Below are positions 1-64,000 of a stretch of DNA of 64,000 nucleotides, in pieces. Within the stretch, counting starts at the first letter, position 1; every line of letters starts with the position of its first letter. The stretch covers positions 1-64,000 of the forward strand of contig CALQJO020000004.1 of the NCBI GenBank assembly GCA_943330915.2, read 5' to 3'. Source of the stretch: Rhodoferax sp. OV413 (GTDB taxonomy: Bacteria > Pseudomonadota > Gammaproteobacteria > Pseudomonadales > Pseudohongiellaceae). Both the position numbers and the translations under genes were made by a program. Below the pieces are notes generated by a model. That model was not told the origin of the DNA and ran no database searches. It worked only from the letters and a program-made list of their open reading frames with translations.

Positions 1-1
1 A

Positions 2-1087
2 CTGGTTGGTGGCGGGGCGTTTAACATCGCTGCAACCGAGCGACCCATGGCACCGCTGATCCCCAAAGGTACTACGTGGATCAAGTCGGCGGTGGCCGGT
101 TTTGACCCTGACAATAATCAGGTGGAGCTCGACGATGGCGTGCGCATTGGTTACGACCGTCTGATTGTGGCGCCGGGTTTAAAGCTGAACTGGGCCGGTG
201 TTGAAGGTCTGACTGAGGCCTTGGGCAAAAACGGGGTGACCTCCAACTACCGTTTTGATCTGGCGCCTTACACCTGGAAGCTGGTGCAGGAACTCAAATC
301 CGGCAAGGCAATTTTTACGCAGCCGCCCATGCCCATCAAGTGCGCGGGCGCACCGCAGAAGGCCATGTATTTGTCGTCTGATCATTGGAATCGTCAGGGG
401 CTGATTGGCAAGATTGATGTGCATATGTATAACGCCGGTGGCGTGTTGTTTGGTGTTGCCGATTATGTACCGGCGCTGATGGAATACATCAAGAAGTACC
501 ACATTACGCTGAACTTCACCCATAACCTGGTCAAGATTGACGGCGACAGCAAAACGGCGTGGTTTGTGAAAACCAGTGCCGATGGCAGCAAGGAAACAGT
601 CGAAACGCAGTTCGATATGATTCACGTCTGTCCGCCCCAGCAGGCGCCGGACTTTGTGCGCAGCAGCCCGCTGGCAGATGCTGCCGGTTGGGTTGATGTA
701 GATCAGGCAACACTCAAGCACAAGAAATACAATAACATCTGGTCATTGGGTGATGTGATGAATGCGCCTAATGCCAAAACCATGGCGGCTGCGCGCAAAC
801 AGGCGCCGATTGTGGCGGTGAACATTCTGTCGGACATGGGCGTCATGACTGGCCTGGCGGAGTATGATGGCTACGGCTCCTGCCCGTTGACGGTCGAAAA
901 AGGCAAAATTGTGCTGGCTGAATTTGGCTTTGGTGGCAAACTGCTGCACAGTTTTCCGGATTGGATCATCAACGGCAAAAAACCCACCCGCGCCGCCTGG
1001 ATGTTAAAAAAAGACGTGCTGCCGTGGATGTACTGGAACGGCATGCTCAAAGGACGAGAGTGGATGGTGACCCCCACTACAAAGTGA
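2..1087 (+). CDS. sqr: Sulfide:quinone oxidoreductase, 5'-partial
   Basis: FAD-dependent enzyme of the SQR family, related to the mitochondrial SQOR type. It oxidises sulfide to sulfane sulfur and passes electrons to the quinone pool at the membrane. The frame is open from base 2, before the first ATG at 47, and already encodes family sequence (LVGGG, then RPMAPLIPKG), so the gene starts outside the window. Two redox cysteines are in conserved contexts: the Cys of PIKCAGAPQK and the Cys of GYGSCPLTV. The FAD-binding segment IWSLGDVMNAPNAKT is present, as is the C-terminal amphipathic stretch ending in KGREWMV. The next gene starts 34 bases downstream on the same strand, followed by a SulP transporter, which fits a sulfur-oxidation unit. 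The family call is firm; the substrate is by family. Confidence 0.93.
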   Translation: MVGGGAFNIAATERPMAPLIPKGTTWIKSAVAGFDPDNNQVELDDGVRIGYDRLIVAPGLKLNWAGVEGLTEALGKNGVTSNYRFDLAPYTWKLVQELKSGKAIFTQPPMPIKCAGAPQKAMYLSSDHWNRQGLIGKIDVHMYNAGGVLFGVADYVPALMEYIKKYHITLNFTHNLVKIDGDSKTAWFVKTSADGSKETVETQFDMIHVCPPQQAPDFVRSSPLADAAGWVDVDQATLKHKKYNNIWSLGDVMNAPNAKTMAAARKQAPIVAVNILSDMGVMTGLAEYDGYGSCPLTVEKGKIVLAEFGFGGKLLHSFPDWIINGKKPTRAAWMLKKDVLPWMYWNGMLKGREWMVTPTTK

Positions 1088-1121
1088 CGATGCCTCCGTC
1101 CCCATAGCCAAGAGAATATAT

Positions 1122-1547
1122 ATGACCACACCAAAATGGGTAACCGACGACCTCGCCGTCGCTGAACAAATCACCGCCGACGATGTCGACGCTCTGGCTG
1201 CTGCCGGCTTCAAGTCCATCATCTGCAATCGACCAGACGGTGAAAGTTACGGCCAGCCGCCGCGTCATGAAGTGGAGGCGGTTGCCGCAGAACATGACAT
1301 CAGGTTCAGCTATATCCCGGTGATATCCGGCCAGCTGACCATGGAAGATATCGCCGCCATGAGTGCTGCGCTGGACGAGTTGCCCAAACCTATCCTGGCC
1401 TACTGCCGCAGTGGTACGCGCTCTATACAGCTGTGGGGCCTGGCATCCGGTGTAAAAGGCATGCCGCCGGAGGCCATTGTTGCGGCCGGCATCGCCGCGG
1501 GTTATGACCTTTCTGGTGTTGCGGGCTGGTTAGCCCAGCAACACTAA
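1122..1547 (+). CDS. DUF442/TIGR01244 phosphatase- or sulfurtransferase-like protein
   Basis: A protein of 141 aa of the beta-lactamase-hydrolase-like (BLH, DUF442) family, which has a tyrosine-phosphatase/rhodanese-like fold. Family signatures visible are ITADDVDALAAAGFKSII, NRPDGE near residues 37-42 and the cysteine loop CRSGTRS near residue 94. The loop is six residues long (C-x4-R), as in rhodanese-like loops. Members are often encoded, or fused, with sulfide oxidation enzymes such as persulfide dioxygenase and SQR. Here the gene lies 34 bases after sqr and 30 before a SulP gene. A role in handling persulfide sulfur is therefore inferred from context; phosphatase activity cannot be excluded. 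Confidence 0.85.
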   Translation: MTTPKWVTDDLAVAEQITADDVDALAAAGFKSIICNRPDGESYGQPPRHEVEAVAAEHDIRFSYIPVISGQLTMEDIAAMSAALDELPKPILAYCRSGTRSIQLWGLASGVKGMPPEAIVAAGIAAGYDLSGVAGWLAQQH

Positions 1548-1577
1548 ACCATTGTCCTCCATAAGCGACACACTCCG

Positions 1578-3320
1578 ATGATAGGACTCACCCCCAAAGG
1601 TCTGCAGCGCTGGTTCCCGATTCTGCAATGGGGCCGGCAGTACCGCGGCCAACAGTTTGCCGACGATGTGCTGGCCGCTGTGATTGTGATGGTGATGCTG
1701 ATACCTCAATCGTTGGCCTATGCCATGCTGGCGGGTTTGCCGCCGGAAATGGGTTTGTATGCCAGTGTTCTGCCACTGATCGCCTACACCGTGTTTGGGA
1801 CTAGCCGTGCCTTGTCGGTCGGGCCGGTGGCGGTGATCTCACTGCTGACGGCGGCGGCCATCAGTCGCCTGGGGCTGACTGACACCGCTCAAATGATCAG
1901 TGCTGCGATGTTGCTGGCGCTGATGTCAGGTGTTTTTCTGCTACTGATGGGCATCTTGCGTCTTGGGTTTGTGGCCAACTTTCTGTCTCATCCGGTGATC
2001 GCCGGATTCATAACCGCTTCCGGCATTCTGATTGCGCTTGGGCAGGTGCCTGCGTTACTGGGAGTCCAGGGCGGTGGTCATACTCTGATTGAGCTGTTGC
2101 ACTCCTTAGGGCTGAGTTTGCTGGAAACCTTAAATGCGCCCAATTGGCCCACCAAAGCGGTCGGTCTGATCACACTGCTGTATCTGTTCTGGTCGCGCAG
2201 CGCGCTGGCGCCGTTGTTGCGTAAAGCAGGCCTGTCAGAGCGTGGCTCGACCATGATGGCGCGCTTAAGCCCGATCCTGGCGGTGGTCGGCAGTGGTTTT
2301 GCGGCGTGGTATCTCGATCTGGGCGCTAAAGGCTTGGCCCTGGTGGGGACGGTGCCCGCCGGATTGCCCGGACTGACGGTGCCGGATGTCTCTTTCACCA
2401 TGTTGCAGGCGTTGGCAGTGCCGGCAGTGATGATTGGCATATTGGGTTTTGTTGAGTCCGTGTCGGTGGCACAAGGGCTGGCGGCCAAAAAGCGCGAACG
2501 TATTCACCCGGATCAGGAATTGGTTGCGCTGGGCGGCGCCAACATTGCATCGTCATTTGCCGGTGGATTTCCGGTTGCTGGCGGCTTTTCCCGCTCGGTG
2601 GTGAATTTTGATGCGGGCGCGGCGACACCGGCGGCCGGCTTTTACGCGGCTGTGCTGATTGCATTGGCAACCTTTGTGTTGATGCCGATGCTGGCCTGGT
2701 TGCCGCGCGCCACGCTGGCGGCAACCATCATTGTGGCAGTCTGGTCACTGGTGGATTTCAGCATTCTGAAAAAGGCGTGGAATTACTCACGCGCCGATTT
2801 TCTGGCGGTATTGAGCACCATTGTGATGACACTGGCGATGGGGGTCGAAGCGGGTGTTGGCGCGGGCGTGTTGGTGTCCATTCTGGTGCATCTGTATAAA
2901 AGTTCACGCCCGCATGTGGCGATTGTCGGCGAGGTTCCCGGCACCGAACACTTCCGCAATGTGCAACGCCACCAAGTGGTTACTCATCCGCATATTCTGT
3001 CGCTGCGCGTGGATGAAAGCCTGTATTTTGCCAATACACGCTTTCTGGAAGATCTGGTTTATAAAGAAGTGTCCGAGCGAGCAGCGCTGAAACACATCAT
3101 TCTGATGTGCAGCGCCGTGAATGAAATTGACCTGAGCGCACTGGAGTCACTCGAGGCCATCAACAGCCGCTTGGGGGATTTGGGCATCAAACTGCATCTG
3201 TCTGAAGTAAAAGGCCCGGTGATGGATGCACTCAGGCGCAGCCACTTTCTGCATGACATCACCGGCAAGGTGTACATGAGCCAGCATCAGGCAGTGACTG
3301 ACATTCTGCTGGCTGAATAG
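1578..3320 (+). CDS. SulP family anion permease with C-terminal STAS domain
   Basis: A protein of 580 aa in the SLC26/SulP family, which moves sulfate, bicarbonate or other anions across the inner membrane. The N-terminal half has many hydrophobic helices and the SulP signature around residues 35-75 (IPQSLAYAMLAGLPPEMGLYAS). A STAS domain occupies roughly residues 440-560, including the LRVDESLYFANTRFLEDL stretch. It lies 30 bases after the DUF442 gene, so it is probably co-transcribed with sqr. I infer that it may export or import a sulfur oxyanion linked to sulfide oxidation, but SulP substrates cannot be read from sequence. Its end lies 7 bases from the convergent DUF1993 gene. Confidence 0.93.
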   Translation: MIGLTPKGLQRWFPILQWGRQYRGQQFADDVLAAVIVMVMLIPQSLAYAMLAGLPPEMGLYASVLPLIAYTVFGTSRALSVGPVAVISLLTAAAISRLGLTDTAQMISAAMLLALMSGVFLLLMGILRLGFVANFLSHPVIAGFITASGILIALGQVPALLGVQGGGHTLIELLHSLGLSLLETLNAPNWPTKAVGLITLLYLFWSRSALAPLLRKAGLSERGSTMMARLSPILAVVGSGFAAWYLDLGAKGLALVGTVPAGLPGLTVPDVSFTMLQALAVPAVMIGILGFVESVSVAQGLAAKKRERIHPDQELVALGGANIASSFAGGFPVAGGFSRSVVNFDAGAATPAAGFYAAVLIALATFVLMPMLAWLPRATLAATIIVAVWSLVDFSILKKAWNYSRADFLAVLSTIVMTLAMGVEAGVGAGVLVSILVHLYKSSRPHVAIVGEVPGTEHFRNVQRHQVVTHPHILSLRVDESLYFANTRFLEDLVYKEVSERAALKHIILMCSAVNEIDLSALESLEAINSRLGDLGIKLHLSEVKGPVMDALRRSHFLHDITGKVYMSQHQAVTDILLAE

Positions 3321-3327
3321 TTTTGTC

Positions 3328-3843
3328 CTACAAACTGCTGCCGCCCGACAGGAAGTCGCGTTTGCCGAGCGCCACGCCGTTGTGTCGCAAAATGTTGTAG
3401 GCGGTTGCTGCATGGAAGTACAGATTGGGGAATACCCAGTGGTTCAGATACTGCAAGCCTTTGAATTCATATTCGCTGGGCCCGGCCTGAATGTTGATGT
3501 GCTTCTCTTCTGAGCCGTCGATCTGCGCGGGCGTTAATGTTTCCAGAAACACGATGGTTTTAGTGATGCGTGCCTGCAGTTCTTCGAAGGTGCTCTCGGT
3601 ATCCTCAAATTTGGGATTGTCGACACTCGCCAGGCGCGCTCCGCCGCCTTTGACCATGTCACTGGCTATCTGAATCTGGCGCGAGAGGGGGAACATATCC
3701 GGTGCCAGTCGGCCATTGATCAGCACCGACGGGTCAATTTTTCTGCTCACAGCCGAGGCCTCAGCCTTTTCCAGAATGGCAGACAAGTTTTTTAACACGT
3801 GGATAAAAACGGGCACAGAGTTGTGGTACATGGACTGCGACAT
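3328..3843 (-). CDS. DUF1993 family protein
   Basis: A protein of 171 aa matching the DUF1993 family, small cytosolic proteins of unknown function distantly like DinB four-helix bundles. Family sequence includes MYHNSVPVFIHVLKNLSAIL at the N-terminus, the PDMFPLSRQIQIASD motif near residue 48 and a C-terminal YFHAATAYNILRHNGV. The open frame extends to 3876, but I place the start at 3843 because AGAGG lies just upstream of that ATG and family similarity begins there. It ends tail to tail with the SulP gene. No function can be stated. Confidence 0.85.
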   Translation of the reverse strand: MSQSMYHNSVPVFIHVLKNLSAILEKAEASAVSRKIDPSVLINGRLAPDMFPLSRQIQIASDMVKGGGARLASVDNPKFEDTESTFEELQARITKTIVFLETLTPAQIDGSEEKHINIQAGPSEYEFKGLQYLNHWVFPNLYFHAATAYNILRHNGVALGKRDFLSGGSSL

Positions 3844-3945
3844 AAAAACCTCTATCAGTTGAAAAGTGCGCCACATGGCGCGGAAAAATCAAAAACGTTA
3901 ATGGTGTGATACGTATCCGTGGAGCGAGGGAGCGCAGCTGAAGGC

Positions 3946-5124
3946 TTAGCGCTCAACCGCAATGGCCACGCCCTGTCCACCGCCGATGCACAGGGTGGCG
4001 ATGCCTTTTTTGACATCACGCCGGATCATTTCGTGAATCAGTGTGACCAGCACACGGCAACCCGAGGCACCAATCGGGTGTCCTAAAGCAATAGCGCCGC
4101 CGTTGACATTGACCTTGTTCATGTCCCACTGCAGTTCTTTGGCGACGGCCAATGATTGCGCAGCAAATGCTTCGTTGGCCTCAATCAGATCCACCTCATC
4201 CAGTGCCCAGCCGGCCTTGGCCAATACTCGTCGGGTCGCCGATACCGGGCCGATGCCCATCATGGCGGGATCTACACCGGCGTTGGCCCAGGCCTTGATA
4301 GTGACCAAGGGTGTGAGACCAAGCGCGTCGGCGCGGGCCTTGCTGCACACAATCACCGCAGCAGCGCCGTCATTGAGACCCGAGGCATTGCCGGCAGTGA
4401 CACTGCCACCGGCTTTAAACGCGGCCGGCAGTTTTGCCAGACCTTCCAGGGTGGTACCGGCGCGTGGGCCCTGATCTTGATCAAACAGCGTCACCAGGCC
4501 TTTTTTCTGGGGGATGCTGATGGGAATAATTTCACTGCTGAAACGCCCGGATGCCATGGCGGCCAGCGCTTTTTGCTGCGAGCTCAGTGCAAACGCATCT
4601 TGTTGCTCGCGGCTGAGCTGATATTTATCGACCAGATTTTCTGCCGTAATACCCATATGGTAATTGTTGAAGGCGTCCCACAAGCCGTCGTGCAGCATGG
4701 TATCAATTGCTTGCCAATGGCCCATTTTCTGGCCGCTGCGAGAATTGGGCAGCACATGGGCAGACAGGCTCATGTTCTCCATACCACCGGCAACAATCAG
4801 CTCTGCGTCGCCCGCGACAATCGCCTGTGCGGCCAGATGAACCGCTTTGAGTCCTGAGCCACAGACTTTATTAATGGTCATGGCGGGTGTTTCTATACCC
4901 AGACCTGCGCGGATGCTGGTTTGCCTGGCGGTATTCTGACCGCAACCGGCGGTCAGTACATGGCCCATAATGACTTCGTTAACGTCGCTGGGATTGATGC
5001 CGTGGCGCGCAATCAATGCCTTGATAATCTGACTGCCCAGTTCTGTTGCTGGGACAGCTGACAGCTCGCCCTGAAATGACCCAATGGCGCTGCGGCCGGC
5101 GGCAACAATGACAACTTCCTGCAT
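3946..5124 (-). CDS. Acetyl-CoA C-acetyltransferase (thiolase)
   Basis: A type II biosynthetic-style thiolase of 392 aa (AtoB/PhaA group). It condenses two acetyl-CoA to acetoacetyl-CoA, or runs in reverse in fatty-acid and ketone degradation. Catalytic residues are in place: Cys88 in [11 protein letters not shown], His349 in [10 protein letters not shown] and Cys379 in CIGGGQG. Length matches the family. It lies 10 bases downstream of acs on the same strand, so the pair is probably co-transcribed and linked to acetate/acetyl-CoA metabolism. No phaB or phaC is nearby, so a polyhydroxyalkanoate role is not supported here. Confidence 0.95.
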
Positions 5125-5134
5125 AAAAACCTCG

Positions 5135-7072
5135 TTAACGATTAACGCGATGGTTAATCAACTGTTCAACAACAGATGGGTCGGCCAGTGTGCTGGTGTC
5201 CCCCAGGTGTTCAATTTCATTGGCGGCAATCTTGCGCAGAATACGACGCATGATTTTGCCGGAGCGGGTTTTGGGCAGGCCCGGTGCAAACTGGATAATC
5301 TCCGGTTTGGCAAACGCACCAATTTCATCAGCTACAAATTTGATTAACTCTTTGCGCAGTTCTTCGGATTCAGGGATGCCGGCCATCAGTGTGACATACG
5401 CATAAACGGCGTTGCCTTTGATGTCGTGCGGGTAACCCACTACCGCCGCTTCCGCGACTTTTGGGTGCAATACCAGCGCGCTTTCCAGCTCGGCCGTGCC
5501 AAGGCGGTGGCCGGATACGTTGATCACATCGTCCACGCGTCCAATGATCCAGTAATAACCGTCTTCATCACGACGTGCGCTGTCGCCGGTAAAGTAGTAA
5601 CCCGGATAGGCTTTGAAATAGGTGTCCACACAGCGTTGATGGTCGCCAAACACGGTGCGGATCTGTGCTGGCCAACTGCCGGTAATCACCAGATTACCTT
5701 TGCCTGCGCCCTCAATGATCTTTCCGTGTGAGTCCAGCAACGCGGGTTTGACACCAAAAAATGGCAAAGAAGCCGAGCCTGGTTTCAGGTCGGTGACACC
5801 GGCCAGCGGGCTGATCATGGTGGAGCCGGTTTCTGTTTGCCACCAGGTATCCACAATGGGTCGGCGGTTTTCACCAACAACACGGTAGTACCACTCCCAG
5901 GCTTCCGGATTGATGGGTTCACCTACTGAACCCAGCAGCCGCAACGAAGCACGTGAGCTGGTGTTGACCAGATCGTCCCCGAGACTCATCAGCGCTCTGA
6001 GCGCAGTGGGTGCGGTATAAAAAATATTCACTTTATGTTTGTCGATCACCTGCCAGAAACGCGAGGCATCGGGATACGTTGGCACACCTTCAAATATGAG
6101 TGAGGTGGCACCATTGCACAGCGGGCCATACACAATATAGCTGTGGCCAGTTACCCAGCCGACGTCGGCGGTGCACCAGTACACTTCACCGTCACGGTAG
6201 TCGAATACATAACGATGGGTCATGGCAGCTTGCAGCAGATATCCAGCTGTGGTGTGCAACACCCCTTTGGGTTTGCCGGTAGAGCCGGAGGTGTACAAAA
6301 TAAACAGCGGATCTTCGGCGTCCATGATTTCAGGTTCGCACACAGCACTGGCATGGGCCGCTGCCTCGTGATACCAGACGTCGCGGCCCGTGTGCCAGTC
6401 AATTAAATTGCCGGTATGTTGGACCACAATCACGCTGTGCACATTGGGGCATTGTGCCAGTGCTTTATCCACATTGGCTTTTAAGGGAATCAGCTTGCCG
6501 CCGCGGACACCCTGATCGGCGGTGATGACGGTCTGGCAGTCAGAGTCCTGAATGCGGTCACGAATAGCGTCAGGGGAAAAGCCGCCAAACACCACGGAGT
6601 GAATAGCGCCAATGCGCGCACACGCCAGCATGGCATAGGCGGCTTCCGGGATCATGGGCATGTAAATACACACCCGATCACCTTTTTGTACACCACGCTG
6701 CTTCAGGACGTTGGCAAGTCTGCTGACTGCCTCGTGTAACTCAGCATAGGTGATATGTTTGCTGTCGGCGGGATTGTCGCCTTCCCAGATAAACGCGGTC
6801 TGGGCGGCGCGCTGCGGCAAGTGACGGTCAATACAGTTCCAGCTGACGTTGAGTTTGGCGTCTTTAAACCAGGTCACTGAACCCTGGCCGAAGTCGCCTT
6901 CGTAGACTTTGCTGTACGGGGAAAAGAAGCTCAGATACTGATTGGCTTGCTCCCCCCAGAAGGACTCCGGGTCAGTAACGGAGTGCTCATACATGCGCTG
7001 GTAACCCGCCTGATCTATCAAGGTGTGCTGGCTGGTGAAGCCGCTGGCCGGGTAGATTTTATCGTGCGACAT
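5135..7072 (-). CDS. acs: Acetyl-CoA synthetase
   Basis: A protein of 645 aa, the usual length for AMP-forming acetyl-CoA synthetase, which activates acetate through acetyl-AMP. It shows the P-loop-like [11 protein letters not shown] motif near residue 267, the [14 protein letters not shown] segment that shapes the acyl pocket, the hinge region [18 protein letters not shown], and a C-terminal [11 protein letters not shown]. In that last motif the lysine (about residue 606) is the residue acetylated by Pat-type enzymes and freed by CobB sirtuins in studied relatives. Propionyl-CoA synthetase is a less likely alternative. The ATG has a strong AAGGAG site, preceded by a CA-rich tract listed separately. 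The thiolase gene follows 10 bases downstream. Confidence 0.95.
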
Positions 7073-7097
7073 GTTGTGCTCCTTGTTGGTTATTAAC
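7073..7097 (-). promoter_or_regulatory. CA-rich tract next to the acs ribosome binding site (possible Hfq/Crc site)
   Basis: On the minus strand the 25 bases before the acs start read as an A/C-rich run (AATAACCAACAA) that touches the AAGGAG ribosome binding site. In Pseudomonas, Hfq with Crc represses translation by binding A-rich AAYAAYAA-like tracts near ribosome binding sites, and acs is a plausible catabolite-repressed gene. The match to AAYAAYAA is 7 of 8. This is an inference from position and composition, made more attractive by the CrcZ-like RNA encoded 4 kb upstream. Confidence 0.35.
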
Positions 7098-7125
7098 GCT
7101 GGCCCGTCAGGTGGTGCGCGCGGTG

Positions 7126-7974
7126 CTACAGGTTGATTTCAATATTGTCGATCAGGCGTGTTGTACCCACATACGCGGCCGCCAGTATCACCAGGTGTTT
7201 GTCGTCAGCGCTGGCTGGCGCCAGTGTATCTGCCGTGCAGATTGAAAAATAATCTGGCCGGATCTGCCGGGACTCAAACACAGACCTCGCTGCCTGTTCC
7301 AGCGCAGCAAAATCACGCGTGCCGTTTTCTATCTGTGCTGCGGTGTTGCGCAGCGTCTGAATGATCGTCAGCGCCGTGTGTTTTTCCTCCGCGCTCAGAT
7401 AGCCGTTTCGCGAACTCAAGGCCAGGCCGTTTTCATCGCGTTCGGTGTCCACACCGGTCAGTTGGATACCAAAACACAAATCGGCATTCATTTTGCGTAT
7501 GACTTTAAACTGCTGGTAGTCCTTCAGGCCAAACACCGCATGGTCCGGTTGTACCAGATTAAACAGTTTGCTGACCACCGTGGCCACTCCATCAAAATGT
7601 CCGGGCCTGCTGGCACCGCAGTGCCGCGCTGAAACAGCGGGCACCGACACAACCGTGTGTTCATCCAGACCCAAGGGATACATCTCCTTGACGGAAGGCG
7701 CAAATAAAACAGCACAGCCCGCAGCGGTGAGTTTCTCGATATCAGCGTCAGGTGTGCGCGGATACTTGTCGAGATCTTCATGGCGGCCAAACTGCATGGG
7801 GTTCACAAAAATGCTGCTGACCACAATATCCGCAAGACCAACAGCCTTTTCGATCAGACGCACATGGCCACGGTGCAGGTTGCCCATCGTCGGCACCAGC
7901 GCAATGGATTTACCTGCGCGCCGATGGCTGTTTAACAGAAGGCGCAGTTCACTGGCCTGATGGCAAATTATCAT
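7126..7974 (-). CDS. panC: Pantothenate synthetase
   Basis: A protein of 282 aa that joins pantoate and beta-alanine with ATP to give pantothenate, in coenzyme A synthesis. It belongs to the nucleotidyltransferase superfamily: [10 protein letters not shown] near residue 30 carries the HxGH-type motif, and SSRNGYLS provides the KMSKS-equivalent region. FGLKDYQQ and [17 protein letters not shown] are family signatures. An upstream in-frame extension reaches 8154 but overlaps panB. The ATG at 7974 matches the family N-terminus and sits 31 bases after the panB stop. Its ribosome site is weak (ACGGAAAA). panD is not found downstream in this window. Confidence 0.96.
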
Positions 7975-8005
7975 GAGAGTTTTCCGTCGCGTATTTATCC
8001 GGTCG

Positions 8006-8818
8006 TTAATCGAAACAATGCTCTGGTGCGGGGAACTGACCCGTCCTGACGGCATCGGCATACGCTTTGATTGCGCCGGCGATACCCGTGTCCGATTCAG
8101 GCAAAAAGTTTTTAACAAATTTGGGTTTGATAGGTGATATCCCCAGCAGGTCATGCAACACCAGTACTTGTCCGGTGGTATGCGGGCCGGCGCCGATGCC
8201 GATCACCGGGATGTGCAGCGCCTCGGTAATGCGCTTGGCCAGCGCCGTGGGAACACACTCAAGTAACAAAATACTGGCGCCTGCTTCTTGCAGTAGCAAG
8301 GCTTCCTTGACCATGTTTTCCGCCTGAACAGGATCTCGTCCCTGCACCAGATAACCCCCGATGCGATTGATGGACTGAGGCGTCAGACCCATGTGCACAC
8401 ACACAGGAATGCCCCTTTCCGCCAGCAGCCGTGTTGAACTCTCCAGCCAGGCGCCACCTTCTAGCTTGACCATCTCAGCGCCGGCACGCATCAGTGCCGC
8501 AGCGTTTTCAAGCGTTTCAGTATCAGAGGAGTAACTCATAAAGGGCATGTCTGCCATCAGAAAGGCGCGTTTGTTGGCGCGTTTCACACATTGCACGTGA
8601 TACACCATGTCCGCCATGGTCACCGGCAAAGTGCTGTCATGACCCTGTAGCACCATGCCTAGCGAATCGCCCACCAGAATAACGTCGATACCGGCCTCAT
8701 TCAGCAGCCCGGAAAAACACGCATCATAGGCGGTCAGGCAGGAAAATTTTTGGCCGCTTGCCCGTATTTTATTAAGCGAGTTCAGGGTGATGTGCTGTTG
8801 TGCTGATTGTGTGCTCAT
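8006..8818 (-). CDS. panB: 3-methyl-2-oxobutanoate hydroxymethyltransferase
   Basis: A protein of 270 aa, ketopantoate hydroxymethyltransferase, which uses 5,10-methylene-THF to hydroxymethylate alpha-ketoisovalerate. It shows LTAYDACFSGLLNEAG, the metal-site motif VGDSLGMVLQG, the KLEGGAW segment and the GIGAGPHTTGQVLV motif. The start at 8818 has a strong GGAGGAAA site; the open frame to 8962 is only an extension into the kinase gene. It lies between a deoxynucleoside kinase gene and panC, all on the minus strand. Confidence 0.97.
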   Translation of the reverse strand: MSTQSAQQHITLNSLNKIRASGQKFSCLTAYDACFSGLLNEAGIDVILVGDSLGMVLQGHDSTLPVTMADMVYHVQCVKRANKRAFLMADMPFMSYSSDTETLENAAALMRAGAEMVKLEGGAWLESSTRLLAERGIPVCVHMGLTPQSINRIGGYLVQGRDPVQAENMVKEALLLQEAGASILLLECVPTALAKRITEALHIPVIGIGAGPHTTGQVLVLHDLLGISPIKPKFVKNFLPESDTGIAGAIKAYADAVRTGQFPAPEHCFD

Positions 8819-8840
8819 GACAATTTCCTCCGGGCGGCAA

Positions 8841-9491
8841 TCACAGCAAGGCCTGACTGGGATTGAAATAATGGATACCTTGTGGTGCCTGCAGGATACG
8901 ATCAACCAGTTGCTGGTAGTGCTCATCGCGGCCAACAAGATCGATTTCGGTGCTGTTGACAATCAAGAGTGGTGACTTGTCGTAATAATGAAAAAACGAC
9001 GTGTAGGCGTCGTTCAGTCTGTTGAGATAGTCCGCTTCGATGGCCTGCTCTGCAGGGATGCCACGCTTGTGTATGCGACTTAGCAAAACGTGGGTGGGCG
9101 CCTGCAGATAAATCACCAGATCAGGAACCGGTGCGTGTACGGTCAGATGCCGGTAAACGTTTTCATACAAACCAAATTCATCTGCGTCGAGATTCTGAAA
9201 GGCAAATAAACGGTCTTTGTCGATCAGGAAGTCTGCCACGCGCACGGGCTCAAACAGATCGTCCTGCTTCAGATCCTGCAACTGCTGCGCGCGTTGGAAC
9301 AGGAAAAACAATTGAGTGGACAGCGCGTACTGTTTGGGATTGCGATAAAACCGTTCGAGAAAGGGATTTTCTTCAGGTTTTTCGAGAATAACGTCGTAAT
9401 TGAACGTTTGTGCCAGGCGCTTGGCCAGGCTGGTCTTACCCACACCAATCGGGCCTTCCACCGCGATATAACGTGGTAATGGTTTACTCAC
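8841..9491 (-). CDS. Deoxynucleoside kinase family protein
   Basis: A protein of 216 aa of the deoxyadenosine/deoxyguanosine kinase (dNK) family, which phosphorylates deoxynucleosides in salvage. It has a P-loop GPIGVGKTS at residues 14-22, an ADFLIDKDRLFA segment near the family's ERS/DRS position, and a lid-like RIHKRGIPAEQ region. It overlaps the end of pcnB by 8 bases and stops 22 bases before panB. In related genomes folK occupies the pcnB-panB interval, often with this kinase; no folK-like frame exists here. Substrate preference cannot be read from sequence. Confidence 0.88.
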   Translation of the reverse strand: MSKPLPRYIAVEGPIGVGKTSLAKRLAQTFNYDVILEKPEENPFLERFYRNPKQYALSTQLFFLFQRAQQLQDLKQDDLFEPVRVADFLIDKDRLFAFQNLDADEFGLYENVYRHLTVHAPVPDLVIYLQAPTHVLLSRIHKRGIPAEQAIEADYLNRLNDAYTSFFHYYDKSPLLIVNSTEIDLVGRDEHYQQLVDRILQAPQGIHYFNPSQALL

Positions 9492-11079
9492 TGGCCTGCT
9501 CCACCCTCGGTGCCGATGATGATCTGGGTTTTCGACGGCGTTTGCGCGGTGCTTTGATGTTGCTCAAGGCTTCGATCATGACTTCCTGCTCGGCGCGATC
9601 TGCCAGTTGGTATTGCGTCCACCAGTCACCGGCATTGTCCAGTTGCTCACCGGACTCTTCGCGCAACAATAGAAAATCGTAGGCTGCTCTGAAGCGTGGG
9701 TGTGCAATCACGCTTTCAACCTGTTTGCGACTTTGCGGTTGCATACGCCATTGTAATTCCCATATCTCGCGCATCACGGCGGTGAAGCGTTTAGGGATGG
9801 CGGTAAATCTCAGCTGCTCAAGAATCGTGTCAGTGGCCGCATCCTGCATGGCCGCTAACGGTGCAAGGCGAGCCTGGAACTGTTCACGCAAGATCGCCTG
9901 CATGGCTGGCCACAGCAAGGCCGCGTACAAAAAAGCCGGTGTCACGGATTTGCCGTCTGCCAAACGTTTGTCGGTGTTTTGCAGTGCCAGTTGTACCAGT
10001 CTGCTGTCGGTGGAGTTTTTATCGCCCAGGCAGCGTAGTGTGGGTTTGAACAGGTAATCGGCCACCTTGTAACGGCGCAGCAGTTCGAAGGTTGCTTCAG
10101 CTTGGCCGCCGGTAAACAGTTTCACTGTTTCATCAAACAGGCGCGCCGGGGAAATTGACTCCAACAGTATGGCCAGCCGCGCGATCGGGGCCTCCGTGTC
10201 TTTGTGAATTCGGAAATCCAGTTTGGCCGCCAAGCGGATGGCACGCAATATGCGAACAGGATCTTCTTTGTATCGGGTTTCCGGGTCACCGATCATACGG
10301 ATCAGCCTGTCTTCGATGTCACTGAGTCCATTCACAAAATCCAGTAACCAGAAACCATTGGCCGTGTAATAAAGCGCGTTGACGGTAAAGTCTCGGCGTA
10401 TGGCATCTTCATTGATGCTGCCATATACATTGTCGCGCAGGATCATACCGGTGCTTGAGTGTGCGGAATCCAGATCCCTGATGTGGCGTCGTGATTCGCC
10501 TTCCTCGACTTCGGTTTCGATTTCGTGATGGGCGCGGAAGGTAGTGACTTCGATGATTTCCTGGCCGAAGCGCACATGGGTGATCTTGAACCGCCGGCCG
10601 ATAATGCGTGAGTTGCGGAACACCTCTCTGACATCTTCTGGCGTGGCATCCGTCGAGATATCAAAGTCCTTGGGGTGGCCGCCCAGTAACAGGTCACGGA
10701 CTCCGCCACCAACCAGAAAAGCCTGAAACCCCGCTTCATTGAGGCGATAAAGCACTTTAAGCGCATTGGGGGAAATATCACGACGTGAAATGTTGTGATC
10801 TTCGCGGGCTACCACCTCAACGTTACTCAGATCCAGTTTGCGCAGCGCGGCGGGCAGTTCGCTGCGTCCATGCGCTGCGCCACGATTGCCTGTTCTGGCG
10901 GTCTGCGCGGAGGGCTGCTCAATACGGGTGTTCTGCGGGTTGCGTGGTGACCGGCGGTTTGGTTCTGCCGGCAATGGCTTCTGGCGTGGTTCTGCTTTTT
11001 TGGCGTCAGGTTTTTCAGCGACACCGCTGCTGCTCTGGCCGGACTTGCCAAAAAGCATTTTTACCAGCTTCTTAATCAT
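9484..11079 (-). CDS. pcnB: Poly(A) polymerase I
   Basis: A protein of 531 aa that adds 3' poly(A) tails to RNA and so promotes decay. The nucleotidyltransferase core contains GGGVRDLLLGGHPKDFDIST (about residues 122-141), where the glycine patch and DFD carboxylates bind metal, then RRDFTVNALYY and the RNA-binding RILRAIRLAAKLDF. The N-terminal 90 residues and the last 30 are Lys/Arg/Pro/Ser-rich and probably disordered. It lies downstream of cbrB and the CrcZ-like locus, as in Pseudomonas. The upstream leader holds an AACAACAA motif (11146-11153). Confidence 0.95.
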   Translation of the reverse strand: MIKKLVKMLFGKSGQSSSGVAEKPDAKKAEPRQKPLPAEPNRRSPRNPQNTRIEQPSAQTARTGNRGAAHGRSELPAALRKLDLSNVEVVAREDHNISRRDISPNALKVLYRLNEAGFQAFLVGGGVRDLLLGGHPKDFDISTDATPEDVREVFRNSRIIGRRFKITHVRFGQEIIEVTTFRAHHEIETEVEEGESRRHIRDLDSAHSSTGMILRDNVYGSINEDAIRRDFTVNALYYTANGFWLLDFVNGLSDIEDRLIRMIGDPETRYKEDPVRILRAIRLAAKLDFRIHKDTEAPIARLAILLESISPARLFDETVKLFTGGQAEATFELLRRYKVADYLFKPTLRCLGDKNSTDSRLVQLALQNTDKRLADGKSVTPAFLYAALLWPAMQAILREQFQARLAPLAAMQDAATDTILEQLRFTAIPKRFTAVMREIWELQWRMQPQSRKQVESVIAHPRFRAAYDFLLLREESGEQLDNAGDWWTQYQLADRAEQEVMIEALSNIKAPRKRRRKPRSSSAPRVEQASE

Positions 11080-11184
11080 CAGGTGTCTAGCTCAAGGTCA
11101 CTTCTGTTGATGGACACAAGCTCAATTGGATACAGACATAACAGCTTGTTGTTGACGCAGACATGGTCAGCGACAGAGGCGGCA

Positions 11185-11213
11185 ATAATACACTGAAGTA
11201 TAGAATGTGTGCA
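11185..11213 (-). promoter_or_regulatory. Candidate sigma-70 promoter for pcnB
   Basis: On the minus strand a -35-like TGCACA (11208-11213) and a -10-like TATTAT (11185-11190) are separated by 17 bases. Each hexamer matches its consensus imperfectly. The site sits just after the G/C hairpin that I take as the end of the CrcZ-like RNA, so pcnB would have its own promoter. The remaining leader (11080-11178) holds an AACAACAA motif and otherwise nothing I recognise. Confidence 0.4.
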
Positions 11214-11225
11214 GGGGAAATGCTC

Positions 11226-11474
11226 TGGGGGGTGACTTGACCCCCCCGCAAGGAAGGTATGTTTTATTGTTATTATTGTTTCTTTTTGTTCTTCTTAAGT
11301 AGGCACTCAAGTCAAGTGCGCCAGTTTATTCATCAGTACCAGCAGTTGTTATGCAATGCGCTTATGTTTATCTGCTAGCCCGATCTGATTATTTTTATTA
11401 TTTTTCTGCACCAATATTGATGCTATTTTTTTTGTTATGCGTCGTTATTTTTATTATTTCTTTTTCTTATTGTA
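11226..11474 (-). ncRNA. crcZ: CrcZ-like regulatory RNA (predicted Hfq/Crc decoy)
   Basis: Predicted non-coding RNA of about 250 nt on the minus strand between cbrB and pcnB, exactly where CrcZ lies in Pseudomonas. A sigma-54 promoter sits 12-26 bases upstream of the predicted start. The RNA carries three separated AAYAAYAA clusters, at 11451-11458, 11395-11402 and 11264-11277 (the last with two overlapping copies), within long A-rich stretches. These are the motifs that Hfq with Crc binds in Pseudomonas. It ends with two hairpins, at 11303-11319 and 11227-11246. No convincing gene is encoded; a 71-codon frame on the other strand is low complexity. CrcZ of Pseudomonas is longer (about 400 nt), so the 3' end here may lie further on. 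Both ends are predictions. Confidence 0.72.
11227..11246 (-). terminator. G/C-rich hairpin at the likely 3' end of the CrcZ-like RNA
   Basis: Perfect 7-bp stem GGGGGGT/ACCCCCC with a 6-base loop, very stable for its length. No U-run follows on the minus strand, so it is not a textbook intrinsic terminator; it could instead protect a 3' end. Its loop (minus strand CAAGTC) is complementary to the loop of the hairpin at 11303-11319. Confidence 0.45.
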
Positions 11475-11484
11475 CGGCGCATAA

Positions 11485-11500
11485 AGCATTTAGCGTGCCA
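11485..11500 (-). promoter_or_regulatory. Sigma-54 promoter of the CrcZ-like RNA
   Basis: The minus strand reads TGGCACG, four bases, then ATGCT. Against the sigma-54 consensus TGGCACG-N4-TTGCW this is perfect at -24, 4 of 5 at -12, and has the exact spacing between the GG and GC dinucleotides. The predicted start is near 11474. rpoN, encoding sigma-54, is at 31.7-33.2 kb, and an adjacent NtrC-family activator (CbrB) has an intact GAFTGA motif. Confidence 0.8.
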
Positions 11501-11574
11501 CAATTACAAAGCATATATATAACAACTAGATATGATTTTATGGGGTGGCCGAAAATCTGTGTTTGAGTAGCAAG

Positions 11575-11621
11575 TGTTACTAAAACACTCTCATCTGATG
11601 AGTAGATGGGTATCGGTAACA
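11575..11621. promoter_or_regulatory. Candidate CbrB upstream activator sites
   Basis: TGTTAC at 11575-11580 and GTAACA at 11616-11621 form an inverted pair 35 bases apart, centred about 100 and 145 bases upstream of the predicted RNA start, a usual distance for sigma-54 enhancer sites. From memory, TGTTAC and GTAACA half-sites are those described for CbrB in Pseudomonas, with shorter spacing. A second palindrome, CTCATC-T-GATGAG, lies between them at 11590-11602. The block lies just downstream of the cbrB stop codon. Confidence 0.5.
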
Positions 11622-11624
11622 GTT

Positions 11625-13016
11625 TCAGGCGTGTTTCTTTTTGCGGGGCAGTCCAAATCGCTGGCGGCGCTCCCACAGGCATTTGCGGCTGATGCCCAGT
11701 TTTTTGGCCAACTGGGTTTCATTCATCTGGTCCTGATGTTCAAGGACAAACTTCTGGAAATAGTCTTCGAGAGACAGCTCTTCTGCAGCGTCAGTCTCAT
11801 CCGCGCTGTGCTGATCGATCATGGATCGCTCGGTCAATGGCCGGATGGTGCGTTTATTACCCGTCAGGTCGATGGCCAGCAATTCTGCCCCGATTTCTTC
11901 GGATTCCGCCAATACCACAGCCCGTTCAATCGCGTTTTCCAGTTCGCGCACGTTCCCCGGCCATGGGTAGGTGGAAATCGCTTGTGTGGCATCATTGGTG
12001 AAATACAACAGCGGTGACTTGAGCCGTTTGCAGGTGCGCTCCAGAATGGCATCCGCGAGCTCAAGGATGTCGTTACCGCGTTCTTTCAGTGGCGGTAAGA
12101 GCAGCGTCATGACGTTAATGCGGTAATACAGATCTTCGCGGAAGTCACCATCAATCACCAGTTGCTTGAGATCGCGGTGGGTAGCAACCACCAGTCTCAC
12201 ATCAACCTTGCGTGATTGCACAGAACCCACTTTTCGTATTTCGCTTTCCTGCAGAACACGCAGCAGCCGAGCCTGAGCATCCAGTGGCAACTCGCCAATT
12301 TCATCCAGAAACAGCGTGCTGCTGTTTGCGGCTTCCACCAGCCCGGTCCGGTTGGCCGTTGCACCCGTGAAGGCGCCTTTTTCATGTCCGAATAGCTCGG
12401 ATTCGATGAGATTTTCAGGAATAGCTGCACAGTTGACCGAAATCATTTCCGAGTCTTTGCGATCGCTTAACTGATGAATGGCACGCGCCACCAGTTCTTT
12501 ACCGGTACCCGATTCACCATTAATCAGCACGGTTGAGCTGGTCTGTGCAACTTTGCGTATGCGACGGAACAATTCCATCATTTGCGGGCAGCTGCCGAGC
12601 ATGCCAGGAACCGGCGGTTCCGGCGGTGGTTCTACAGATTTTGGGGCGACATTTTTGCCCGCATTGTCTTTGATGATGCGCTCGACGGTTTGCAGCATTT
12701 CGTCGTGCTCAAAGGGCTTGGGAATATAGTCCACAGCGCCTAGTTTCATGGAGTCGATGGCGGATCTTAAGCTGGAGTAACTGGTCATGATCAGCACCGG
12801 AGTGCGTGTTGCTTTGATCAGATCGGTGCCAGGGGCGCCCGGCAGTCGCAGATCGCTGATGACGATATTGAAGCTATTCTCGGCCAGGAGTGCGACGGCT
12901 TCCTTCACGGACCCGGCTTCACTGACAATATAGCCGTGGCGTTCAAGCAAGCGGCGCAATGCAGTGCGGATGACTGGTTCATCCTCGACAACCAGAACTT
13001 TGTAATGTGCAGTCAT
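11625..13016 (-). CDS. cbrB: Sigma-54-dependent response regulator CbrB
   Basis: An NtrC-family activator of 463 aa. The receiver domain covers about residues 5-120 with the phospho-acceptor Asp55 ([10 protein letters not shown]). The AAA+ domain covers about 140-375 with Walker A GESGTGKE at 167-174 and the sigma-54 contact loop GAFTGA at 214-219, so it should be active with RpoN. A Fis-type helix-turn-helix closes the protein ([21 protein letters not shown]). Placement directly after the SLC5-type kinase gene and before pcnB identifies it as CbrB, the regulator of carbon/nitrogen balance that drives crcZ in Pseudomonas. The stop is about 150 bases upstream of the predicted RNA start. Confidence 0.93.
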
Positions 13017-13065
13017 TCAATTACTCGATGTGCTGTTTGTTTGAGAACAGTCTGAAGAGGCTGGC

Positions 13066-15993
13066 TCAGCTTTTGTTTAGTGTCTCATCATAACAGGGAA
13101 AACTCAGTACTACTTTGGCGCCCGGGTTATGCCGCTTGGCAGTGGCATTCATTATATCAATATGTCCGCCGAGGTTTTCAACCAGGCTGTAGACCAGTGC
13201 CAGTCCAAGACCGGTACCTTCGCCGGGTTCCTTGGTGGTAAAAAACGGTTCGAACACCCGGTCACGAATGGCCTCCGGGATACCGCTGCCTTCATCGGAA
13301 ACACTGATCTGTATCGATGCGGCGATACGTTCACAGTCAATACGAATGGTGCTTTCCACAGGGCTGGCGTCGCGCGCATTGTTGATCAGATTCACCAGCA
13401 CCTGCAGTAGCTGCTGTGAGTCGCCGAGTATGCGGGCATTTGGCTCACAGTGCACATCAAAGTGCATGTGTTTGCCCTTCTTGTTAAGAGAGATCAGTGC
13501 AATTGCTTCATCAATACACGTTGCGACCAGCACAACTTCATGCCGCTGGTCAGCTTTGTTGTGGCTGCCGCTGTGTGCAAAATTGACCAGTGACTGCACT
13601 ATGCGCGAGGTGCGGTCGGTCTGTTCAATGATCTGTTTTGCCATGCTGCGCAACTCGTCGTTGGAAGTTTCATCTCTGATATTCTGGGCCAGGCAGGCAA
13701 TGCCGGTGATGGGATTACCAATCTCGTGAGCTACGCCGGCCGCAAGCCGGCCAATGGATGCCAGGCGCTCGCTGTGAGCCAGCTCTTCTTCCAGCAACTC
13801 GGTGTCTGTCAGATCTTCCAAAAGGACAATGATGCCATCCTGCTCAATACGCCGGCTGGTGGATTTTTCAATCACTGCTTTGTGCAGACTGATGTAACGT
13901 TTACCGCCGTTCACGTTGATTGTCAGTTTGTGCTGATGTGCCGTTTCACCGTGTAGAAACTGGTTCAAGAGTTTGTACCAGGGGTTGCCGATTTCACTCA
14001 GATGCATACCAACAGCTTCCTCGGTCGTGATGCCCGTCAGCGTCTCCATGGCATGATTCCACATAATGATCTGGTCGTCCGGGCCCAGAGAGCAGACACC
14101 CAGCGGAAGATCCATCAATATCTGCCGATGATAACGCCGCAGGTTATCCAGATCAGCGGCCATGCCTGACAAATTGCTTCGGTACGCTTCGATACGGCTT
14201 TCGATAGCCGTCACGTCTGCTGAGACGCTTTCCTTGGTGGAGGTAAATGGCAGAAATCTGTCAATCAAATCATGTGCGATTGCTGGCCCCAGCAATCCGG
14301 ACAGATTTGCTTCCAGGCGACTGCGCAGCTGGCGCAGGGCCTGTGGCCGGCTGTCCTGTTTATCCATATTGAGATCACGAAGTGCCTGCATGACCTCTCG
14401 TGTAGCAGTGCGCTCCCCCAACGGTTTTGTCAGCTGGGCAATAAACTCCTGCGGTGAACTAGCTGTGAGTCCTGCACGTCGCTGGCGTCGGAGGTTGTCA
14501 ACCGAGCAGATATCGGCAGATATCCGTTCCTCAGTTGAGCTGCGCGTCAACAGGGAAACCAGCATAAACAGCGCAATATTGCAGATCAGCGACAGCACAA
14601 CAATTTCGCGGGTATTCATGTTACCCAAGGTAAAGAAATTGGTGCCTGATGCCACGGGCAGTACCAGAAAGACAAACCAGACGGCCGTTCCTGCGGCGAG
14701 GCCGGCCATGAATCCTTTCTTGTTACCTTTGGGCCAGTAAAGCAACGCAACAATTGCCGGCAGAAATTGCAGGCTGCCAATCAGACCAATATTACTGACT
14801 GCCCGGATACTCTGGTCGTCTGATGGCACGTAATAAAAGAGGAATCCGCCCCAGATCAATGCTGCGATCAATGCCCGGCGCTTCCACAACAACCAGCGAT
14901 AGATATCCTGGCGCGCACTGGGTTGCCACACCGGCAGAATCAGGTGGTTCAGGCACATCGTGGACAGCGCCAGTGTTATCACAATAATCAGGCCACTGGC
15001 TGCAGACATGCCGCCGATAAAACCAATCAGGGTAAACAGCTCAGAATCATAGTATGCACCCAGAGTGACCGGATAATACTCCATGGGTGACAGCGCACCC
15101 GAGCGCAAACCTGCCCACAGGATAGGTAACACCGGCAGGCTTAACAGCAGAAAATACAGTGGTAGGCCCCAGCTGGCGACGCTGAGCGCGCGGGGGTGGT
15201 TGTTTTCATGGAAGGTCATATAAAACATCTGCGGGGTCGCGACGGCGGCGCTGAAAAAAACCAGTACCATGATCTGGAATGTCCCGGGAGGCGCAGGCTC
15301 TTTGATTCTGCGCAGCAGTTCCGGTTGTTCTCTGACCCATTGCTCCATGAGGTCAAAACTGCCGAAGCCCTTGTAGATAGCAAAAAAGCCCACAGCCAGC
15401 AGCGCCACCAATTTGACCAGGGACTCAAAAGCGATGGTCATGACCAGTCCTTCATGACGTTCTCTGCCGGAGCCTTTACCGGTTCCGAAAAAGATTGAAA
15501 ATAGCGTAATCAACAGGCAAAACGTGATCGCCAGCGTTGTCTCTGAAGCGTCGGGTGACAGCAGGCTGACGGTGGTGGCAACCGCTTGAATCTGCAAGGA
15601 CAACAGCGGCATCACCACCAGTAACATGACCAAGGTGGTCAGGGTGCCAGCCCATGGACTGCGATACCTGAAGGATAACAAGTCAGCCAAGGAGCTGAGT
15701 TGGTAAGTTTTGGTGAGATTCAGAATAGGCCGCAGTAACAACGGGGATAACAAAAACGCCATGGATATGCCAATAAAGGGCGCCAGATATCCATAACCAT
15801 CACGGAATGCGTTGCCGGTTGCCGCGTAATACGACCACACGCTGGCAAACACACCCAGAGACAGCACGTAAACCACAGGATGTCTGACAACGCGTTCGGG
15901 TATCCAGCCACGCTCGGTAATGTAGGCAATCCCGAACAGAATAATCAGGTAACCCACACCCAGTGCGAATAATGTACTTAACTCAAAGGTCAT
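13066..15993 (-). CDS. cbrA: Transporter-fused sensor histidine kinase CbrA
   Basis: A protein of 975 aa with the CbrA architecture. An N-terminal SLC5/SSS solute:sodium symporter domain of about 13 helices (residues 1-500) is followed by a linker, then a PAS domain (around 630-720) containing [21 protein letters not shown] HisKA domain carries phospho-acceptor His near residue 756 in [11 protein letters not shown], and the HATPase_c domain has N-box [17 protein letters not shown] and [13 protein letters not shown]. In Pseudomonas, CbrA transports and/or senses histidine and other substrates and phosphorylates CbrB. The start at 15993 overlaps the end of a small upstream frame by 11 bases, which suggests translational coupling. 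The open frame extends to 16041, but the extension does not resemble the family. Confidence 0.94.
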
Positions 15994-16159
15994 CGACGTT
16001 TTGTTCCCGGAATGACCACGCGGCCAGGGCGATGACAACAAAACAAATCAGCAGAGGGCGATACCAGGCCCCATGGGTCTGCATTGACCATTCCACGCTG
16101 AGCAGGAACAGCAGGTAGCTGAAAACCAGAAAAATCAGGGTGGATGGCGGAATATACAT
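15983..16159 (-). CDS. cbrX: CbrX-like small membrane protein
   Basis: A 58-codon frame found by translating the interval between gluQ and cbrA. It starts MYIPPSTLIFLVFSYLL, has two hydrophobic segments (about residues 7-21 and 33-48) separated by a short polar loop with WSMQTHGAWYR, and ends in an acidic tail. Its stop codon overlaps the cbrA start by 11 bases. The start is 11 bases after the gluQ stop; I see no strong ribosome site. A small frame called cbrX is described upstream of, and overlapping, cbrA in Pseudomonas, and the match in place, size and hydrophobicity is good. Identity rests on context; function is unknown. Confidence 0.68.
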   Translation of the reverse strand: MYIPPSTLIFLVFSYLLFLLSVEWSMQTHGAWYRPLLICFVVIALAAWSFREQNVDDL

Positions 16160-16170
16160 ACGTCTGAGGC

Positions 16171-17175
16171 CTAGCCTAGTTGATGTCCGACCGGGATATT
16201 AGCCAACTTGGGCACACGCTGTATATCCCAGCGTTCAATTGCCCGTTGCAGGAGGCTTTGAGGAGTTTCAGTGTGCGGTTTGCCGCTGAGGTCCTGCCCG
16301 AGAAAACGCAGTGCTTCTCTGAGGTAGACGCGGCTGTTAGAAGGCTCCAGAGCTTTGGCAAAGTGTTGTTTGCTTAGCTTTTGTCCCAGTGTGTTACAGG
16401 CGACCGGGATATGAGCGTAACGCGGTGTCTGATAGCCCAGAATTTGCTGCAAGGCAATTTGTCTTGGTGTGGAATCTATCAGGTCGTATCCGCGCACAAC
16501 ATCGGTTACTCCCTGCCAGCTATCATCCACCACTACGGCCAACTGGTAGGCAATCAGTCCATCGCGACGGCGCAGGACAACGTCTCCACATTGCGATGGC
16601 AAATTCTGTTGATAAATTCCCTGGATTCTATCCTTAAACTGGATGTTGGTATCGGGCAAGCGCAGCCGGATGGCAAAGTCGTCAGTGGGCGGGCTGGCGC
16701 GGTTACGGCATAAATTATCGTAAACGCCCTCATTGCTGCGGCTACGCTGCCTGGAGCAATCACAACCGTAGGTCAGGTTCTGATCATTCAAAAAGGCCAG
16801 ACTATTGTGGTACTCAGTCAGCCGGTCGCTCTGGTAGATCACGTCGCCATCCCAATGCAAGGCAAATGCGTCCAGAGTCTCCAGTATCTGTTGTGCAGCA
16901 CCCGCCGGTTCGCGGCTGGGATCAAGATCTTCCATGCGCAATAGCCAGCGGCCGTGGTGAGCGCGTGCATCCAGAAAAGACGCCAGTGCGCAGAGCAGGG
17001 AACCAAAATGTAAAGTGCCGGTAGGCGAGGGGGCAAAACGACCAACGTAGTCAGACTTCGCATCAGTCGATGATGGCTCACCCGGTTCCACAAGAGTGCT
17101 TTTACCGGGCGAGGACGGTCTCAAGGAGCGGGCCGCTGGCGACTCAGGCGCCCCACTGTTTTTCGCGGATTTCAT
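16171..17175 (-). CDS. gluQ: Glutamyl-Q tRNA(Asp) synthetase
   Basis: GluQRS, a truncated glutamyl-tRNA synthetase that attaches glutamate to queuosine in tRNA(Asp). It shows [16 protein letters not shown] (HIGH-type motif), the RMEDLDPSR segment and a zinc-site pattern CDC...YDNLC, with the KMSKS-like [10 protein letters not shown]. The tRNA anticodon-binding domain of GltX is absent, as expected. The open frame gives about 42 residues of Ser/Pro-rich sequence before the catalytic domain and overlaps dksA by 32 bases. A GTG within that extension is an alternative start. The dksA-gluQ order is widely conserved in gammaproteobacteria. Confidence 0.93.
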
Positions 17176-17590
17176 CCAGTGTTTTGCAGTCTATGCACTT
17201 ATCAGCTGTTGGACGAGCCTCGAGGCGGCGGATGCCAATTTCGATACCACAGGACTCGCAGTAGCCATAATCGTTCTGAACGATTTTCTCGATGGTCGAG
17301 TCTATTTTTTTAATCAGTTTGCGCTCACGGTCACGGGTACGTAATTCAAGGCTGAATTCCTCTTCCTGAGTCGCCCTGTCCGCGGGGTCTGGATAATTGG
17401 CAGCATCGTCCTGTAAATGGTGAACTGTGCGGTCAACTTCTTCCATGAGTTGGCTGCGCCAATCGCGCAGGATGGACTTGAAGTGGTCTCGCTGTCCTTC
17501 GCTCATATATTCCTCGCCCTTTTTTGGTGTGTAGGGCGTGAAAGTTTTTAACACGGACGATTGTTCTGCAGCAGATTGTTTTTTGGACAT
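17144..17590 (-). CDS. dksA: RNA polymerase-binding transcription factor DksA
   Basis: A protein of 148 aa that binds the RNA polymerase secondary channel and works with ppGpp in the stringent response. The coiled-coil region includes [21 protein letters not shown], whose tip carries aspartates (DPADRA), and a four-cysteine zinc finger follows (CESC ... CIDC). I chose the ATG at 17590 (MSKKQS) because family similarity begins there; an upstream extension to 17653 does not fit. gluQ starts inside its 3' end. Confidence 0.96.
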
Positions 17591-17807
17591 GGTTAACAAG
17601 GCCTCATACCCTATTAGACGCTTAACAGTAGCGCGATCCGGCACACTTGCCAACTGACTATTGGGCGGTCACGGATTTTGGCAAGCGCGGTAAGCTACCA
17701 GATTATTACCGCCCAGACCAGAAATAATGTTAAGGTCGCCCATCTTGCCCGGCAGCCGCCTGCTTATTCAGTGCTGGCAGTCAATCCACATACCATACCG
17801 CATAACT

Positions 17808-19004
17808 ATGACAGAATTCAGACTCCCCCCCGCAAACAGAAACCGACTCGTCAATCCCTTCAGGGTCATGAACGTGATGGAGCGGGCGCGTCAGTTGCAG
17901 GCAAGCGGCAGGGATATCATTCACCTGGAGGTGGGGGAGCCGGATTTTCCCACTGCCCGACCCATCGCAGATGCCGGCATGTCGGCTTTGAGAGCAGGTA
18001 ATACTGCGTACACCCCTGCAGCAGGATTGCCGGAGTTGCGTGAGTGCATCGCGGCGTTTTACCAGCAGCATCATGGTATAAACCTGAATCCGTCTCGTAT
18101 TCTGGTGACCCCGGGGGCCAGCGGGGCATTGGTACTGCTGTCCAATTTGTTGCTCAATCCGGGCGACACCGTATTGATGCCTGACCCCGCCTATCCTTGT
18201 AATCGCAATTATGTTCACCTGGCCGGTGCCAGGGCTAGGCTGATTGCTCCGCAAACTGTCGGCGATGCAGCACCGGGCATCGTGCAGCTTGAGGCGGCGT
18301 ATGATGAGACGGTGAAGGGTTTATGGCTGGCTTCTCCGGCAAACCCTACAGGTGCGGTTATTCCGCATACCCGCCTGATAGCATTGGGTCAGTGGTGTGA
18401 CTCCCGTCAAGTGCATCTGATGGTTGATGAAATTTATCAAGGTCTGGATTTCAGTGCGCCCTCTACAGTCAGCCGTGCCATGGGCGATTTACCCAGCGCA
18501 TTGGCTCTGGGTGGCAACACTATCGTGATCAACAGCTTTTCCAAATACTTTGGTATGACGGGGTGGCGTCTCGGCTGGATTGTTGTGCCGGAGTATCTGA
18601 TCACCACCGCCAATATTCTTGCCCAGAATCTGTTTATCTCTGCGCCGACGATTTCGCAGATTGCGGCCTTGCGGGCGTTTGATGCAGATGTTGTTGAAAT
18701 TCTCGAGCAGCGTCGCGCAGCATTTAGACAGCGCCGGGACTACCTGTCATCGGCACTAACATCGTTGGGATTTGAGCTGCCCTGGCAGCCACAGGGCGCC
18801 TTTTATTGTTATGCCGATATCAGCCGTTTCAGTGATGACTGTGAGCAGTTTTGCCACCGATTGCTGGAAGATCACGGTATCGCAGCAACGCCCGGCACAG
18901 ACTTTGGTGATTATCAGGCGCGCCGGTTTGTGAGGTTTGCGTATACCAGTGCGCTGCCGCGGCTGGAATTGGCCATCGAGCGTATGGCCAAGGCATTAGC
19001 TTAA
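17808..19004 (+). CDS. Class I/II PLP-dependent aminotransferase
   Basis: An aspartate-aminotransferase-fold enzyme of 398 aa. It shows the substrate segment EVGEPDFPT, PANPTG near residue 182, the PLP-lysine motif SFSKYFGMTGWRLGW and a C-terminal arginine region (RRFVRFAYTS). The start at 17808 (MTEFRLPP) matches family length better than the frame opening at 17727. It is divergent from dksA across about 217 bases, as is the aminotransferase beside dksA in Pseudomonas. The amino-acid substrate is not determinable. Its stop overlaps the convergent Rieske gene by 4 bases. Confidence 0.9.
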   Translation: MTEFRLPPANRNRLVNPFRVMNVMERARQLQASGRDIIHLEVGEPDFPTARPIADAGMSALRAGNTAYTPAAGLPELRECIAAFYQQHHGINLNPSRILVTPGASGALVLLSNLLLNPGDTVLMPDPAYPCNRNYVHLAGARARLIAPQTVGDAAPGIVQLEAAYDETVKGLWLASPANPTGAVIPHTRLIALGQWCDSRQVHLMVDEIYQGLDFSAPSTVSRAMGDLPSALALGGNTIVINSFSKYFGMTGWRLGWIVVPEYLITTANILAQNLFISAPTISQIAALRAFDADVVEILEQRRAAFRQRRDYLSSALTSLGFELPWQPQGAFYCYADISRFSDDCEQFCHRLLEDHGIAATPGTDFGDYQARRFVRFAYTSALPRLELAIERMAKALA

Positions 19005-19345
19005 ATCCTGCCAAGTTGTGCGACGCTAGACTCATCCACCATCATAAAACCATTGCCCATGACAAACGCAATGGCCCGCAGTGCTTTGCCGCGGCAGGGT
19101 CCCTGAATACATTGCCCACTTTCAATCACAAAGAGTGCGCCATGCGTGGCACATTGAATAAAGGTGCCGTCAGGATCAAGAAACTGATCTTCAAGCCATT
19201 CCAGTGGCGTGCCCAGATGAGGGCAGTAGTTGTAATACAGGTGCAATTGATTGTCCTTTTTCACTGCAAACAAGTGCTTGCCATTGAGCTCAAAGCCTTT
19301 AGCACGACCTTCCTCGATATCATTGAGGTGACAGAGTGTTTTCAT
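19001..19345 (-). CDS. Rieske [2Fe-2S] ferredoxin-like protein
   Basis: A soluble Rieske protein of 114 aa. The cluster motifs are CPHLG (C-x-H) near residue 41 and CATHGALF (C-x2-H) near 64, close to the spacing of NirD-like and dioxygenase ferredoxins. There is no signal peptide or membrane anchor. It lies 34 bases downstream of a Cys/Met PLP enzyme on the same strand. The partner is unknown; an electron carrier or redox sensor is the likely role. Confidence 0.88.
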   Translation of the reverse strand: MKTLCHLNDIEEGRAKGFELNGKHLFAVKKDNQLHLYYNYCPHLGTPLEWLEDQFLDPDGTFIQCATHGALFVIESGQCIQGPCRGKALRAIAFVMGNGFMMVDESSVAQLGRI

Positions 19346-19379
19346 TTCACGTTCATCCTTTTGCCTGCATGACCCCGGA

Positions 19380-20618
19380 TTACGCCAATGCCTGGGCAAA
19401 ATCTGCCAGCAAATCTTCGATGTCTTCGATGCCAACTGACAATCGGATCAAATTGTCACCAATACCCATAGAGGCCCTGCGCTCAGCCCCCATTTCGAAG
19501 AAGATGGTATGTGCCACCGGAATAGCCAGTGTACGGGTGTCTCCGAGGTTGCTGGAGGTGACAACGCAGCGCAGCTTGTTCAGAAAATCAAAACAATCAA
19601 CATCATCAGCGAGCTCAATGCTCATGATGGCGCCCGGTTTTTTAAACAGACGTTTCGCACGGTCATATTGCGGATGAGTGCTCAGCCCCGGGAAAAACAC
19701 GCGCTTGACATGAGGATGCGCCTGACAGAACTCAGCCAGCTGTTGTGCGTTCTGGCTGGCTCTGTCCATGCGCATAGGCAGAGTCTCTGAGCCTACCGCT
19801 AGATGATGAGCTGCTTCAGGACCCAGTGTTGCGCCAAAATCGCGCAAACCCTTTTTGCGCACTTGCGTGGTGCCCCACATGGCCGGGTCGCCTTGTTTAT
19901 AAAGATCAAGAATATTTGGGAATTCTGTCCAATCGAAGAGGCCCGTGTCGGTCAACATGCCCCCCAGTGCATTGCCGTGCCCGCCGATATACTTGGTGAG
20001 CGAGTTGACGATAAAACTGGCGTGAACAGTTTTGGGCTGAAAAAGCCAGGGCGATGTCATGGTGTTATCTACAACATAAATCAGCTTGTGTTGCTTGCAT
20101 AGTTCACCTATGCCCTCCAGATCAGCCACCTGAGTCACCGGATTGGCGATGGTTTCTGTAAAGACCAGCCGGGTGTTGTCCTGTATAACCGCGTTGACGT
20201 TTTCAGCGTTGGTGGTGTCAACAAAACTGACCTCAATGCCAAAATTCCGGAAGGTATTCATCAGGCTGTTGGTATTGCCAAACAGGAAGGCGCTGCAGAC
20301 CACATGATCTCCGGCTCGAAGCAAGGCAAACAATGTTGAGCCGACCGCCGCCATACCAGTGGCAAATGCGGTGCTGGTCAGCCCACCTTCCATCCGGGTA
20401 ATGCGGCTTTGTAGTGCGTTGACGGTTGGATTCTGCTGACGGCCATAGTTATATCCGGGCATTTTCCCCTGAAAGACCTTGGCAAGATCACGCGCATCAT
20501 CGTAACTGTAGGCTACCGAGGTGTGAATTGCCTTGTGCAGGACGCCGTGTTCGGGTTTGTCGCGTCTGTCGTTGTGCAGATTGCCAGTGGTGAAGCCGTC
20601 TTTATCTGATTTACTCAT
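19380..20618 (-). CDS. Cys/Met metabolism PLP-dependent enzyme
   Basis: A protein of 412 aa of the cystathionine gamma-synthase/gamma-lyase/O-acylhomoserine sulfhydrylase family. It shows YNYGRQQNPTVNALQSRI near residue 57, ATGMAAVGS, VVDNTMTSPWL and the PLP-lysine motif SLTKYIGGHGNALGG. These are trans-sulfuration family signatures; the exact reaction (gamma-synthase, gamma-lyase or methionine gamma-lyase type) cannot be assigned. It is flanked by the Rieske gene and, 2 bases upstream on the same strand, an unknown exported protein. Confidence 0.88.
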   Translation of the reverse strand: MSKSDKDGFTTGNLHNDRRDKPEHGVLHKAIHTSVAYSYDDARDLAKVFQGKMPGYNYGRQQNPTVNALQSRITRMEGGLTSTAFATGMAAVGSTLFALLRAGDHVVCSAFLFGNTNSLMNTFRNFGIEVSFVDTTNAENVNAVIQDNTRLVFTETIANPVTQVADLEGIGELCKQHKLIYVVDNTMTSPWLFQPKTVHASFIVNSLTKYIGGHGNALGGMLTDTGLFDWTEFPNILDLYKQGDPAMWGTTQVRKKGLRDFGATLGPEAAHHLAVGSETLPMRMDRASQNAQQLAEFCQAHPHVKRVFFPGLSTHPQYDRAKRLFKKPGAIMSIELADDVDCFDFLNKLRCVVTSSNLGDTRTLAIPVAHTIFFEMGAERRASMGIGDNLIRLSVGIEDIEDLLADFAQALA

Positions 20619-20620
20619 GC

Positions 20621-21985
20621 CTATTCCGTTGCCATGCTCTCTGTGTGTAGAGCGGTATTATACAGTTGCAGTGCCTGCACCGCCTCGTTGATCTCCTGCA
20701 GCCTCTGAAGGTACTGAGTGCTGTCACGGGTGCCAAATTTCTCTATAAAGCTGGCCTCGTCAAGGCCGTCAGACTCCGTCAACGGAATCGGCATATAGGC
20801 GGTTTCCATTTCAGTTTGCATGAGCAGCCTCTGTATCAGCAAGGCGCTGTGCTGGTTGTAAGTAGAATACTCACCAAGCGCCACACCCGCTGCATTGGCA
20901 GTTATGTCACTGAAACTGAAACCAGTTCCGTAACGGGCATCATAAACTTCTTTGCTGTTGGACAGCACTTCCGCCATAGTCACTCCTGCAGAGGCTGCGA
21001 TCGCTGCCGCACTGACAAAGTGTAGGGCAAGATCGTTTCGTTGATGCAGCATCACAACCATGGATGGTATTTCCGGCAAGGCTTCACTCGTTGATTCAGC
21101 ATCGCGTTCCTCACCAATCAGCTGACGGATCGGCAGGTTGTTGACAAAAAATGACAAGGTCTGCAGTAGCGCCCGATTTTCCGCAATCGCATCACCACCG
21201 GGTAGCAAGGAGCGCTGATTGGCCAGTTCGAACAATTCCGGCAAAAAATTCTGCAGCGGCACCTGACGGCGTACCTCGTTAGCATCGATGGCGATTGCGG
21301 TAATCAGCTGGTGATAGGCTCGGATGCGCTGCTGGTCCTCCGGTGAGACAAAAATCTGCTGTGCTTGTGACCGCAGTTGAGACAACACGTTGGCTTGCCA
21401 GGCCAGGGTCAAATGCAGCTGGCTTCCCCCCAGACGGTAAGTGAGCACACTGTGACGTGCGGCAGCAAGTTCCTGACTGGCAACGCTGCCAGTGTCAAGT
21501 CGATAACCAGCGATGCGTTCAGCTGAGCGCATGACGAAGCGCGGAATTAACAGGCGTCCGGCGCGCAGCTCTATCAGTCTAGCGCGGCCTTGATCCTGCG
21601 CAAATTGCGCCTCCAGATTAAGGTAAAGTGTCAGTGGCCCCAGCGTCTGCGGGATGCTCATCAGCGCGGTTGCCTGATCGCCATCGATGTTGAATGACAG
21701 AGCCAGGTTCTGCAGTTGAGGCACATTTGACAAGGCAAACGCGGATAACAGGTTCAGCTGTTGGGCGTCAAGGCTGAGTTGGCGCTCATCCTGTTGCTGA
21801 AAACGTTCAGGGCTGTTGTCAACGATCAGCTGCTCAACATTGCGAAAGTCTTCGTCAGTCAGAACGCCGCGGTGAGGGGTGACAGGGTTGACGCTGAGAG
21901 TGAGTATTGCCAATACCAAAAACGCCATCGCCAGCACTAGCAATGGGCTGCACAATATCAGAATCTTGCGCTGGCGTTTGTTCAT
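20621..21985 (-). CDS. Unknown membrane-anchored protein
   Basis: A protein of 454 aa that I do not recognise. The N-terminus is basic (MNKRQRK) followed by one hydrophobic segment (about residues 8-28), giving a periplasmic-facing or secreted body. The body is rich in Leu/Gln/Ala, with alternating patches such as GPLTLYLNLEAQF and a long helical region with FLPELFELANQRS. No cysteine pairs, catalytic motif or repeat stands out. It ends 2 bases before the Cys/Met PLP gene. The open frame extends to 22081, but the start at 21985 puts the membrane segment at the N-terminus. It looks like an intact coding gene of unknown function. Confidence 0.7.
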   Translation of the reverse strand: MNKRQRKILILCSPLLVLAMAFLVLAILTLSVNPVTPHRGVLTDEDFRNVEQLIVDNSPERFQQQDERQLSLDAQQLNLLSAFALSNVPQLQNLALSFNIDGDQATALMSIPQTLGPLTLYLNLEAQFAQDQGRARLIELRAGRLLIPRFVMRSAERIAGYRLDTGSVASQELAAARHSVLTYRLGGSQLHLTLAWQANVLSQLRSQAQQIFVSPEDQQRIRAYHQLITAIAIDANEVRRQVPLQNFLPELFELANQRSLLPGGDAIAENRALLQTLSFFVNNLPIRQLIGEERDAESTSEALPEIPSMVVMLHQRNDLALHFVSAAAIAASAGVTMAEVLSNSKEVYDARYGTGFSFSDITANAAGVALGEYSTYNQHSALLIQRLLMQTEMETAYMPIPLTESDGLDEASFIEKFGTRDSTQYLQRLQEINEAVQALQLYNTALHTESMATE

Positions 21986-22210
21986 GATTACTGTGCCGAG
22001 TGCTGCATAGTTTGCCTGTCCGGGCCTGTCCCGGGTTGTAGAGTACGATGTCGACTGCCCGATTATACGGTATCCGCACAAGTGCGGTCAGTGCCGTTTT
22101 TTAGTAGGTTCTACCCGATCAGTGACGCCATTCGGGTCTGGTGCTGGTCACAGACCGTCAAGTCATTATAAAGTAGGCAACATAAAGTCATCAGACAGAA
22201 CAGGAATACC

Positions 22211-22825
22211 ATGGTCATTAATGCACATAAATCCCTAAAAGTGATGTCGCTGGCAGCTTTGCTGGGTTTGGCGGCGTGTGCCGGGCAACGTGGGGAACAG
22301 GAAGCACTGCTAGCGCAACAGGAGGCTGCGGCGCAGGCGGCAGCACTGGCTGAGCAGGCTGAGCTTGCCGACATGGCGCGTCTGGAAGCCGAGCGGAATG
22401 AACAAGCGGTGAGGGCGGAGCTCGAGCGAGTTCGCCTTGAAAACGAGGCCATGGCTGTTGCGCGTGCTGCTGCAGAACGTGAAGCTGAACAGCGAGCGCG
22501 GGAAGCTGCTCAATTGCAGCGTCAGCAGCAACAGACGGAAGTGGCCCGGTTGAAACAAGAGCAGCAAGGTCGAATTGCAGAACTGGAGCGACAACTGGCA
22601 GCCACTGAAGAGACAGCCAGCCGGCGCGAACAGGCCAATGCCCGGTTGATACAAGCGATCACTGCTGCTGAGGAGTTGCTGCAGATGCTGGCAAGTGAAC
22701 AGCTGAAGTACAACGATGTTGATGCCGACGGCAATACCGTTGAGCCATTACAAAAGGCTTTGATTTCAGAACTGGAAGCGCGCAAAAACGCATTAGTCAG
22801 GGAAGCGCAGGCGCTGGGCAACTAG
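22211..22825 (+). CDS. Coiled-coil lipoprotein, unknown function
   Basis: A protein of 204 aa with a lipoprotein signal: basic start, hydrophobic LAALLGL, then lipobox LAAC with Cys at residue 23. The mature part is strongly Ala/Glu/Gln/Arg-rich from residue 30 to about 150 and should form a long coiled coil, ending in a less repetitive segment with LASEQLKYNDVDADG. An AGGAA ribosome site precedes the ATG. I do not recognise the family; a periplasmic structural or envelope-stress protein is possible. It converges on the next gene with a 9-base gap. Confidence 0.7.
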   Translation: MVINAHKSLKVMSLAALLGLAACAGQRGEQEALLAQQEAAAQAAALAEQAELADMARLEAERNEQAVRAELERVRLENEAMAVARAAAEREAEQRAREAAQLQRQQQQTEVARLKQEQQGRIAELERQLAATEETASRREQANARLIQAITAAEELLQMLASEQLKYNDVDADGNTVEPLQKALISELEARKNALVREAQALGN

Positions 22826-22834
22826 CCGGGAATG

Positions 22835-23467
22835 TTATTCCAGGGGCAGTCGCTCAAAGTGATACATCAACCACTGGTTATCAACCTGTTCGTTATTGTT
22901 CTCGGGATTGACCCAGGTTGTTCGGACAGAACGCACACACTGGTAAATACGGAAGGAGCGGGTGTTTTCAATGATCAGGCCGCGCACAGAGGGATTCAGT
23001 GTGTAGTTTGAAATTTCGACCAGTTTCCAATCGTCTTCCATCGTGCGCTTGACACACTCGTTACCGGCAAGGATATCTTTAAACGGCAGTTGCATCTCAG
23101 CCCATTTGCCGGGTTCAATCAGTAAATTCAGGCTTAACTCGGAATCTCCTACATTGCCTATTTCATCGCGGAACACGATGCTGCGCAGTTCAACGGGAGC
23201 ATCACTCTGGTTTTGTGCAACCACACGCAGGCCGGCGTTACTGCTGAGATGCCAAGCGGCTGAATAAATCGCATACTTGACCGGATGATCGAATCCTTCT
23301 TGCGCTACAGTTAAAGGGTCGCTTGATTGCGCTGACGCTGCGCCGGAGCTTAAAGCGCCCAGAAAGCTCAGCATGAATGCTGTGTAAAGGCGAGGCTTTG
23401 CCGCCCCTGAAGATGCAGTCGGGGTCCGGAACAGGCGGCGTGACGCCAATAAATTTTTGACTATCAT
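22835..23467 (-). CDS. Secreted protein of unknown function
   Basis: A protein of 210 aa with a long N-terminal region and a signal-like segment (MLSFLGALSSGAASAQ) around residues 32-47. Translation may begin at that internal ATG (23374). The mature part is beta-rich and includes VAQNQSDAPVELRSIVFRDE and a pair of cysteines (NECVKR and IYQCVR), perhaps a disulfide. No family is recognised. It is divergent from mrp across 178 bases that contain two inverted repeats. Confidence 0.65.
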   Translation of the reverse strand: MIVKNLLASRRLFRTPTASSGAAKPRLYTAFMLSFLGALSSGAASAQSSDPLTVAQEGFDHPVKYAIYSAAWHLSSNAGLRVVAQNQSDAPVELRSIVFRDEIGNVGDSELSLNLLIEPGKWAEMQLPFKDILAGNECVKRTMEDDWKLVEISNYTLNPSVRGLIIENTRSFRIYQCVRSVRTTWVNPENNNEQVDNQWLMYHFERLPLE

Positions 23468-23542
23468 AAAATCTGACCAGAATAATGCAGAAACTGCAGG
23501 TGCAATAGAACACCGTTTCCGTCAATAGATCAAGCCTGAAAT

Positions 23543-23593
23543 CACAGTGGAACTGTGTCAAATCGTGCCTCATACCATATCAAATACGGTATG
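23543..23593. promoter_or_regulatory. Two inverted repeats in the mrp upstream region
   Basis: CACAGT-gga-ACTGTG (23543-23557) and CATACC-11 bases-GGTATG (23571-23593; the inner bases also pair TAT/ATA) lie side by side between divergent genes, 50-100 bases upstream of the mrp start. They could be operators or leader hairpins. I do not recognise the binding protein. Confidence 0.4.
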
Positions 23594-23645
23594 CAGGCAA
23601 GCGCTGAATCAGCATAATGCAGCGTCAATTCTCAGAGGGATTTCC

Positions 23646-24467
23646 ATGGATAACTTGTCCGGTATCAAACACGTCATTTGTGTAGCATCAGGAAAAGGTG
23701 GTGTAGGCAAGTCAACTACCGCACTTAATCTGGCCATTTCCTTGTCGCAGCTGGGATATAAAACCGGTCTGCTGGATGCAGATATCTATGGCCCCAGCCA
23801 ACCTATGATGCTTGGAGTAGCTGCCGGCACGCGGCCAGAGATCGTAGACAAGCAGTACATGAAGCCGGTGATGGCGCATGGGCTGTCCAGCAATTCTATC
23901 GGTTACCTTGTGGATGCCAATACCGCAATGGCCTGGCGCGCGCCGATGATTGTTGGTGCGTTTAATCAGATGCTGAAGTTTACCCTGTGGGGTGATCTGG
24001 ATTTTCTGATAGTTGATATGCCGCCAGGTACCGGCGATATTCAGCTCAGCCTCACACAGGCGCTCAGACTCTCAGGCTCAGTCATTGTGACAACACCGCA
24101 GGATATTGCGTTGCTGGACGCCCGCAAGGGGATAGAGATGTTTCGCAAGGTTAATGTCCCATTACTGGGGGTTGTGGAAAATATGGCTGTTCACATCTGC
24201 TCAAATTGTGGACATGCAGAAGCCATATTCGGCGAGGGTGGAGGCGAGAAGTTGGCGCAGGATTATAAGGTCACGGTGATTGGCTCTTTGCCTCTGGACC
24301 TGTCGATTCGCCAGCACACCGATGCCGGCACGCCCATACTGATTTCGCAGCCTGAAAGTGCAGTGGCTGCTGCCTATCATCAACTGGCCAGAAACATGCT
24401 GACCGAGCTGGATGCGTTGGCACAAACCAAGGTCCCAGGCCCGGTCATTCAGGTGTCAGATGATTAA
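23646..24467 (+). CDS. mrp: Iron-sulfur cluster carrier ATPase Mrp/ApbC
   Basis: A P-loop ATPase of 273 aa (Mrp/NBP35 family) that holds and transfers [4Fe-4S] clusters in the cytosol. It has the deviant Walker A SGKGGVGKST near residues 14-23, DADIYGPSQPMM, VDMPPGTGD and the cluster-binding CSNCG motif. The form is short and lacks the N-terminal MIP18-like domain present in E. coli Mrp. The start at 23646 has GAGGGA upstream; the frame extends further but without family sequence. It converges with the symporter gene, the stops overlapping by 4 bases. Confidence 0.94.
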   Translation: MDNLSGIKHVICVASGKGGVGKSTTALNLAISLSQLGYKTGLLDADIYGPSQPMMLGVAAGTRPEIVDKQYMKPVMAHGLSSNSIGYLVDANTAMAWRAPMIVGAFNQMLKFTLWGDLDFLIVDMPPGTGDIQLSLTQALRLSGSVIVTTPQDIALLDARKGIEMFRKVNVPLLGVVENMAVHICSNCGHAEAIFGEGGGEKLAQDYKVTVIGSLPLDLSIRQHTDAGTPILISQPESAVAAAYHQLARNMLTELDALAQTKVPGPVIQVSDD

Positions 24468-26143
24468 TGTCCCGGCAGGCGTATTTCTTCGACCATTTGC
24501 TGGATATAGCGCGGAGGAGCCGCGGTAAAGCGGCAGATGGTCAATGCAACGGCTGTATTGATCATTGTGCCAACGGTGCCAATACCTTCAGGTGATATTC
24601 CAAAAAGCCAGTGCGCCGGCGTGCTTAGTTCAGGCGCGATGAATTTGAAATAGATGATGTACAGCGCCGTAAAACTGAAACCGGCAACCATGCCCGCAAT
24701 GGCGCCCTGTCGGTTCATGCGCTTGTAGAATATTCCCAATACGATGGCCGGGAAAAATGATGCGGCTGCCAGACCAAACGCAAATGCTACGACCTCTGCG
24801 ACAAAGCCGGGCGGATTGATGCCAAAATAACCTGCCACCAGAATGGCAACAAAGATGGCAATTCGGGCGTAACGCAGTTCCTGCTTTTCAGTAATTTGCG
24901 GCATCAGGCTGCGCTTGAGTAAATCATGTGACACTGCTGTTGAGATCACCAGCAGCAATCCAGCGGCTGTTGATAATGCAGCAGCCAGCGCGCCGGCAGC
25001 CACCAGTGCAACAACCCAGTCAGGAAGACCCGCAATCTCCGGGTTGGCCAGTACCATGATGTCACGGTTGACGGTCAGCTCGTTGACGGCCGGATCAGCC
25101 AGATACTGCACACGTCCATCTCCGTTACGATCCTCAAAACTGATCAGCCGGGTATCCTCCCAGGTGCGGAACCACTCAGGCAATTCCTCATAGACGGCGT
25201 TGTTGACAGTATTCATTAGGTTGGTTTTGGCAAATGCCGCTACCGCTGGCGCAGTCGTATAAAGCACACCGATAAACAACAGCGCATAAGCCGCCGATAC
25301 GCGCGCAGCGCGGACGCTGGGCACTGTAAAAAACCGGATAATCACATGCGGCAGGCCGGCGGTGCCAAACATCAGCGCAGCCGTGATAAAAAATACGTCC
25401 TGAGTGCTGCGCTGCCCTTCAGTGTAAGGCGCAAAGCCAAGTTCTACACTGAGATTGTCGAGCCGGTCCAGCAGGTAACCGCCGCCATACTCAGGTGTCA
25501 GCTCTGAACCAAAACCGATCTGCGGAATCGCGTTACCGGTCATCATGATTGAGATAAAAATAGCAGGAACCATGTAGGCGAAAATCAGCACGCAGTACTG
25601 TGCTACCTGTGTGTACGTTATGCCCTTCATGCCGCCCAGAACCGCATAGAAAAACACAACGGTCATACCGATAATCACACCGGTTGTGATATCCACCTCG
25701 AGGAAGCGTGAAAACACGATACCTGCCCCCTGCATTTGCCCACAGACATAGACAAACGAGATGGAGATGGCGCAGAAAATTGCCACCAGGCGCGCACTAC
25801 GCGAATAATAACGGTCACCGATAAAATCCGGCACCGTGAATTTACCGAATTTGCGCAGATAGGGCGCCAGTAGCAACGCCAGCAGCACGTATCCACCCGT
25901 CCAGCCCATCAGGTAAAAAGTGCCATCTCTGCCCAGAAACGAAATGAGTCCAGCCATTGATATAAACGAGGCTGCCGACATCCAGTCTGCCGCTGTTGCC
26001 ATGCCATTTGTTACCGGATGCACACCGCCGCCTGCAACATAAAATTCGTGTGTTGAGCCAGCGCGAGTCCAGACTGCAATCGCGATGTACAGGCCAAACG
26101 ATAGCCCGATAAACAGATAGGTCCACAGTTGCACACTACTCAT
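24464..26143 (-). CDS. Sodium/solute symporter, large subunit (SSS family)
   Basis: A protein of 559 aa of the SLC5/SSS family, close to acetate permease ActP and to the VC_2705-type two-component symporters that pair with a DUF4212 protein. About 13 hydrophobic helices are visible; signatures include YVAGGGVHPVTNGMATAADWMSAASF near the N-terminus and GGMKGITYTQVAQY. An insertion of about 60 polar residues in the middle includes EDRNGDGRVQYL. It overlaps the DUF4212 gene by 4 bases (ATGA type). Acetate or another short carboxylate is the likely substrate by family and by the acs gene in this window, but this is inference. Confidence 0.92.
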   Translation of the reverse strand: MSSVQLWTYLFIGLSFGLYIAIAVWTRAGSTHEFYVAGGGVHPVTNGMATAADWMSAASFISMAGLISFLGRDGTFYLMGWTGGYVLLALLLAPYLRKFGKFTVPDFIGDRYYSRSARLVAIFCAISISFVYVCGQMQGAGIVFSRFLEVDITTGVIIGMTVVFFYAVLGGMKGITYTQVAQYCVLIFAYMVPAIFISIMMTGNAIPQIGFGSELTPEYGGGYLLDRLDNLSVELGFAPYTEGQRSTQDVFFITAALMFGTAGLPHVIIRFFTVPSVRAARVSAAYALLFIGVLYTTAPAVAAFAKTNLMNTVNNAVYEELPEWFRTWEDTRLISFEDRNGDGRVQYLADPAVNELTVNRDIMVLANPEIAGLPDWVVALVAAGALAAALSTAAGLLLVISTAVSHDLLKRSLMPQITEKQELRYARIAIFVAILVAGYFGINPPGFVAEVVAFAFGLAAASFFPAIVLGIFYKRMNRQGAIAGMVAGFSFTALYIIYFKFIAPELSTPAHWLFGISPEGIGTVGTMINTAVALTICRFTAAPPRYIQQMVEEIRLPGH

Positions 26144-26454
26144 GACTGCGAGTCCTCATCAGATGCGGATTGGCTATCGGCTGCTTTGAAATTGGCGGCT
26201 TTGGTGTTGGCCTTGTAACGCGAATCAAGTTTATCCATCCAGAACACGTAGACAATGATCAGCACCATAAACACGTAGATGGAGCCCTGCTGTGCAATCC
26301 AGAAGCCGAGTTTGAAGCCGGCGAAGCGAAAGTTATCAAGGAAGTCGGCTAATAAAATGCCGCAGACAAAAGAAACAAAGAACCAGATGCTCAGCAAGGT
26401 CGTCAGAATTCGGACGTTTGCTTTCCAGTAGGCTCGGGCGTGTTCGTCGCGCAT
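26140..26454 (-). CDS. DUF4212 small subunit of the symporter
   Basis: A protein of 104 aa with two hydrophobic segments (about residues 15-35 and 50-72) and the family sequence YWKANVRIL near the start and FWIAQQGSIYVFMVLI in the second helix. DUF4212 proteins occur next to SSS permeases and are thought to be their small subunit. The C-terminal 25 residues are Ser/Asp/Ala-rich. It starts the two-gene unit and is translationally coupled to the permease by a 4-base overlap. Confidence 0.92.
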   Translation of the reverse strand: MRDEHARAYWKANVRILTTLLSIWFFVSFVCGILLADFLDNFRFAGFKLGFWIAQQGSIYVFMVLIIVYVFWMDKLDSRYKANTKAANFKAADSQSASDEDSQS

Positions 26455-26460
26455 TCGTTA

Positions 26461-26475
26461 CCCTCGGTTTTTATT
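26461..26475 (-). promoter_or_regulatory. A-rich tract beside the symporter ribosome binding site
   Basis: On the minus strand AATAAAAA (26468-26475) lies 2 bases from GAGGG (26461-26465), the ribosome binding site of the DUF4212 gene. It is a 7 of 8 match to the AAYAAYAA motif bound by Hfq/Crc in Pseudomonas. The match is weak alone and is noted because a CrcZ-like RNA is encoded in the window. Confidence 0.25.
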
Positions 26476-26545
26476 ATGGTTTTCTGACGTGCCAAGGATG
26501 GTAGCACTAAAAAATGTGAGTGCCTAGCTTGCATACAGGTCGCTT

Positions 26546-27568
26546 TCAGACGGTCAAAGCCTTCCCCATTTCTGCCAGTGGCTGCACCAGTCTGCCCATT
26601 CGGGTTGCTCGCTCATTTGAAGCGTTGCCATCAAGTCCGCGTTTGTAAACACCTTGCAGAATGGCGGCCAGTCTGAAAAAACTGAATGCCAGATAAAATG
26701 ACCAGTTTCCGGGGGCGGTTACGCCACGCACCTCGCAGTAGTGGGCGATCAGTGCTGATTCAGCAGGAATACCCAGTGCCCTGATATCGTCATCACGCAG
26801 GCCCTTGATTTCACCGTGACGAGGCAAGCGCAAGGCCATCAGATAGTAGGCAAGATCAGCCATCGGGTGGCCCAGCGTGGCCAACTCCCAGTCGAGCACC
26901 GCGCGAATTTCAGATTTTCCGCTGTTAAAAATGACGTTATCCAGCCGGTAGTCACCATGGATGATGCAACTTTCGCCATCATCTTCGGGCAAATTGTCAT
27001 TCAGCCACTGAATCAACTGATTCATTTCAGGAATGACGTCTGTTGCGGAGGCTTGGTACTGAGCGCTCCAGCGCGACAATTGGCGTGCGTAATAATTGCC
27101 TGGTTTGCCGAAGTCCGACAACCCGAGTGCCTTGTAGTCAACCTTGTGTAATTGTGCCAAGGTGCCGACAAGAGCAAAGTAATAATCAGCCCGACAATTG
27201 TGGTTTGTTTCTGGCAATGCAGGATCCCAGAAGATATCGCCTGGCTCATAGCTCATCAGATAAAACATACTGCCAATTACCGAGTCGTCAGCGCATAACG
27301 CAATGGCCTCGGGCACCGGCACGGCGCTGTCTTGCAATGCTTTGATCAGCCGGTATTCCCTGTCCACAGCGTGTGCTGATGCCAGCAGTTCGCCGGCCGG
27401 TTTCCGGCGCAGCACTACTGACCTGTGACTGCACTCCAGCAGAAAACTGGGGTTGGACTGGCCTGCTGCGAATTTACGCATGCTGATTGCCTTACCCAGT
27501 TGTGGCGCATGGCCAGCGATCCACTGCGTGAGTGCCTTTAACATTGTTTGATCAGCGCCTGTGTTCAT
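26546..27568 (-). CDS. APH-family phosphotransferase, acyl-CoA metabolism type
   Basis: A protein of 340 aa of the aminoglycoside-phosphotransferase/choline-kinase-like fold, in the group found with acyl-CoA dehydrogenases (ACAD10/11-like). It has a nucleotide-binding N-lobe (AAGQSNPSFLLE ... VLRRKP), the catalytic loop IIHGDYRLDNVIF and the metal-binding LDWELATLGHPMADLAYY. Such proteins are thought to phosphorylate 4-hydroxyacyl-CoA or other hydroxy-acids; antibiotic resistance is unlikely. It is 32 bases downstream of a histidine phosphatase gene on the same strand. Confidence 0.87.
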   Translation of the reverse strand: MNTGADQTMLKALTQWIAGHAPQLGKAISMRKFAAGQSNPSFLLECSHRSVVLRRKPAGELLASAHAVDREYRLIKALQDSAVPVPEAIALCADDSVIGSMFYLMSYEPGDIFWDPALPETNHNCRADYYFALVGTLAQLHKVDYKALGLSDFGKPGNYYARQLSRWSAQYQASATDVIPEMNQLIQWLNDNLPEDDGESCIIHGDYRLDNVIFNSGKSEIRAVLDWELATLGHPMADLAYYLMALRLPRHGEIKGLRDDDIRALGIPAESALIAHYCEVRGVTAPGNWSFYLAFSFFRLAAILQGVYKRGLDGNASNERATRMGRLVQPLAEMGKALTV

Positions 27569-27600
27569 ACGCGTAAAGTCCTTTTGCTTTCCTTGTTGTG

Positions 27601-28314
27601 TCAGGTGTAGGTCAGCGCGTGCAAACGGCCTTTCTTTTGCAGGTGCGGCTGGCTGTTAAAGGCCGCCAACTGGAAACCGCGCTGATTAAAGAACAGGTGA
27701 TGAATGCCGGTGTTGCGCGTCTGCATATTGAGGTTGATCAGTGTTTCTACACTGCAATCAAGAATCTGGCTGAGGGCCATGGCCATCGCACCGCCGGAGC
27801 TGACCACCAGCACGTTATGATCCGCCTCATGAGCACACAATGCTTGCATGGCGCCGGAGACCCGCTGGTGAAATTCAGACCAGTTCTCCAGTGCGGGCTG
27901 TTCTTCCGGTTTTTCGGCGCTCAGCTCAACGCTGCGTACATAGAGCTCGTCCTGCGACCAGGCGTGTATGGCTTTTCTCAGCATCTGGAAGAACAACCGA
28001 CCCCCATCACGTGTATCCGGTATGTCGATGCCGCAGCTGTGACAATACACTCTGACCAAGGTATGAAAATCAAACTCATTAAACCCTGCGTCTGTCGCAA
28101 CAGGCAGTGATTGACCGCTGGCCTGCAGAATACTTGCAGCCGTCTGCTGTTGTCTTGCCAACGAGCCGGTCACTACGCGGCTGAACTGAATGTCCAGTTC
28201 GGCAAAGTGTTCACCCAACCATGCAGACTGCTGGTATCCCAGCGCTGAGAGCTGGTCGTAATTTGCAGCCCCAAATGAAGCTTGTCCGTGTCTGACCAAA
28301 AACAACTGACTCAT
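27601..28314 (-). CDS. Histidine phosphatase family protein
   Basis: A protein of 237 aa of the phosphoglycerate-mutase-like superfamily. The phospho-accepting histidine lies in LVRHGQASFG near residue 8; further conserved positions are VTGSLARQQQTA and a second histidine in the C-terminal half. It probably acts on a small phosphorylated metabolite. It is co-directional with the APH-family gene and divergent from a LysR regulator. Confidence 0.86.
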   Translation of the reverse strand: MSQLFLVRHGQASFGAANYDQLSALGYQQSAWLGEHFAELDIQFSRVVTGSLARQQQTAASILQASGQSLPVATDAGFNEFDFHTLVRVYCHSCGIDIPDTRDGGRLFFQMLRKAIHAWSQDELYVRSVELSAEKPEEQPALENWSEFHQRVSGAMQALCAHEADHNVLVVSSGGAMAMALSQILDCSVETLINLNMQTRNTGIHHLFFNQRGFQLAAFNSQPHLQKKGRLHALTYT

Positions 28315-28403
28315 TAACTAAAACCCTTTGACACTCGCCAACTTTTTGCCACCACTAACCGCCCTGATGAGACCGGTGTTATAGATTAGCCTTATGTTGA
28401 ATT

Positions 28404-29342
28404 TTGATTATCATTCATGATACGAAAACATCTGAAAAACATGGCGAGGCGACTTTTCTGAAAAAACTGGATCTTAATCTGTTTCTGGTCTTCGATACCA
28501 TCTACACGGAGCGCAATCTTACCCAGGCCGCCAAGTCGCTGGCGATTACGCAGCCAGCGGTCAGTAACGCATTGAGCAGACTGCGACGCATGTTTAATGA
28601 TGAGTTGTTTGTCAGAACCTCAAAAGGCATGTTGCCAACACCCATTGCAGACGGTATTGCGCAGAATATTTCCGCAGCGTTGGGAATGTTAAATGCCAGC
28701 GTGCTTGAGCGTGAGGAATTCAGTCCTGCCTCTGCGCAGCGCACCTACCATTTCAGCATGGCAGATCTTGCTGAGGCACTTATTCTGCCGCGTTTGTTTC
28801 CTTACTTTGAGCAACAGGCGCCGCACCTGGCGTTACAGAGTTACTACACAAAGCGCCATGAACTGGTCAGGCATTTGTCTCGGGGTGAGCTGGATTTTGC
28901 CATCGATGTACCTTTGATCGAGGATACACAGGTTTCGCACGAGTCATTGATACGTGACGATTATGTCTGCGCCATGCGCCCGGATCATCCTTTGGCGAGT
29001 GATCCTTTGACGCTGGATTCTTATCTGGCGATGAGACATATTCATGTTTCCAGCCGTCGTAAAGGCTTGGGGCAGGTCGACATGTCTTTGTTGAAAGTGC
29101 AGGGTGAGCGTCGAATTCAGCTCAGAGTACAGCATTACCGCGTTGCAGCTGAGGTGGTCAGTGGAACAGATCTGGTGCTGACGGCACCCAGATTTCTCGC
29201 CTCACAATATTCCCTGAGCCTGCGGCCATTGCCTTTTGAAGTCCCGCCACTGGATCTGCATTTGTATTGGCATCGTCAGTCTGACAGCGATCCGTCACAC
29301 CGTTGGCTGAGAGAGAGTCTGCTGACACTGTTCCGGCAGTGA
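28404..29342 (+). CDS. LysR-family transcriptional regulator
   Basis: A protein of up to 312 aa. The helix-turn-helix is clear (LDLNLFLVFDTIYTERNLTQ, then AAKSLAITQPAVSNALSRLRR), followed by an effector-binding domain of PBP2 type. No ATG or GTG is in frame before the HTH. The only usual start codon is TTG at 28404, without a ribosome site. CTG at 28458 has GAGGCG upstream and may be the true start. It is divergent from the histidine phosphatase/APH pair and may regulate it, but the effector is unknown. Confidence 0.88.
   Translation: MIIIHDTKTSEKHGEATFLKKLDLNLFLVFDTIYTERNLTQAAKSLAITQPAVSNALSRLRRMFNDELFVRTSKGMLPTPIADGIAQNISAALGMLNASVLEREEFSPASAQRTYHFSMADLAEALILPRLFPYFEQQAPHLALQSYYTKRHELVRHLSRGELDFAIDVPLIEDTQVSHESLIRDDYVCAMRPDHPLASDPLTLDSYLAMRHIHVSSRRKGLGQVDMSLLKVQGERRIQLRVQHYRVAAEVVSGTDLVLTAPRFLASQYSLSLRPLPFEVPPLDLHLYWHRQSDSDPSHRWLRESLLTLFRQ
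28409..28422. promoter_or_regulatory. Palindrome TATCAT-TC-ATGATA at the LysR start
   Basis: A perfect 14-base palindrome overlaps the first codons of the longest LysR frame. LysR regulators often bind dyads upstream of their own gene. If this is the operator, translation would begin downstream, at the CTG near 28458. Confidence 0.35.
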
Positions 29343-29386
29343 TCAGCGTAACCCTTGCCGGGTAATCGCAGGTCAGGTAACCATGG

Positions 29387-29947
29387 CTAAGGCATGCAGC
29401 TCTTCACATAATCGAAGATACGCCTGCGAGCGGCTCTGGCCTGTTCATTATCAGCGGAAAACTCATCATCTGTGGATTCCTTAACCGACAGTTGCTGGAA
29501 GCGGCGCAGTAGTTGTCTGAGTTCCTGGCGCTCAGCGAGCGGAAAGGCATCAACAAAAGCTTCAATATCGTTGGTATCGCCTTGGCTAAGTTGTTCGCCC
29601 CAGCGTTCAATATCCTGGCTGCGGCGTACCTGTTGTCGATCTGGAGTATGCAGTTTCTCGAGTGCCGCACGAATCAGTTCATGGTCACTTGCGCGCATGA
29701 GTTTGCCAATATACTGGAGCTGTCGACGACGGGCTTCATGTCGTGGCGGAATGCGCTGGTACTCGCGCAGTGCCGCCAGCAGCGGTTCTGAGACTTCAAT
29801 CTGTTCCAGTTGCTTTTTGTTCAGACTCAGCAGTTCCTCACCCATTTTCTGCAGTTCAGTGCTGTTCTTTTTACGTCGGGTCTTGCTGATGTCCTCGCCA
29901 GAAGAAGGTTCTGCTTCTTCATAAAGTGCATCTGTAGGGTTTTTCAT
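29387..29947 (-). CDS. darP: Ribosome biogenesis protein DarP (YjgA, DUF615)
   Basis: A protein of 186 aa that associates with the large ribosomal subunit during assembly in E. coli. Family signatures include KKNSTELQKMGEELLSLN near residue 27, IPPRHEARRRQLQYIGKLMR near 65 and the C-terminal DEFSADNEQARAARRRIF. The protein is strongly helical and charged. It lies downstream of ptsO on the same strand with a 15-base gap, and may be the last gene of the rpoN-ptsN-rapZ-ptsO unit. Confidence 0.93.
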   Translation of the reverse strand: MKNPTDALYEEAEPSSGEDISKTRRKKNSTELQKMGEELLSLNKKQLEQIEVSEPLLAALREYQRIPPRHEARRRQLQYIGKLMRASDHELIRAALEKLHTPDRQQVRRSQDIERWGEQLSQGDTNDIEAFVDAFPLAERQELRQLLRRFQQLSVKESTDDEFSADNEQARAARRRIFDYVKSCMP

Positions 29948-29962
29948 AGCAGTTGTCGAGAT

Positions 29963-30229
29963 TTACTCGCCTTCGTCAAATCGGTTGTTTACCAGAAACT
30001 GGATAGCGTCCAGTGCATATTGTTCGTCCTCACCGTCAACAACAATCCTCAGTGTGGTTCCGTTGCCTGCTGCCAGCATCATCAATGACAGAATGCTGCG
30101 GCCATCCACCAATTTTTCATTGCCAATTTTTACAGAGCTCTGGAATTGTGCGGCTACGCCCACTAGCTTTGAGGCCGCTCGCGCGTGGAGTCCTGCCTTG
30201 TTACAGATGGTAATTCTGGATTCGATCAC
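29963..30229 (-). CDS. ptsO: Phosphocarrier NPr (HPr-like)
   Basis: A protein of 88 aa with the HPr fold. The phospho-accepting histidine is in NKAGLHARAASK (about residue 16), and the second conserved segment is DGRSILSLMMLAAGNGTTL. The location beside rapZ, ptsN and rpoN marks it as NPr of the nitrogen phosphotransferase chain (PtsP-NPr-IIA-Ntr), not the sugar PTS. Its start overlaps the rapZ stop by 4 bases. Confidence 0.95.
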   Translation of the reverse strand: MIESRITICNKAGLHARAASKLVGVAAQFQSSVKIGNEKLVDGRSILSLMMLAAGNGTTLRIVVDGEDEQYALDAIQFLVNNRFDEGE

Positions 30230-31104
30230 GATTTTTTAAGTGCCTCTGGCCGGCTCAGTTCACGATGTAACACCTGAACATTGGAAATTTGCCCTGAGAA
30301 AAGCTGCTTGAGTTGCTCACACAGGAAAACAGAGCGGTGCTGCCCGCCCGTACAACCAATAGCCACAGTCATGTAACTGCGGTTGCTGGCTTCGAACCGT
30401 GGCAACCACTTGGCAAGAAAATCAGCAATATCAGTTTGCATTGCCTTGGCGTCGTCTTGTGCTACCAAAAAATCGATAACAGCCTGATCAAGGCCGGTCA
30501 GCGACTTAAGATTGTCATCCCAGTAAGGGTTAGGTAGGCAGCGCGCATCAAAAACAAAGTCCGCATCAACCGGCACGCCATTTTTGAAGCCAAATGACTC
30601 GAACATAAGTGCCAGGGAAGAGTCTTTCTTTTCCACCACGCGACTGCGGACAATCTCTCGCAACTGGTGCACGGACAAGGCGCTTGTATCTATCGACAAC
30701 CCTGCCAGCGCGGCAATGGGCTCCAGAAGCTCGCGCTCTCGATTGATCGCTTCGCGCAGACCAATATTCTCGGTGGTGAGCGGATGTTTGCGACGGCTTT
30801 CACTGAAGCGTTTAATCAATGTCGGGCCGCTGGCATCCAGAAAAATGATTTCTGTGTGCAAAGAGGAGTGCTGAAGGTCAGCAATAATACTGGGCACTTT
30901 TTTGAGGTCGTCCGGCAAATTGCGTGCGTCAATACTCACAGCCACTCTGGGCAGTGCCGGTTCTTCACGAGAGATACGTGCCACAAACGCAGGCAAGAGA
31001 CTGGCCGGAAGATTGTCGATGCAATAATAACCATGGTCTTCCAGCATGTTCAGTGCGGTACTTTTGCCCGAGCCGGAGCGGCCACTGATTATTAGGAGTC
31101 TCAC
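30226..31104 (-). CDS. rapZ: RNase adapter protein RapZ
   Basis: A protein of 292 aa (YhbJ family). The N-terminal kinase-like domain has Walker A GRSGSGKST at residues 8-16 and a Walker B region (IIFLDASG). The C-terminal RNA-binding domain has IGCTGGQHRSVFLCEQL. In E. coli RapZ guides RNase E to GlmZ and senses glucosamine-6-phosphate; in organisms without GlmZ its target is unclear. It overlaps ptsO by 4 bases and lies 15 bases after ptsN. Confidence 0.96.
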   Translation of the reverse strand: MRLLIISGRSGSGKSTALNMLEDHGYYCIDNLPASLLPAFVARISREEPALPRVAVSIDARNLPDDLKKVPSIIADLQHSSLHTEIIFLDASGPTLIKRFSESRRKHPLTTENIGLREAINRERELLEPIAALAGLSIDTSALSVHQLREIVRSRVVEKKDSSLALMFESFGFKNGVPVDADFVFDARCLPNPYWDDNLKSLTGLDQAVIDFLVAQDDAKAMQTDIADFLAKWLPRFEASNRSYMTVAIGCTGGQHRSVFLCEQLKQLFSGQISNVQVLHRELSRPEALKKS

Positions 31105-31119
31105 CAGGTATTATCCGTA

Positions 31120-31587
31120 TTAGTTGTTAGCTTTTTCATCAAAGTAAATGGCCGTGCGATAAAGTTCATCGTCACTCTTGCAGGCACGCAGTGCCTGGCA
31201 GAAAGCTTCCTGATGGAAGAGCCTTGCCAGAGCGCCAAGTACCTTAAGATGTTCTGTAGTTTCTTCAGCCGGCACAATCAATACAAACAGCAAATCCACT
31301 TGTTGAGAATCGATGGCATCAAAATCGATACCCTCGTTTAAAGTGATCAGCGCTCCGGTTGTCTGGTGGCAATCGGCAACTCTGCAGTGCGGAATGCCTA
31401 TGCCGTTTCCAATCCCCGTGCTGCCCAGTTGTTCCCTGGCCAGCAGCGCAGTATAGATCGCATCAGCGCTTATGCCGGGTGTAGTTTTGGAAATATGTTC
31501 GCTGACAGTCGTCAGAAACCGCTTTTTGCTGACGCCCGGCAGATTACACAGTGTCCGTTCCGGCGCGAGAATGCTGCTCAGTTGCAT
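31120..31587 (-). CDS. ptsN: PTS IIA-Ntr regulatory protein
   Basis: A protein of 155 aa of the mannitol/fructose EIIA-like fold. The phospho-accepting His is in GNGIGIPHCR near residue 68, followed by DFDAIDSQQVDLLFVLIVP. It regulates potassium transport, nitrogen and carbon responses according to its phosphorylation by NPr. The start at 31587 (MQLSSILAP) matches the family. The rpoN stop is only 71 bases upstream, with no room for hpf, which usually separates them. Confidence 0.95.
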   Translation of the reverse strand: MQLSSILAPERTLCNLPGVSKKRFLTTVSEHISKTTPGISADAIYTALLAREQLGSTGIGNGIGIPHCRVADCHQTTGALITLNEGIDFDAIDSQQVDLLFVLIVPAEETTEHLKVLGALARLFHQEAFCQALRACKSDDELYRTAIYFDEKANN

Positions 31588-31658
31588 GGGGTTATCCCGT
31601 CTTGTAGTGCTTGTTATTCTAGGACCTGAGGCTGACGCTGGCAATCAAGCCAGGCCTT

Positions 31659-33218
31659 TCAGACCAGTCGTTTCCGTTCGTTGGATGGCGGGATATTCAG
31701 CGATTCGCGATATTTTGCTATGGTACGGCGCGCAACGTTGATCCCTTGTTCATCCAGTAACTCAGCAATACGGCTGTCGCTGAGAGGTTTTTTGGTGTTT
31801 TCTGCAGTCACCAGCTTTTTGATTAACGCCCTGATCGCCGTTGATGAGCATTCACCACCGGCACTGGTACTGACATGGCTTGAGAAAAAATACTTCAGTT
31901 CAAAGATTCCACGCGGTGTGTGCATGTACTTTTGTGTTGTCACCCGCGAAATCGTTGATTCATGCATTTCAACGGCTTCGGCAATATCATGCAGCACCAG
32001 GGGTTTCATGGCCTCTTCGCCGTACTCCAGAAAACCTTGCTGATGCTCAACAATGCGACTTGCTACTTTCAGCAAAGTTTCATTGCGGCTTTGAAGGCTC
32101 TTCAGAAACCAGCGCGCTTCCTGCAGATTATCCCTGAGATAGTTATTGTCAGTGCTGTTCTCGGAGCGTTTTACAAGTGCAGCATAATCTGGGTTTATGC
32201 GCAGCCGCGGCGCAATGTCGGGATTCAATTCTACCCGCCAGCGCCCGTTACGCTGATCTTTCATGACAAAAACATCCGGTACGATGTAGGTCGTGGACGT
32301 CGGCGCGATATCAGCGCCGGGCCTCGGGTTGAGTTTTTCGATGATGCTGATAGCGTCACGCAGGTCGTGCTCTTTGATACGCGCCAGGCGGATAATCTGC
32401 GCGTAGTCACGATTACCCAGCAGGTTAAGATAGTCCTTTACCAGTATGCGGGCATTTTTGACGGCGCTGGTGCACAACTCTGGCGAAATTTGATTCAGTT
32501 GAATCATCAGGCACTCGGACAGATCCCGATAAGCGACTCCAACCGGATCAAATTGCTGGATCCTGTGAAGTACCGCAACCACTTCATCTTCATCAATGTC
32601 CAGATGTTCCTGAAGGCCTTCTACAATGGATTCCAGACTTGCAGAAAGTCTGCCATCAGAATCCACGGCATCTATAATCGCCATCGCAATCAGGCGATCG
32701 GTATCGGACATGTTGGTCAGGTTCAACTGCCAGTTGAGGTGATCCTGAAGTGTTTCGGACGCCGAGTCACGCGATTCAAAATCGCTGTCTGAATCTTGTG
32801 ACGGGCTGCCTGTAGAGTAAGAATTCTGGTAAACGTCATCCCAGTTGGTGTCCACAGGTAGCTGCTCAGGGATGCTTTCGTCCCAGCTTGCACTGTCTTC
32901 TGAGTTTTCATAGGAATTATCAGTAGAAGGCAGTTCCCGATAGAGTTCTTGAGCGTGCTCGTAGTCGGGCTGATCGGTTTCTTGGGTAGTGCTGACGGGT
33001 TTCTCAAAAAACTCACCGCCTTCACTGTCGAAATCAGCATCCTCACTGCTGCCACTTTCAAAACTTTCGTCCACTTCCAGCATCGGATTGGACTCAAGTG
33101 CCTGGTGGATCTCTTGTTGCAGATCCAGTGTAGACAGCTGCAGTAGCCGGATTGCCTGCTGCAGCTGTGGCGTCATGGTCAGTTGCTGACCCAGCTTTAG
33201 CTGTAGCGAGATTTTCAT
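31659..33218 (-). CDS. rpoN: RNA polymerase sigma-54 factor
   Basis: A protein of 519 aa with all three sigma-54 regions: Gln/Leu-rich region I ([20 protein letters not shown]), an acidic region II (about residues 50-160, rich in Asp/Glu/Ser), the core-binding and DNA-binding region III, and the RpoN box [12 protein letters not shown] near the C-terminus. It directs transcription from -24/-12 promoters with activators such as CbrB. Order lptC-lptA-lptB-rpoN-ptsN-rapZ-ptsO follows Pseudomonas except for missing hpf. Confidence 0.97.
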
Positions 33219-33343
33219 AGCGGACTATCGATCATGTTGTCGTGAATTCTTTGTTGAGCCACGTGTGGACTGGCGAACTACTAGCAATCATCATGCCGAT
33301 CTTCATAATTTTTTGCAACATCAAAAAATCAGGCAGAATTTGT

Positions 33344-34072
33344 CTAGATATGGAAGTTTTTACCCAGGTAAACTTCACGCACTTTCTGGTTGGCGAGTAT
33401 TTGCTCAGAGGTGCCTTCCGCGATGATGCCGCCTTCACTGACAATGTAGGCCTTCTCGCAGATATCCAGTGTTTCACGGACGTTGTGGTCGGTCAGCAGC
33501 ACGCCAATGCCGCGCGCGCTGAGATGTTGGATGATAGATTTGATATCGCTGACCGAGATTGGATCTACGCCCGCAAAGGGTTCGTCCAGCAGAATAAAAT
33601 GCGGATCATTAGCAAGGGCGCGCGCAATCTCTGTGCGTCTACGTTCGCCTCCTGACAGGCTCATACCTTTATTGCTGCGGATATGGTTTATGTGAAACTC
33701 TGTCAGCAGACTTTCCATTTTCTGTTTGCGTTGAGTGCGATCCAGATCTTTGCGAGTCTGCAGTATCGCCATGATGTTGTCTTCAACACTAAGATTGCGG
33801 AAGATTGATGAGTCCTGAGGTAAGTAGCCGATTCCCAGCCTTGCGCGCGCATAGATGGGCAAGTGGGTCATATCGATGTCATTAACCAGAATTTGACCGC
33901 CGTCCGCGTTGACCAGCCCGACAATCATATAAAAACAGGTGGTTTTGCCGGCCCCGTTAGGACCTAGCAGTCCAACTATCTGCCCACTGTTGACGGTCAG
34001 AGAGACGTCTCTGACAACCTGCCTGCCCTTGTAGCTTTTTGCCAGATGATGTGCGTGAAGAGTGTCCATCAT
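33344..34072 (-). CDS. lptB: LPS export ABC transporter ATPase
   Basis: A protein of 242 aa powering LPS extraction from the inner membrane with LptFG. It shows Walker [10 protein letters not shown] near residue 37, the Q-loop, signature [10 protein letters not shown], Walker [14 protein letters not shown] and the switch histidine in [10 protein letters not shown]. Two adjacent ATG codons (34072, 34069) are possible starts; the first overlaps the lptA stop. Confidence 0.97.
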
Positions 34073-34653
34073 TGAGCGGCATCTGCTGATGACTCCGCAG
34101 CTGCTGGCGGGGCAAAAACGCCAACACAGGGGCCGGGTGAATCAGTAGCGCCGGTTTCTACAATGTGTTTTATCTCAACACATTCCAGCGTTGTGCGGCC
34201 ACGGGCGAAATTGGCCTCGCCCACAAATTCGACAACGGACAACAGCTGTTCGCTGCCGCTGTCTGCAGAAGGCGCCTGGTTGTAGTAAATAATCTGGAGG
34301 CTGCTGCCATTTATCACTTCGGTACTGATCTCTGCCTGGCGGACAAACCGCGCCGGCGAGCCTTCAACGACGACCCTGATCAGATCCCCTGTCACCGTGT
34401 CCCGTTCCAGCCGGGCGGTATCGCCCACAATGGTCACGAGGCCTTGCTGAATACGGACATTGACGCGAAAAGTAGTGATTTGTGTGTTGCCAACCGTTTC
34501 GATACTGCCCCCGCCATCGGTGTTGACAATCAGCTCTTCGGTGACGTCAGTGAGCGCTGCCGCAAATACGCCAGAAGGTACAAATACTGTCAGAAGTACG
34601 CTGAGTATGATCGGTCGCCAAGGCCTGTATGTTTGTTTTTCAGTCACGTGCAC
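34069..34653 (-). CDS. lptA: LPS transport periplasmic protein LptA
   Basis: A protein of 194 aa with a signal peptide (hydrophobic residues about 14-31, cleavage near VFAAAL) and an OstA/LptA beta-jellyroll forming the periplasmic LPS bridge. Sequence is divergent from E. coli LptA, but [29 protein letters not shown] is typical and the place between lptC and lptB is decisive. The C-terminal tail is Ala/Pro/Ser-rich. It overlaps lptC by 14 bases. Confidence 0.9.
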
Positions 34654-35236
34654 GGTAGTAGCGGCCTTGGATTTCTGAATTGAAGTTAAGCAGGTTTGAC
34701 GTCAGATCAGCAAACATACCGTTAGCGGTCAAATTAATACCATTGCCGACAACCTCCACCGGGGCACTGGTGAACAGTGTCTGTGTGGGTGGTTCGATAG
34801 TCATACTACTGGTGGTCAGCCGAATCAGATTATCTGCGGAGGGTTGATGCAACACCTCAACGTTATCTTCCAGATCCAGCAAGAGGATGTCCCCCCCCGT
34901 CGAGGCCCGAATTTTGCCTGAAGCGGCCGATATATTCCAGCGCTCACTCAGTCCGTCAAACATCTGCAGTTGCGGCTGGTCCAGTTCGGTCAGCTGGTTA
35001 GGAAACTGTCGTTGCTCACTGGCATTCAACGTATATGCCTGTAATCCATTTTCCGCGTAAATGACGCTGCTGATACCTCTGCCAAACCCTTCATACTGCT
35101 CCTGTACAGGCAGTTGCTGCGCCAGGTTTGCTGTTTCAGAGATGATATTTTCTTCCTGCCCGGTAAGCAGCCAGATAGTCAGCGCCGCAGGGCCCAGCGC
35201 GAGAAACCAGCGTCTGTTTGGCACTCTGACCTGCAC
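34640..35236 (-). CDS. lptC: LPS export protein LptC
   Basis: A protein of 198 aa anchored by one N-terminal helix (RWFLALGPAALTIWLLTG) with a periplasmic jellyroll. Family-like stretches include LDLEDNVEVLHQP and LTANGMFADLTSNLLNFNSEI. It receives LPS from LptBFG and passes it to LptA. It starts at the kdsC stop codon and overlaps lptA. Confidence 0.9.
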   Translation of the reverse strand: MQVRVPNRRWFLALGPAALTIWLLTGQEENIISETANLAQQLPVQEQYEGFGRGISSVIYAENGLQAYTLNASEQRQFPNQLTELDQPQLQMFDGLSERWNISAASGKIRASTGGDILLLDLEDNVEVLHQPSADNLIRLTTSSMTIEPPTQTLFTSAPVEVVGNGINLTANGMFADLTSNLLNFNSEIQGRYYRARD

Positions 35237-35823
35237 TAGCGGGTACTCCCTTCATCAACATACGCAGACAAAGCTGATTGATAACGTTGCTGGCTGATCA
35301 ACAGAAAGTCGCACAGGTCGCGCACAGCGCCTTGGCCGCCGCGCCGGGTGGTGCTCGCATGGGCATGGCGGTGAACCTCATGATGTGCATCAGGAACAGC
35401 GACCGGCAGACCAATATGCCGCATCACCAGCAGGTCTGGAAGATCATCGCCGAGATAGGCAATTTCATGAAGCTGGAACGGCTGTTCAGAGAGTATTTCC
35501 TGCATTGCCTGGAATTTGTCCTCGCGGCCCTGGGCTATCAACGTAATTCCCAATGCCTGTGCACGCAGGCTCAGGGCAGCAGATTTGCGCCCACTGATGA
35601 TGCCAACGCGAATGCCTTGTTGTTGCAGCGACTTGATGCCTTGGCCATCAAGGGTATTAAACGCCTTGAGAAACTCGCCATGCTCGCCAAAATACAGCTG
35701 ACCGTCTGTCAGCACGCCGTCCACATCCAGCAGCAGCAAACGTATGTTGGCTGCCGCTTGTTTAACAAGCGCAGGGTGTTGGTAAAACCTCAGAGGCTCA
35801 AAGTTCTCGATGGTGTGCATCAT
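35236..35823 (-). CDS. kdsC: 3-deoxy-D-manno-octulosonate 8-phosphate phosphatase
   Basis: A C0-type HAD phosphatase of 195 aa that frees Kdo for LPS core synthesis. It shows the catalytic motif LLLLDVDGVLTDG near residue 30, motif II GIISGRKS and motif III AYLGDDLPDLLVM. Four bases separate it from kdsD, and the tail overlaps lptC, forming a kdsD-kdsC-lptC-lptA-lptB unit. Confidence 0.96.
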   Translation of the reverse strand: MMHTIENFEPLRFYQHPALVKQAAANIRLLLLDVDGVLTDGQLYFGEHGEFLKAFNTLDGQGIKSLQQQGIRVGIISGRKSAALSLRAQALGITLIAQGREDKFQAMQEILSEQPFQLHEIAYLGDDLPDLLVMRHIGLPVAVPDAHHEVHRHAHASTTRRGGQGAVRDLCDFLLISQQRYQSALSAYVDEGSTR

Positions 35824-35827
35824 ATTG

Positions 35828-36802
35828 TCAGATCACATTGGCCTGCAGCAGGTCGTGCATGCGGATGATTCCGCTCAGCTGGTCATTGGCGTCAACAACC
35901 ACCAGCGTGTAGATGCGATTTTCTTCCATCAATCTCGCCGCTTCGGTCGCTAGTGCGCTCTCCCTGATGGTTTTACTGTTTATTGACATTACCTGATTTA
36001 TCCGAGTCTCCATGATGTTGCAGCCAGCGTCCAGCGCACGACGCAGATCGCCATCAGTAAAAACGCCTGCCAAAGAACCGTCGTTGCCCAGCACGGTAGT
36101 CATTCCGAGGCCCTTGCTACTGATTTCATAGAGAGCATCTTTCAGCAGTATATTTGAATTCACCCGCGGCACTTGCTGGTCGCTGTGCATGATGTCTTTG
36201 ATCTTGAGTAACAGACGACGACCCAGACGTCCGCCCGGATGTGAAAAGGCAAAATCTTCGTGAGTGAAGCCTTTGGCCTCCAGCATGGCCATTGCAAGCG
36301 CATCACCAAGTACCAGCGCGACAGTGGTGCTGGCCGTTGGTGCCTGGCCCAGCGGGCAGGCTTCCTCCAGCACACTGGCGTTAATGTGAGCATCAGCACT
36401 GCGCGCCAACAGCGAATCCGCGTTCCCGGTCATACAAATCAGCGGAACACCTTTACGCTTGAAAAGTGGAAGGATAGTCAGCAGTTCCTCAGTTGTGCCA
36501 GAGTTTGACAGCGCAAGGACAACATCTTTGTTGGTGATCATGCCCAGATCACCATGACTGGCTTCGGCGGGATGAACAAAAACAGCAGGGCTGCCTGTGC
36601 TGGACAACGTTGCAGCAATTTTGCGGGCGATATGACCGGATTTACCCATGCCTGTGACAATAATCCGGCTTTCACAGGCAAGCATCAGTTCACAGGCCTT
36701 GACGAAACTGCTGTCGATGCGACCGCTCAAGGCGCCGATTGCATCGTATTCAATCCGAATAGTGCGCTGCGCGCTCGCAATAAGTTGCTGCGTTCTGTCC
36801 AT
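35828..36802 (-). CDS. kdsD: Arabinose-5-phosphate isomerase
   Basis: A protein of 324 aa that converts ribulose-5-phosphate to arabinose-5-phosphate, the first committed step to Kdo. The SIS domain (about residues 30-190) carries TGMGKSGHIARKIAATLSS and LSNSGTTEELL; two CBS domains follow (about 205-320). It heads the minus-strand Kdo/Lpt unit and is divergent from mlaC across about 230 bases. Confidence 0.96.
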   Translation of the reverse strand: MDRTQQLIASAQRTIRIEYDAIGALSGRIDSSFVKACELMLACESRIIVTGMGKSGHIARKIAATLSSTGSPAVFVHPAEASHGDLGMITNKDVVLALSNSGTTEELLTILPLFKRKGVPLICMTGNADSLLARSADAHINASVLEEACPLGQAPTASTTVALVLGDALAMAMLEAKGFTHEDFAFSHPGGRLGRRLLLKIKDIMHSDQQVPRVNSNILLKDALYEISSKGLGMTTVLGNDGSLAGVFTDGDLRRALDAGCNIMETRINQVMSINSKTIRESALATEAARLMEENRIYTLVVVDANDQLSGIIRMHDLLQANVI

Positions 36803-37035
36803 ACCCTGATTATCCTGCCAGTGCCGGCAACGTTGGCTGAGACGCTATTATGCCCAAGCGGCACGCGCTGCGCAGCATAAAATATAAACCGACTCTGGCT
36901 TGTCGGGTAATCTACTTGAATTCAGCCAGCATTCATCTGAAAAAGGTCATACTTGAGACTGCAAACAGTAATTTATTGACCAGCCCAATTAAGGTACACT
37001 GCGTCGCGTTTATTACCCGAATTGAGGGATTCTGC

Positions 37036-37656
37036 ATGAAAATTTTAGTTTCGATCTTTTTTTGGTGTTTTACCCTGTTTGCATCATCTGTGGCGCTGTC
37101 GCAAACCGCAACTTCATCGACAGCAGGTTTGACGGCTGTTGAGGCTGCTGAACAATCAGTCAATCAACTGCTGCAAACAGTGCAGGAGTTGCGACCGTAT
37201 TTTGATACAGATAAAGACAGATACTATGCTGGTGTTGAAGCCGAAGTGGCCAAGTTTGTTGATTTTCGCGAAGTTGCAGTGGGTGTGATGGCGCGTTTCT
37301 CTGAACAAGCAACCGAAGAGCAGATCATTGCTTTTGGTGAGAAATTGCGTTCCACCTTAACCCGATTTTATGGTTCGGCATTGGTAGAGTATGGCGGTCA
37401 GCAGTTGAATTTTTTACCGGCTACTGATGAGCCCGCTGATCCCTCTGCTGGCACCAATGTGCGCATGCAGATCGTATCCGAAGGCGCTCGCATCGAGCTG
37501 CAGTATGCGCTTTTCAGGAATGCTGAGAACGAGTGGAAGCTGCGCAATATTTTTGTTGGCGGCATCAATCTGCGTCGACAGTACCATACCCAGTTTGCTG
37601 CATTAATGACTCGCAATAACAATGATATCGATCAGGTGATTGCAGCCTGGCAGTGA
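37036..37656 (+). CDS. mlaC: MlaC-like phospholipid-binding ABC transporter protein
   Basis: A protein of 206 aa with a signal peptide (KILVSIFFWCFTLFASSVALSQ) and the Tgt2/MlaC domain, which shuttles phospholipids through the periplasm between MlaA and MlaFEDB. Family signatures include YYAGVEAEVAKFVDFREVAVGVM and the C-terminal IFVGGINLRRQYHTQF. The start at 37036 follows GAGGGA. In relatives mlaF, mlaE and mlaD precede mlaC and mlaB follows; here none is present, only kdsD across a 233-base gap upstream and ibaG 39 bases downstream. Confidence 0.92.
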   Translation: MKILVSIFFWCFTLFASSVALSQTATSSTAGLTAVEAAEQSVNQLLQTVQELRPYFDTDKDRYYAGVEAEVAKFVDFREVAVGVMARFSEQATEEQIIAFGEKLRSTLTRFYGSALVEYGGQQLNFLPATDEPADPSAGTNVRMQIVSEGARIELQYALFRNAENEWKLRNIFVGGINLRRQYHTQFAALMTRNNNDIDQVIAAWQ

Positions 37657-37695
37657 TTTGCAACAGATGTTGCACAGTTGGAGAGTGAGTGACAG

Positions 37696-37935
37696 ATGAG
37701 TATTGATGCGCAGGAAATAAATGAATTGCTCGTTGCCGCTTTGCCTGGTTGTCAGATCAATGTTGAAGGTGGCGGTGGCAAGTTTCAACTTGCCGCCATC
37801 GGAACCGTTTTTTCAGGTCTCGGTCAGGTCAAGCGGCAACAGCTGATTTATCAGTATTTGAATGAGTACATTGCATCTGGCGCAATCCATGCCATCAGCA
37901 TGAAACTGCATACGCCAGAGGAAGCTGTCAGCTGA
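37696..37935 (+). CDS. ibaG: BolA family protein IbaG
   Basis: A protein of 79 aa of the BolA/YrbA family, linked to iron-sulfur handling with monothiol glutaredoxin. It contains FQLAAIGTVFSGLGQVKRQQLIYQYL and the conserved histidine region AIHAISMKLHTPEE. The position between mlaC and murA is that of ibaG. The early loop reads GGGGKFQ where E. coli IbaG has a histidine. Downstream murA begins after 84 bases. Confidence 0.93.
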   Translation: MSIDAQEINELLVAALPGCQINVEGGGGKFQLAAIGTVFSGLGQVKRQQLIYQYLNEYIASGAIHAISMKLHTPEEAVS

Positions 37936-39282
<1,347 letters not shown>

Positions 39283-39311
39283 GAACGGGCGTAAGTCAAG
39301 GAAACCGCAGT

Positions 39312-39968
39312 ATGTTGGACGTGACAGGACAACCTATCGTAATGGCGCTGACCAAAGGTCGAATCCTGGAAGAGGTTATGCCTTTGCTGGCAGAAACCGG
39401 TATCCATCTGCTTGAGGATCACAGTAAAAGCCGTAAGCTGATTTTTGATACCAACGTGCCCGGGCTGCGCATCATGATTGTGCGTGGTTCGGATGTGCCC
39501 ACCTATGTTGAGTTTGGCAGTGCGGATATTGGTGTTGTGGGCAAAGACCTGTTGATGGAGTACGGCGAAGATGCCTTTTACGAGCCACTGGATCTAGGTA
39601 TTGCCCGTTGTCGGTTGATGACCGCTGCGCCTGTTGGCGCTCCGGCACCGCGAGGACGGGTCAAAGTGGCCAGCAAATTTGTCAACATTGCACGGCGTTA
39701 TTTTGCCGAGCAAGGTCTGCAGGCCGATATCATCAAGCTCAATGGGGCTCTTGAACTGGCACCTTCGATGGGATTGGCTGACTGGATCGTTGATATTGTT
39801 GATAGCGGCAACACACTGCGTGCCAACGGACTGGAACCTCTGCAGACCATTGCTCACATCAGCTCGCGGGTCATTGTTAACAAAGCCTCAATGAAGATGA
39901 AACACCAAGCCGTCAGCGGTTTGTTAAAAGAACTCGGGGACGTTGTGGCCAACCGGAGTGAGTCATGA
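39312..39968 (+). CDS. hisG: ATP phosphoribosyltransferase, short form
   Basis: A protein of 218 aa catalysing the first step of histidine synthesis. It shows [10 protein letters not shown], the substrate segment [14 protein letters not shown], and the PRPP-binding motif [18 protein letters not shown]. Its length marks the HisG-S form, which needs the HisZ regulatory subunit, encoded elsewhere. The ATG at 39312 has AAGGAAA upstream; an in-frame extension begins within murA. It overlaps hisD by 4 bases. Confidence 0.96.
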
Positions 39969-41308
39969 GTGCCAATATCATGATGCGCAGAATGATGTCG
40001 GAGAATGTGGATTTTGACACTGAGCTTGCTACCCTGCTTGACCGGCGCATGATTGAAGATGAAAAGATTAACAAGGTTGTCTCCGGTATTCTCGCCGATG
40101 TGAGACAGCGCGGCGATGAGGCGGTGCTTGAGTACACGCGTCAATTCGATAAACGTGATGTCAGCAGTATGTTCCAACTGGAAGTCAGTAAAGCACAAAT
40201 GCAGGCCGCACTGGACAAGCTGACGGTTGTACAACGTGACGCGTTGTTGAAGGCTGCCGAGCGAATTGGTCTGTATCACCAGCGTCAACTGCAACCATCG
40301 TGGCAGTATGAGGAGGAGGACGGTTCAGTCTATGGCCAGCTTGTTATTCCTCTGCAACGCGTGGGTTTATATGTGCCCGGCGGCAAGGCCAATTATCCAT
40401 CTTCGGTGTTAATGAATGCCATTCCTGCCCGCGTTGCCGGTGTTGAGGAAGTAATTGCAGTCGTCCCGACGCCTTATGGGGAGGATGCAGGCGGCGCCGG
40501 CCGGCTGATTTTTGCAGCGGCAGCTGTTGCCGGCGTGGACAGACTGTTTACCATTGGCGGTGCGCAGGCAATTGCTGCCCTGGCATTTGGGACGCAGACG
40601 ATTCCTCGTGTCGATAAAATCACCGGTCCTGGAAATGTTTATGTCGCTGCTGCAAAAAAGCAGGTATTTGGCGAAGTGGGTATCGACATGGTAGCCGGTC
40701 CATCTGAGCTCACGATTGTTTGTGATGGAAAGACCGATCCTGACTGGATCGCTATGGATCTGTTTTCACAGGCCGAGCATGATGAGCAGGCTCAGTCTAT
40801 TCTGATCAGCACCGACCGTGCATTTCTGGATGCCGTTCAAAACAGCATCAATCAATTGCTGCCGCAAATGAGCCGAGAGGCAATTATCCGTACCTCCTTG
40901 ACCGAGCGCGGAGCACTGATTTTTGCGGCCGACAAGGCCGAGGCACTGAGAGTTTGTAACCTGATTGCGCCGGAGCACCTGGAACTCTCGGTAGATGACC
41001 CACAGTCATGGTTGCCCGGCGTGCGTCATGCCGGCGCAATATTCATGGGCAGGCATACACCTGAGGCATTGGGTGATTATTGCGCAGGCCCTTGTCATGT
41101 CTTGCCGACTTCGGGCACGGCACGGTTTTTTTCGCCGCTGGGTGTTTATGATTTTCAGAAACGCAGCTCAATCATAAATTGTTCGCCGGCAGGTGCTGCC
41201 ACACTGGCTCCTGTGGCTGAAACTCTGGCTCTAAACGAACATTTGCAGGCACATGCTTTGTCGGCTGCCTGGCGGATTTCGGGCCGTCATACACCGGGAA
41301 AGGCATGA
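39965..41308 (+). CDS. hisD: Histidinol dehydrogenase
   Basis: A protein of 447 aa that oxidises histidinol to histidine with NAD. It shows [37 protein letters not shown], and the zinc-site [15 protein letters not shown], with [18 protein letters not shown] near the end. It is coupled to hisG by an ATGA overlap. hisC, often next, is not here: a divergently oriented algW follows 19 bases later. Confidence 0.97.
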
Positions 41309-41327
41309 GAAATACTATCGGTTGGCG

Positions 41328-42521
41328 TTAATTTTCTTGAGACTGGGTACGATATTGCGCTGTGCCTGTGCCCAGCACCACTGAGATCGTCTGATAATTG
41401 CCGGAGCGGAAAATCCGCAGATCAACACTTTCTCCAGGTGCTTTGCGATTAATCTGTTCAATAGCGCTAATGACACTGCGAATATCCTGATTATCGATTG
41501 CAGCCATCACGTCGCCGGCGCGCACACCTGCAATTTCTGCGGGGCTTCCCTCTGTCACCTGTTCGATCAACAGACCATAAATATCCGGGGTTCCGAAAAA
41601 ACTGGCACTTGATTCCGCGTTCAACATTTCTCCGGTGATTACCCCGAGATAACCTGGCGTTACTTCACCTCGTGCGATGAGTTGCTCAACAACAATCATC
41701 GCTTTATTCACAGGTACGGCAAAACCAATGCCGTCAGAGTTTCCGGTCTCGGAATAGATAAACGAGTTAATGCCAATGAGTTCTCCACGGGAGTTAATGA
41801 GTGCCCCGCCTGAGTTTCCATAGTTCATGGCAGCATCTGTCTGTATGTATTCCACAATCGGCAGCCCGTCACGCGGGATACCCAATGCGCTGACAATACC
41901 GCTGGAAACTGACTTTTGAGTCATCAGATCTCTGCGCGGATAACCGATCGTCAGCACTGAATCACCGACGCGCACGCTATCGGAGGAGCCGATAGGTACT
42001 GGTGGGGGCAGCATTCCGCTGTCGACTTGCAGCAATGCGAGATCTGTACTTGGGTCAGATCCGATGAGAGTTGCCCGTGCCGTAACACTGGTCTGTTGTG
42101 AGTTGTAGAAGTGAACTTCAATATCCTCCGCTCCTTCAATGACATGAAGCGCTGTCAGAATATGTCCTTCATCGCTGACCGCTACACCCGATCCCAGGCT
42201 TTCCCACAGACGTTCGGAAGGTATTTTTTGCAGCAGATCGCGCAACGCCGCCGGAATCTCCTCAGCGGGTGGTAATTGAATTTGTTCGCGGATAGTAGAG
42301 TGTATGCTGACTACTGATGGAGCGGCCCTGGTGATGGCGTCTGCGAAAGAATCCGCTGGAGTGATGTTCACCTGAGAAGATGGCATTGCTGAAAAAGCAA
42401 GCGGTGCACTTTCTTCCAGCAGTTGACGTACTTGCTGCATTTGTTGGTACTGCGCAAGTACCAATGCCAGAAGCACGCCGCTGATAACGGGCCAGCCTAT
42501 AAATTGAAGAACTTTTTTCAT
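41328..42521 (-). CDS. algW: DegS/AlgW-type periplasmic serine protease
   Basis: A protein of 397 aa with one N-terminal membrane anchor, a trypsin-like domain and one PDZ domain (about residues 285-380). The catalytic triad is His126 (TALHVIEG), Asp160 (DPSTDLALL) and Ser237 (NYGNSGGALI). DegS/AlgW senses misfolded outer-membrane proteins and begins cleavage of the anti-sigma factor RseA/MucA. A linker of about 25 residues between the first strand and the catalytic core (around LPPAEEIPAALRDLLQKI) is longer than in E. coli DegS. It is convergent with hisD and divergent from nif3. Confidence 0.93.
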   Translation of the reverse strand: MKKVLQFIGWPVISGVLLALVLAQYQQMQQVRQLLEESAPLAFSAMPSSQVNITPADSFADAITRAAPSVVSIHSTIREQIQLPPAEEIPAALRDLLQKIPSERLWESLGSGVAVSDEGHILTALHVIEGAEDIEVHFYNSQQTSVTARATLIGSDPSTDLALLQVDSGMLPPPVPIGSSDSVRVGDSVLTIGYPRRDLMTQKSVSSGIVSALGIPRDGLPIVEYIQTDAAMNYGNSGGALINSRGELIGINSFIYSETGNSDGIGFAVPVNKAMIVVEQLIARGEVTPGYLGVITGEMLNAESSASFFGTPDIYGLLIEQVTEGSPAEIAGVRAGDVMAAIDNQDIRSVISAIEQINRKAPGESVDLRIFRSGNYQTISVVLGTGTAQYRTQSQEN

Positions 42522-42680
42522 GAATAAATCAGTACAGCCCGGTTGTGATTACTTTTGGTGAATGCGCGTTGATGTCTGCTAACTTGCGGTAACAACGTAC
42601 ATCACTGATACTCGGCGCATTATGCGAAGATTTGTGCAGTAAGTGAAGGCAAATAGCAGTTATCCAAAGGTAAGGCGCTG

Positions 42681-43442
42681 ATGGCGATCGAATTGAAAAA
42701 AATGTTGGCAGAAATCAACAAGGCACTGCGTCCCGAGCTCTTCAGCGACTATTGCCCTAATGGGTTGCAGGTTGAGGGTAAGGCCGTTGTAAGACACCTG
42801 GTTTCCGGCGTAACCGCAAGTCAACGCTTGTTGGATGCCGCGATCGAACAGGGTGCGGATGCCATTATTGTGCATCACGGTTACTTCTGGCGCGGAGAAG
42901 ACTCTGCCATTACCGGCCTGAAACGACGAAGACTCAAGACCTTGCTGGATGCAGATGTCAGTCTGCTCGCTTATCATCTGCCTCTGGATGCACATGCAGA
43001 GCTGGGAAACAACATACAGTTGGCGAAGATGCTGGGTCTGATTCCGACCGCGGAACTGATGCGCCAGAATAATCAGGTGATGGGGCTGGTGTGTGATCTG
43101 AGTGAGCAAATCAATGCGAATGTTTTGCAGCAGCGCATCGCGCTGGCGTTGAATCGTCAACCCTTACACATCGAGGGCCGTGAAAGATTGATCAGCCGTG
43201 TTGCTTTGTGCACGGGCGCTGCTCAGCACTACATCGAACAGGCGGCTGCAGTGGGGGCGGATGTGTATATATCGGGCGAGATTTCAGAGCAGACTGTCCA
43301 CAGTGCGCGTGAACATGGCCTGCATTACTTCGCTGCAGGCCATCATGCGACCGAACGTTATGGCATCAAAGCGCTGGGAGATTGGGCTGCTCAGCGCTTC
43401 AACATACAACACACCTTTATCGATATCGATAACCCGGCTTGA
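42681..43442 (+). CDS. Nif3-like dinuclear metal center protein
   Basis: A protein of 253 aa of the NIF3/YbgI family, whose members bind two metal ions and have GTP cyclohydrolase I type 2 annotation of doubtful validity. It shows FSDYCPNGLQVEG, the metal-site IIVHHGYFWRGED, YHLPLDAHAELGNN and the C-terminal AGHHATERYG. Function is not established. It lies between algW and cysNC, the same order as in Pseudomonas. Confidence 0.92.
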   Translation: MAIELKKMLAEINKALRPELFSDYCPNGLQVEGKAVVRHLVSGVTASQRLLDAAIEQGADAIIVHHGYFWRGEDSAITGLKRRRLKTLLDADVSLLAYHLPLDAHAELGNNIQLAKMLGLIPTAELMRQNNQVMGLVCDLSEQINANVLQQRIALALNRQPLHIEGRERLISRVALCTGAAQHYIEQAAAVGADVYISGEISEQTVHSAREHGLHYFAAGHHATERYGIKALGDWAAQRFNIQHTFIDIDNPA

Positions 43443-43463
43443 AAGATCGGGCTTCGTTTCCTG

Positions 43464-45377
43464 TCAGCGAGCAGCGATAAATGCTTTGGATTCCATCAGG
43501 CCGATGACCTCATCCAGACAGTCTTCAACAGTCAAAACACTGGTATCGAGTTCTATATCGATATGTTCCGGCCTGGAATATGGATTTGAGAGCCCTGTCA
43601 CATCGGCAGAGCTGGTTGCCTCTGCCGCAGCGTAGATGCCGCTGGGGTCACGTTGTTTGCAGACATCCATGGGTGGATTCAGGTAAATCACCAAGCAATT
43701 ATCCTTACCGATGACACTCAGCGCATGTTCCCGTGATTCAGGATTAGGCGCGACGAAGGCTGCACAGCATATAAGTCCTGAATCGTTGAGCAGGCGCGCA
43801 ATGTGCGCGCTACGTCGGAGATTCTCCGCGCGCCCCTGGACATCGTGCTGCAGGTCTTTGCTAATACCTAGGCGAATTGCTTTGTCTTCCAGAACTGCAC
43901 TCACGCGGCCTAAATCAAACAAGCGCCGTTCAAGTCCATGAGCCAAAGTTGATTTTCCGGACCCCGAGACACCAATAAACATGATGGTGACGGGTTTTTG
44001 GCCGTAACGGGCAGAGCGCTCTTCTTTGGTGACATGAATAGTGCTGCTGCGCTTAATCTGTCGATTGGCAGCAGCAATTTCCAGGTCAATCATGCCGGCG
44101 CCAACGGTCACGTTGGTCAGGCGGTCTATGACAATAAAGCCGCCGGTGCCACGGTTTCTTTCATAACTGTCTACACATACCGGTTGGTCAACGCTGATTT
44201 CACACAATCCGATTTCATTGAGTTCCAGCCCCGGTGCAGGTATTTCCTGCAACGTGTTGACGTCGATTCTGTGTTTGATGGCGGTCACGCGGCCGCTGAT
44301 AGTTTTGCCGCCCAGTTTAAAGTCGTATAGTTTGCCGGGGAGCAGTGCCGCTTCAGTCATCCACACCACAGTGGCATCAAACTCCACTGCGATCACTGGC
44401 GAATTGTCACGGTGCACAATCATGTCGCCTCGACTAACATCAATTTCATCTTCAAGTGTCAGGGTGATCGCCATATCCGCGAATGCCATTTCCAGCTCTT
44501 CGTCGTAGGTCACTATGGATTTAACGCGACTCTTTTTGCCGGATGGCATCACCGCAATTTCATCACCTTTGCGCACTACCCCCGATGCTACTGTGCCACA
44601 GAAGCCTCGGAAGTTAAGATTGGGACGATTCACGTATTGCACGGGATAACGGAAGTCATCAAAGTTTCGGTCTTCTGCTATTTCTACGTGCTCCAGCAGC
44701 GACATCAACGCAGGGCCTTGATACCAGCTCATCGATGCGCTCGGATTAACCACGTTGTCGCCGTCCAGTGCCGACATGGGAATGAAGTGAAATTCTGCTT
44801 TACGCAGTTTTTTGCTGAAGGCTGTGTAGTCTGCTTTGATTTTTTCAAATATACCCTGACTGTAGCCAACCAGATCCATTTTGTTGATTGCGACAACGAT
44901 ATGCTTGATGCCAAGCAGCGAGGTTATAAAACTGTGCCTTCGGGTCTGAACCTGAACACCATAACGAGCGTCGATCAATATGATTGCCAGATCACAGGTT
45001 GATGCCCCTGTTGCCATATTGCGGGTGTACTGCTCGTGGCCGGGTGTGTCGGCAATAATAAATTTGCGTTTTGAGGTCGAGAAATAGCGATACGCTACGT
45101 CAATGGTAATACCTTGCTCGCGCTCGGCCTGCAGACCATCAACCAGCAGTGCCAGGTCGACCTTGCCACCGGTGGTGCCTGATTTGATGCTGTCTTTGGT
45201 GATGGCAGCCAGCTGATCTTCATAAATCATTTTGGAGTCATGCAGCAGTCGCCCGATAAGGGTACTCTTTCCGTCGTCTACGCTGCCGCAGGTCAGCAGG
45301 CGCAGAAGTTCCTTGCGTTCATGTTGCGCGAGGTAGGCATTTATGTCGGTGCTGATAAGATCGGATTGATGTGACAT
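43464..45377 (-). CDS. cysNC: Bifunctional sulfate adenylyltransferase GTPase subunit / APS kinase
   Basis: A fusion of CysN and CysC, 637 aa. The N-terminal GTPase (about residues 20-440, EF-Tu-like) shows [20 protein letters not shown] and INKMDL. The C-terminal APS kinase (about 460-630) shows GVSGSGKST and a lid region. With CysD it makes APS, and the C-terminal domain makes PAPS. The start at 45377 lies one base after the cysD stop; the longer frame runs into cysD. Fused CysNC is common in Pseudomonas and other bacteria. Confidence 0.96.
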
Positions 45378-45378
45378 G

Positions 45379-46284
45379 TCAGAAGTACCCCTTGCGCTTT
45401 TTCTCTTCCATAGAACCTGCCTGATCTGAATCAATCAGACGCCCTTGCCGTTCGGAGCTTGTGGTCAACAACATTTCCTGAATAATGTCAGGCAGAGTGG
45501 TGGCGGCAGACTCAACAGCTCCGGTTAGCGGATAACAGCCGAGTGTGCGGAAGCGCACCATTTTGTGCTCAACTGTTTTACCTTCAAGAGGCATGCGGTC
45601 ATCATCGACCATGATGTCTACACCATCTATGGCGACGACTGGGCGCTCTTTAGCAAAATACAACGGTACGATTTCTATGTTGTTAAGATAAATATATTGC
45701 CAGATATCCAGTTCAGTCCAATTGGACAAAGGGAACACGCGTATGCTTTCGCCTTTGTTAACCTTGCAGTTGTATATGTTCCAGAGTTCTGGGCGCTGAT
45801 TTTTAGGGTCCCAACGGTGATTTTTGTCGCGGAACGAAAACACACGCTCTTTGGCTCGTGATTTTTCTTCATCCCGGCGTCCGCCACCAAACGCTGCATC
45901 AAATTTATGTTTGTCGAGCGCCTGACGCAGACTTTGGGTTTTCATCACGTCTGTGTGTTTCTCACTGCCATGAGTAAATGGACCTATACCTGCAGCGACT
46001 CCTTCCTGATTGATATTTACGATCAAATCCAATCCAAGTTTCTTCATCTGCGTGTCGCGGAACTCAATCATCTCGCGAAATTTCCAAGTGGTGTCCACAT
46101 GCATCAGCGGAAAAGGCAGCCTGCCAGGATAAAAAGCCTTCAAGGCCAGATGCAGCATCACTGAAGAATCTTTGCCTATCGAATAAAGCATGACCGGGTT
46201 ATCAAATTCCGCTGCGACTTCGCGAATGATGTGAATACTTTCTGCTTCCAGTTGCTTCAAATGAGTCAGGTTGTAATCAGTCAT
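45379..46284 (-). CDS. cysD: Sulfate adenylyltransferase subunit 2
   Basis: A protein of 301 aa of the PP-loop ATP pyrophosphatase type, adenylating sulfate with CysN. It shows the PP-loop [18 protein letters not shown] near residue 32, [19 protein letters not shown]-type sequence (here starting FDAAFGG) and [15 protein letters not shown]. It heads the cysD-cysNC operon for assimilatory sulfate activation. A small dyad (CAGAGA-TAAGT-TCTCTG, 46316-46332) lies in the 107-base gap upstream. Confidence 0.96.
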
Positions 46285-46391
46285 GATTTAGCCTTCAGTT
46301 TGGCGCAGCAAAGCACAGAGATAAGTTCTCTGCAGCGGCTGCCGGATTGTCTGGTTGGTTTTGTAACAGGATCTAGCCGTAAATCTATTGC

Positions 46392-46829
46392 TCAGCGATC
46401 ATCATCCATGTGCTTTTGTCGTTCAAGGCCAAATCCCTCTGATAGTGCGCCGCTCTGGTTGCCATCGCGTCGTGGCGCATAATCCTTGGGCGGTTCGATG
46501 GTGTCCACATCAGCACCCGAGAACATCGACTGATCAGCGGGAGGCAATAGTTTGATGGCGACTTCTTCATGACAAAGATCCTGGGCGCCTCTGGATAGAT
46601 GTTGATACACATCGCGATAGCTTTCCGTCATGTTGTGAACAAGATCGGCAGTAGCACTGAAATGCTCGCTCACATGGTCTCTGTAATCAGCATGAGACCG
46701 CTGAAGCTCCTTAATCTTTGCTTCAAGTTCCTCAATCTTTGATGGGCTGTTGTTGCTCAGTCGAGACGCTGCAAAGAGGCCAGCCACTACTCCGACCACA
46801 AGGCAAAAAATGCCAGTTAACCATATCAT
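46392..46829 (-). CDS. zapG: Envelope/division protein ZapG (YhcB, DUF1043)
   Basis: A protein of 145 aa with one N-terminal membrane helix (residues 4-24), then a coiled coil (IEELEAKIKELQRSHADYRDHVSEHF) and the family segment ATADLVHNMTESYRDVYQHLSRGA. The C-terminus is polar and disordered. In E. coli it affects cell envelope growth and division. It is divergent from zapE, the usual arrangement. Confidence 0.93.
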   Translation of the reverse strand: MIWLTGIFCLVVGVVAGLFAASRLSNNSPSKIEELEAKIKELQRSHADYRDHVSEHFSATADLVHNMTESYRDVYQHLSRGAQDLCHEEVAIKLLPPADQSMFSGADVDTIEPPKDYAPRRDGNQSGALSEGFGLERQKHMDDDR

Positions 46830-47000
46830 TGGCTGCTATCCCTCAGACAAATGCCGCGAGTATATCTCGTAAATGCCAGTTTAACCCACCGGAAGTCTAA
46901 CACGAAGGTGAGTAATTGTTAGTGGACTGTCGGGTTTCGGGTTGGTGTCCAGTGACAAGATGACTTAAAATGCGTGCCTTTCAATCAGATCACAGACGAA

Positions 47001-48110
47001 ATGCCTTCTCCTCTTCAATGTTATCTGGACGATCTGGCGAAAGGAATCATCAAGCCTGATGCAGACCAAGAGTTGGCAGTCAATGAACTGCAGCGCTTGT
47101 TTGACGAGTTGTTGCATTCCAGAGAAAAGTCGTCTGGCTGGCTGGCATCGCTGGCTGCCGGGGTAGGTATCGGGCGTCAGCGTGCTCCCATCAAAGGCCT
47201 CTATATGTACGGAGGGGTAGGCCGGGGCAAAACATACCTGATGGATACTTTTTTTGATTGCCTACCATTCGACAGCAAACAGCGGACTCACTTTCATCGT
47301 TTTATGCAACAGGTGCACGCTGAGTTGGCTACCTTTAAACTACAGAAAAATCCTTTGGAGCTTGTTGCGGCGAGCATCGCTAGTCGCGCTAGCGTGCTGT
47401 GTTTCGACGAATTTTTTGTTTCTGATATCGGCGACGCCATGATTCTGGGTGGTCTGCTGGAACATCTGATGGAAGAAGGGGTGGTGTTGGTTGCAACCTC
47501 CAATATTCATCCTGATGGTCTGTATGCCAATGGTCTCCAGCGCTCACGGTTTCTGCCGGCCATTGATTTGCTGCACAAGCACACCCGGGTGTTTGAGTTG
47601 GATGGATGCGTTGATTACCGTTTGCGCGCCCTTAAGCAGGCGTGCCTTTATTTCACGCCACTAGGCGTAGAAGCAGATGCAGCTTTGCTGGAGGGATTTA
47701 ACAGCCTGCTTTATGGGCATTCTGAGCGAATTAATGATTGCGCCATCGAGATTCTTGGCAGGGCTGTCCCTGCGCGTATGGTCACCGATGGTGTTGCATG
47801 GTTTGATTTTTCACAGTTGTGTGGGGGGGCAAGAAGTGCTTTCGACTATATTGAGCTGGCAAGGCAGTTCCATTCCATCGTGCTGAGTAACGTGCCTCAG
47901 ATGACTGCTGCTCAGGATGATCTGGCGCGTAGGTTTGTTAGTCTGATTGATGAGCTTTACGACCGGCATGTGAAACTCTTGCTGTCTGTATCGGTGCCCT
48001 TGACTGAGCTTTATACAGGTACTTCATTGACGTTTGTTTTTGAGCGGACGCGCAGTCGGCTGCTTGAGATGCAGTCCGAGGATTATTTGGGATTGGAACA
48101 CAGACCTTAG
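47001..48110 (+). CDS. zapE: Cell division protein ZapE (AFG1-like ATPase)
   Basis: A protein of 369 aa of the AFG1/YhcM ATPase family, associated with FtsZ ring function under stress. It shows Walker A GGVGRGKTYLMD near residue 75, Walker B VLCFDEFFVSDIGDAMIL and the sensor segment LVATSNIHPDGLYANGLQR. The start at 47001 matches the family N-terminus (PLQCYLDDLAKG); a GTG at 46974 gives 9 more residues. Neither has a strong ribosome site. Confidence 0.93.
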   Translation: MPSPLQCYLDDLAKGIIKPDADQELAVNELQRLFDELLHSREKSSGWLASLAAGVGIGRQRAPIKGLYMYGGVGRGKTYLMDTFFDCLPFDSKQRTHFHRFMQQVHAELATFKLQKNPLELVAASIASRASVLCFDEFFVSDIGDAMILGGLLEHLMEEGVVLVATSNIHPDGLYANGLQRSRFLPAIDLLHKHTRVFELDGCVDYRLRALKQACLYFTPLGVEADAALLEGFNSLLYGHSERINDCAIEILGRAVPARMVTDGVAWFDFSQLCGGARSAFDYIELARQFHSIVLSNVPQMTAAQDDLARRFVSLIDELYDRHVKLLLSVSVPLTELYTGTSLTFVFERTRSRLLEMQSEDYLGLEHRP

Positions 48111-48210
48111 GCCGGCGCTTGCAGTAATTGAGAACAAAGTGCTTGAAGTTTCCAAGATGCTTCGGTAGTATTCGCGCTCCCTGAAGATAATGCCCGTTCG
48201 GTGACGTTTC

Positions 48211-48639
48211 ATGAAGACTTTTAGTGCCAAACCACAGAATGTAGAACACAATTGGTTGCTCGTGGATGCAGAAGGCCAGACCCTTGGCCGAATCGCAACC
48301 GAGATTGCTTCCCGCCTACGCGGCAAGCACAAGCCTGAATATACTCCACACGTAGATACAGGCGATTTTGTGGTCGTGATCAATGCAGAAAAAGTGCGTG
48401 TCACCGGCAACAAAGCAAAAGATAAAATGTATCATCACCACACCGGTTTTCCTGGTGGCCTAAAGTCTTTCAGCTTCGAAAAGTTGATGGATAGAGCTCC
48501 TGATCGCGTTTTGAAACTTGCGATAAAGGGTATGTTGCCCCGCACTCCGTTGGGTCGTGCTATGTTCAAAAAGCTCAAAGTGTATGCGGGTAACGAGCAC
48601 CCGCATGCGGCACAACAGCCGCAGGCACTGCAACTGTAA
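48211..48639 (+). CDS. rplM: 50S ribosomal protein L13
   Basis: A protein of 142 aa, the full E. coli length, with [20 protein letters not shown], the [18 protein letters not shown] segment and [20 protein letters not shown]. It forms an operon with rpsI 27 bases downstream. In E. coli L13 represses its own operon through a leader structure; the 100-base leader here is not obviously similar. Confidence 0.98.
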
Positions 48640-48666
48640 GTTTTCGACGAGGTTTACTGAGTCCTT

Positions 48667-49059
48667 ATGGCTACAACACAATATTACGGCACCGGCCGAC
48701 GAAAGACAGCAACCGCGCGCGTTTTTATCAGCAAGGGGACTGGCACCATCAGTATTAACAACCGCACGCTGGATAATTTTTTCGGCCGTGAAGTTGCCCG
48801 AATGATTGTGCAGCAGCCCTTGGAATTGGTTGAAATGGTTGGCAAGTTTGATCTGAAAGTAACCGTAAGTGGCGGTGGAAGTTTTGGTCAGGCAGGCGCC
48901 ATACGTCACGGTTTGACTCGCGCATTGATCGCATACGACGAAGAACTGCGATCCCCTCTGCGTAAGGCTGGTTTTGTTACGCGTGATGCTCGTGCGGTCG
49001 AGCGGAAAAAAGTGGGTCTTCGGAAAGCGCGCAAGCGTCCTCAGTACTCCAAGCGTTAA
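48667..49059 (+). CDS. rpsI: 30S ribosomal protein S9
   Basis: A protein of 130 aa with [16 protein letters not shown] at the N-terminus, [19 protein letters not shown] in the middle and the conserved basic tail ending KRPQYSKR, which reaches the P site. It is co-transcribed with rplM and followed by a strong intrinsic terminator. Confidence 0.98.
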
Positions 49060-49110
49060 TACTCCTTGGTTCCCTCCACAATTCCTCGGAATTGTGGGGG
49101 GTTGCTTAGT

Positions 49111-49147
49111 AAAAAAGCGTTGTTCCGGATAGGGGCAGCGCTTTTTT
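49111..49147 (+). terminator. Intrinsic terminator after rplM-rpsI
   Basis: The stem AAAAAAGCGTTG pairs with CAGCGCTTTTTT (11 standard pairs and one G-U) around a 13-base loop, giving an A-run before and a T-run after, as in a bidirectional intrinsic terminator. A second perfect stem, CCACAATTCC/GGAATTGTGG, lies just before it at 49077-49098. Confidence 0.85.
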
Positions 49148-49396
49148 GTTTTCGAAAAAAATAAAATCGCAATTATTTCAATGAGTTATCATGGTTTTGG
49201 CGGTTGGTAAGCTTGAAAAAATACGCCAAATTAACTAAAATTATAAGTGGTTGCTGGTTTGCGTAATTCATCTAAGTATTAGCCTCCGACCTTGATACGC
49301 GCAGATGTGTAGCAACAGCAGGTTTTTGATCTCCCGGCGAAACTAAGGGAGAACCAGTTTATTTTTGACAGACGACAATGCTCAGGAGATTACACG
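49148..49396. other. AT-rich intergenic region upstream of petA
   Basis: About 250 bases between the rpsI terminator and petA. The first part is AT-rich and probably holds the petABC promoter, though I cannot fix -35/-10 boxes. A small CTCCC/GGGAG stem (49331-49351) lies in the leader, and AGGAG precedes the GTG start. No coding frame or RNA gene is evident. Confidence 0.5.
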
Positions 49397-49996
49397 GTGA
49401 GTGAAGACGGTACTGATTCTGGCCGCAGGCGGTTTTTATTGGGGTCAACCTCGGTTGTTGGGGTGGCAGGTGTCGTAGGGGCAGTTGTTCCCTTCGTCGG
49501 TTCCTGGAATCCCAGTGCTAAAGCACGTGCTGCGGGTGCTGCAGTTCGGGTTGATATCAGTCGCATCGAAGAAGGTGCAATTCTCGGACCCATCCCTGCG
49601 TGGCGTGGGCGTCCAATTTTTGTCGTGCGTCGCACAGCTGAGTCACTGGCCGCATTGCCGACCATCGACGGTGATCTGCAGGATCCTGCATCTGCGCAGC
49701 CGGAGCAGCCTGACTACGCAACTAATGCGCACCGTTCACGTGAGCCTGCAATTCTGGTGCTGGTGGGTCTTTGCCCGCACCTTTTCTGCTCTCCGACTCC
49801 GCGACTTGCCATTCGGGCAGAGCCTTTCGAGGAGAATTGGAAAGGTGGCTTCTACTGTCCTTGCCACGGTTCAAAGTTTGATATGGCTGGCCGCGTATAC
49901 AGCGGCTCGCCAGCATCAAGAAACATGGAAGTCCCTCCTTACTACTATGAGACAGACAATATCCTTGTAATTGGTGAAGATGGGGTGGCTGCATAA
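49397..49996 (+). CDS. petA: Ubiquinol-cytochrome c reductase Rieske iron-sulfur subunit
   Basis: A protein of 199 aa, starting with GTG after an AGGAG site. It has a twin-arginine-type N-terminus (SGRRRFLLGSTS) and a single membrane anchor, then a Rieske domain. Box II is CPCHGSKFD as usual. Box I reads CPHLFC where the family normally has CTHLGC, so the cluster ligands (C and H) are kept but two loop residues differ. I confirmed this in the DNA (TGC CCG CAC CTT TTC TGC). It overlaps petBC by one base. Confidence 0.95.
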   Translation: MSEDGTDSGRRRFLLGSTSVVGVAGVVGAVVPFVGSWNPSAKARAAGAAVRVDISRIEEGAILGPIPAWRGRPIFVVRRTAESLAALPTIDGDLQDPASAQPEQPDYATNAHRSREPAILVLVGLCPHLFCSPTPRLAIRAEPFEENWKGGFYCPCHGSKFDMAGRVYSGSPASRNMEVPPYYYETDNILVIGEDGVAA

Positions 49997-52011
49997 TGAG
50001 CGATGCAAAGAAACAAGGTTTTGTAGTGTCCTCTCTCGTTGGTCTTCGCGACTGGACAAATGACCGCTTGCCAATCATGAATGCTTGGGAAAAGCACATG
50101 AGCAAGTATTACGCACCCAAGAACTTCAATTTCTGGTACTTCTTTGGTGTGTTATCTCTTGTTGTCCTGGTTATCCAGTTGGTATCTGGTGTTTTCCTGA
50201 CAATGCACTATACCAATAGCGCTGAAGCGGCATTTGCTTCGGTTGAGTACATCATGCGTGATGTGGAGTTTGGCTGGTTGATCAGATATATCCACTCAAC
50301 AGGCGCTTCGGCCTTTTTTGTGGTGGTATATCTGCATATGTTCCGTGGTCTGATGTACGGTTCATATAAAAAGCCGAGGGAACTGATCTGGGTATTTGGT
50401 ATGGCCATCTACCTGGTGCTGATGATGGAAGGTTTTATGGGCTACGTCCTGCCCTGGGGCCAGATGTCATACTGGGGCGCTAATGTGATTGTGTCGCTGG
50501 TCGGTGCTATTCCGGTGATTGGTGAAGATTTGTTGATCTGGGTTCGGGGGGATTTTCTGATTTCTGGTGCAACCCTCAACCGATTCTTTGCGCTGCACGT
50601 GGTTGCGCTTCCCATAATTCTGATTGCTCTGGTCGTGTTGCACCTGCTTGCTCTGCATGAAGTTGGCTCAAACAACCCTGACGGTATTGAGATCAAGAAG
50701 AACAAGGACGCTAACGGCATACCAGTTGATGGCATCCCGTTCCATCCTTTCTACACTGTTCACGATCTGGTTGGCATCACCGTCTTCCTGTTTGTGTTCT
50801 GCTTTATCATTTTCTTTGCTCCAGAGATGGGCGGCTACTTCCTTGAGCCGCCGAATTTCCAGGAAGCTAATCCGCTGGTTACGCCTGCGCATGTTCCACC
50901 GGTATGGTACTTCACGCCCTTCTATTCGATGCTTCGTGCTGTAACAGTTCCATTGCTGGGTCTTGATGCCAAATTTTGGGGCATGCTAGTCATGTTCGGA
51001 GCGATAGCTATTCTGTTTGTGGTGCCGTGGCTTGATCGTAGTCCCGTAAGATCCATGCGCTACAAAGGCTGGTACAGCCGAATTGCTTTGCTGATTTTTA
51101 CTGCAAGTTTCCTGATTCTGGGTTACTTGGGTACTTTAGGCACCAGCCCCGGCCGAATAGCGCTGGCGCAAATATGCACAGTGCTTTATTTCTTGTTCTT
51201 CTTCCTGATGCCTTGGTACACGAAGAAAGAACATACTTTCCCGGAGCCTTTACGTGTAACAGGCCGCTGGATCAGCAACAAGCAGGTAGTGTTGACACTT
51301 GTCCTGTTGGCTGCGCTGGTTCTGTTGCCGCTGCGAGCGGTCGGTGCGGAAGTGACAGTAGATCTTGACCATGTAGAGATGGATCTTCGTGATCAGGCCT
51401 CGCAGCAGCGTGGCTTGGCAACCTACATGAACTACTGCCATTCCTGTCACTCAGTCAAGTATGCCCGCTATGAGCGCACAGCTACAGACCTGGGCATTCC
51501 TGAAAACCTGATGATGGAAAATCTGTCCTTTGGTGAGGCGGGTTTCGGTGATCTGATGGAGAACACCATGCGGCCTGAGCATGGAAATGCCTGGTTCGGT
51601 GTTGTGCCACCTGACTTGACACTGATATCTCGTGTCCGTGGTCCTGAGTGGTTGTACACCTACCTGCGTTCGTTCTATGAGGACGAAACTCGGGTATGGG
51701 GAGTAAACAACACCATATTCCCCAACGTTGGTATGCCTAACGTGCTGTACAAGCTGCAGGGTGATGTAATCTGCAGCAATAACGCTTCAGCACCGGAAGA
51801 TTGTGAACTGACTCATGTCGAAGGAACGGGCGAACTGTCTCCTGAAGAGTTCGACGCCATGATTTATGACTTGGTGAATTTCCTTTACTACGTCGGTGAG
51901 CCAATAAACCTCAGACGTCAGGAGATTGGTGTCTATGTGCTCGGTTTCCTGGCGATACTGCTGATTCTGGTAACGCTGCTGAATCGCGAATATTGGAGAC
52001 GTATCCACTGA
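49996..52011 (+). CDS. petBC: Cytochrome b / cytochrome c1 fusion
   Basis: A single frame of 671 aa. Residues 1 to about 425 are cytochrome b of the bc1 complex, with heme-binding helices (RYIHSTGASAFFVVVYLHMFRG, and the FFALHVVALPIILIALVVLHLLALHE region) and the Qo motif as PPNFQEANPLVTPAHVPPVWYF. A hydrophobic segment ending in RAVGAE (about 430-451) resembles a c1 signal sequence. Residues 452-671 are cytochrome c1, with CHSCH at about 481-485, a distal-Met region FPNVGMPNVLYKLQG and a C-terminal anchor helix. Gammaproteobacteria usually encode petB and petC separately; a fused precursor (fbcH) is known in Bradyrhizobium, where it is cleaved. No stop or frameshift is seen at the join. Confidence 0.93.
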   Translation: MSDAKKQGFVVSSLVGLRDWTNDRLPIMNAWEKHMSKYYAPKNFNFWYFFGVLSLVVLVIQLVSGVFLTMHYTNSAEAAFASVEYIMRDVEFGWLIRYIHSTGASAFFVVVYLHMFRGLMYGSYKKPRELIWVFGMAIYLVLMMEGFMGYVLPWGQMSYWGANVIVSLVGAIPVIGEDLLIWVRGDFLISGATLNRFFALHVVALPIILIALVVLHLLALHEVGSNNPDGIEIKKNKDANGIPVDGIPFHPFYTVHDLVGITVFLFVFCFIIFFAPEMGGYFLEPPNFQEANPLVTPAHVPPVWYFTPFYSMLRAVTVPLLGLDAKFWGMLVMFGAIAILFVVPWLDRSPVRSMRYKGWYSRIALLIFTASFLILGYLGTLGTSPGRIALAQICTVLYFLFFFLMPWYTKKEHTFPEPLRVTGRWISNKQVVLTLVLLAALVLLPLRAVGAEVTVDLDHVEMDLRDQASQQRGLATYMNYCHSCHSVKYARYERTATDLGIPENLMMENLSFGEAGFGDLMENTMRPEHGNAWFGVVPPDLTLISRVRGPEWLYTYLRSFYEDETRVWGVNNTIFPNVGMPNVLYKLQGDVICSNNASAPEDCELTHVEGTGELSPEEFDAMIYDLVNFLYYVGEPINLRRQEIGVYVLGFLAILLILVTLLNREYWRRIH

Positions 52012-52063
52012 TACGTTCTCCACCGGTCAAATCTGACTGAGATGATTTATTGAGGACAGCAGT

Positions 52064-52696
52064 ATGGGTGTAGTCGCTAAACGCTCTTCCATGATTTTTT
52101 ACTCCGATGGCCGTAGTCAATACAGCCATCGGGTGAGAATCGTGTTGGCCGAGAAAGGGGTTACCGTCGAGACAGTTAACGTAGACCCGGCGAATACCCC
52201 AGAAGACCTTACATCATTAAATCCATATAACAGTCTGCCGACGCTGGTTGATCGTGATCTTGTGCTTTATGAAGCCAATATCATGATGGAGTATCTGGAT
52301 GAACGTTTTCCGCATCCGCCCTTGTTTCCGGTTTATCCGGTAGCAAGGGCGCAAAGCCGTTTGTGGATGTACCGCATTCAACGAGACTGGTGCGCAACAG
52401 TCGATGACCTCAGTGCTGGAAAAGGCTCCGTGGGTCAGCAAGACAAAATGCGCGGGGAGTTACGCGAAAGTCTGGTATCCATAGCTCCTATTTTTGCCGA
52501 AAAACCTTACTTCATGAGCGATGAATTCAGCGTCGTGGATTGCTGCGTTACAGCAATTCTGTGGCGATTGCCATCACTTGGCATAGATCTGGGTAACCAT
52601 AAGTCTGTTCAACCTCTTCTTGAATACCGGGCCAGGTTATTCGCGCGGGACTCTGTGCGAATGAGTTTGTCCGATCAGGAAAAGGAAATGGTATAG
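52064..52696 (+). CDS. sspA: Stringent starvation protein A
   Basis: A protein of 210 aa with a glutathione-S-transferase-like fold that binds RNA polymerase. It shows MIFYSDGRSQYSHRVRIVLAEKGV near the start, PYNSLPTLVDRDLVLYEANIMMEYLDERFPHPPL and a C-terminal helical domain. It follows the bc1 genes, as in many gammaproteobacteria, and precedes sspB. Confidence 0.95.
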   Translation: MGVVAKRSSMIFYSDGRSQYSHRVRIVLAEKGVTVETVNVDPANTPEDLTSLNPYNSLPTLVDRDLVLYEANIMMEYLDERFPHPPLFPVYPVARAQSRLWMYRIQRDWCATVDDLSAGKGSVGQQDKMRGELRESLVSIAPIFAEKPYFMSDEFSVVDCCVTAILWRLPSLGIDLGNHKSVQPLLEYRARLFARDSVRMSLSDQEKEMV

Positions 52697-52706
52697 GCAC
52701 TTGCCG

Positions 52707-53135
52707 ATGAGCATGAACTCGAGCCGGCCTTATCTACTTCGCGCACTCTACGAGTGGATACTCGAAAACAACTGCACGCCCTACATTGTGGTCAATGCCT
52801 ATGCTCAGGATGTACAGGTTCCTCAGGATTATGTCAAAGACGGTCAGATTATCCTCAATATCTCCCCTGTGGCGGTGCATGCTTTGCATATGAGCAATGA
52901 TGCAGTGGAATTTAACGGTCGTTTTGCAGGAATTCCAACACCGGTTTATGTGCCAGTGATGGCTGTAATGGGAATCTACGCCAAGGAAAATGGTCAGGGA
53001 ATGGTGTTTGATGCAGAAAAACCTGTGCCAACTCCTCCTGTCCCACCAAAACCATCCGCGACGCTTACTTCAGTAAAGACATCCCAGTCTGAGAAGAAAA
53101 CCCGTGGGCGTGCTTCGTTACGTGTGGTGAAATAA
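52707..53135 (+). CDS. sspB: ClpXP protease specificity-enhancing factor SspB
   Basis: A protein of about 142 aa. The folded domain (about residues 5-108) has SRPYLLRALYEWILENNCTPY, VNAYAQDVQVPQDYVKDGQIILNIS, and FNGRFAGIPTPVYVPVMAVMGIYAKENGQGM. A disordered Pro/Ser/Lys tail ends in a basic, hydrophobic motif (RASLRVVK), like the ClpX-docking tail. It hands ssrA-tagged proteins to ClpXP. Starts at TTG 52701, ATG 52707 and ATG 52713 are all possible. Confidence 0.94.
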   Translation: MSMNSSRPYLLRALYEWILENNCTPYIVVNAYAQDVQVPQDYVKDGQIILNISPVAVHALHMSNDAVEFNGRFAGIPTPVYVPVMAVMGIYAKENGQGMVFDAEKPVPTPPVPPKPSATLTSVKTSQSEKKTRGRASLRVVK

Positions 53136-53156
53136 TCGCCTTACAGTGTAAGGTGA
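53136..53156. terminator. Hairpin between convergent sspB and dolP
   Basis: Stem TCGCCTTAC/GTAAGGTGA (8 standard pairs plus one G-T) with a 3-base loop begins immediately after the sspB stop and lies between two convergent genes. No T-run follows on either strand, so its action as a bidirectional terminator is uncertain. Confidence 0.4.
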
Positions 53157-53166
53157 TGACTGCATT

Positions 53167-53739
53167 TCAGATGAATTCGAATACGTTTACAACGCGCAAT
53201 ACCCCGCCAACGCTGCGTGCAAGGTTACTTGCTCGCTCACCTTCATTAATGTCAACAATTCCCATCAGATAGACTGTTCCATTGTTTGCAATGACCCGCA
53301 TTCTATTAGAGTTGATCTGGTCACTGGCTGCCAGCTGAGTACGCACCTTGGTCGCCAGCCATGTATCGTTGCTTCGGGACAAAAGGCTGCGAGGCCCGGC
53401 AACCTCCATTTCGTTATGAACTCGTCGCACATGGACACTTGCTTCTGATGCGATGCGGGTAGCCTGTTGTTTCAGGTCCTCTGACTGCACTTGACCGACC
53501 AGAAGAACAACGCCGTTATGGCTGATCACATCAAAGCTGGAGTCTCTGAACTGCTCCTGCTGTGTTCTCATGTTTACGGTGACTTTGGTCTCTATCGATT
53601 CATCCTCTACGATAGTGCCTGCTGTGCGAAGGTATCGGTCTTCCTGAATACCTTCCGACCCGGCTGTGCCGGTCAGAATGGTAGTACATGCCGAGCTGCT
53701 CAGCAGAAATCCGACCAAAACAATGTGTTTTATGCTCAT
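53167..53739 (-). CDS. dolP: BON-domain outer-membrane lipoprotein DolP (YraP)
   Basis: A protein of 190 aa with a lipoprotein signal (lipobox SSSAC, Cys at about residue 18) and two BON domains (about residues 45-112 and 125-190), each with a G-rich turn such as ISHNGVVLLVGQV and IANNGTVYLMGIV. In E. coli it supports outer-membrane integrity. It overlaps diaA by 4 bases. Confidence 0.93.
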   Translation of the reverse strand: MSIKHIVLVGFLLSSSACTTILTGTAGSEGIQEDRYLRTAGTIVEDESIETKVTVNMRTQQEQFRDSSFDVISHNGVVLLVGQVQSEDLKQQATRIASEASVHVRRVHNEMEVAGPRSLLSRSNDTWLATKVRTQLAASDQINSNRMRVIANNGTVYLMGIVDINEGERASNLARSVGGVLRVVNVFEFI

Positions 53740-54329
53740 AGCTCTTCTCCAAAAATTTGTATGTCTATCAAATCACACAAGCAATGCATGACCGTCAGTT
53801 GTATCTCCTGACTTCGATGACCGGCAGGAGCGGGTACCCTTAACTCCATATCGTCCGATTGTAACATCTCTGATACGTTACCACTGTCTTCACAACTGAT
53901 AACAATCACCGGCATTTCACGGTCATAGGCAGCACTGACAGCTTCGCGTAGATTTGCGCTATTACGACCAGATGTAAACACTAGCAGGATGTCTGTGTGT
54001 TGCCCAAGTGCCCTGATTTGCTGAGCATAGACCGACTTGTACTGCAAATCCGTGGCTATTGCTGTCATGGCGACCGGGTCAGCCGACAATGCGATAGCTG
54101 GCAGAGCCGGTCGCTCCCGTTCAAACCGGTTTAATAAAAGGGAACTGAAGTAAAGGGCCATGGCTGCGGACCCTCCATTGCCACAGACCAGCACTTTCCC
54201 CCCTTGCAGCAAAGCGTGCGCAATGCGATCTGCAGCGGAATTGATCAAGTGCGTTTGTGTGTTCAAAGTGGTGCTTAGCCCGTTGATGCTCTGCCGGAAG
54301 TGGTTCTGTATGTGTTGTTCGGGTGTCAT
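53736..54329 (-). CDS. diaA: SIS-domain protein DiaA / phosphoheptose-isomerase-like
   Basis: A protein of 197 aa with one SIS domain, including GGKVLVCGNGGSAAMALYFSSLLL and FTSGRNSANLREAVSAAYDREM. DiaA stimulates DnaA-dependent initiation in E. coli; the paralogue GmhA makes heptose precursors. Position between yraN and dolP favours DiaA. A substrate-binding role cannot be excluded. Confidence 0.88.
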   Translation of the reverse strand: MTPEQHIQNHFRQSINGLSTTLNTQTHLINSAADRIAHALLQGGKVLVCGNGGSAAMALYFSSLLLNRFERERPALPAIALSADPVAMTAIATDLQYKSVYAQQIRALGQHTDILLVFTSGRNSANLREAVSAAYDREMPVIVISCEDSGNVSEMLQSDDMELRVPAPAGHRSQEIQLTVMHCLCDLIDIQIFGEEL

Positions 54330-54431
54330 TTAAACCTGCCGTGGACAGAAAAGTTGCGACTCGGACCGCATTTTACTTTAAACCGTTGACTAAGCCAGAC
54401 CGGCTGCCATGTGGTTTTTATAGGGATACGT

Positions 54432-54857
54432 TTATACGTTTGACATAATGGCATTTTTTATCCACTCGACTATCAGTTCGCCTGTCGATCTGCAGCGAGT
54501 GAGGCCGATCAGGTCGATCCGACAAGCTACCTTGTCGTTAAGCTTGTGCTGTTTCAGGTATACCATCGCAGTCCTCAGTATTTTTTGCTGTTTTGTGCGG
54601 TTGATGCTGGCCACGGCGCTGACAAAGTCATTTCTCAATCGATAGCGAACTTCAACAAAAACCAGAGTGTTCTGATCCTGCATAATCAGATCAATTTCTC
54701 CCAGCCGGCAATGGTAATTGCTCCTGATCAGTTGTAAGCCCTGTTTTTCGAGATGCTCGGCTGCCAGCTGTTCATAGCAATTGCCAATGCTGCGCCTGTG
54801 TTTTGGAGCGGTCGCAGATCCTTCACTTCGATAAGTTGAGAATATTTTTTGGGACAT
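54432..54857 (-). CDS. yraN: UPF0102 family nuclease-like protein YraN
   Basis: A protein of 141 aa with the family's endonuclease-like fold: GNCYEQLAAEHLEKQGLQLIRSNYHCRLGEIDLIMQD-type N-terminal region (around residues 25-60) and FVEVRYR, matching the catalytic E-I-D-L...F-V-E-V-K pattern except that Lys is replaced by Arg. The ATG at 54857 has GGAG six bases upstream. It lies 42 bases after lpoA. Confidence 0.92.
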   Translation of the reverse strand: MSQKIFSTYRSEGSATAPKHRRSIGNCYEQLAAEHLEKQGLQLIRSNYHCRLGEIDLIMQDQNTLVFVEVRYRLRNDFVSAVASINRTKQQKILRTAMVYLKQHKLNDKVACRIDLIGLTRCRSTGELIVEWIKNAIMSNV

Positions 54858-54898
54858 CCTTGTCTCCATGTTCGCTGTTTATTGTGCACTGCTGAGAG

Positions 54899-56791
54899 TC
54901 AATCAGGGCTGATGCTGCCCGTTGTCATGCCCGGAAGTACAATAGTGCCTTCCACAAATTGTGCAGGTAGCAATTCGCGCTGAATGCTGCCATCACTGCT
55001 CATAGACAGATTTCCGGTTGCACCCTGCAGACTGACACCTGGGAAATTGGCGAGTTGTGCAAGGCGGTTGTGCAGGCGATAAGTATCAACACCCATAGCT
55101 CGCAACCTTTCGATGGGGCCAGCTCCGGGCTCAAATGCTGAGGCAGTCGCGAGTTTCAGTGGGTCGTCATTGGTCAGTACCCAAGGGGCATCTATAAAAT
55201 TGATGCCGTTCAGGTCGCGATTTACATTGGTGCTGATTCCTCCATCGTAACCTAGGCCGTCGTAAATGGCGGGAAGAGCATAAACAGCGACATCGCCTGC
55301 AAAGTGGAAACCCATGGTGGGTCGGATCTGCCGGCCCTCAGCAGGGTTGGCCAACAGAAACAATACATCAACATCCTGTCTGCGCCTGGGTGTAAAAATC
55401 ATATTGCTTCGTGGAATTATGCTGCGCAATTGCGCTGCTCTCGCTTCGCTGTCATCAACATCGAGCATCAGTCTGATCGTGTCAGAGTAGCTGCTGCTGC
55501 CAAACTCGGATACCGCAACCACCTCACCACCCAATTTTTCCCATTCGCTAGCAAAGGTGTCCCGTATTCGCAGGTAGTCATTGCCCGAAGGTGTCAAAAC
55601 GGCCGCAACCTGATGGCCTGCCTGCCGCGCTAGCCTGACAGTCTGGCGGATTTCATCTTCCGGAGCCAGGCCGAATTGGTAGAGGTTTGCGGGAGCTGGC
55701 AATCCTTCATCGCCGTAATTTAATGCCAGCGTAGGCACGCGCAAAGAGGTCTGCAACTGCAATTCACGAACTGAATCCTTGAGCAGGGGGCCAATGATCA
55801 GGTCAAAGCCGCTGTCTGCAATTTGATTGTAGAGCGGCATAATATCTGTCACGCCGCTGGTATCGAAGATCTGAACTTCAGGAACCTGTTGCTTCAGGTT
55901 CAGAGCTTCAAAATAGGCTGCCAGGAAGCCTTCACTCACGGCAATTCCAGCGGCTTCGGATAGCGGCAACATCAATGCAATACGTTCCGCCCGGGTGTTG
56001 AGCACTTCCATAGTAAATGACAAAGACCGCGGTAAACTGTCCGCGGCACTGTGTTGCGTCCAGCGACTTTGCCATGCGCTGATCGCCCTGACCTGTTGTT
56101 CAATATTGCTGCGAGACCCGTTAACCAGATTGACCAGCTCTATCCAGCCTCGCAATTCATAAGAGTCAATCAATGTGTTCTGGGCCTGAAAACTGCCCGG
56201 TGGCGCCGACGTAAGTATCTGCCAGATTTGATCGATGTTTTGTTCCTGTTGATCAGGTCTGAGCAATGCAGCCATACGCGTGTGCTCGCGTGCAGCTGCA
56301 AGATATTGATTCATGCTTAAAAACGCCTGTGCCCGTATTCTCATCAGGTTCTGCCGAACGTCGTTGTTCAGTTCGTTGACCCGCTCAAACGGCGTACCAT
56401 TTAACAGAATCAATGCCCGCTCTGATTCCCCCGTAGCGATTGCCAGTTCCGCACGCAGTAAGGCCGCCTGGCTGCGCACGGTCATTGGCCAGCTCAAGTC
56501 ATCTCCCAGACTTCCGAGGATTGCCGCTGATGTGTTTACATCCCCGTCTCCAAAAGCAATTTCAGCGGCCTGAACGATAAGCTGTTCGGCCAAAGGAGAC
56601 GGGGAGTCTGCCGCTAACTGCAGAAGTCTGTTGATTTCGCTGACAGGCTCGTCTGCAACAACGGGCTGACTTTCAGACCTTATGTCAGCTGAATCTGCTG
56701 AGAGTTGCGGCTCGCCTGCACTCGAGCACTGTGTCAGCAGGCTCGCCACCAGGATGGGCATATACAGGTGTGGTAAGAAGTGTCTGGTCAT
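54899..56791 (-). CDS. lpoA: Penicillin-binding protein activator LpoA
   Basis: An outer-membrane lipoprotein of 630 aa (lipobox LLTQC, Cys about residue 22). An N-terminal TPR-like helical part (about residues 50-260) is followed by a periplasmic-binding-protein fold (about 270-600) with ALMLPLSEAAGIAVSEGFLAAYF and DLIIGPLLKDSVRELQ. LpoA activates PBP1A in E. coli. It lies between yraN and, divergent across about 160 bases, rsmI. Confidence 0.94.
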   Translation of the reverse strand: MTRHFLPHLYMPILVASLLTQCSSAGEPQLSADSADIRSESQPVVADEPVSEINRLLQLAADSPSPLAEQLIVQAAEIAFGDGDVNTSAAILGSLGDDLSWPMTVRSQAALLRAELAIATGESERALILLNGTPFERVNELNNDVRQNLMRIRAQAFLSMNQYLAAAREHTRMAALLRPDQQEQNIDQIWQILTSAPPGSFQAQNTLIDSYELRGWIELVNLVNGSRSNIEQQVRAISAWQSRWTQHSAADSLPRSLSFTMEVLNTRAERIALMLPLSEAAGIAVSEGFLAAYFEALNLKQQVPEVQIFDTSGVTDIMPLYNQIADSGFDLIIGPLLKDSVRELQLQTSLRVPTLALNYGDEGLPAPANLYQFGLAPEDEIRQTVRLARQAGHQVAAVLTPSGNDYLRIRDTFASEWEKLGGEVVAVSEFGSSSYSDTIRLMLDVDDSEARAAQLRSIIPRSNMIFTPRRRQDVDVLFLLANPAEGRQIRPTMGFHFAGDVAVYALPAIYDGLGYDGGISTNVNRDLNGINFIDAPWVLTNDDPLKLATASAFEPGAGPIERLRAMGVDTYRLHNRLAQLANFPGVSLQGATGNLSMSSDGSIQRELLPAQFVEGTIVLPGMTTGSISPD

Positions 56792-56949
56792 GGTTTATCG
56801 TGAATACTCCTGAAACTCTTTCCAATCATAGCAGGCCATTGAGCCGGGTGGCGACTTTCAAGGTTTCTGGCGTCAGGCGGTTGTAGATCGCTTGATGCTG
56901 CCGCTATCATGCCCGACTATTTTTGCAGCGATTGCTGGAGCCCTGATAA

Positions 56950-57813
56950 ATGACCGATCAACAGACAGGCAAGGCGGCGCTGTATATTGTTGCGACCCCC
57001 ATAGGCAATCTTGGCGATATCAGTCATCGTGCGATCGAAGTTCTTCGCCGTGCTGATGTTATTGCTGCTGAAGATACCCGCCACAGCAGTCGTCTGACCC
57101 AGCACTTTGGGATTGCTACCCGCCTTGTGTCTTATCATGACTATAGCTCGTCAGGACGCGAAGATGCCATTTTGGCGGAGTTGGTGGCCGGTCGCAGCGT
57201 CGCTCTGATCAGTGATGCCGGTACGCCGCTGATTTCGGACCCCGGCTATAGTCTGGTTGCCCGTGCTCGTCAGATGCAGATCACAGTGATTCCGGTGCCC
57301 GGAGCCTGTGCGCTTACAACAGCGTTGTGCGCCGCTGGTCTGCCAACTGACCGTTTTGTGTTCGAAGGCTTTCCGCCACACAAACAGGGAGCGCGTCGAC
57401 AGCTATTTGAATCCTTGGCAGAAGAACAAAGAACGGTCATTTTTTACGAGTCGCCCCATCGTATTGCCGACAGTGTTATTGATATGAGAGACGTGTTTGG
57501 CGAACAGCGCCAGGCAGTGATCTGCCGGGAGCTGACCAAGACGTGGGAAACCATTCACGGAGACAGTCTTGGTGCGCTCAGTCAATGGATCATGGCTGAC
57601 GACAACAACCGACGCGGTGAATTTGTCGTTCTGATCCACGGCGCGCCAGTCGTTGATCAGGATTCGCAGCTGTCTGATGCAGATCGTCAGCTTCGTATTC
57701 TGCTTGAGGAGCTGCCAGTCAAACAGGCCGCTTCACTGGTGGCAAAACTCACTGGCCTTAAGAAAAATGCTGTGTATAAACGTGCCCTTGAGCTGGCGGG
57801 AGCATCACTATAG
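56950..57813 (+). CDS. rsmI: 16S rRNA (cytidine1402-2'-O)-methyltransferase
   Basis: A tetrapyrrole-methylase-fold enzyme of 287 aa that modifies C1402 of 16S rRNA. It shows YIVATPIGNLGDISHRAIEVLRR, the AEDTRHSSRLTQHF segment, ISDAGTPLISDPGY and CRELTKTWETIHGDSL. It is divergent from lpoA, and its stop abuts the ydbL stop with no gap. Confidence 0.96.
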   Translation: MTDQQTGKAALYIVATPIGNLGDISHRAIEVLRRADVIAAEDTRHSSRLTQHFGIATRLVSYHDYSSSGREDAILAELVAGRSVALISDAGTPLISDPGYSLVARARQMQITVIPVPGACALTTALCAAGLPTDRFVFEGFPPHKQGARRQLFESLAEEQRTVIFYESPHRIADSVIDMRDVFGEQRQAVICRELTKTWETIHGDSLGALSQWIMADDNNRRGEFVVLIHGAPVVDQDSQLSDADRQLRILLEELPVKQAASLVAKLTGLKKNAVYKRALELAGASL

Positions 57814-58173
57814 TCAGGGCTTTCTGACCCATCGGCCGTTAGCATCTTCAAGGAAGTGTCCGGATCGAGTGGCCTCCAGAGCTTTGTTAAACGCGAGCTG
57901 AGCAACTTGATCGACACTGATACCGTTTTCACTGGCTATTTGCTGATAACGTTCTCTGCGCTGACGATTGACGTCTTCCACAAGACTGACTACCGCTGGT
58001 GGCGCGGAGCCCTGAACAAGGCCAATATAGCCATCACGTCGTTCACCAATCAGGCCTGATGCCTTGGCCTCTTCCAGACTCTGGGCAACGGCGGCGGGTG
58101 CAACAATCAGCATCAGCCACATCAGTGCTGCATAAAACGATACTTTTGTATTGCGGTGTAATGATTTGCTCAT
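57814..58173 (-). CDS. ydbL: YdbL-like periplasmic protein (DUF1318)
   Basis: A protein of 119 aa with a signal peptide (about residues 1-30, ending AAVAQ) and the DUF1318 body: ASGLIGERRDGYIGLV and DVNRQRRERYQQIASENGIS. In E. coli YdbL is a periplasmic partner of the AsmA-like YdbH and lipoprotein YnbE. The ATG at 58173 fits the signal peptide; the frame to 58302 overlaps ynbE. Confidence 0.93.
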   Translation of the reverse strand: MSKSLHRNTKVSFYAALMWLMLIVAPAAVAQSLEEAKASGLIGERRDGYIGLVQGSAPPAVVSLVEDVNRQRRERYQQIASENGISVDQVAQLAFNKALEATRSGHFLEDANGRWVRKP

Positions 58174-58219
58174 GTTGTTTTTCCTTGGGCGGCGAAGTTT
58201 GTAAGTGCTTTCGAAAGCC

Positions 58220-58453
58220 TTAAAAAAGTCCGCTGTCTGCGCTGAAAATATCATCCAGTTCTCGCTCGACCTGTACTCGAATCTCGTGTTGAATTCGAAC
58301 ATTCAGGTTGATAGTTATGGGCTCACTGGGCATGGCCACTTGTACCGTGGGCGTGCAACTTGCTGTAAAAAGCGCGCTCAGGGCCAGAAAGCAGCCCAAT
58401 TTGCCAAGGCCCGCCGAAACAGGCCGTGCGTCTGATTGTTTGATTGCCAGCAT
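58220..58453 (-). CDS. ynbE: YnbE-like lipoprotein
   Basis: A protein of 77 aa with lipobox FTASC (Cys about residue 33) and the conserved EPITINLNVRIQHEIRVQVE stretch. It is thought to sit in the outer membrane and complete the YdbH bridge for phospholipid movement. It lies between ydbH (85 bases upstream) and ydbL (46 bases downstream). Confidence 0.93.
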   Translation of the reverse strand: MLAIKQSDARPVSAGLGKLGCFLALSALFTASCTPTVQVAMPSEPITINLNVRIQHEIRVQVERELDDIFSADSGLF

Positions 58454-58538
58454 TTTGAAGACTTCCTGTGTTTGATCTGATTCTAATGTAACACGACATG
58501 CTGAATTGCAGCTGAATGTTGTGAACAGTTAAAAACAA

Positions 58539-60866
58539 TTAGCGTTGCTCCAATAAATCCTGCAAGCGCTCGGTGATATTGTCTGCCGCCTGCAGGCTTT
58601 GCAGCAATGCCGGTATGTTGTCGCTGATGTTCAGGTTAAGGTTGATGCGTTGTCCCTGTCCAACGTTTGGGCTCTGCCCCTGCATCTGCAGAGAGAGTTC
58701 TAGTTCACCAAGCTCATCAAAGTCCACGCCAGCGCTGAGCGTGTCGTATTGGTAGTCTTCCAAAGCCTGATACACAAGGTCCAGACTCTGGTTGCCGGTT
58801 GTGGCGGAGCCCTGATCGTAGCGAATGGAACCGCCTTGCTGCGATGCCGTCAGTTGCCCGCCTTCAATCAAGGGGGTCAGTCCCTGAAGTCTGACCGGAA
58901 GAGTTCCGCTGATAATGCCAGTCGCACCGACCTGCTGATAAGCACTCAGGCTCAATACCTGCGCAAGGTCAATCGCATTGATTTCAACAACAAAAACTTC
59001 ACCGGGTGTTGAAGCGCTGTTTTCCTCGGGTAAAACGATATGGATATTGTCGGTGCTCGCAACACCACCAAAGACTTGCGCCCGCGGCGATTCAAGATGA
59101 ATCGTGCGGCTGGCAGTATCAAGGGAAACGGCGCTCTGCAGGTTGAACAGCGGGATGCCGGGGTCAAGCTCGCGGATGTTAAGTAAAAAAGGCGCTTGTG
59201 TTGTAACTGAAAAATCTTCATGCAGATCCCAGGCGCTGGTTGCCGTGAGTCCCGCAAATACTATTTCATCCGCAAACCCTGCAAGATCCGTCAACTGCAG
59301 CCGCATCTGCCCAGTGGGAGCCCACGCGAGAGTGCGGTCATTCATTTGCCAACTGATATTGCCATCCAGGTTGATTGTGCCATCCAGCAGATCCGCTTCA
59401 AATGGCAACGGTGCCACAAAGCTGCTGAGTCTTGAACCGGTGGGTGACAAATTCAGCTCGCCCATCCTAAACGTGGCATTACCTGAGTTGCTGACTGTGT
59501 TGTGCGCGGCAACAATCGACATCAGGGGTTGATCAGGATGCAGAACATCCAGTTGTATTTGCAACTGATCAGCGTTGGTCCATTCTATTTGACTGTCCCA
59601 TTGATACGGCCAGAGGTTGTACGGTACCAATGTTGTATAGACCTGAGATATTTGCAGGCCGGTACTGGCAGAGAGTTGTTGCAGGAATGACCGATCTGTT
59701 GGCCCGGCAAAGTCAAACTGTGCGTCGAGTTGCTGCAGATTAGCTGTCAGGCCGCTAAGGCTGGCATTTTCACCGTTGGTCAGCGTGCGTATGACAGGTA
59801 ATCTGATTGTCACCTTGTCTGCAAGCAAGCTAGCCTGTCGTGCCTGAAGATCAATGCTGACTAACACTTGCTCGTCTACAAAGGCTTCAAGTTGTTCAAC
59901 GCGATTTTGCGCGTAGTTAGCTGATGCCAGTGTTGCCACTGGACCAGCCGGCAGCGTTATTGTGATCGCTGGGGTCTGGTATTGCAGTTTGATATTACTG
60001 GCAATATTGATTCCTGCCAGGGAGATGTCCGGATTCTGGAATGCATATGTGCTCAACTGAGCATTCACGTGGGCGCTAGCGTCGCAATCGCTCAGTGAGC
60101 TGCAGGATAGATTAATGTTACTGATATCGACACTTGAGTCTTCAGCCCCCCGAACCTTAAACCTCAGATTGCTCTCAATAACATCCAGCGATAGCGTCTG
60201 ATCTCCCAGATCAAGCTGCAGTTGCGAGCGAGGGCCGGTGATCAGTTCCAGCTGCTCGATGTGCTGCTCACCATAACTGAGTGAGTCGAGTGTGATTCGC
60301 TCCCCGTCGGGTAACGAGATCAACAGCGAGGGTGCCTGGTAACTGAAGTTTATGAGGATGCCCGTCTTGCTGGCGCTGATGCTGAGTCCGTTCTTGGGCG
60401 ATTGAAAGGCATCAATGTCGATATCCAGTCTCGCGTTGCCTGTGCACTGCTGAATGAGGTCGCATAACAGACTGATCGATGTGATGCGCGCTTCGATCCC
60501 CCCAACACTGCCATTCACGGGCATCAAAACATGTGCCTGATTTACGGTCAGCGATTTTATGTGTCCGTTGAGCAGATCAAGCAGCTCAAAGTCCAGTTGA
60601 AACTGTTCGACTCTCTGAATAGCCGGGGATTGTTTGACCCGCAGTTCAATGGTGTTCGCGTAGACACTGTCCCAGCTGAATCTTGCCCCGCTGATCGTGA
60701 GAACTTCAACACCATAAGGAGCCAGCATACGATTGGCCAGCGATACAGGCAGCCGATCTTTCTGCAGGTAAATCCACAGCATACCTGCCAACAGGCCGAT
60801 GACCACCAACAGCAAAAAACGTTGCCAGCGGAAGGTGTTGCGGTGGGCGGCGTCAAGGTTTTTCAT
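58539..60866 (-). CDS. ydbH: YdbH-like AsmA-family intermembrane lipid transport protein
   Basis: A protein of 775 aa with one N-terminal membrane helix (RFLLLVVIGLLAGMLWIYLQ) and a long beta-rich body, typical of AsmA-like bridges with a repeating-beta-groove fold. The C-terminal third contains the YdbH-type segment GTLPVRLQGLTPLIEGGQL and QGGSIRYDQG. In E. coli YdbH acts with TamB and YhdP in moving phospholipids to the outer membrane. The frame extends to 61085, into the RNase P RNA gene, but the start at 60866 (MKNLDAAH) places the membrane helix correctly. Confidence 0.92.
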   Translation of the reverse strand: MKNLDAAHRNTFRWQRFLLLVVIGLLAGMLWIYLQKDRLPVSLANRMLAPYGVEVLTISGARFSWDSVYANTIELRVKQSPAIQRVEQFQLDFELLDLLNGHIKSLTVNQAHVLMPVNGSVGGIEARITSISLLCDLIQQCTGNARLDIDIDAFQSPKNGLSISASKTGILINFSYQAPSLLISLPDGERITLDSLSYGEQHIEQLELITGPRSQLQLDLGDQTLSLDVIESNLRFKVRGAEDSSVDISNINLSCSSLSDCDASAHVNAQLSTYAFQNPDISLAGINIASNIKLQYQTPAITITLPAGPVATLASANYAQNRVEQLEAFVDEQVLVSIDLQARQASLLADKVTIRLPVIRTLTNGENASLSGLTANLQQLDAQFDFAGPTDRSFLQQLSASTGLQISQVYTTLVPYNLWPYQWDSQIEWTNADQLQIQLDVLHPDQPLMSIVAAHNTVSNSGNATFRMGELNLSPTGSRLSSFVAPLPFEADLLDGTINLDGNISWQMNDRTLAWAPTGQMRLQLTDLAGFADEIVFAGLTATSAWDLHEDFSVTTQAPFLLNIRELDPGIPLFNLQSAVSLDTASRTIHLESPRAQVFGGVASTDNIHIVLPEENSASTPGEVFVVEINAIDLAQVLSLSAYQQVGATGIISGTLPVRLQGLTPLIEGGQLTASQQGGSIRYDQGSATTGNQSLDLVYQALEDYQYDTLSAGVDFDELGELELSLQMQGQSPNVGQGQRINLNLNISDNIPALLQSLQAADNITERLQDLLEQR

Positions 60867-60919
60867 CCGTTGAGTTTGACATGTGCCCGTCTGCAGACCA
60901 AGTGTAAAAAACAAAACGC

Positions 60920-60948
60920 TTGAATTCGGGGTGGGTGTCACATACTCT
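60920..60948 (+). promoter_or_regulatory. Sigma-70 promoter of rnpB
   Basis: TTGAAT (60920-60925), a 17-base spacer and TACTCT (60943-60948) place a start 7-8 bases later, at the first base of the RNase P RNA. The divergent ydbH start is 54 bases away on the other side. Confidence 0.7.
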
Positions 60949-60955
60949 GCGGAAT

Positions 60956-61340
<385 letters not shown>

Positions 61341-61569
61341 ACTCATTTTGTCTATTTTCCCTCCTAAAAAATCAAATATTTAACAAAGCACTTTAACTTG
61401 CTTTTGCAGATCTTTGATTCTTTTTTCATTGTCTTTTTTGTGCCTTTCGCGGGCGTCAAAAAAACCATTTTTTCCTGATATTTCAGAAGCTTTCCTTCTA
61501 CTCAAAAACTGCAAATAACGCTTGCATCGAGCTTTTGCCATGCCTATAGTGTCGAAATGTGGTGATAAG

Positions 61570-61603
61570 TGGGAAGAAATGGAATTTTGTGGGTAAATTG
61601 GGT
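61570..61603 (+). promoter_or_regulatory. MraZ-box repeats upstream of mraZ
   Basis: Four direct repeats, TGGGA, TGGAA, TGGGT and TGGGT, begin at 61570, 61580, 61590 and 61599. The first three are spaced exactly 10 bases; the last is one base short. This is the TGGGN-N5 arrangement bound by MraZ in studied bacteria, so the dcw operon is probably self-repressed. The rest of the 306-base gap (61341-61646) is AT-rich with no gene seen. Confidence 0.8.
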
Positions 61604-61646
61604 GTTGAATGTGCTTTAGTGGTGACTTAATACCGAGGTGGTAATT

Positions 61647-62102
61647 GTGTTCAGGGGATCCAGTGAAGTAACTCTCGATGTGAAAGGGCGCATGGCAATG
61701 CCAGCGCGCTATCGCGAGCTGCTGACTGAAAAATACAACGGCCATCTGGTAGCAACGGTTGATTTTGTCCAGCGTTGCCTGTTGCTCTACCCGATTGATG
61801 GTTGGGAGGTCCTGCAGCAGAAGCTGGAGGCTCTGTCGAGTTTTGATGAGGCCAGTCGCAGAGTCCAGCGCATGATGATTGGTCATGCGCATGACCTGGA
61901 GATGGACGGCAGTGGTCGAATCCTGCTTCCACAGATTCTGCGCAGCCGTGCCCAGCTCGACAAAGAGCTCGTGCTGGTCGGGCAGGGCAAGAAGTTTGAA
62001 ATCTGGAGTAAGGAGAACTGGGATGCCCAGGCTGATAGCTGGTTCTCAGGGGAATCAGGTGGCAGTGAGCTGCCGCCCGCATTGTTAAGTTTGTCGCTGT
62101 AA
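61647..62102 (+). CDS. mraZ: Transcriptional regulator MraZ
   Basis: A protein of 151 aa with two SpoVT-AbrB-like domains, each with a DxxGR motif (LDVKGRMAMP and MDGSGRILLP). It represses the division/cell-wall cluster through repeats upstream of its own gene. I chose GTG at 61647 because GAGGTG lies 6 bases upstream and the protein then starts FRGSSE, as in the family; an upstream GTG at 61638 overlaps that site. Confidence 0.96.
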   Translation: MFRGSSEVTLDVKGRMAMPARYRELLTEKYNGHLVATVDFVQRCLLLYPIDGWEVLQQKLEALSSFDEASRRVQRMMIGHAHDLEMDGSGRILLPQILRSRAQLDKELVLVGQGKKFEIWSKENWDAQADSWFSGESGGSELPPALLSLSL

Positions 62103-62139
62103 TCGATCAGGGCGTGTGTTTTAGACAGAGCGGTACATT

Positions 62140-63075
62140 ATGACTAACAGTCAGGGCCACGAAACCGTAATGCTGCATCCCGCAGTGGATGCACTGGTGA
62201 CTGATCGCGCCGGGTTTTACGTGGACGGCACCTTCGGTCGAGGCGGCCACTCTCGACTGATTCTTGAAAAGCTGAACGCCGATGGCGGGTTGCTCGCCAC
62301 TGATCACGATCCTGATGCCATATCAGTTGGCATGCAACTGATGCAGCAGGATGCGCGATTTGAGATCTTTCGCGGATCGTTTGCTGATGTCGATGTGCGC
62401 ATCAACCAACTGGGATTCTCCAGCCGGGTCGCCGGCATTCTTCTCGATTTGGGTGTTTCGTCCCCACAACTCGATGATCCTGCACGCGGCTTTAGTTTCA
62501 CTAATGACGGACCCCTGGACATGCGCATGGACCCTGATCGTGGTTACAGCGCTGCCGAGTGGATTGCAAGTGCATCTGAAGAAGAAATTGCTAATGTCAT
62601 TTATGAGTTTGGTGAGGAACGCTACTCGCGCCGCATAGCAAAAGCCATCGTGCGTGAACGGGCGGTGTCGCCTATCACCCGTACTCTGCAGTTGGCAGAG
62701 ATTGTCAAACTCGCCAATCCGGCGTGGGAAAAACACAAGCACCCCGCTACCCGGGCCTTTCAAGCCATTCGCATTTTTATCAATCGTGAACTGGAGTCGC
62801 TGGAGACACTGCTGGTCAAGGCGCTGAATCTTCTGGCGCCAGGTGGACGGCTGGTGATCATCAGCTTTCACTCACTGGAAGACAGAATTGTAAAACAATT
62901 TATCCAGCGGCAGAGCAAAGGCGATGATTTTCCGCGCGACTTGCCTGTGATGACTTCAGCAATAAAACCGCTGTTGGTGAAAATTGGCAAAGCGATAAAA
63001 GCCAGTGACGAGGAAGTTTACCAGAATCCTCGGTCAAGAAGTGCGGTGATGAGGGTGGCGGAAAAGCCGGTTTGA
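62140..63075 (+). CDS. rsmH: 16S rRNA (cytosine1402-N4)-methyltransferase
   Basis: A protein of 311 aa with the MraW signature: VDGTFGRGGHSRLIL near residue 28, GILLDLGVSSPQLDDPARGFSF near 105 and the C-terminal ISFHSLEDRIVKQFI. It modifies the same nucleotide, C1402, as RsmI encoded 5 kb upstream. It is 37 bases after mraZ. Confidence 0.97.
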   Translation: MTNSQGHETVMLHPAVDALVTDRAGFYVDGTFGRGGHSRLILEKLNADGGLLATDHDPDAISVGMQLMQQDARFEIFRGSFADVDVRINQLGFSSRVAGILLDLGVSSPQLDDPARGFSFTNDGPLDMRMDPDRGYSAAEWIASASEEEIANVIYEFGEERYSRRIAKAIVRERAVSPITRTLQLAEIVKLANPAWEKHKHPATRAFQAIRIFINRELESLETLLVKALNLLAPGGRLVIISFHSLEDRIVKQFIQRQSKGDDFPRDLPVMTSAIKPLLVKIGKAIKASDEEVYQNPRSRSAVMRVAEKPV

Positions 63076-63133
63076 AAAGCAGTTGCTTGCACATTACTAA
63101 TTGAACCAAAAAACACACAACAGACAATAATTC

Positions 63134-63499
63134 ATGACAAGCACACAACAAACACTCAAGCACAGCAAGCAGATCTTTGATGCGACCCCGGAGTTGCCGC
63201 CAAAAGTCTTCTCGTGGCTGGGTCTTTTTTCATCAGCCAACCTGCTGGTGACGGCTCTGATGCTTGCTGTGGTGATCAGCGCGCTAAGTGTTGTCTATGT
63301 CAGCTACCAACACCGAATGACCTTTCATGAGTTGCAGCAGTTACGTGTGCAATCCAACGAACTGGATGTTCATTGGGGCCAGCTATTGATAGAGCAAAGC
63401 ACCTTCGGGCTGGAGGGGCGGATAGAGCGTCGTGCCATGGAAGAGCTCAATATGACATTTCCAGACTGGTCAAAAATAATAATGGTGCGTCATGAGTGA
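63134..63499 (+). CDS. ftsL: Cell division protein FtsL
   Basis: A protein of 121 aa, bitopic: cytoplasmic N-terminus of about 35 residues, one membrane helix (NLLVTALMLAVVISALSVVYVS), then a periplasmic leucine-zipper-like region ending in ERRAMEELNMTFPDWSKIIMV. It forms the FtsQLB complex. No Shine-Dalgarno sequence precedes the ATG; the upstream 30 bases are A/C-rich. It overlaps ftsI by 8 bases. Confidence 0.93.
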   Translation: MTSTQQTLKHSKQIFDATPELPPKVFSWLGLFSSANLLVTALMLAVVISALSVVYVSYQHRMTFHELQQLRVQSNELDVHWGQLLIEQSTFGLEGRIERRAMEELNMTFPDWSKIIMVRHE

Positions 63500-64000
63500 T
63501 CAACCGGCCAATCAATCGGCGGCTCAACCGGCAGGCGCATGGCGTCTGCGCCTGGTATGGACATGCCTTGCACTGGCTGCTGCAGCGATCATCTGGAAGT
63601 TATTCAGTCTGCAGTTGGTAGACGGCGAGTTTCTTCAGACTGAGGGTGATGCCCGGACGGTTCGTGTTGAGCCATTAGTGGCGCATCGCGGCATGATAAC
63701 GGACAGAAACGGCGAGCCTTTAGCGATCAGTACACCGGTCAAATCTGTCTGGGTAAATCCGCGTGAACTGGCCGGTAACGAGACGGGCATCCGCGAACTG
63801 GCGCTGGGTTTGCAAATGGATGCGGATACTTTGCTGTCACAGGTCCAGGCCAGTTCGGGCCGGGAGTTCCTGTATGTGCGTCGTCGCATACCCCCGGCTG
63901 AGGCTGATCATGTATTGTCGCTGGGGATACCTGGTGTATACGCGCGTCAGGAATATCAGCGGTACTACCCTCAGGGCGAAGTGACTGCGCACGTGCTGGG
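63492..64000 (+). CDS. ftsI: Peptidoglycan transpeptidase FtsI (PBP3), 3'-partial
   Basis: The first 169 codons of the septal penicillin-binding protein; the gene runs off the window. Visible are a short polar N-terminus (Gln/Ala-rich), a membrane helix (about residues 20-40), then the pedestal domain with AHRGMITDRNGEPLAIST and YQRYYPQGEVTAHVLG. The transpeptidase SxxK motif lies outside. The ATG at 63492 overlaps ftsL by 8 bases, which indicates translational coupling. Confidence 0.95.
   Translation, partial: MSDQPANQSAAQPAGAWRLRLVWTCLALAAAAIIWKLFSLQLVDGEFLQTEGDARTVRVEPLVAHRGMITDRNGEPLAISTPVKSVWVNPRELAGNETGIRELALGLQMDADTLLSQVQASSGREFLYVRRRIPPAEADHVLSLGIPGVYARQEYQRYYPQGEVTAHVL

Follow-up and report, generated by a model that had tools for sequence, protein, structure and literature searches.

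A CrcZ-like RNA locus between cbrB and pcnB in the Pseudohongiellaceae and a candidate Hfq decoy circuit without Crc

Introduction

The gap between cbrB and pcnB in a bacterial genome from outside the Pseudomonadaceae raises the question of whether an RNA of the CrcZ type is encoded there and, if so, which protein it would sequester. Repression in Pseudomonas aeruginosa is exerted chiefly by Hfq, with Crc ancillary, and CrcZ titrates Hfq by attaching to its distal face (PMC4063720). Crc stabilises the Hfq-RNA complexes (PMC5815094), and suppressors of a crcZ deletion in P. aeruginosa fell mostly in crc, with 25 intragenic crc mutations and one in hfq. A 2022 review states that the cbrA-cbrB-crcZ arrangement is unique to the Pseudomonadaceae (PMC8871633).

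We analysed a window of 64 kb, the whole stretch of DNA under study, which is contig C4 of a draft genome of 2.89 Mb and 96.7% completeness. The nearest named relatives of this genome are Pseudohongiella and kindred MAGs, and Pseudohongiella belongs to the Pseudohongiellaceae, in the Pseudomonadales and outside the Pseudomonadaceae (NCBI taxonomy). The original prediction, made from the window alone, proposed a divergent and shorter CrcZ under the control of CbrB and sigma-54 that titrates Hfq/Crc.

Results

Genes around the gap

On the minus strand the order is cbrA, cbrB, the gap and pcnB. The cbrA gene (13066..16041), which is named by synteny with cbrB and whose start codon is uncertain, encodes a sensor kinase in which PAS, HisKA and HATPase domains are recognised; its long N-terminal part gave no transporter match in Pfam at E<=1e-5. 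The cbrB gene (11625..13016) encodes a response regulator and sigma-54 activator with a GAFTGA loop at residue 214, about 59-67% identical to CbrB of other families, including the Pseudomonadaceae, among the matches listed. From the cbrB stop to the pcnB start the gap measures 545 nt (11080-11624), and pcnB (9484..11079), a poly(A) polymerase gene recognised by TIGR01942 above cut-off at 501 bits, is the downstream synteny marker. Sigma-54 is encoded by rpoN (31659..33218, minus strand), with the Pfam domains Sigma54_AID, CBD and DBD each above cut-off.

Past pcnB follow genes that we take, from their translations, to be panB/panC-like and then acs-like. An A-rich stretch (AATAACCAACAAGGAG, 7073-7107) stands immediately upstream of the acs-like start codon and is a possible Hfq-repressed target. 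The sole above-cut-off Rfam match in the window is RNase P RNA class A (60955-61344, plus strand, 334 bits). Two MAG records (L054 and L064) are titled Klebsiella pneumoniae; their cbrB loci are of the Pseudohongiellaceae type (81% and 70% identity), and the titles look wrong.

Promoter and activator sites

The gap carries on its minus strand the sigma-54 element that the original prediction had placed there, a -24/-12 promoter (TGGCACGCTAAATGCT, 11485..11500) which, read from 11500 to 11485, has the exact GG-N10-GC spacing and is conserved in relatives. The pattern TGGCAC-N6-TGC[AT] has a single match on the two strands of the window taken together, and this match is TGGCACGCTAAATGCT. The half-sites said to lie upstream of the start are also in place: CbrB subsite F (TGTTAC, 11616..11621, minus strand) lies 147 nt and subsite R (GTAACA, 11575..11580, minus strand) 106 nt from the predicted start at 11474. 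The published consensus, TGTTAC-N12-14-GTAACA-N15-19-GTAACA, implies a distance of 39-45 nt between F1 and R2 (PMC8871633, section 8). The two sites found here are 41 nt apart, start to start, and thus correspond to F1 and R2 at the published spacing, with the middle R1 copy not recognisable in the gap. Two good subsites of the three can suffice (PMC8871633, section 8; PMC6296734). The promoter and the rpoN gene together point, at the level of sequence, to the sigma-54 dependence expected of a CrcZ.

The predicted RNA

With its 5′ end set by the promoter and its 3′ end by the last hairpin, the predicted CrcZ-like RNA is about 258 nt long (11217..11474, minus strand, as are all its parts). It opens with A-rich cluster 1 (11422..11471), whose A-R-N runs of 5, 4 and 5 triplets are predicted Hfq distal-face sites. 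Hairpin 1 (11408..11423; helix 1 of the alignment, 97.5% of cells paired) stands between this cluster and cluster 2 (11388..11405), a single run of 6 A-R-N triplets (alignment A2). Hairpin 2 (11332..11384) and hairpin 3 (11300..11323), the latter a single-sequence prediction absent from the alignment consensus, precede cluster 3 (11263..11296), which has runs of 6 and 5 triplets. The last element is a terminator-like 3′ hairpin with a weak T run (11221..11250, TGC-G7 ... C6-AGA-GCA), nearly invariant in 20 aligned relatives; a strong T run is missing at this point in the genus, and in relatives L040, L109 and L112 the RNA ends are hairpins with T runs. The three AAYAAYAA clusters first described are therefore present, and are better resolved as six A-R-N runs (11471-11457, 11455-11444, 11436-11422, 11405-11388, 11296-11279 and 11277-11263).

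Several lines of evidence set this stretch apart from its surroundings. The richest 260-nt stretch of either strand, with 6 AAYAAYAA, is the CrcZ-like locus, and the maximum beyond 600 nt away is 1. The 258-nt RNA combines 6 AAYAAYAA with 6 runs of at least 4 A-R-N triplets, and none of 2000 dinucleotide shuffles, which average 1.04 such runs, reaches either number. As expected of a CrcZ, multiple motifs are unpaired, 87 of the 93 nt in the A-R-N runs being single-stranded in the predicted fold, and the fold itself (z -3.23) is equalled in 0 of 200 shuffles. The RNAalifold structure of the 20 aligned relatives has standard pairs in 95.3% of pair cells, a figure favoured by the derivation of the structure from the same alignment that scores it. 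Cells changed on both sides number 35 in this alignment versus 14.1 in shuffles; pairs with such changes, at 6 versus 5.3, are not unusual. Within hairpin 2, double-sided changes occur in one or more sequences at 5 of the 11 pairs, and sliding the pair partners along the alignment makes the pairing measures fall sharply.

The Rfam model of CrcZ (RF01675) matches at 11457-11191 with 36.5 bits and E of 4.2e-8 to 4.8e-8, first in the genome and followed by a match of 18.4 bits, and falls short of the gathering cut-off of 95 bits. The warning that homology searches might miss this RNA thus holds for the cut-off and fails for the search itself. Other weak Rfam matches in the gap (Ysr201, fstAT and others) were dismissed as far below their cut-offs. 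A family model, R1, built from 20 family gap RNAs, scores 217 bits here, the sequence being itself within the model. Neither RF01675 nor R1, whose stricter filters lose weak matches, found a second crcZ copy in the source genome. Taken on its own, the proposition that the gap carries a CrcZ-like RNA gene is highly probable. The divergent, shorter CrcZ under CbrB and sigma-54 that had been proposed is well supported by synteny, promoter and activator sites, architecture and a sub-threshold Rfam match that is the best in the genome.

Conservation in the Pseudohongiellaceae

CbrB is found at E<=1e-100 in 97 of 99 genomes of the family, and the gap after cbrB was examined in 70 of these 97. We scored a gap as crcZ-type when it held a sigma-54 element and at least 4 AANAANAA. 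By this measure 54 of the 70 gaps are crcZ-type, including 14/14 in the genus of the source genome, and 45 of the 54 have the F-R pair at 35-46 nt. The comparison of relatives' gaps, which had been suggested as a check, recovers the -24/-12 element and A-rich blocks in these 54 gaps. Loss of the promoter and clusters in close relatives, which would have counted against the prediction, is not seen in the genus, and in part of a sister genus, g4, the RNA is lost.

Sixteen of the 70 gaps were not scored as crcZ: nine are shorter than 200 nt, among them that of G048, which is truncated at the edge of its contig. The other seven are unclear, and in L111 and L116, which belong to these seven, A-rich motifs occur but no strict match to the promoter. 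All sixteen keep cbrB, so CbrAB must have other roles too. In seven loci (L102, L103, L106, L107, L108, L110 and L118) the gap is a mere 13-87 nt, with no crcZ parts and with cbrB and pcnB kept; these collapsed gaps read as cases of CbrAB retained after loss of the RNA. Among three further family gaps, those of G088 and G086 have promoter and A-rich parts, and that of G064 has A-rich parts and F-R sites, the strict promoter match being absent.

Model R1 matches 65 of the 99 family genomes, at one place each except in G077 (a second, partial match), with a single match in every one of the 15 genomes in the source genome's genus. It misses the genera g2, g3 and g8; yet in g3 and g8 together, 7 of 10 gaps examined contain the promoter and A-rich blocks despite the lack of an R1 match. 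The middle of the gap RNA is built differently in L096, L098, L109 and L112, from these two genera.

Conservation across the Pseudomonadales

Across the order, RF01675 matches 72 of 390 genomes at E<=0.001 (19 above cut-off), and CbrB is found at E<=1e-130 in 284 of 390. After L205 and L213, which have no cbrB end, had been dropped, 59 gaps remained. Promoter and A-rich blocks occur together in 50 of the 59, in 23 families, a share that overstates that of the order, as the sample was chosen by good CbrB matches and the RF01675 search itself supplied 11 of the gaps. Seven gaps have one part (f7, f5, three of f9, one of f39, and Halomonas), and two have neither (one f29 genome and Parendozoicomonas). 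In the 50 two-part gaps AANAANAA occurs at least 6 times on the sense side versus 0-2 times on the other. Of the 30 CrcZ-matching loci listed from the order-wide scan, 28 sit between cbrB and pcnB, the exceptions being L151, an additional copy at another site of a Pseudomonadaceae genome, and L167, which has no cbrB end. Five loci (L214, L218, L220, L229 and L197, from f30, f39, f47 and f45) have two complete sigma-54 and A-rich units per gap, 391-495 nt apart, and these appear to be tandem crcZ-like genes.

These data disagree with the restriction of cbrA-cbrB-crcZ to the Pseudomonadaceae in PMC8871633, the arrangement being the usual state in the order sample (50/59). Passages of a 2026 preprint on CbrA refer to the Pseudomonadaceae only (PMC13022988), and PMC5955585 names CrcZ in its introduction alone. 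Among the matches listed in our literature searches, no title or opening of an abstract reports CrcZ outside the Pseudomonadaceae.

Hfq is encoded and no true Crc is found

The source genome encodes one Hfq (L006), which scores 131 bits to P. aeruginosa Hfq. Of the distal-face residues named in PMC6422490, Y25, L26, G29, I30, K31, L32, Q33, Q52 and T61 are unchanged, and the A-R-N-binding distal face is thus retained. Crc has lost key catalytic residues (PMC6422490). PF03372 identifies four proteins in the genome, two of them ExoIII-like (L008 and L007). L007 is of the XthA type by tree, and the Crc-clade profile matches neither L009 nor L010 at E<=1e-10. The best PDB match of L008 is the Neisseria AP endonuclease 2jc5 (303 bits), with P. 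aeruginosa Crc (4jg3) at 232 bits. L008 retains E, D, N, D and H at the five ExoIII catalytic positions checked, so the catalytic loss typical of Crc is not seen, and the basic patch of Crc is also missing: S, G and R stand at K139, R140 and R141 (SGRS through the E142 position), which are invariant in 19 Crc rows of alignment A1.

Phylogeny supports the same assignment. In trees of 36, 55 and 80 proteins the Crc clade groups Pseudomonas Crc with proteins of 27 other families, in each of which one or more of the five catalytic positions checked have lost their residue. In the 80-row tree, from which the near-duplicates L122, L275, L282, L252 and L253 were left out, this clade has 34 rows and support of 100/99, with L008 and its family relatives outside; in a 98-row tree, 19 Crc rows remain a closed clade. 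Profile score was rejected as a means of separating Crc from its catalytic relatives, because the leave-one-out scores of Crc (331-407 bits) overlap those of the relatives (up to 365 bits), and trees and residues were used instead. The Crc-clade profile matches 93 of 99 family genomes, with 67 matches above 250 bits and the rest below 195 bits (XthA class); all five catalytic residues are kept in 67/67 of the former (44 + 23), and G007, G040, G052, G090, G092 and G096 give no match to the profile at all. No true Crc was found in the source genome or the 98 relatives searched, which are drafts (the source 96.7% complete). The genome search for crc and hfq put forward with the original prediction therefore returned hfq and no true crc. 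With no Crc-clade member found in the genome or the relatives searched, ‘titrates Hfq/Crc’ is narrowed to ‘titrates Hfq’, and within the limits of draft genomes the Crc part of the prediction stands refuted.

The KRRE patch (K139-R140-R141-E142) is present in 11 of the 67 catalytic family proteins, and each of the 11 comes from a genome that has either a crcZ-like gap or a match to R1. Most crcZ-bearing genomes are without it, which argues against a simple dependence of patch on crcZ. In this comparison the ‘lost’ class comprises 10 genomes (11 proteins): 7 with a collapsed gap seen, G067 with no element seen in 900 nt lacking pcnB, and G069 and G074 assigned by absence of an R1 match. The catalytically intact patch-bearing proteins are L137, L273, L274, L275, L276, L278, L280, L295, L381, L386 and L388, and the patch occurs also in the catalytic proteins L243, L244, L329 and L331. 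Such nucleases are a possible intermediate in the origin of Crc, judging from these residues. In genus g5, the L008-type nuclease is present in 8 of 14 genomes and the XthA type only in the other 6, as if the two replaced each other.

Crc in other families

Two further families, f22 and f29, show a similar combination. In f22, 2/2 genomes tested have the catalytic protein only, with KRRD, and the one gap examined (L211, in G159) is CrcZ-like. Of five f29 genomes, G126 has a catalytic protein and G245 a remote ExoIII, and G305, G163 and G343 gave no match; all three of the latter have CrcZ-like gaps, and G245 has none. Four genomes of these families thus have a CrcZ-like gap without Crc. The two families pair in the CbrAB tree (99.1/100) and may share one Crc loss. 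True Crc is also absent from one genome each of f26, f33, f36, f17, f18, f34 and f44.

The midpoint-rooted CbrAB tree places the Pseudohongiellaceae at the base. In a CbrB tree with distant outgroups, from which the outgroup L077 was left out as too short, they are nested beside Crc-bearing families with support of 99.8/100. Loss of Crc rather than its late arrival is favoured by this placement, although the outgroups are remote.

Alternative explanations

The RNA could work as in Pseudomonas, with the catalytically intact L008 standing in for Crc as co-repressor, since L008 is the nearest Crc relative in the genome (232 bits to 4jg3) and Crc's KRRE patch occurs in 11/67 catalytic family proteins, none of them from a genome that lacks both a crcZ-like gap and a match to R1. 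However, K139 and R140 are absent in L008 and in the proteins of 13 other genus members examined, its best PDB match is the endonuclease 2jc5 (303 bits), and it falls outside the 34-row Crc clade (100/99). A working Crc might be lost together with crcZ, and this is not seen: the L008-type protein persists in genomes with a collapsed gap and is missing from g3, g8 and 6 of the 14 genomes of g5, and most of the genomes without it have crcZ. We consider this reading very unlikely, and equally so another in which the RNA is made and acts otherwise, such as by base pairing with mRNAs or through other RNA-binding proteins. The conservation of linker parts in the 20-relative alignment and the reported interaction of Pseudomonas CrcZ with RsmA and RsmN (PMC8871633) would fit the latter, but apart from the A-rich runs, the first two hairpins and the 3′ hairpin, the relatives vary much, by eye, unlike a seed region.

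Since the A-rich stretch immediately precedes pcnB, in the same orientation, and its 3′ hairpin has a weak T run, it could instead be a sigma-54-made 5′ leader that tunes poly(A) polymerase. A hairpin followed by a T run at the same point in L040, L109 and L112, the retention of pcnB in genomes with collapsed gaps and the two complete promoter and A-rich units ahead of pcnB in five loci make this very unlikely. So may a conserved GTGTATTAT-like motif near pcnB, by its -10 form a candidate promoter of the gene's own. That low-complexity A-rich DNA met an accidental sigma-54-like site can hardly be credited. The CrcZ model does give matches at E<=10 in 9 of 14 control genomes, none above cut-off, but at E<=0.001 in 0/14. 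The result of 0/2000 shuffles, the uniqueness of the locus in the window and the AANAANAA strand bias in 50 order gaps (at least 6 sense versus 0-2) all speak against chance, which conservation already contradicts, the arrangement being repeated in 54/70 family gaps and 50/59 order gaps.

Discussion

The reading that we prefer, and hold to be probable, is that CbrB and sigma-54 drive from the gap a decoy of the CrcZ type, which titrates Hfq in the absence of Crc. A shortage of good carbon would lead CbrA to activate CbrB, which at TGTTAC/GTAACA and together with RpoN would fire the -24/-12 promoter and yield an RNA some 258 nt long. The six A-R-N runs of this RNA, single-stranded and spaced by hairpins, would then engage Hfq hexamers at the distal face and draw Hfq off the A-rich ribosome-binding sites of catabolic mRNAs, allowing their translation. 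With no true Crc among the encoded proteins, Hfq would be the decoy's only target. What the sequences show is the parts and their conservation, the genes hfq, rpoN and cbrAB, and draft genomes in which searches turn up no Crc-clade gene; we infer that the RNA is transcribed under the control of CbrB and binds Hfq, and also which mRNAs are its targets and what the signal is. Each step that an Hfq decoy needs is encoded in the genome and the Crc step is not, and we therefore commit ourselves to an Hfq decoy without Crc. The predominance of crc among the P. aeruginosa suppressors indicates that Crc matters much in that organism, and a circuit built on Hfq by itself may be weak or may work differently.

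The predicted RNA resembles Pseudomonas CrcZ (RF01675) in its cbrB-pcnB position on the same strand, its sigma-54 promoter and two recognisable CbrB subsites of three, its A-rich blocks between stems and its G-rich 3′ hairpin, and its six A-R-N runs compare with six A-rich stretches in P. aeruginosa CrcZ (PMC4063720). It differs in length, at about 258 nt versus 407 nt (PMC4063720), and in that no Crc was found in the genome; the relative of P. aeruginosa Crc (4jg3, 6o1k) that is encoded there, L008, keeps the catalytic positions and is without K139/R140. CrcY and CrcX of Pseudomonas and Azotobacter share the decoy principle and the CbrB control (PMC8871633), and no second copy was found here. 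By position, promoter and architecture the locus is a putative counterpart of crcZ, and the curated cut-off excludes it from RF01675; we file it as a CrcZ-like variant predicted to work like CrcZ.

The wider proposition, that the Pseudohongiellaceae and, separately, f22 and f29 exert catabolite control by Hfq and a CrcZ decoy alone, the decoy having outlived Crc, is in our judgement evenly balanced. Order-wide, crcZ-like loci vary in length, copy number and partner. The lineages that bear CrcZ and are without Crc offer natural knock-outs in which to test whether Hfq is the essential target of the RNA and what Crc contributes. Some intact enzymes already have the RNA-contact patch, which suggests that Crc arose in steps from a nuclease that was catalytic. 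If the proposition is true, CrcZ would be at root an Hfq decoy, to which Crc was added, or from which it was dropped, as a co-repressor by lineage, and Crc may have been recruited from an AP endonuclease that bore the KRRE patch while still catalytic.
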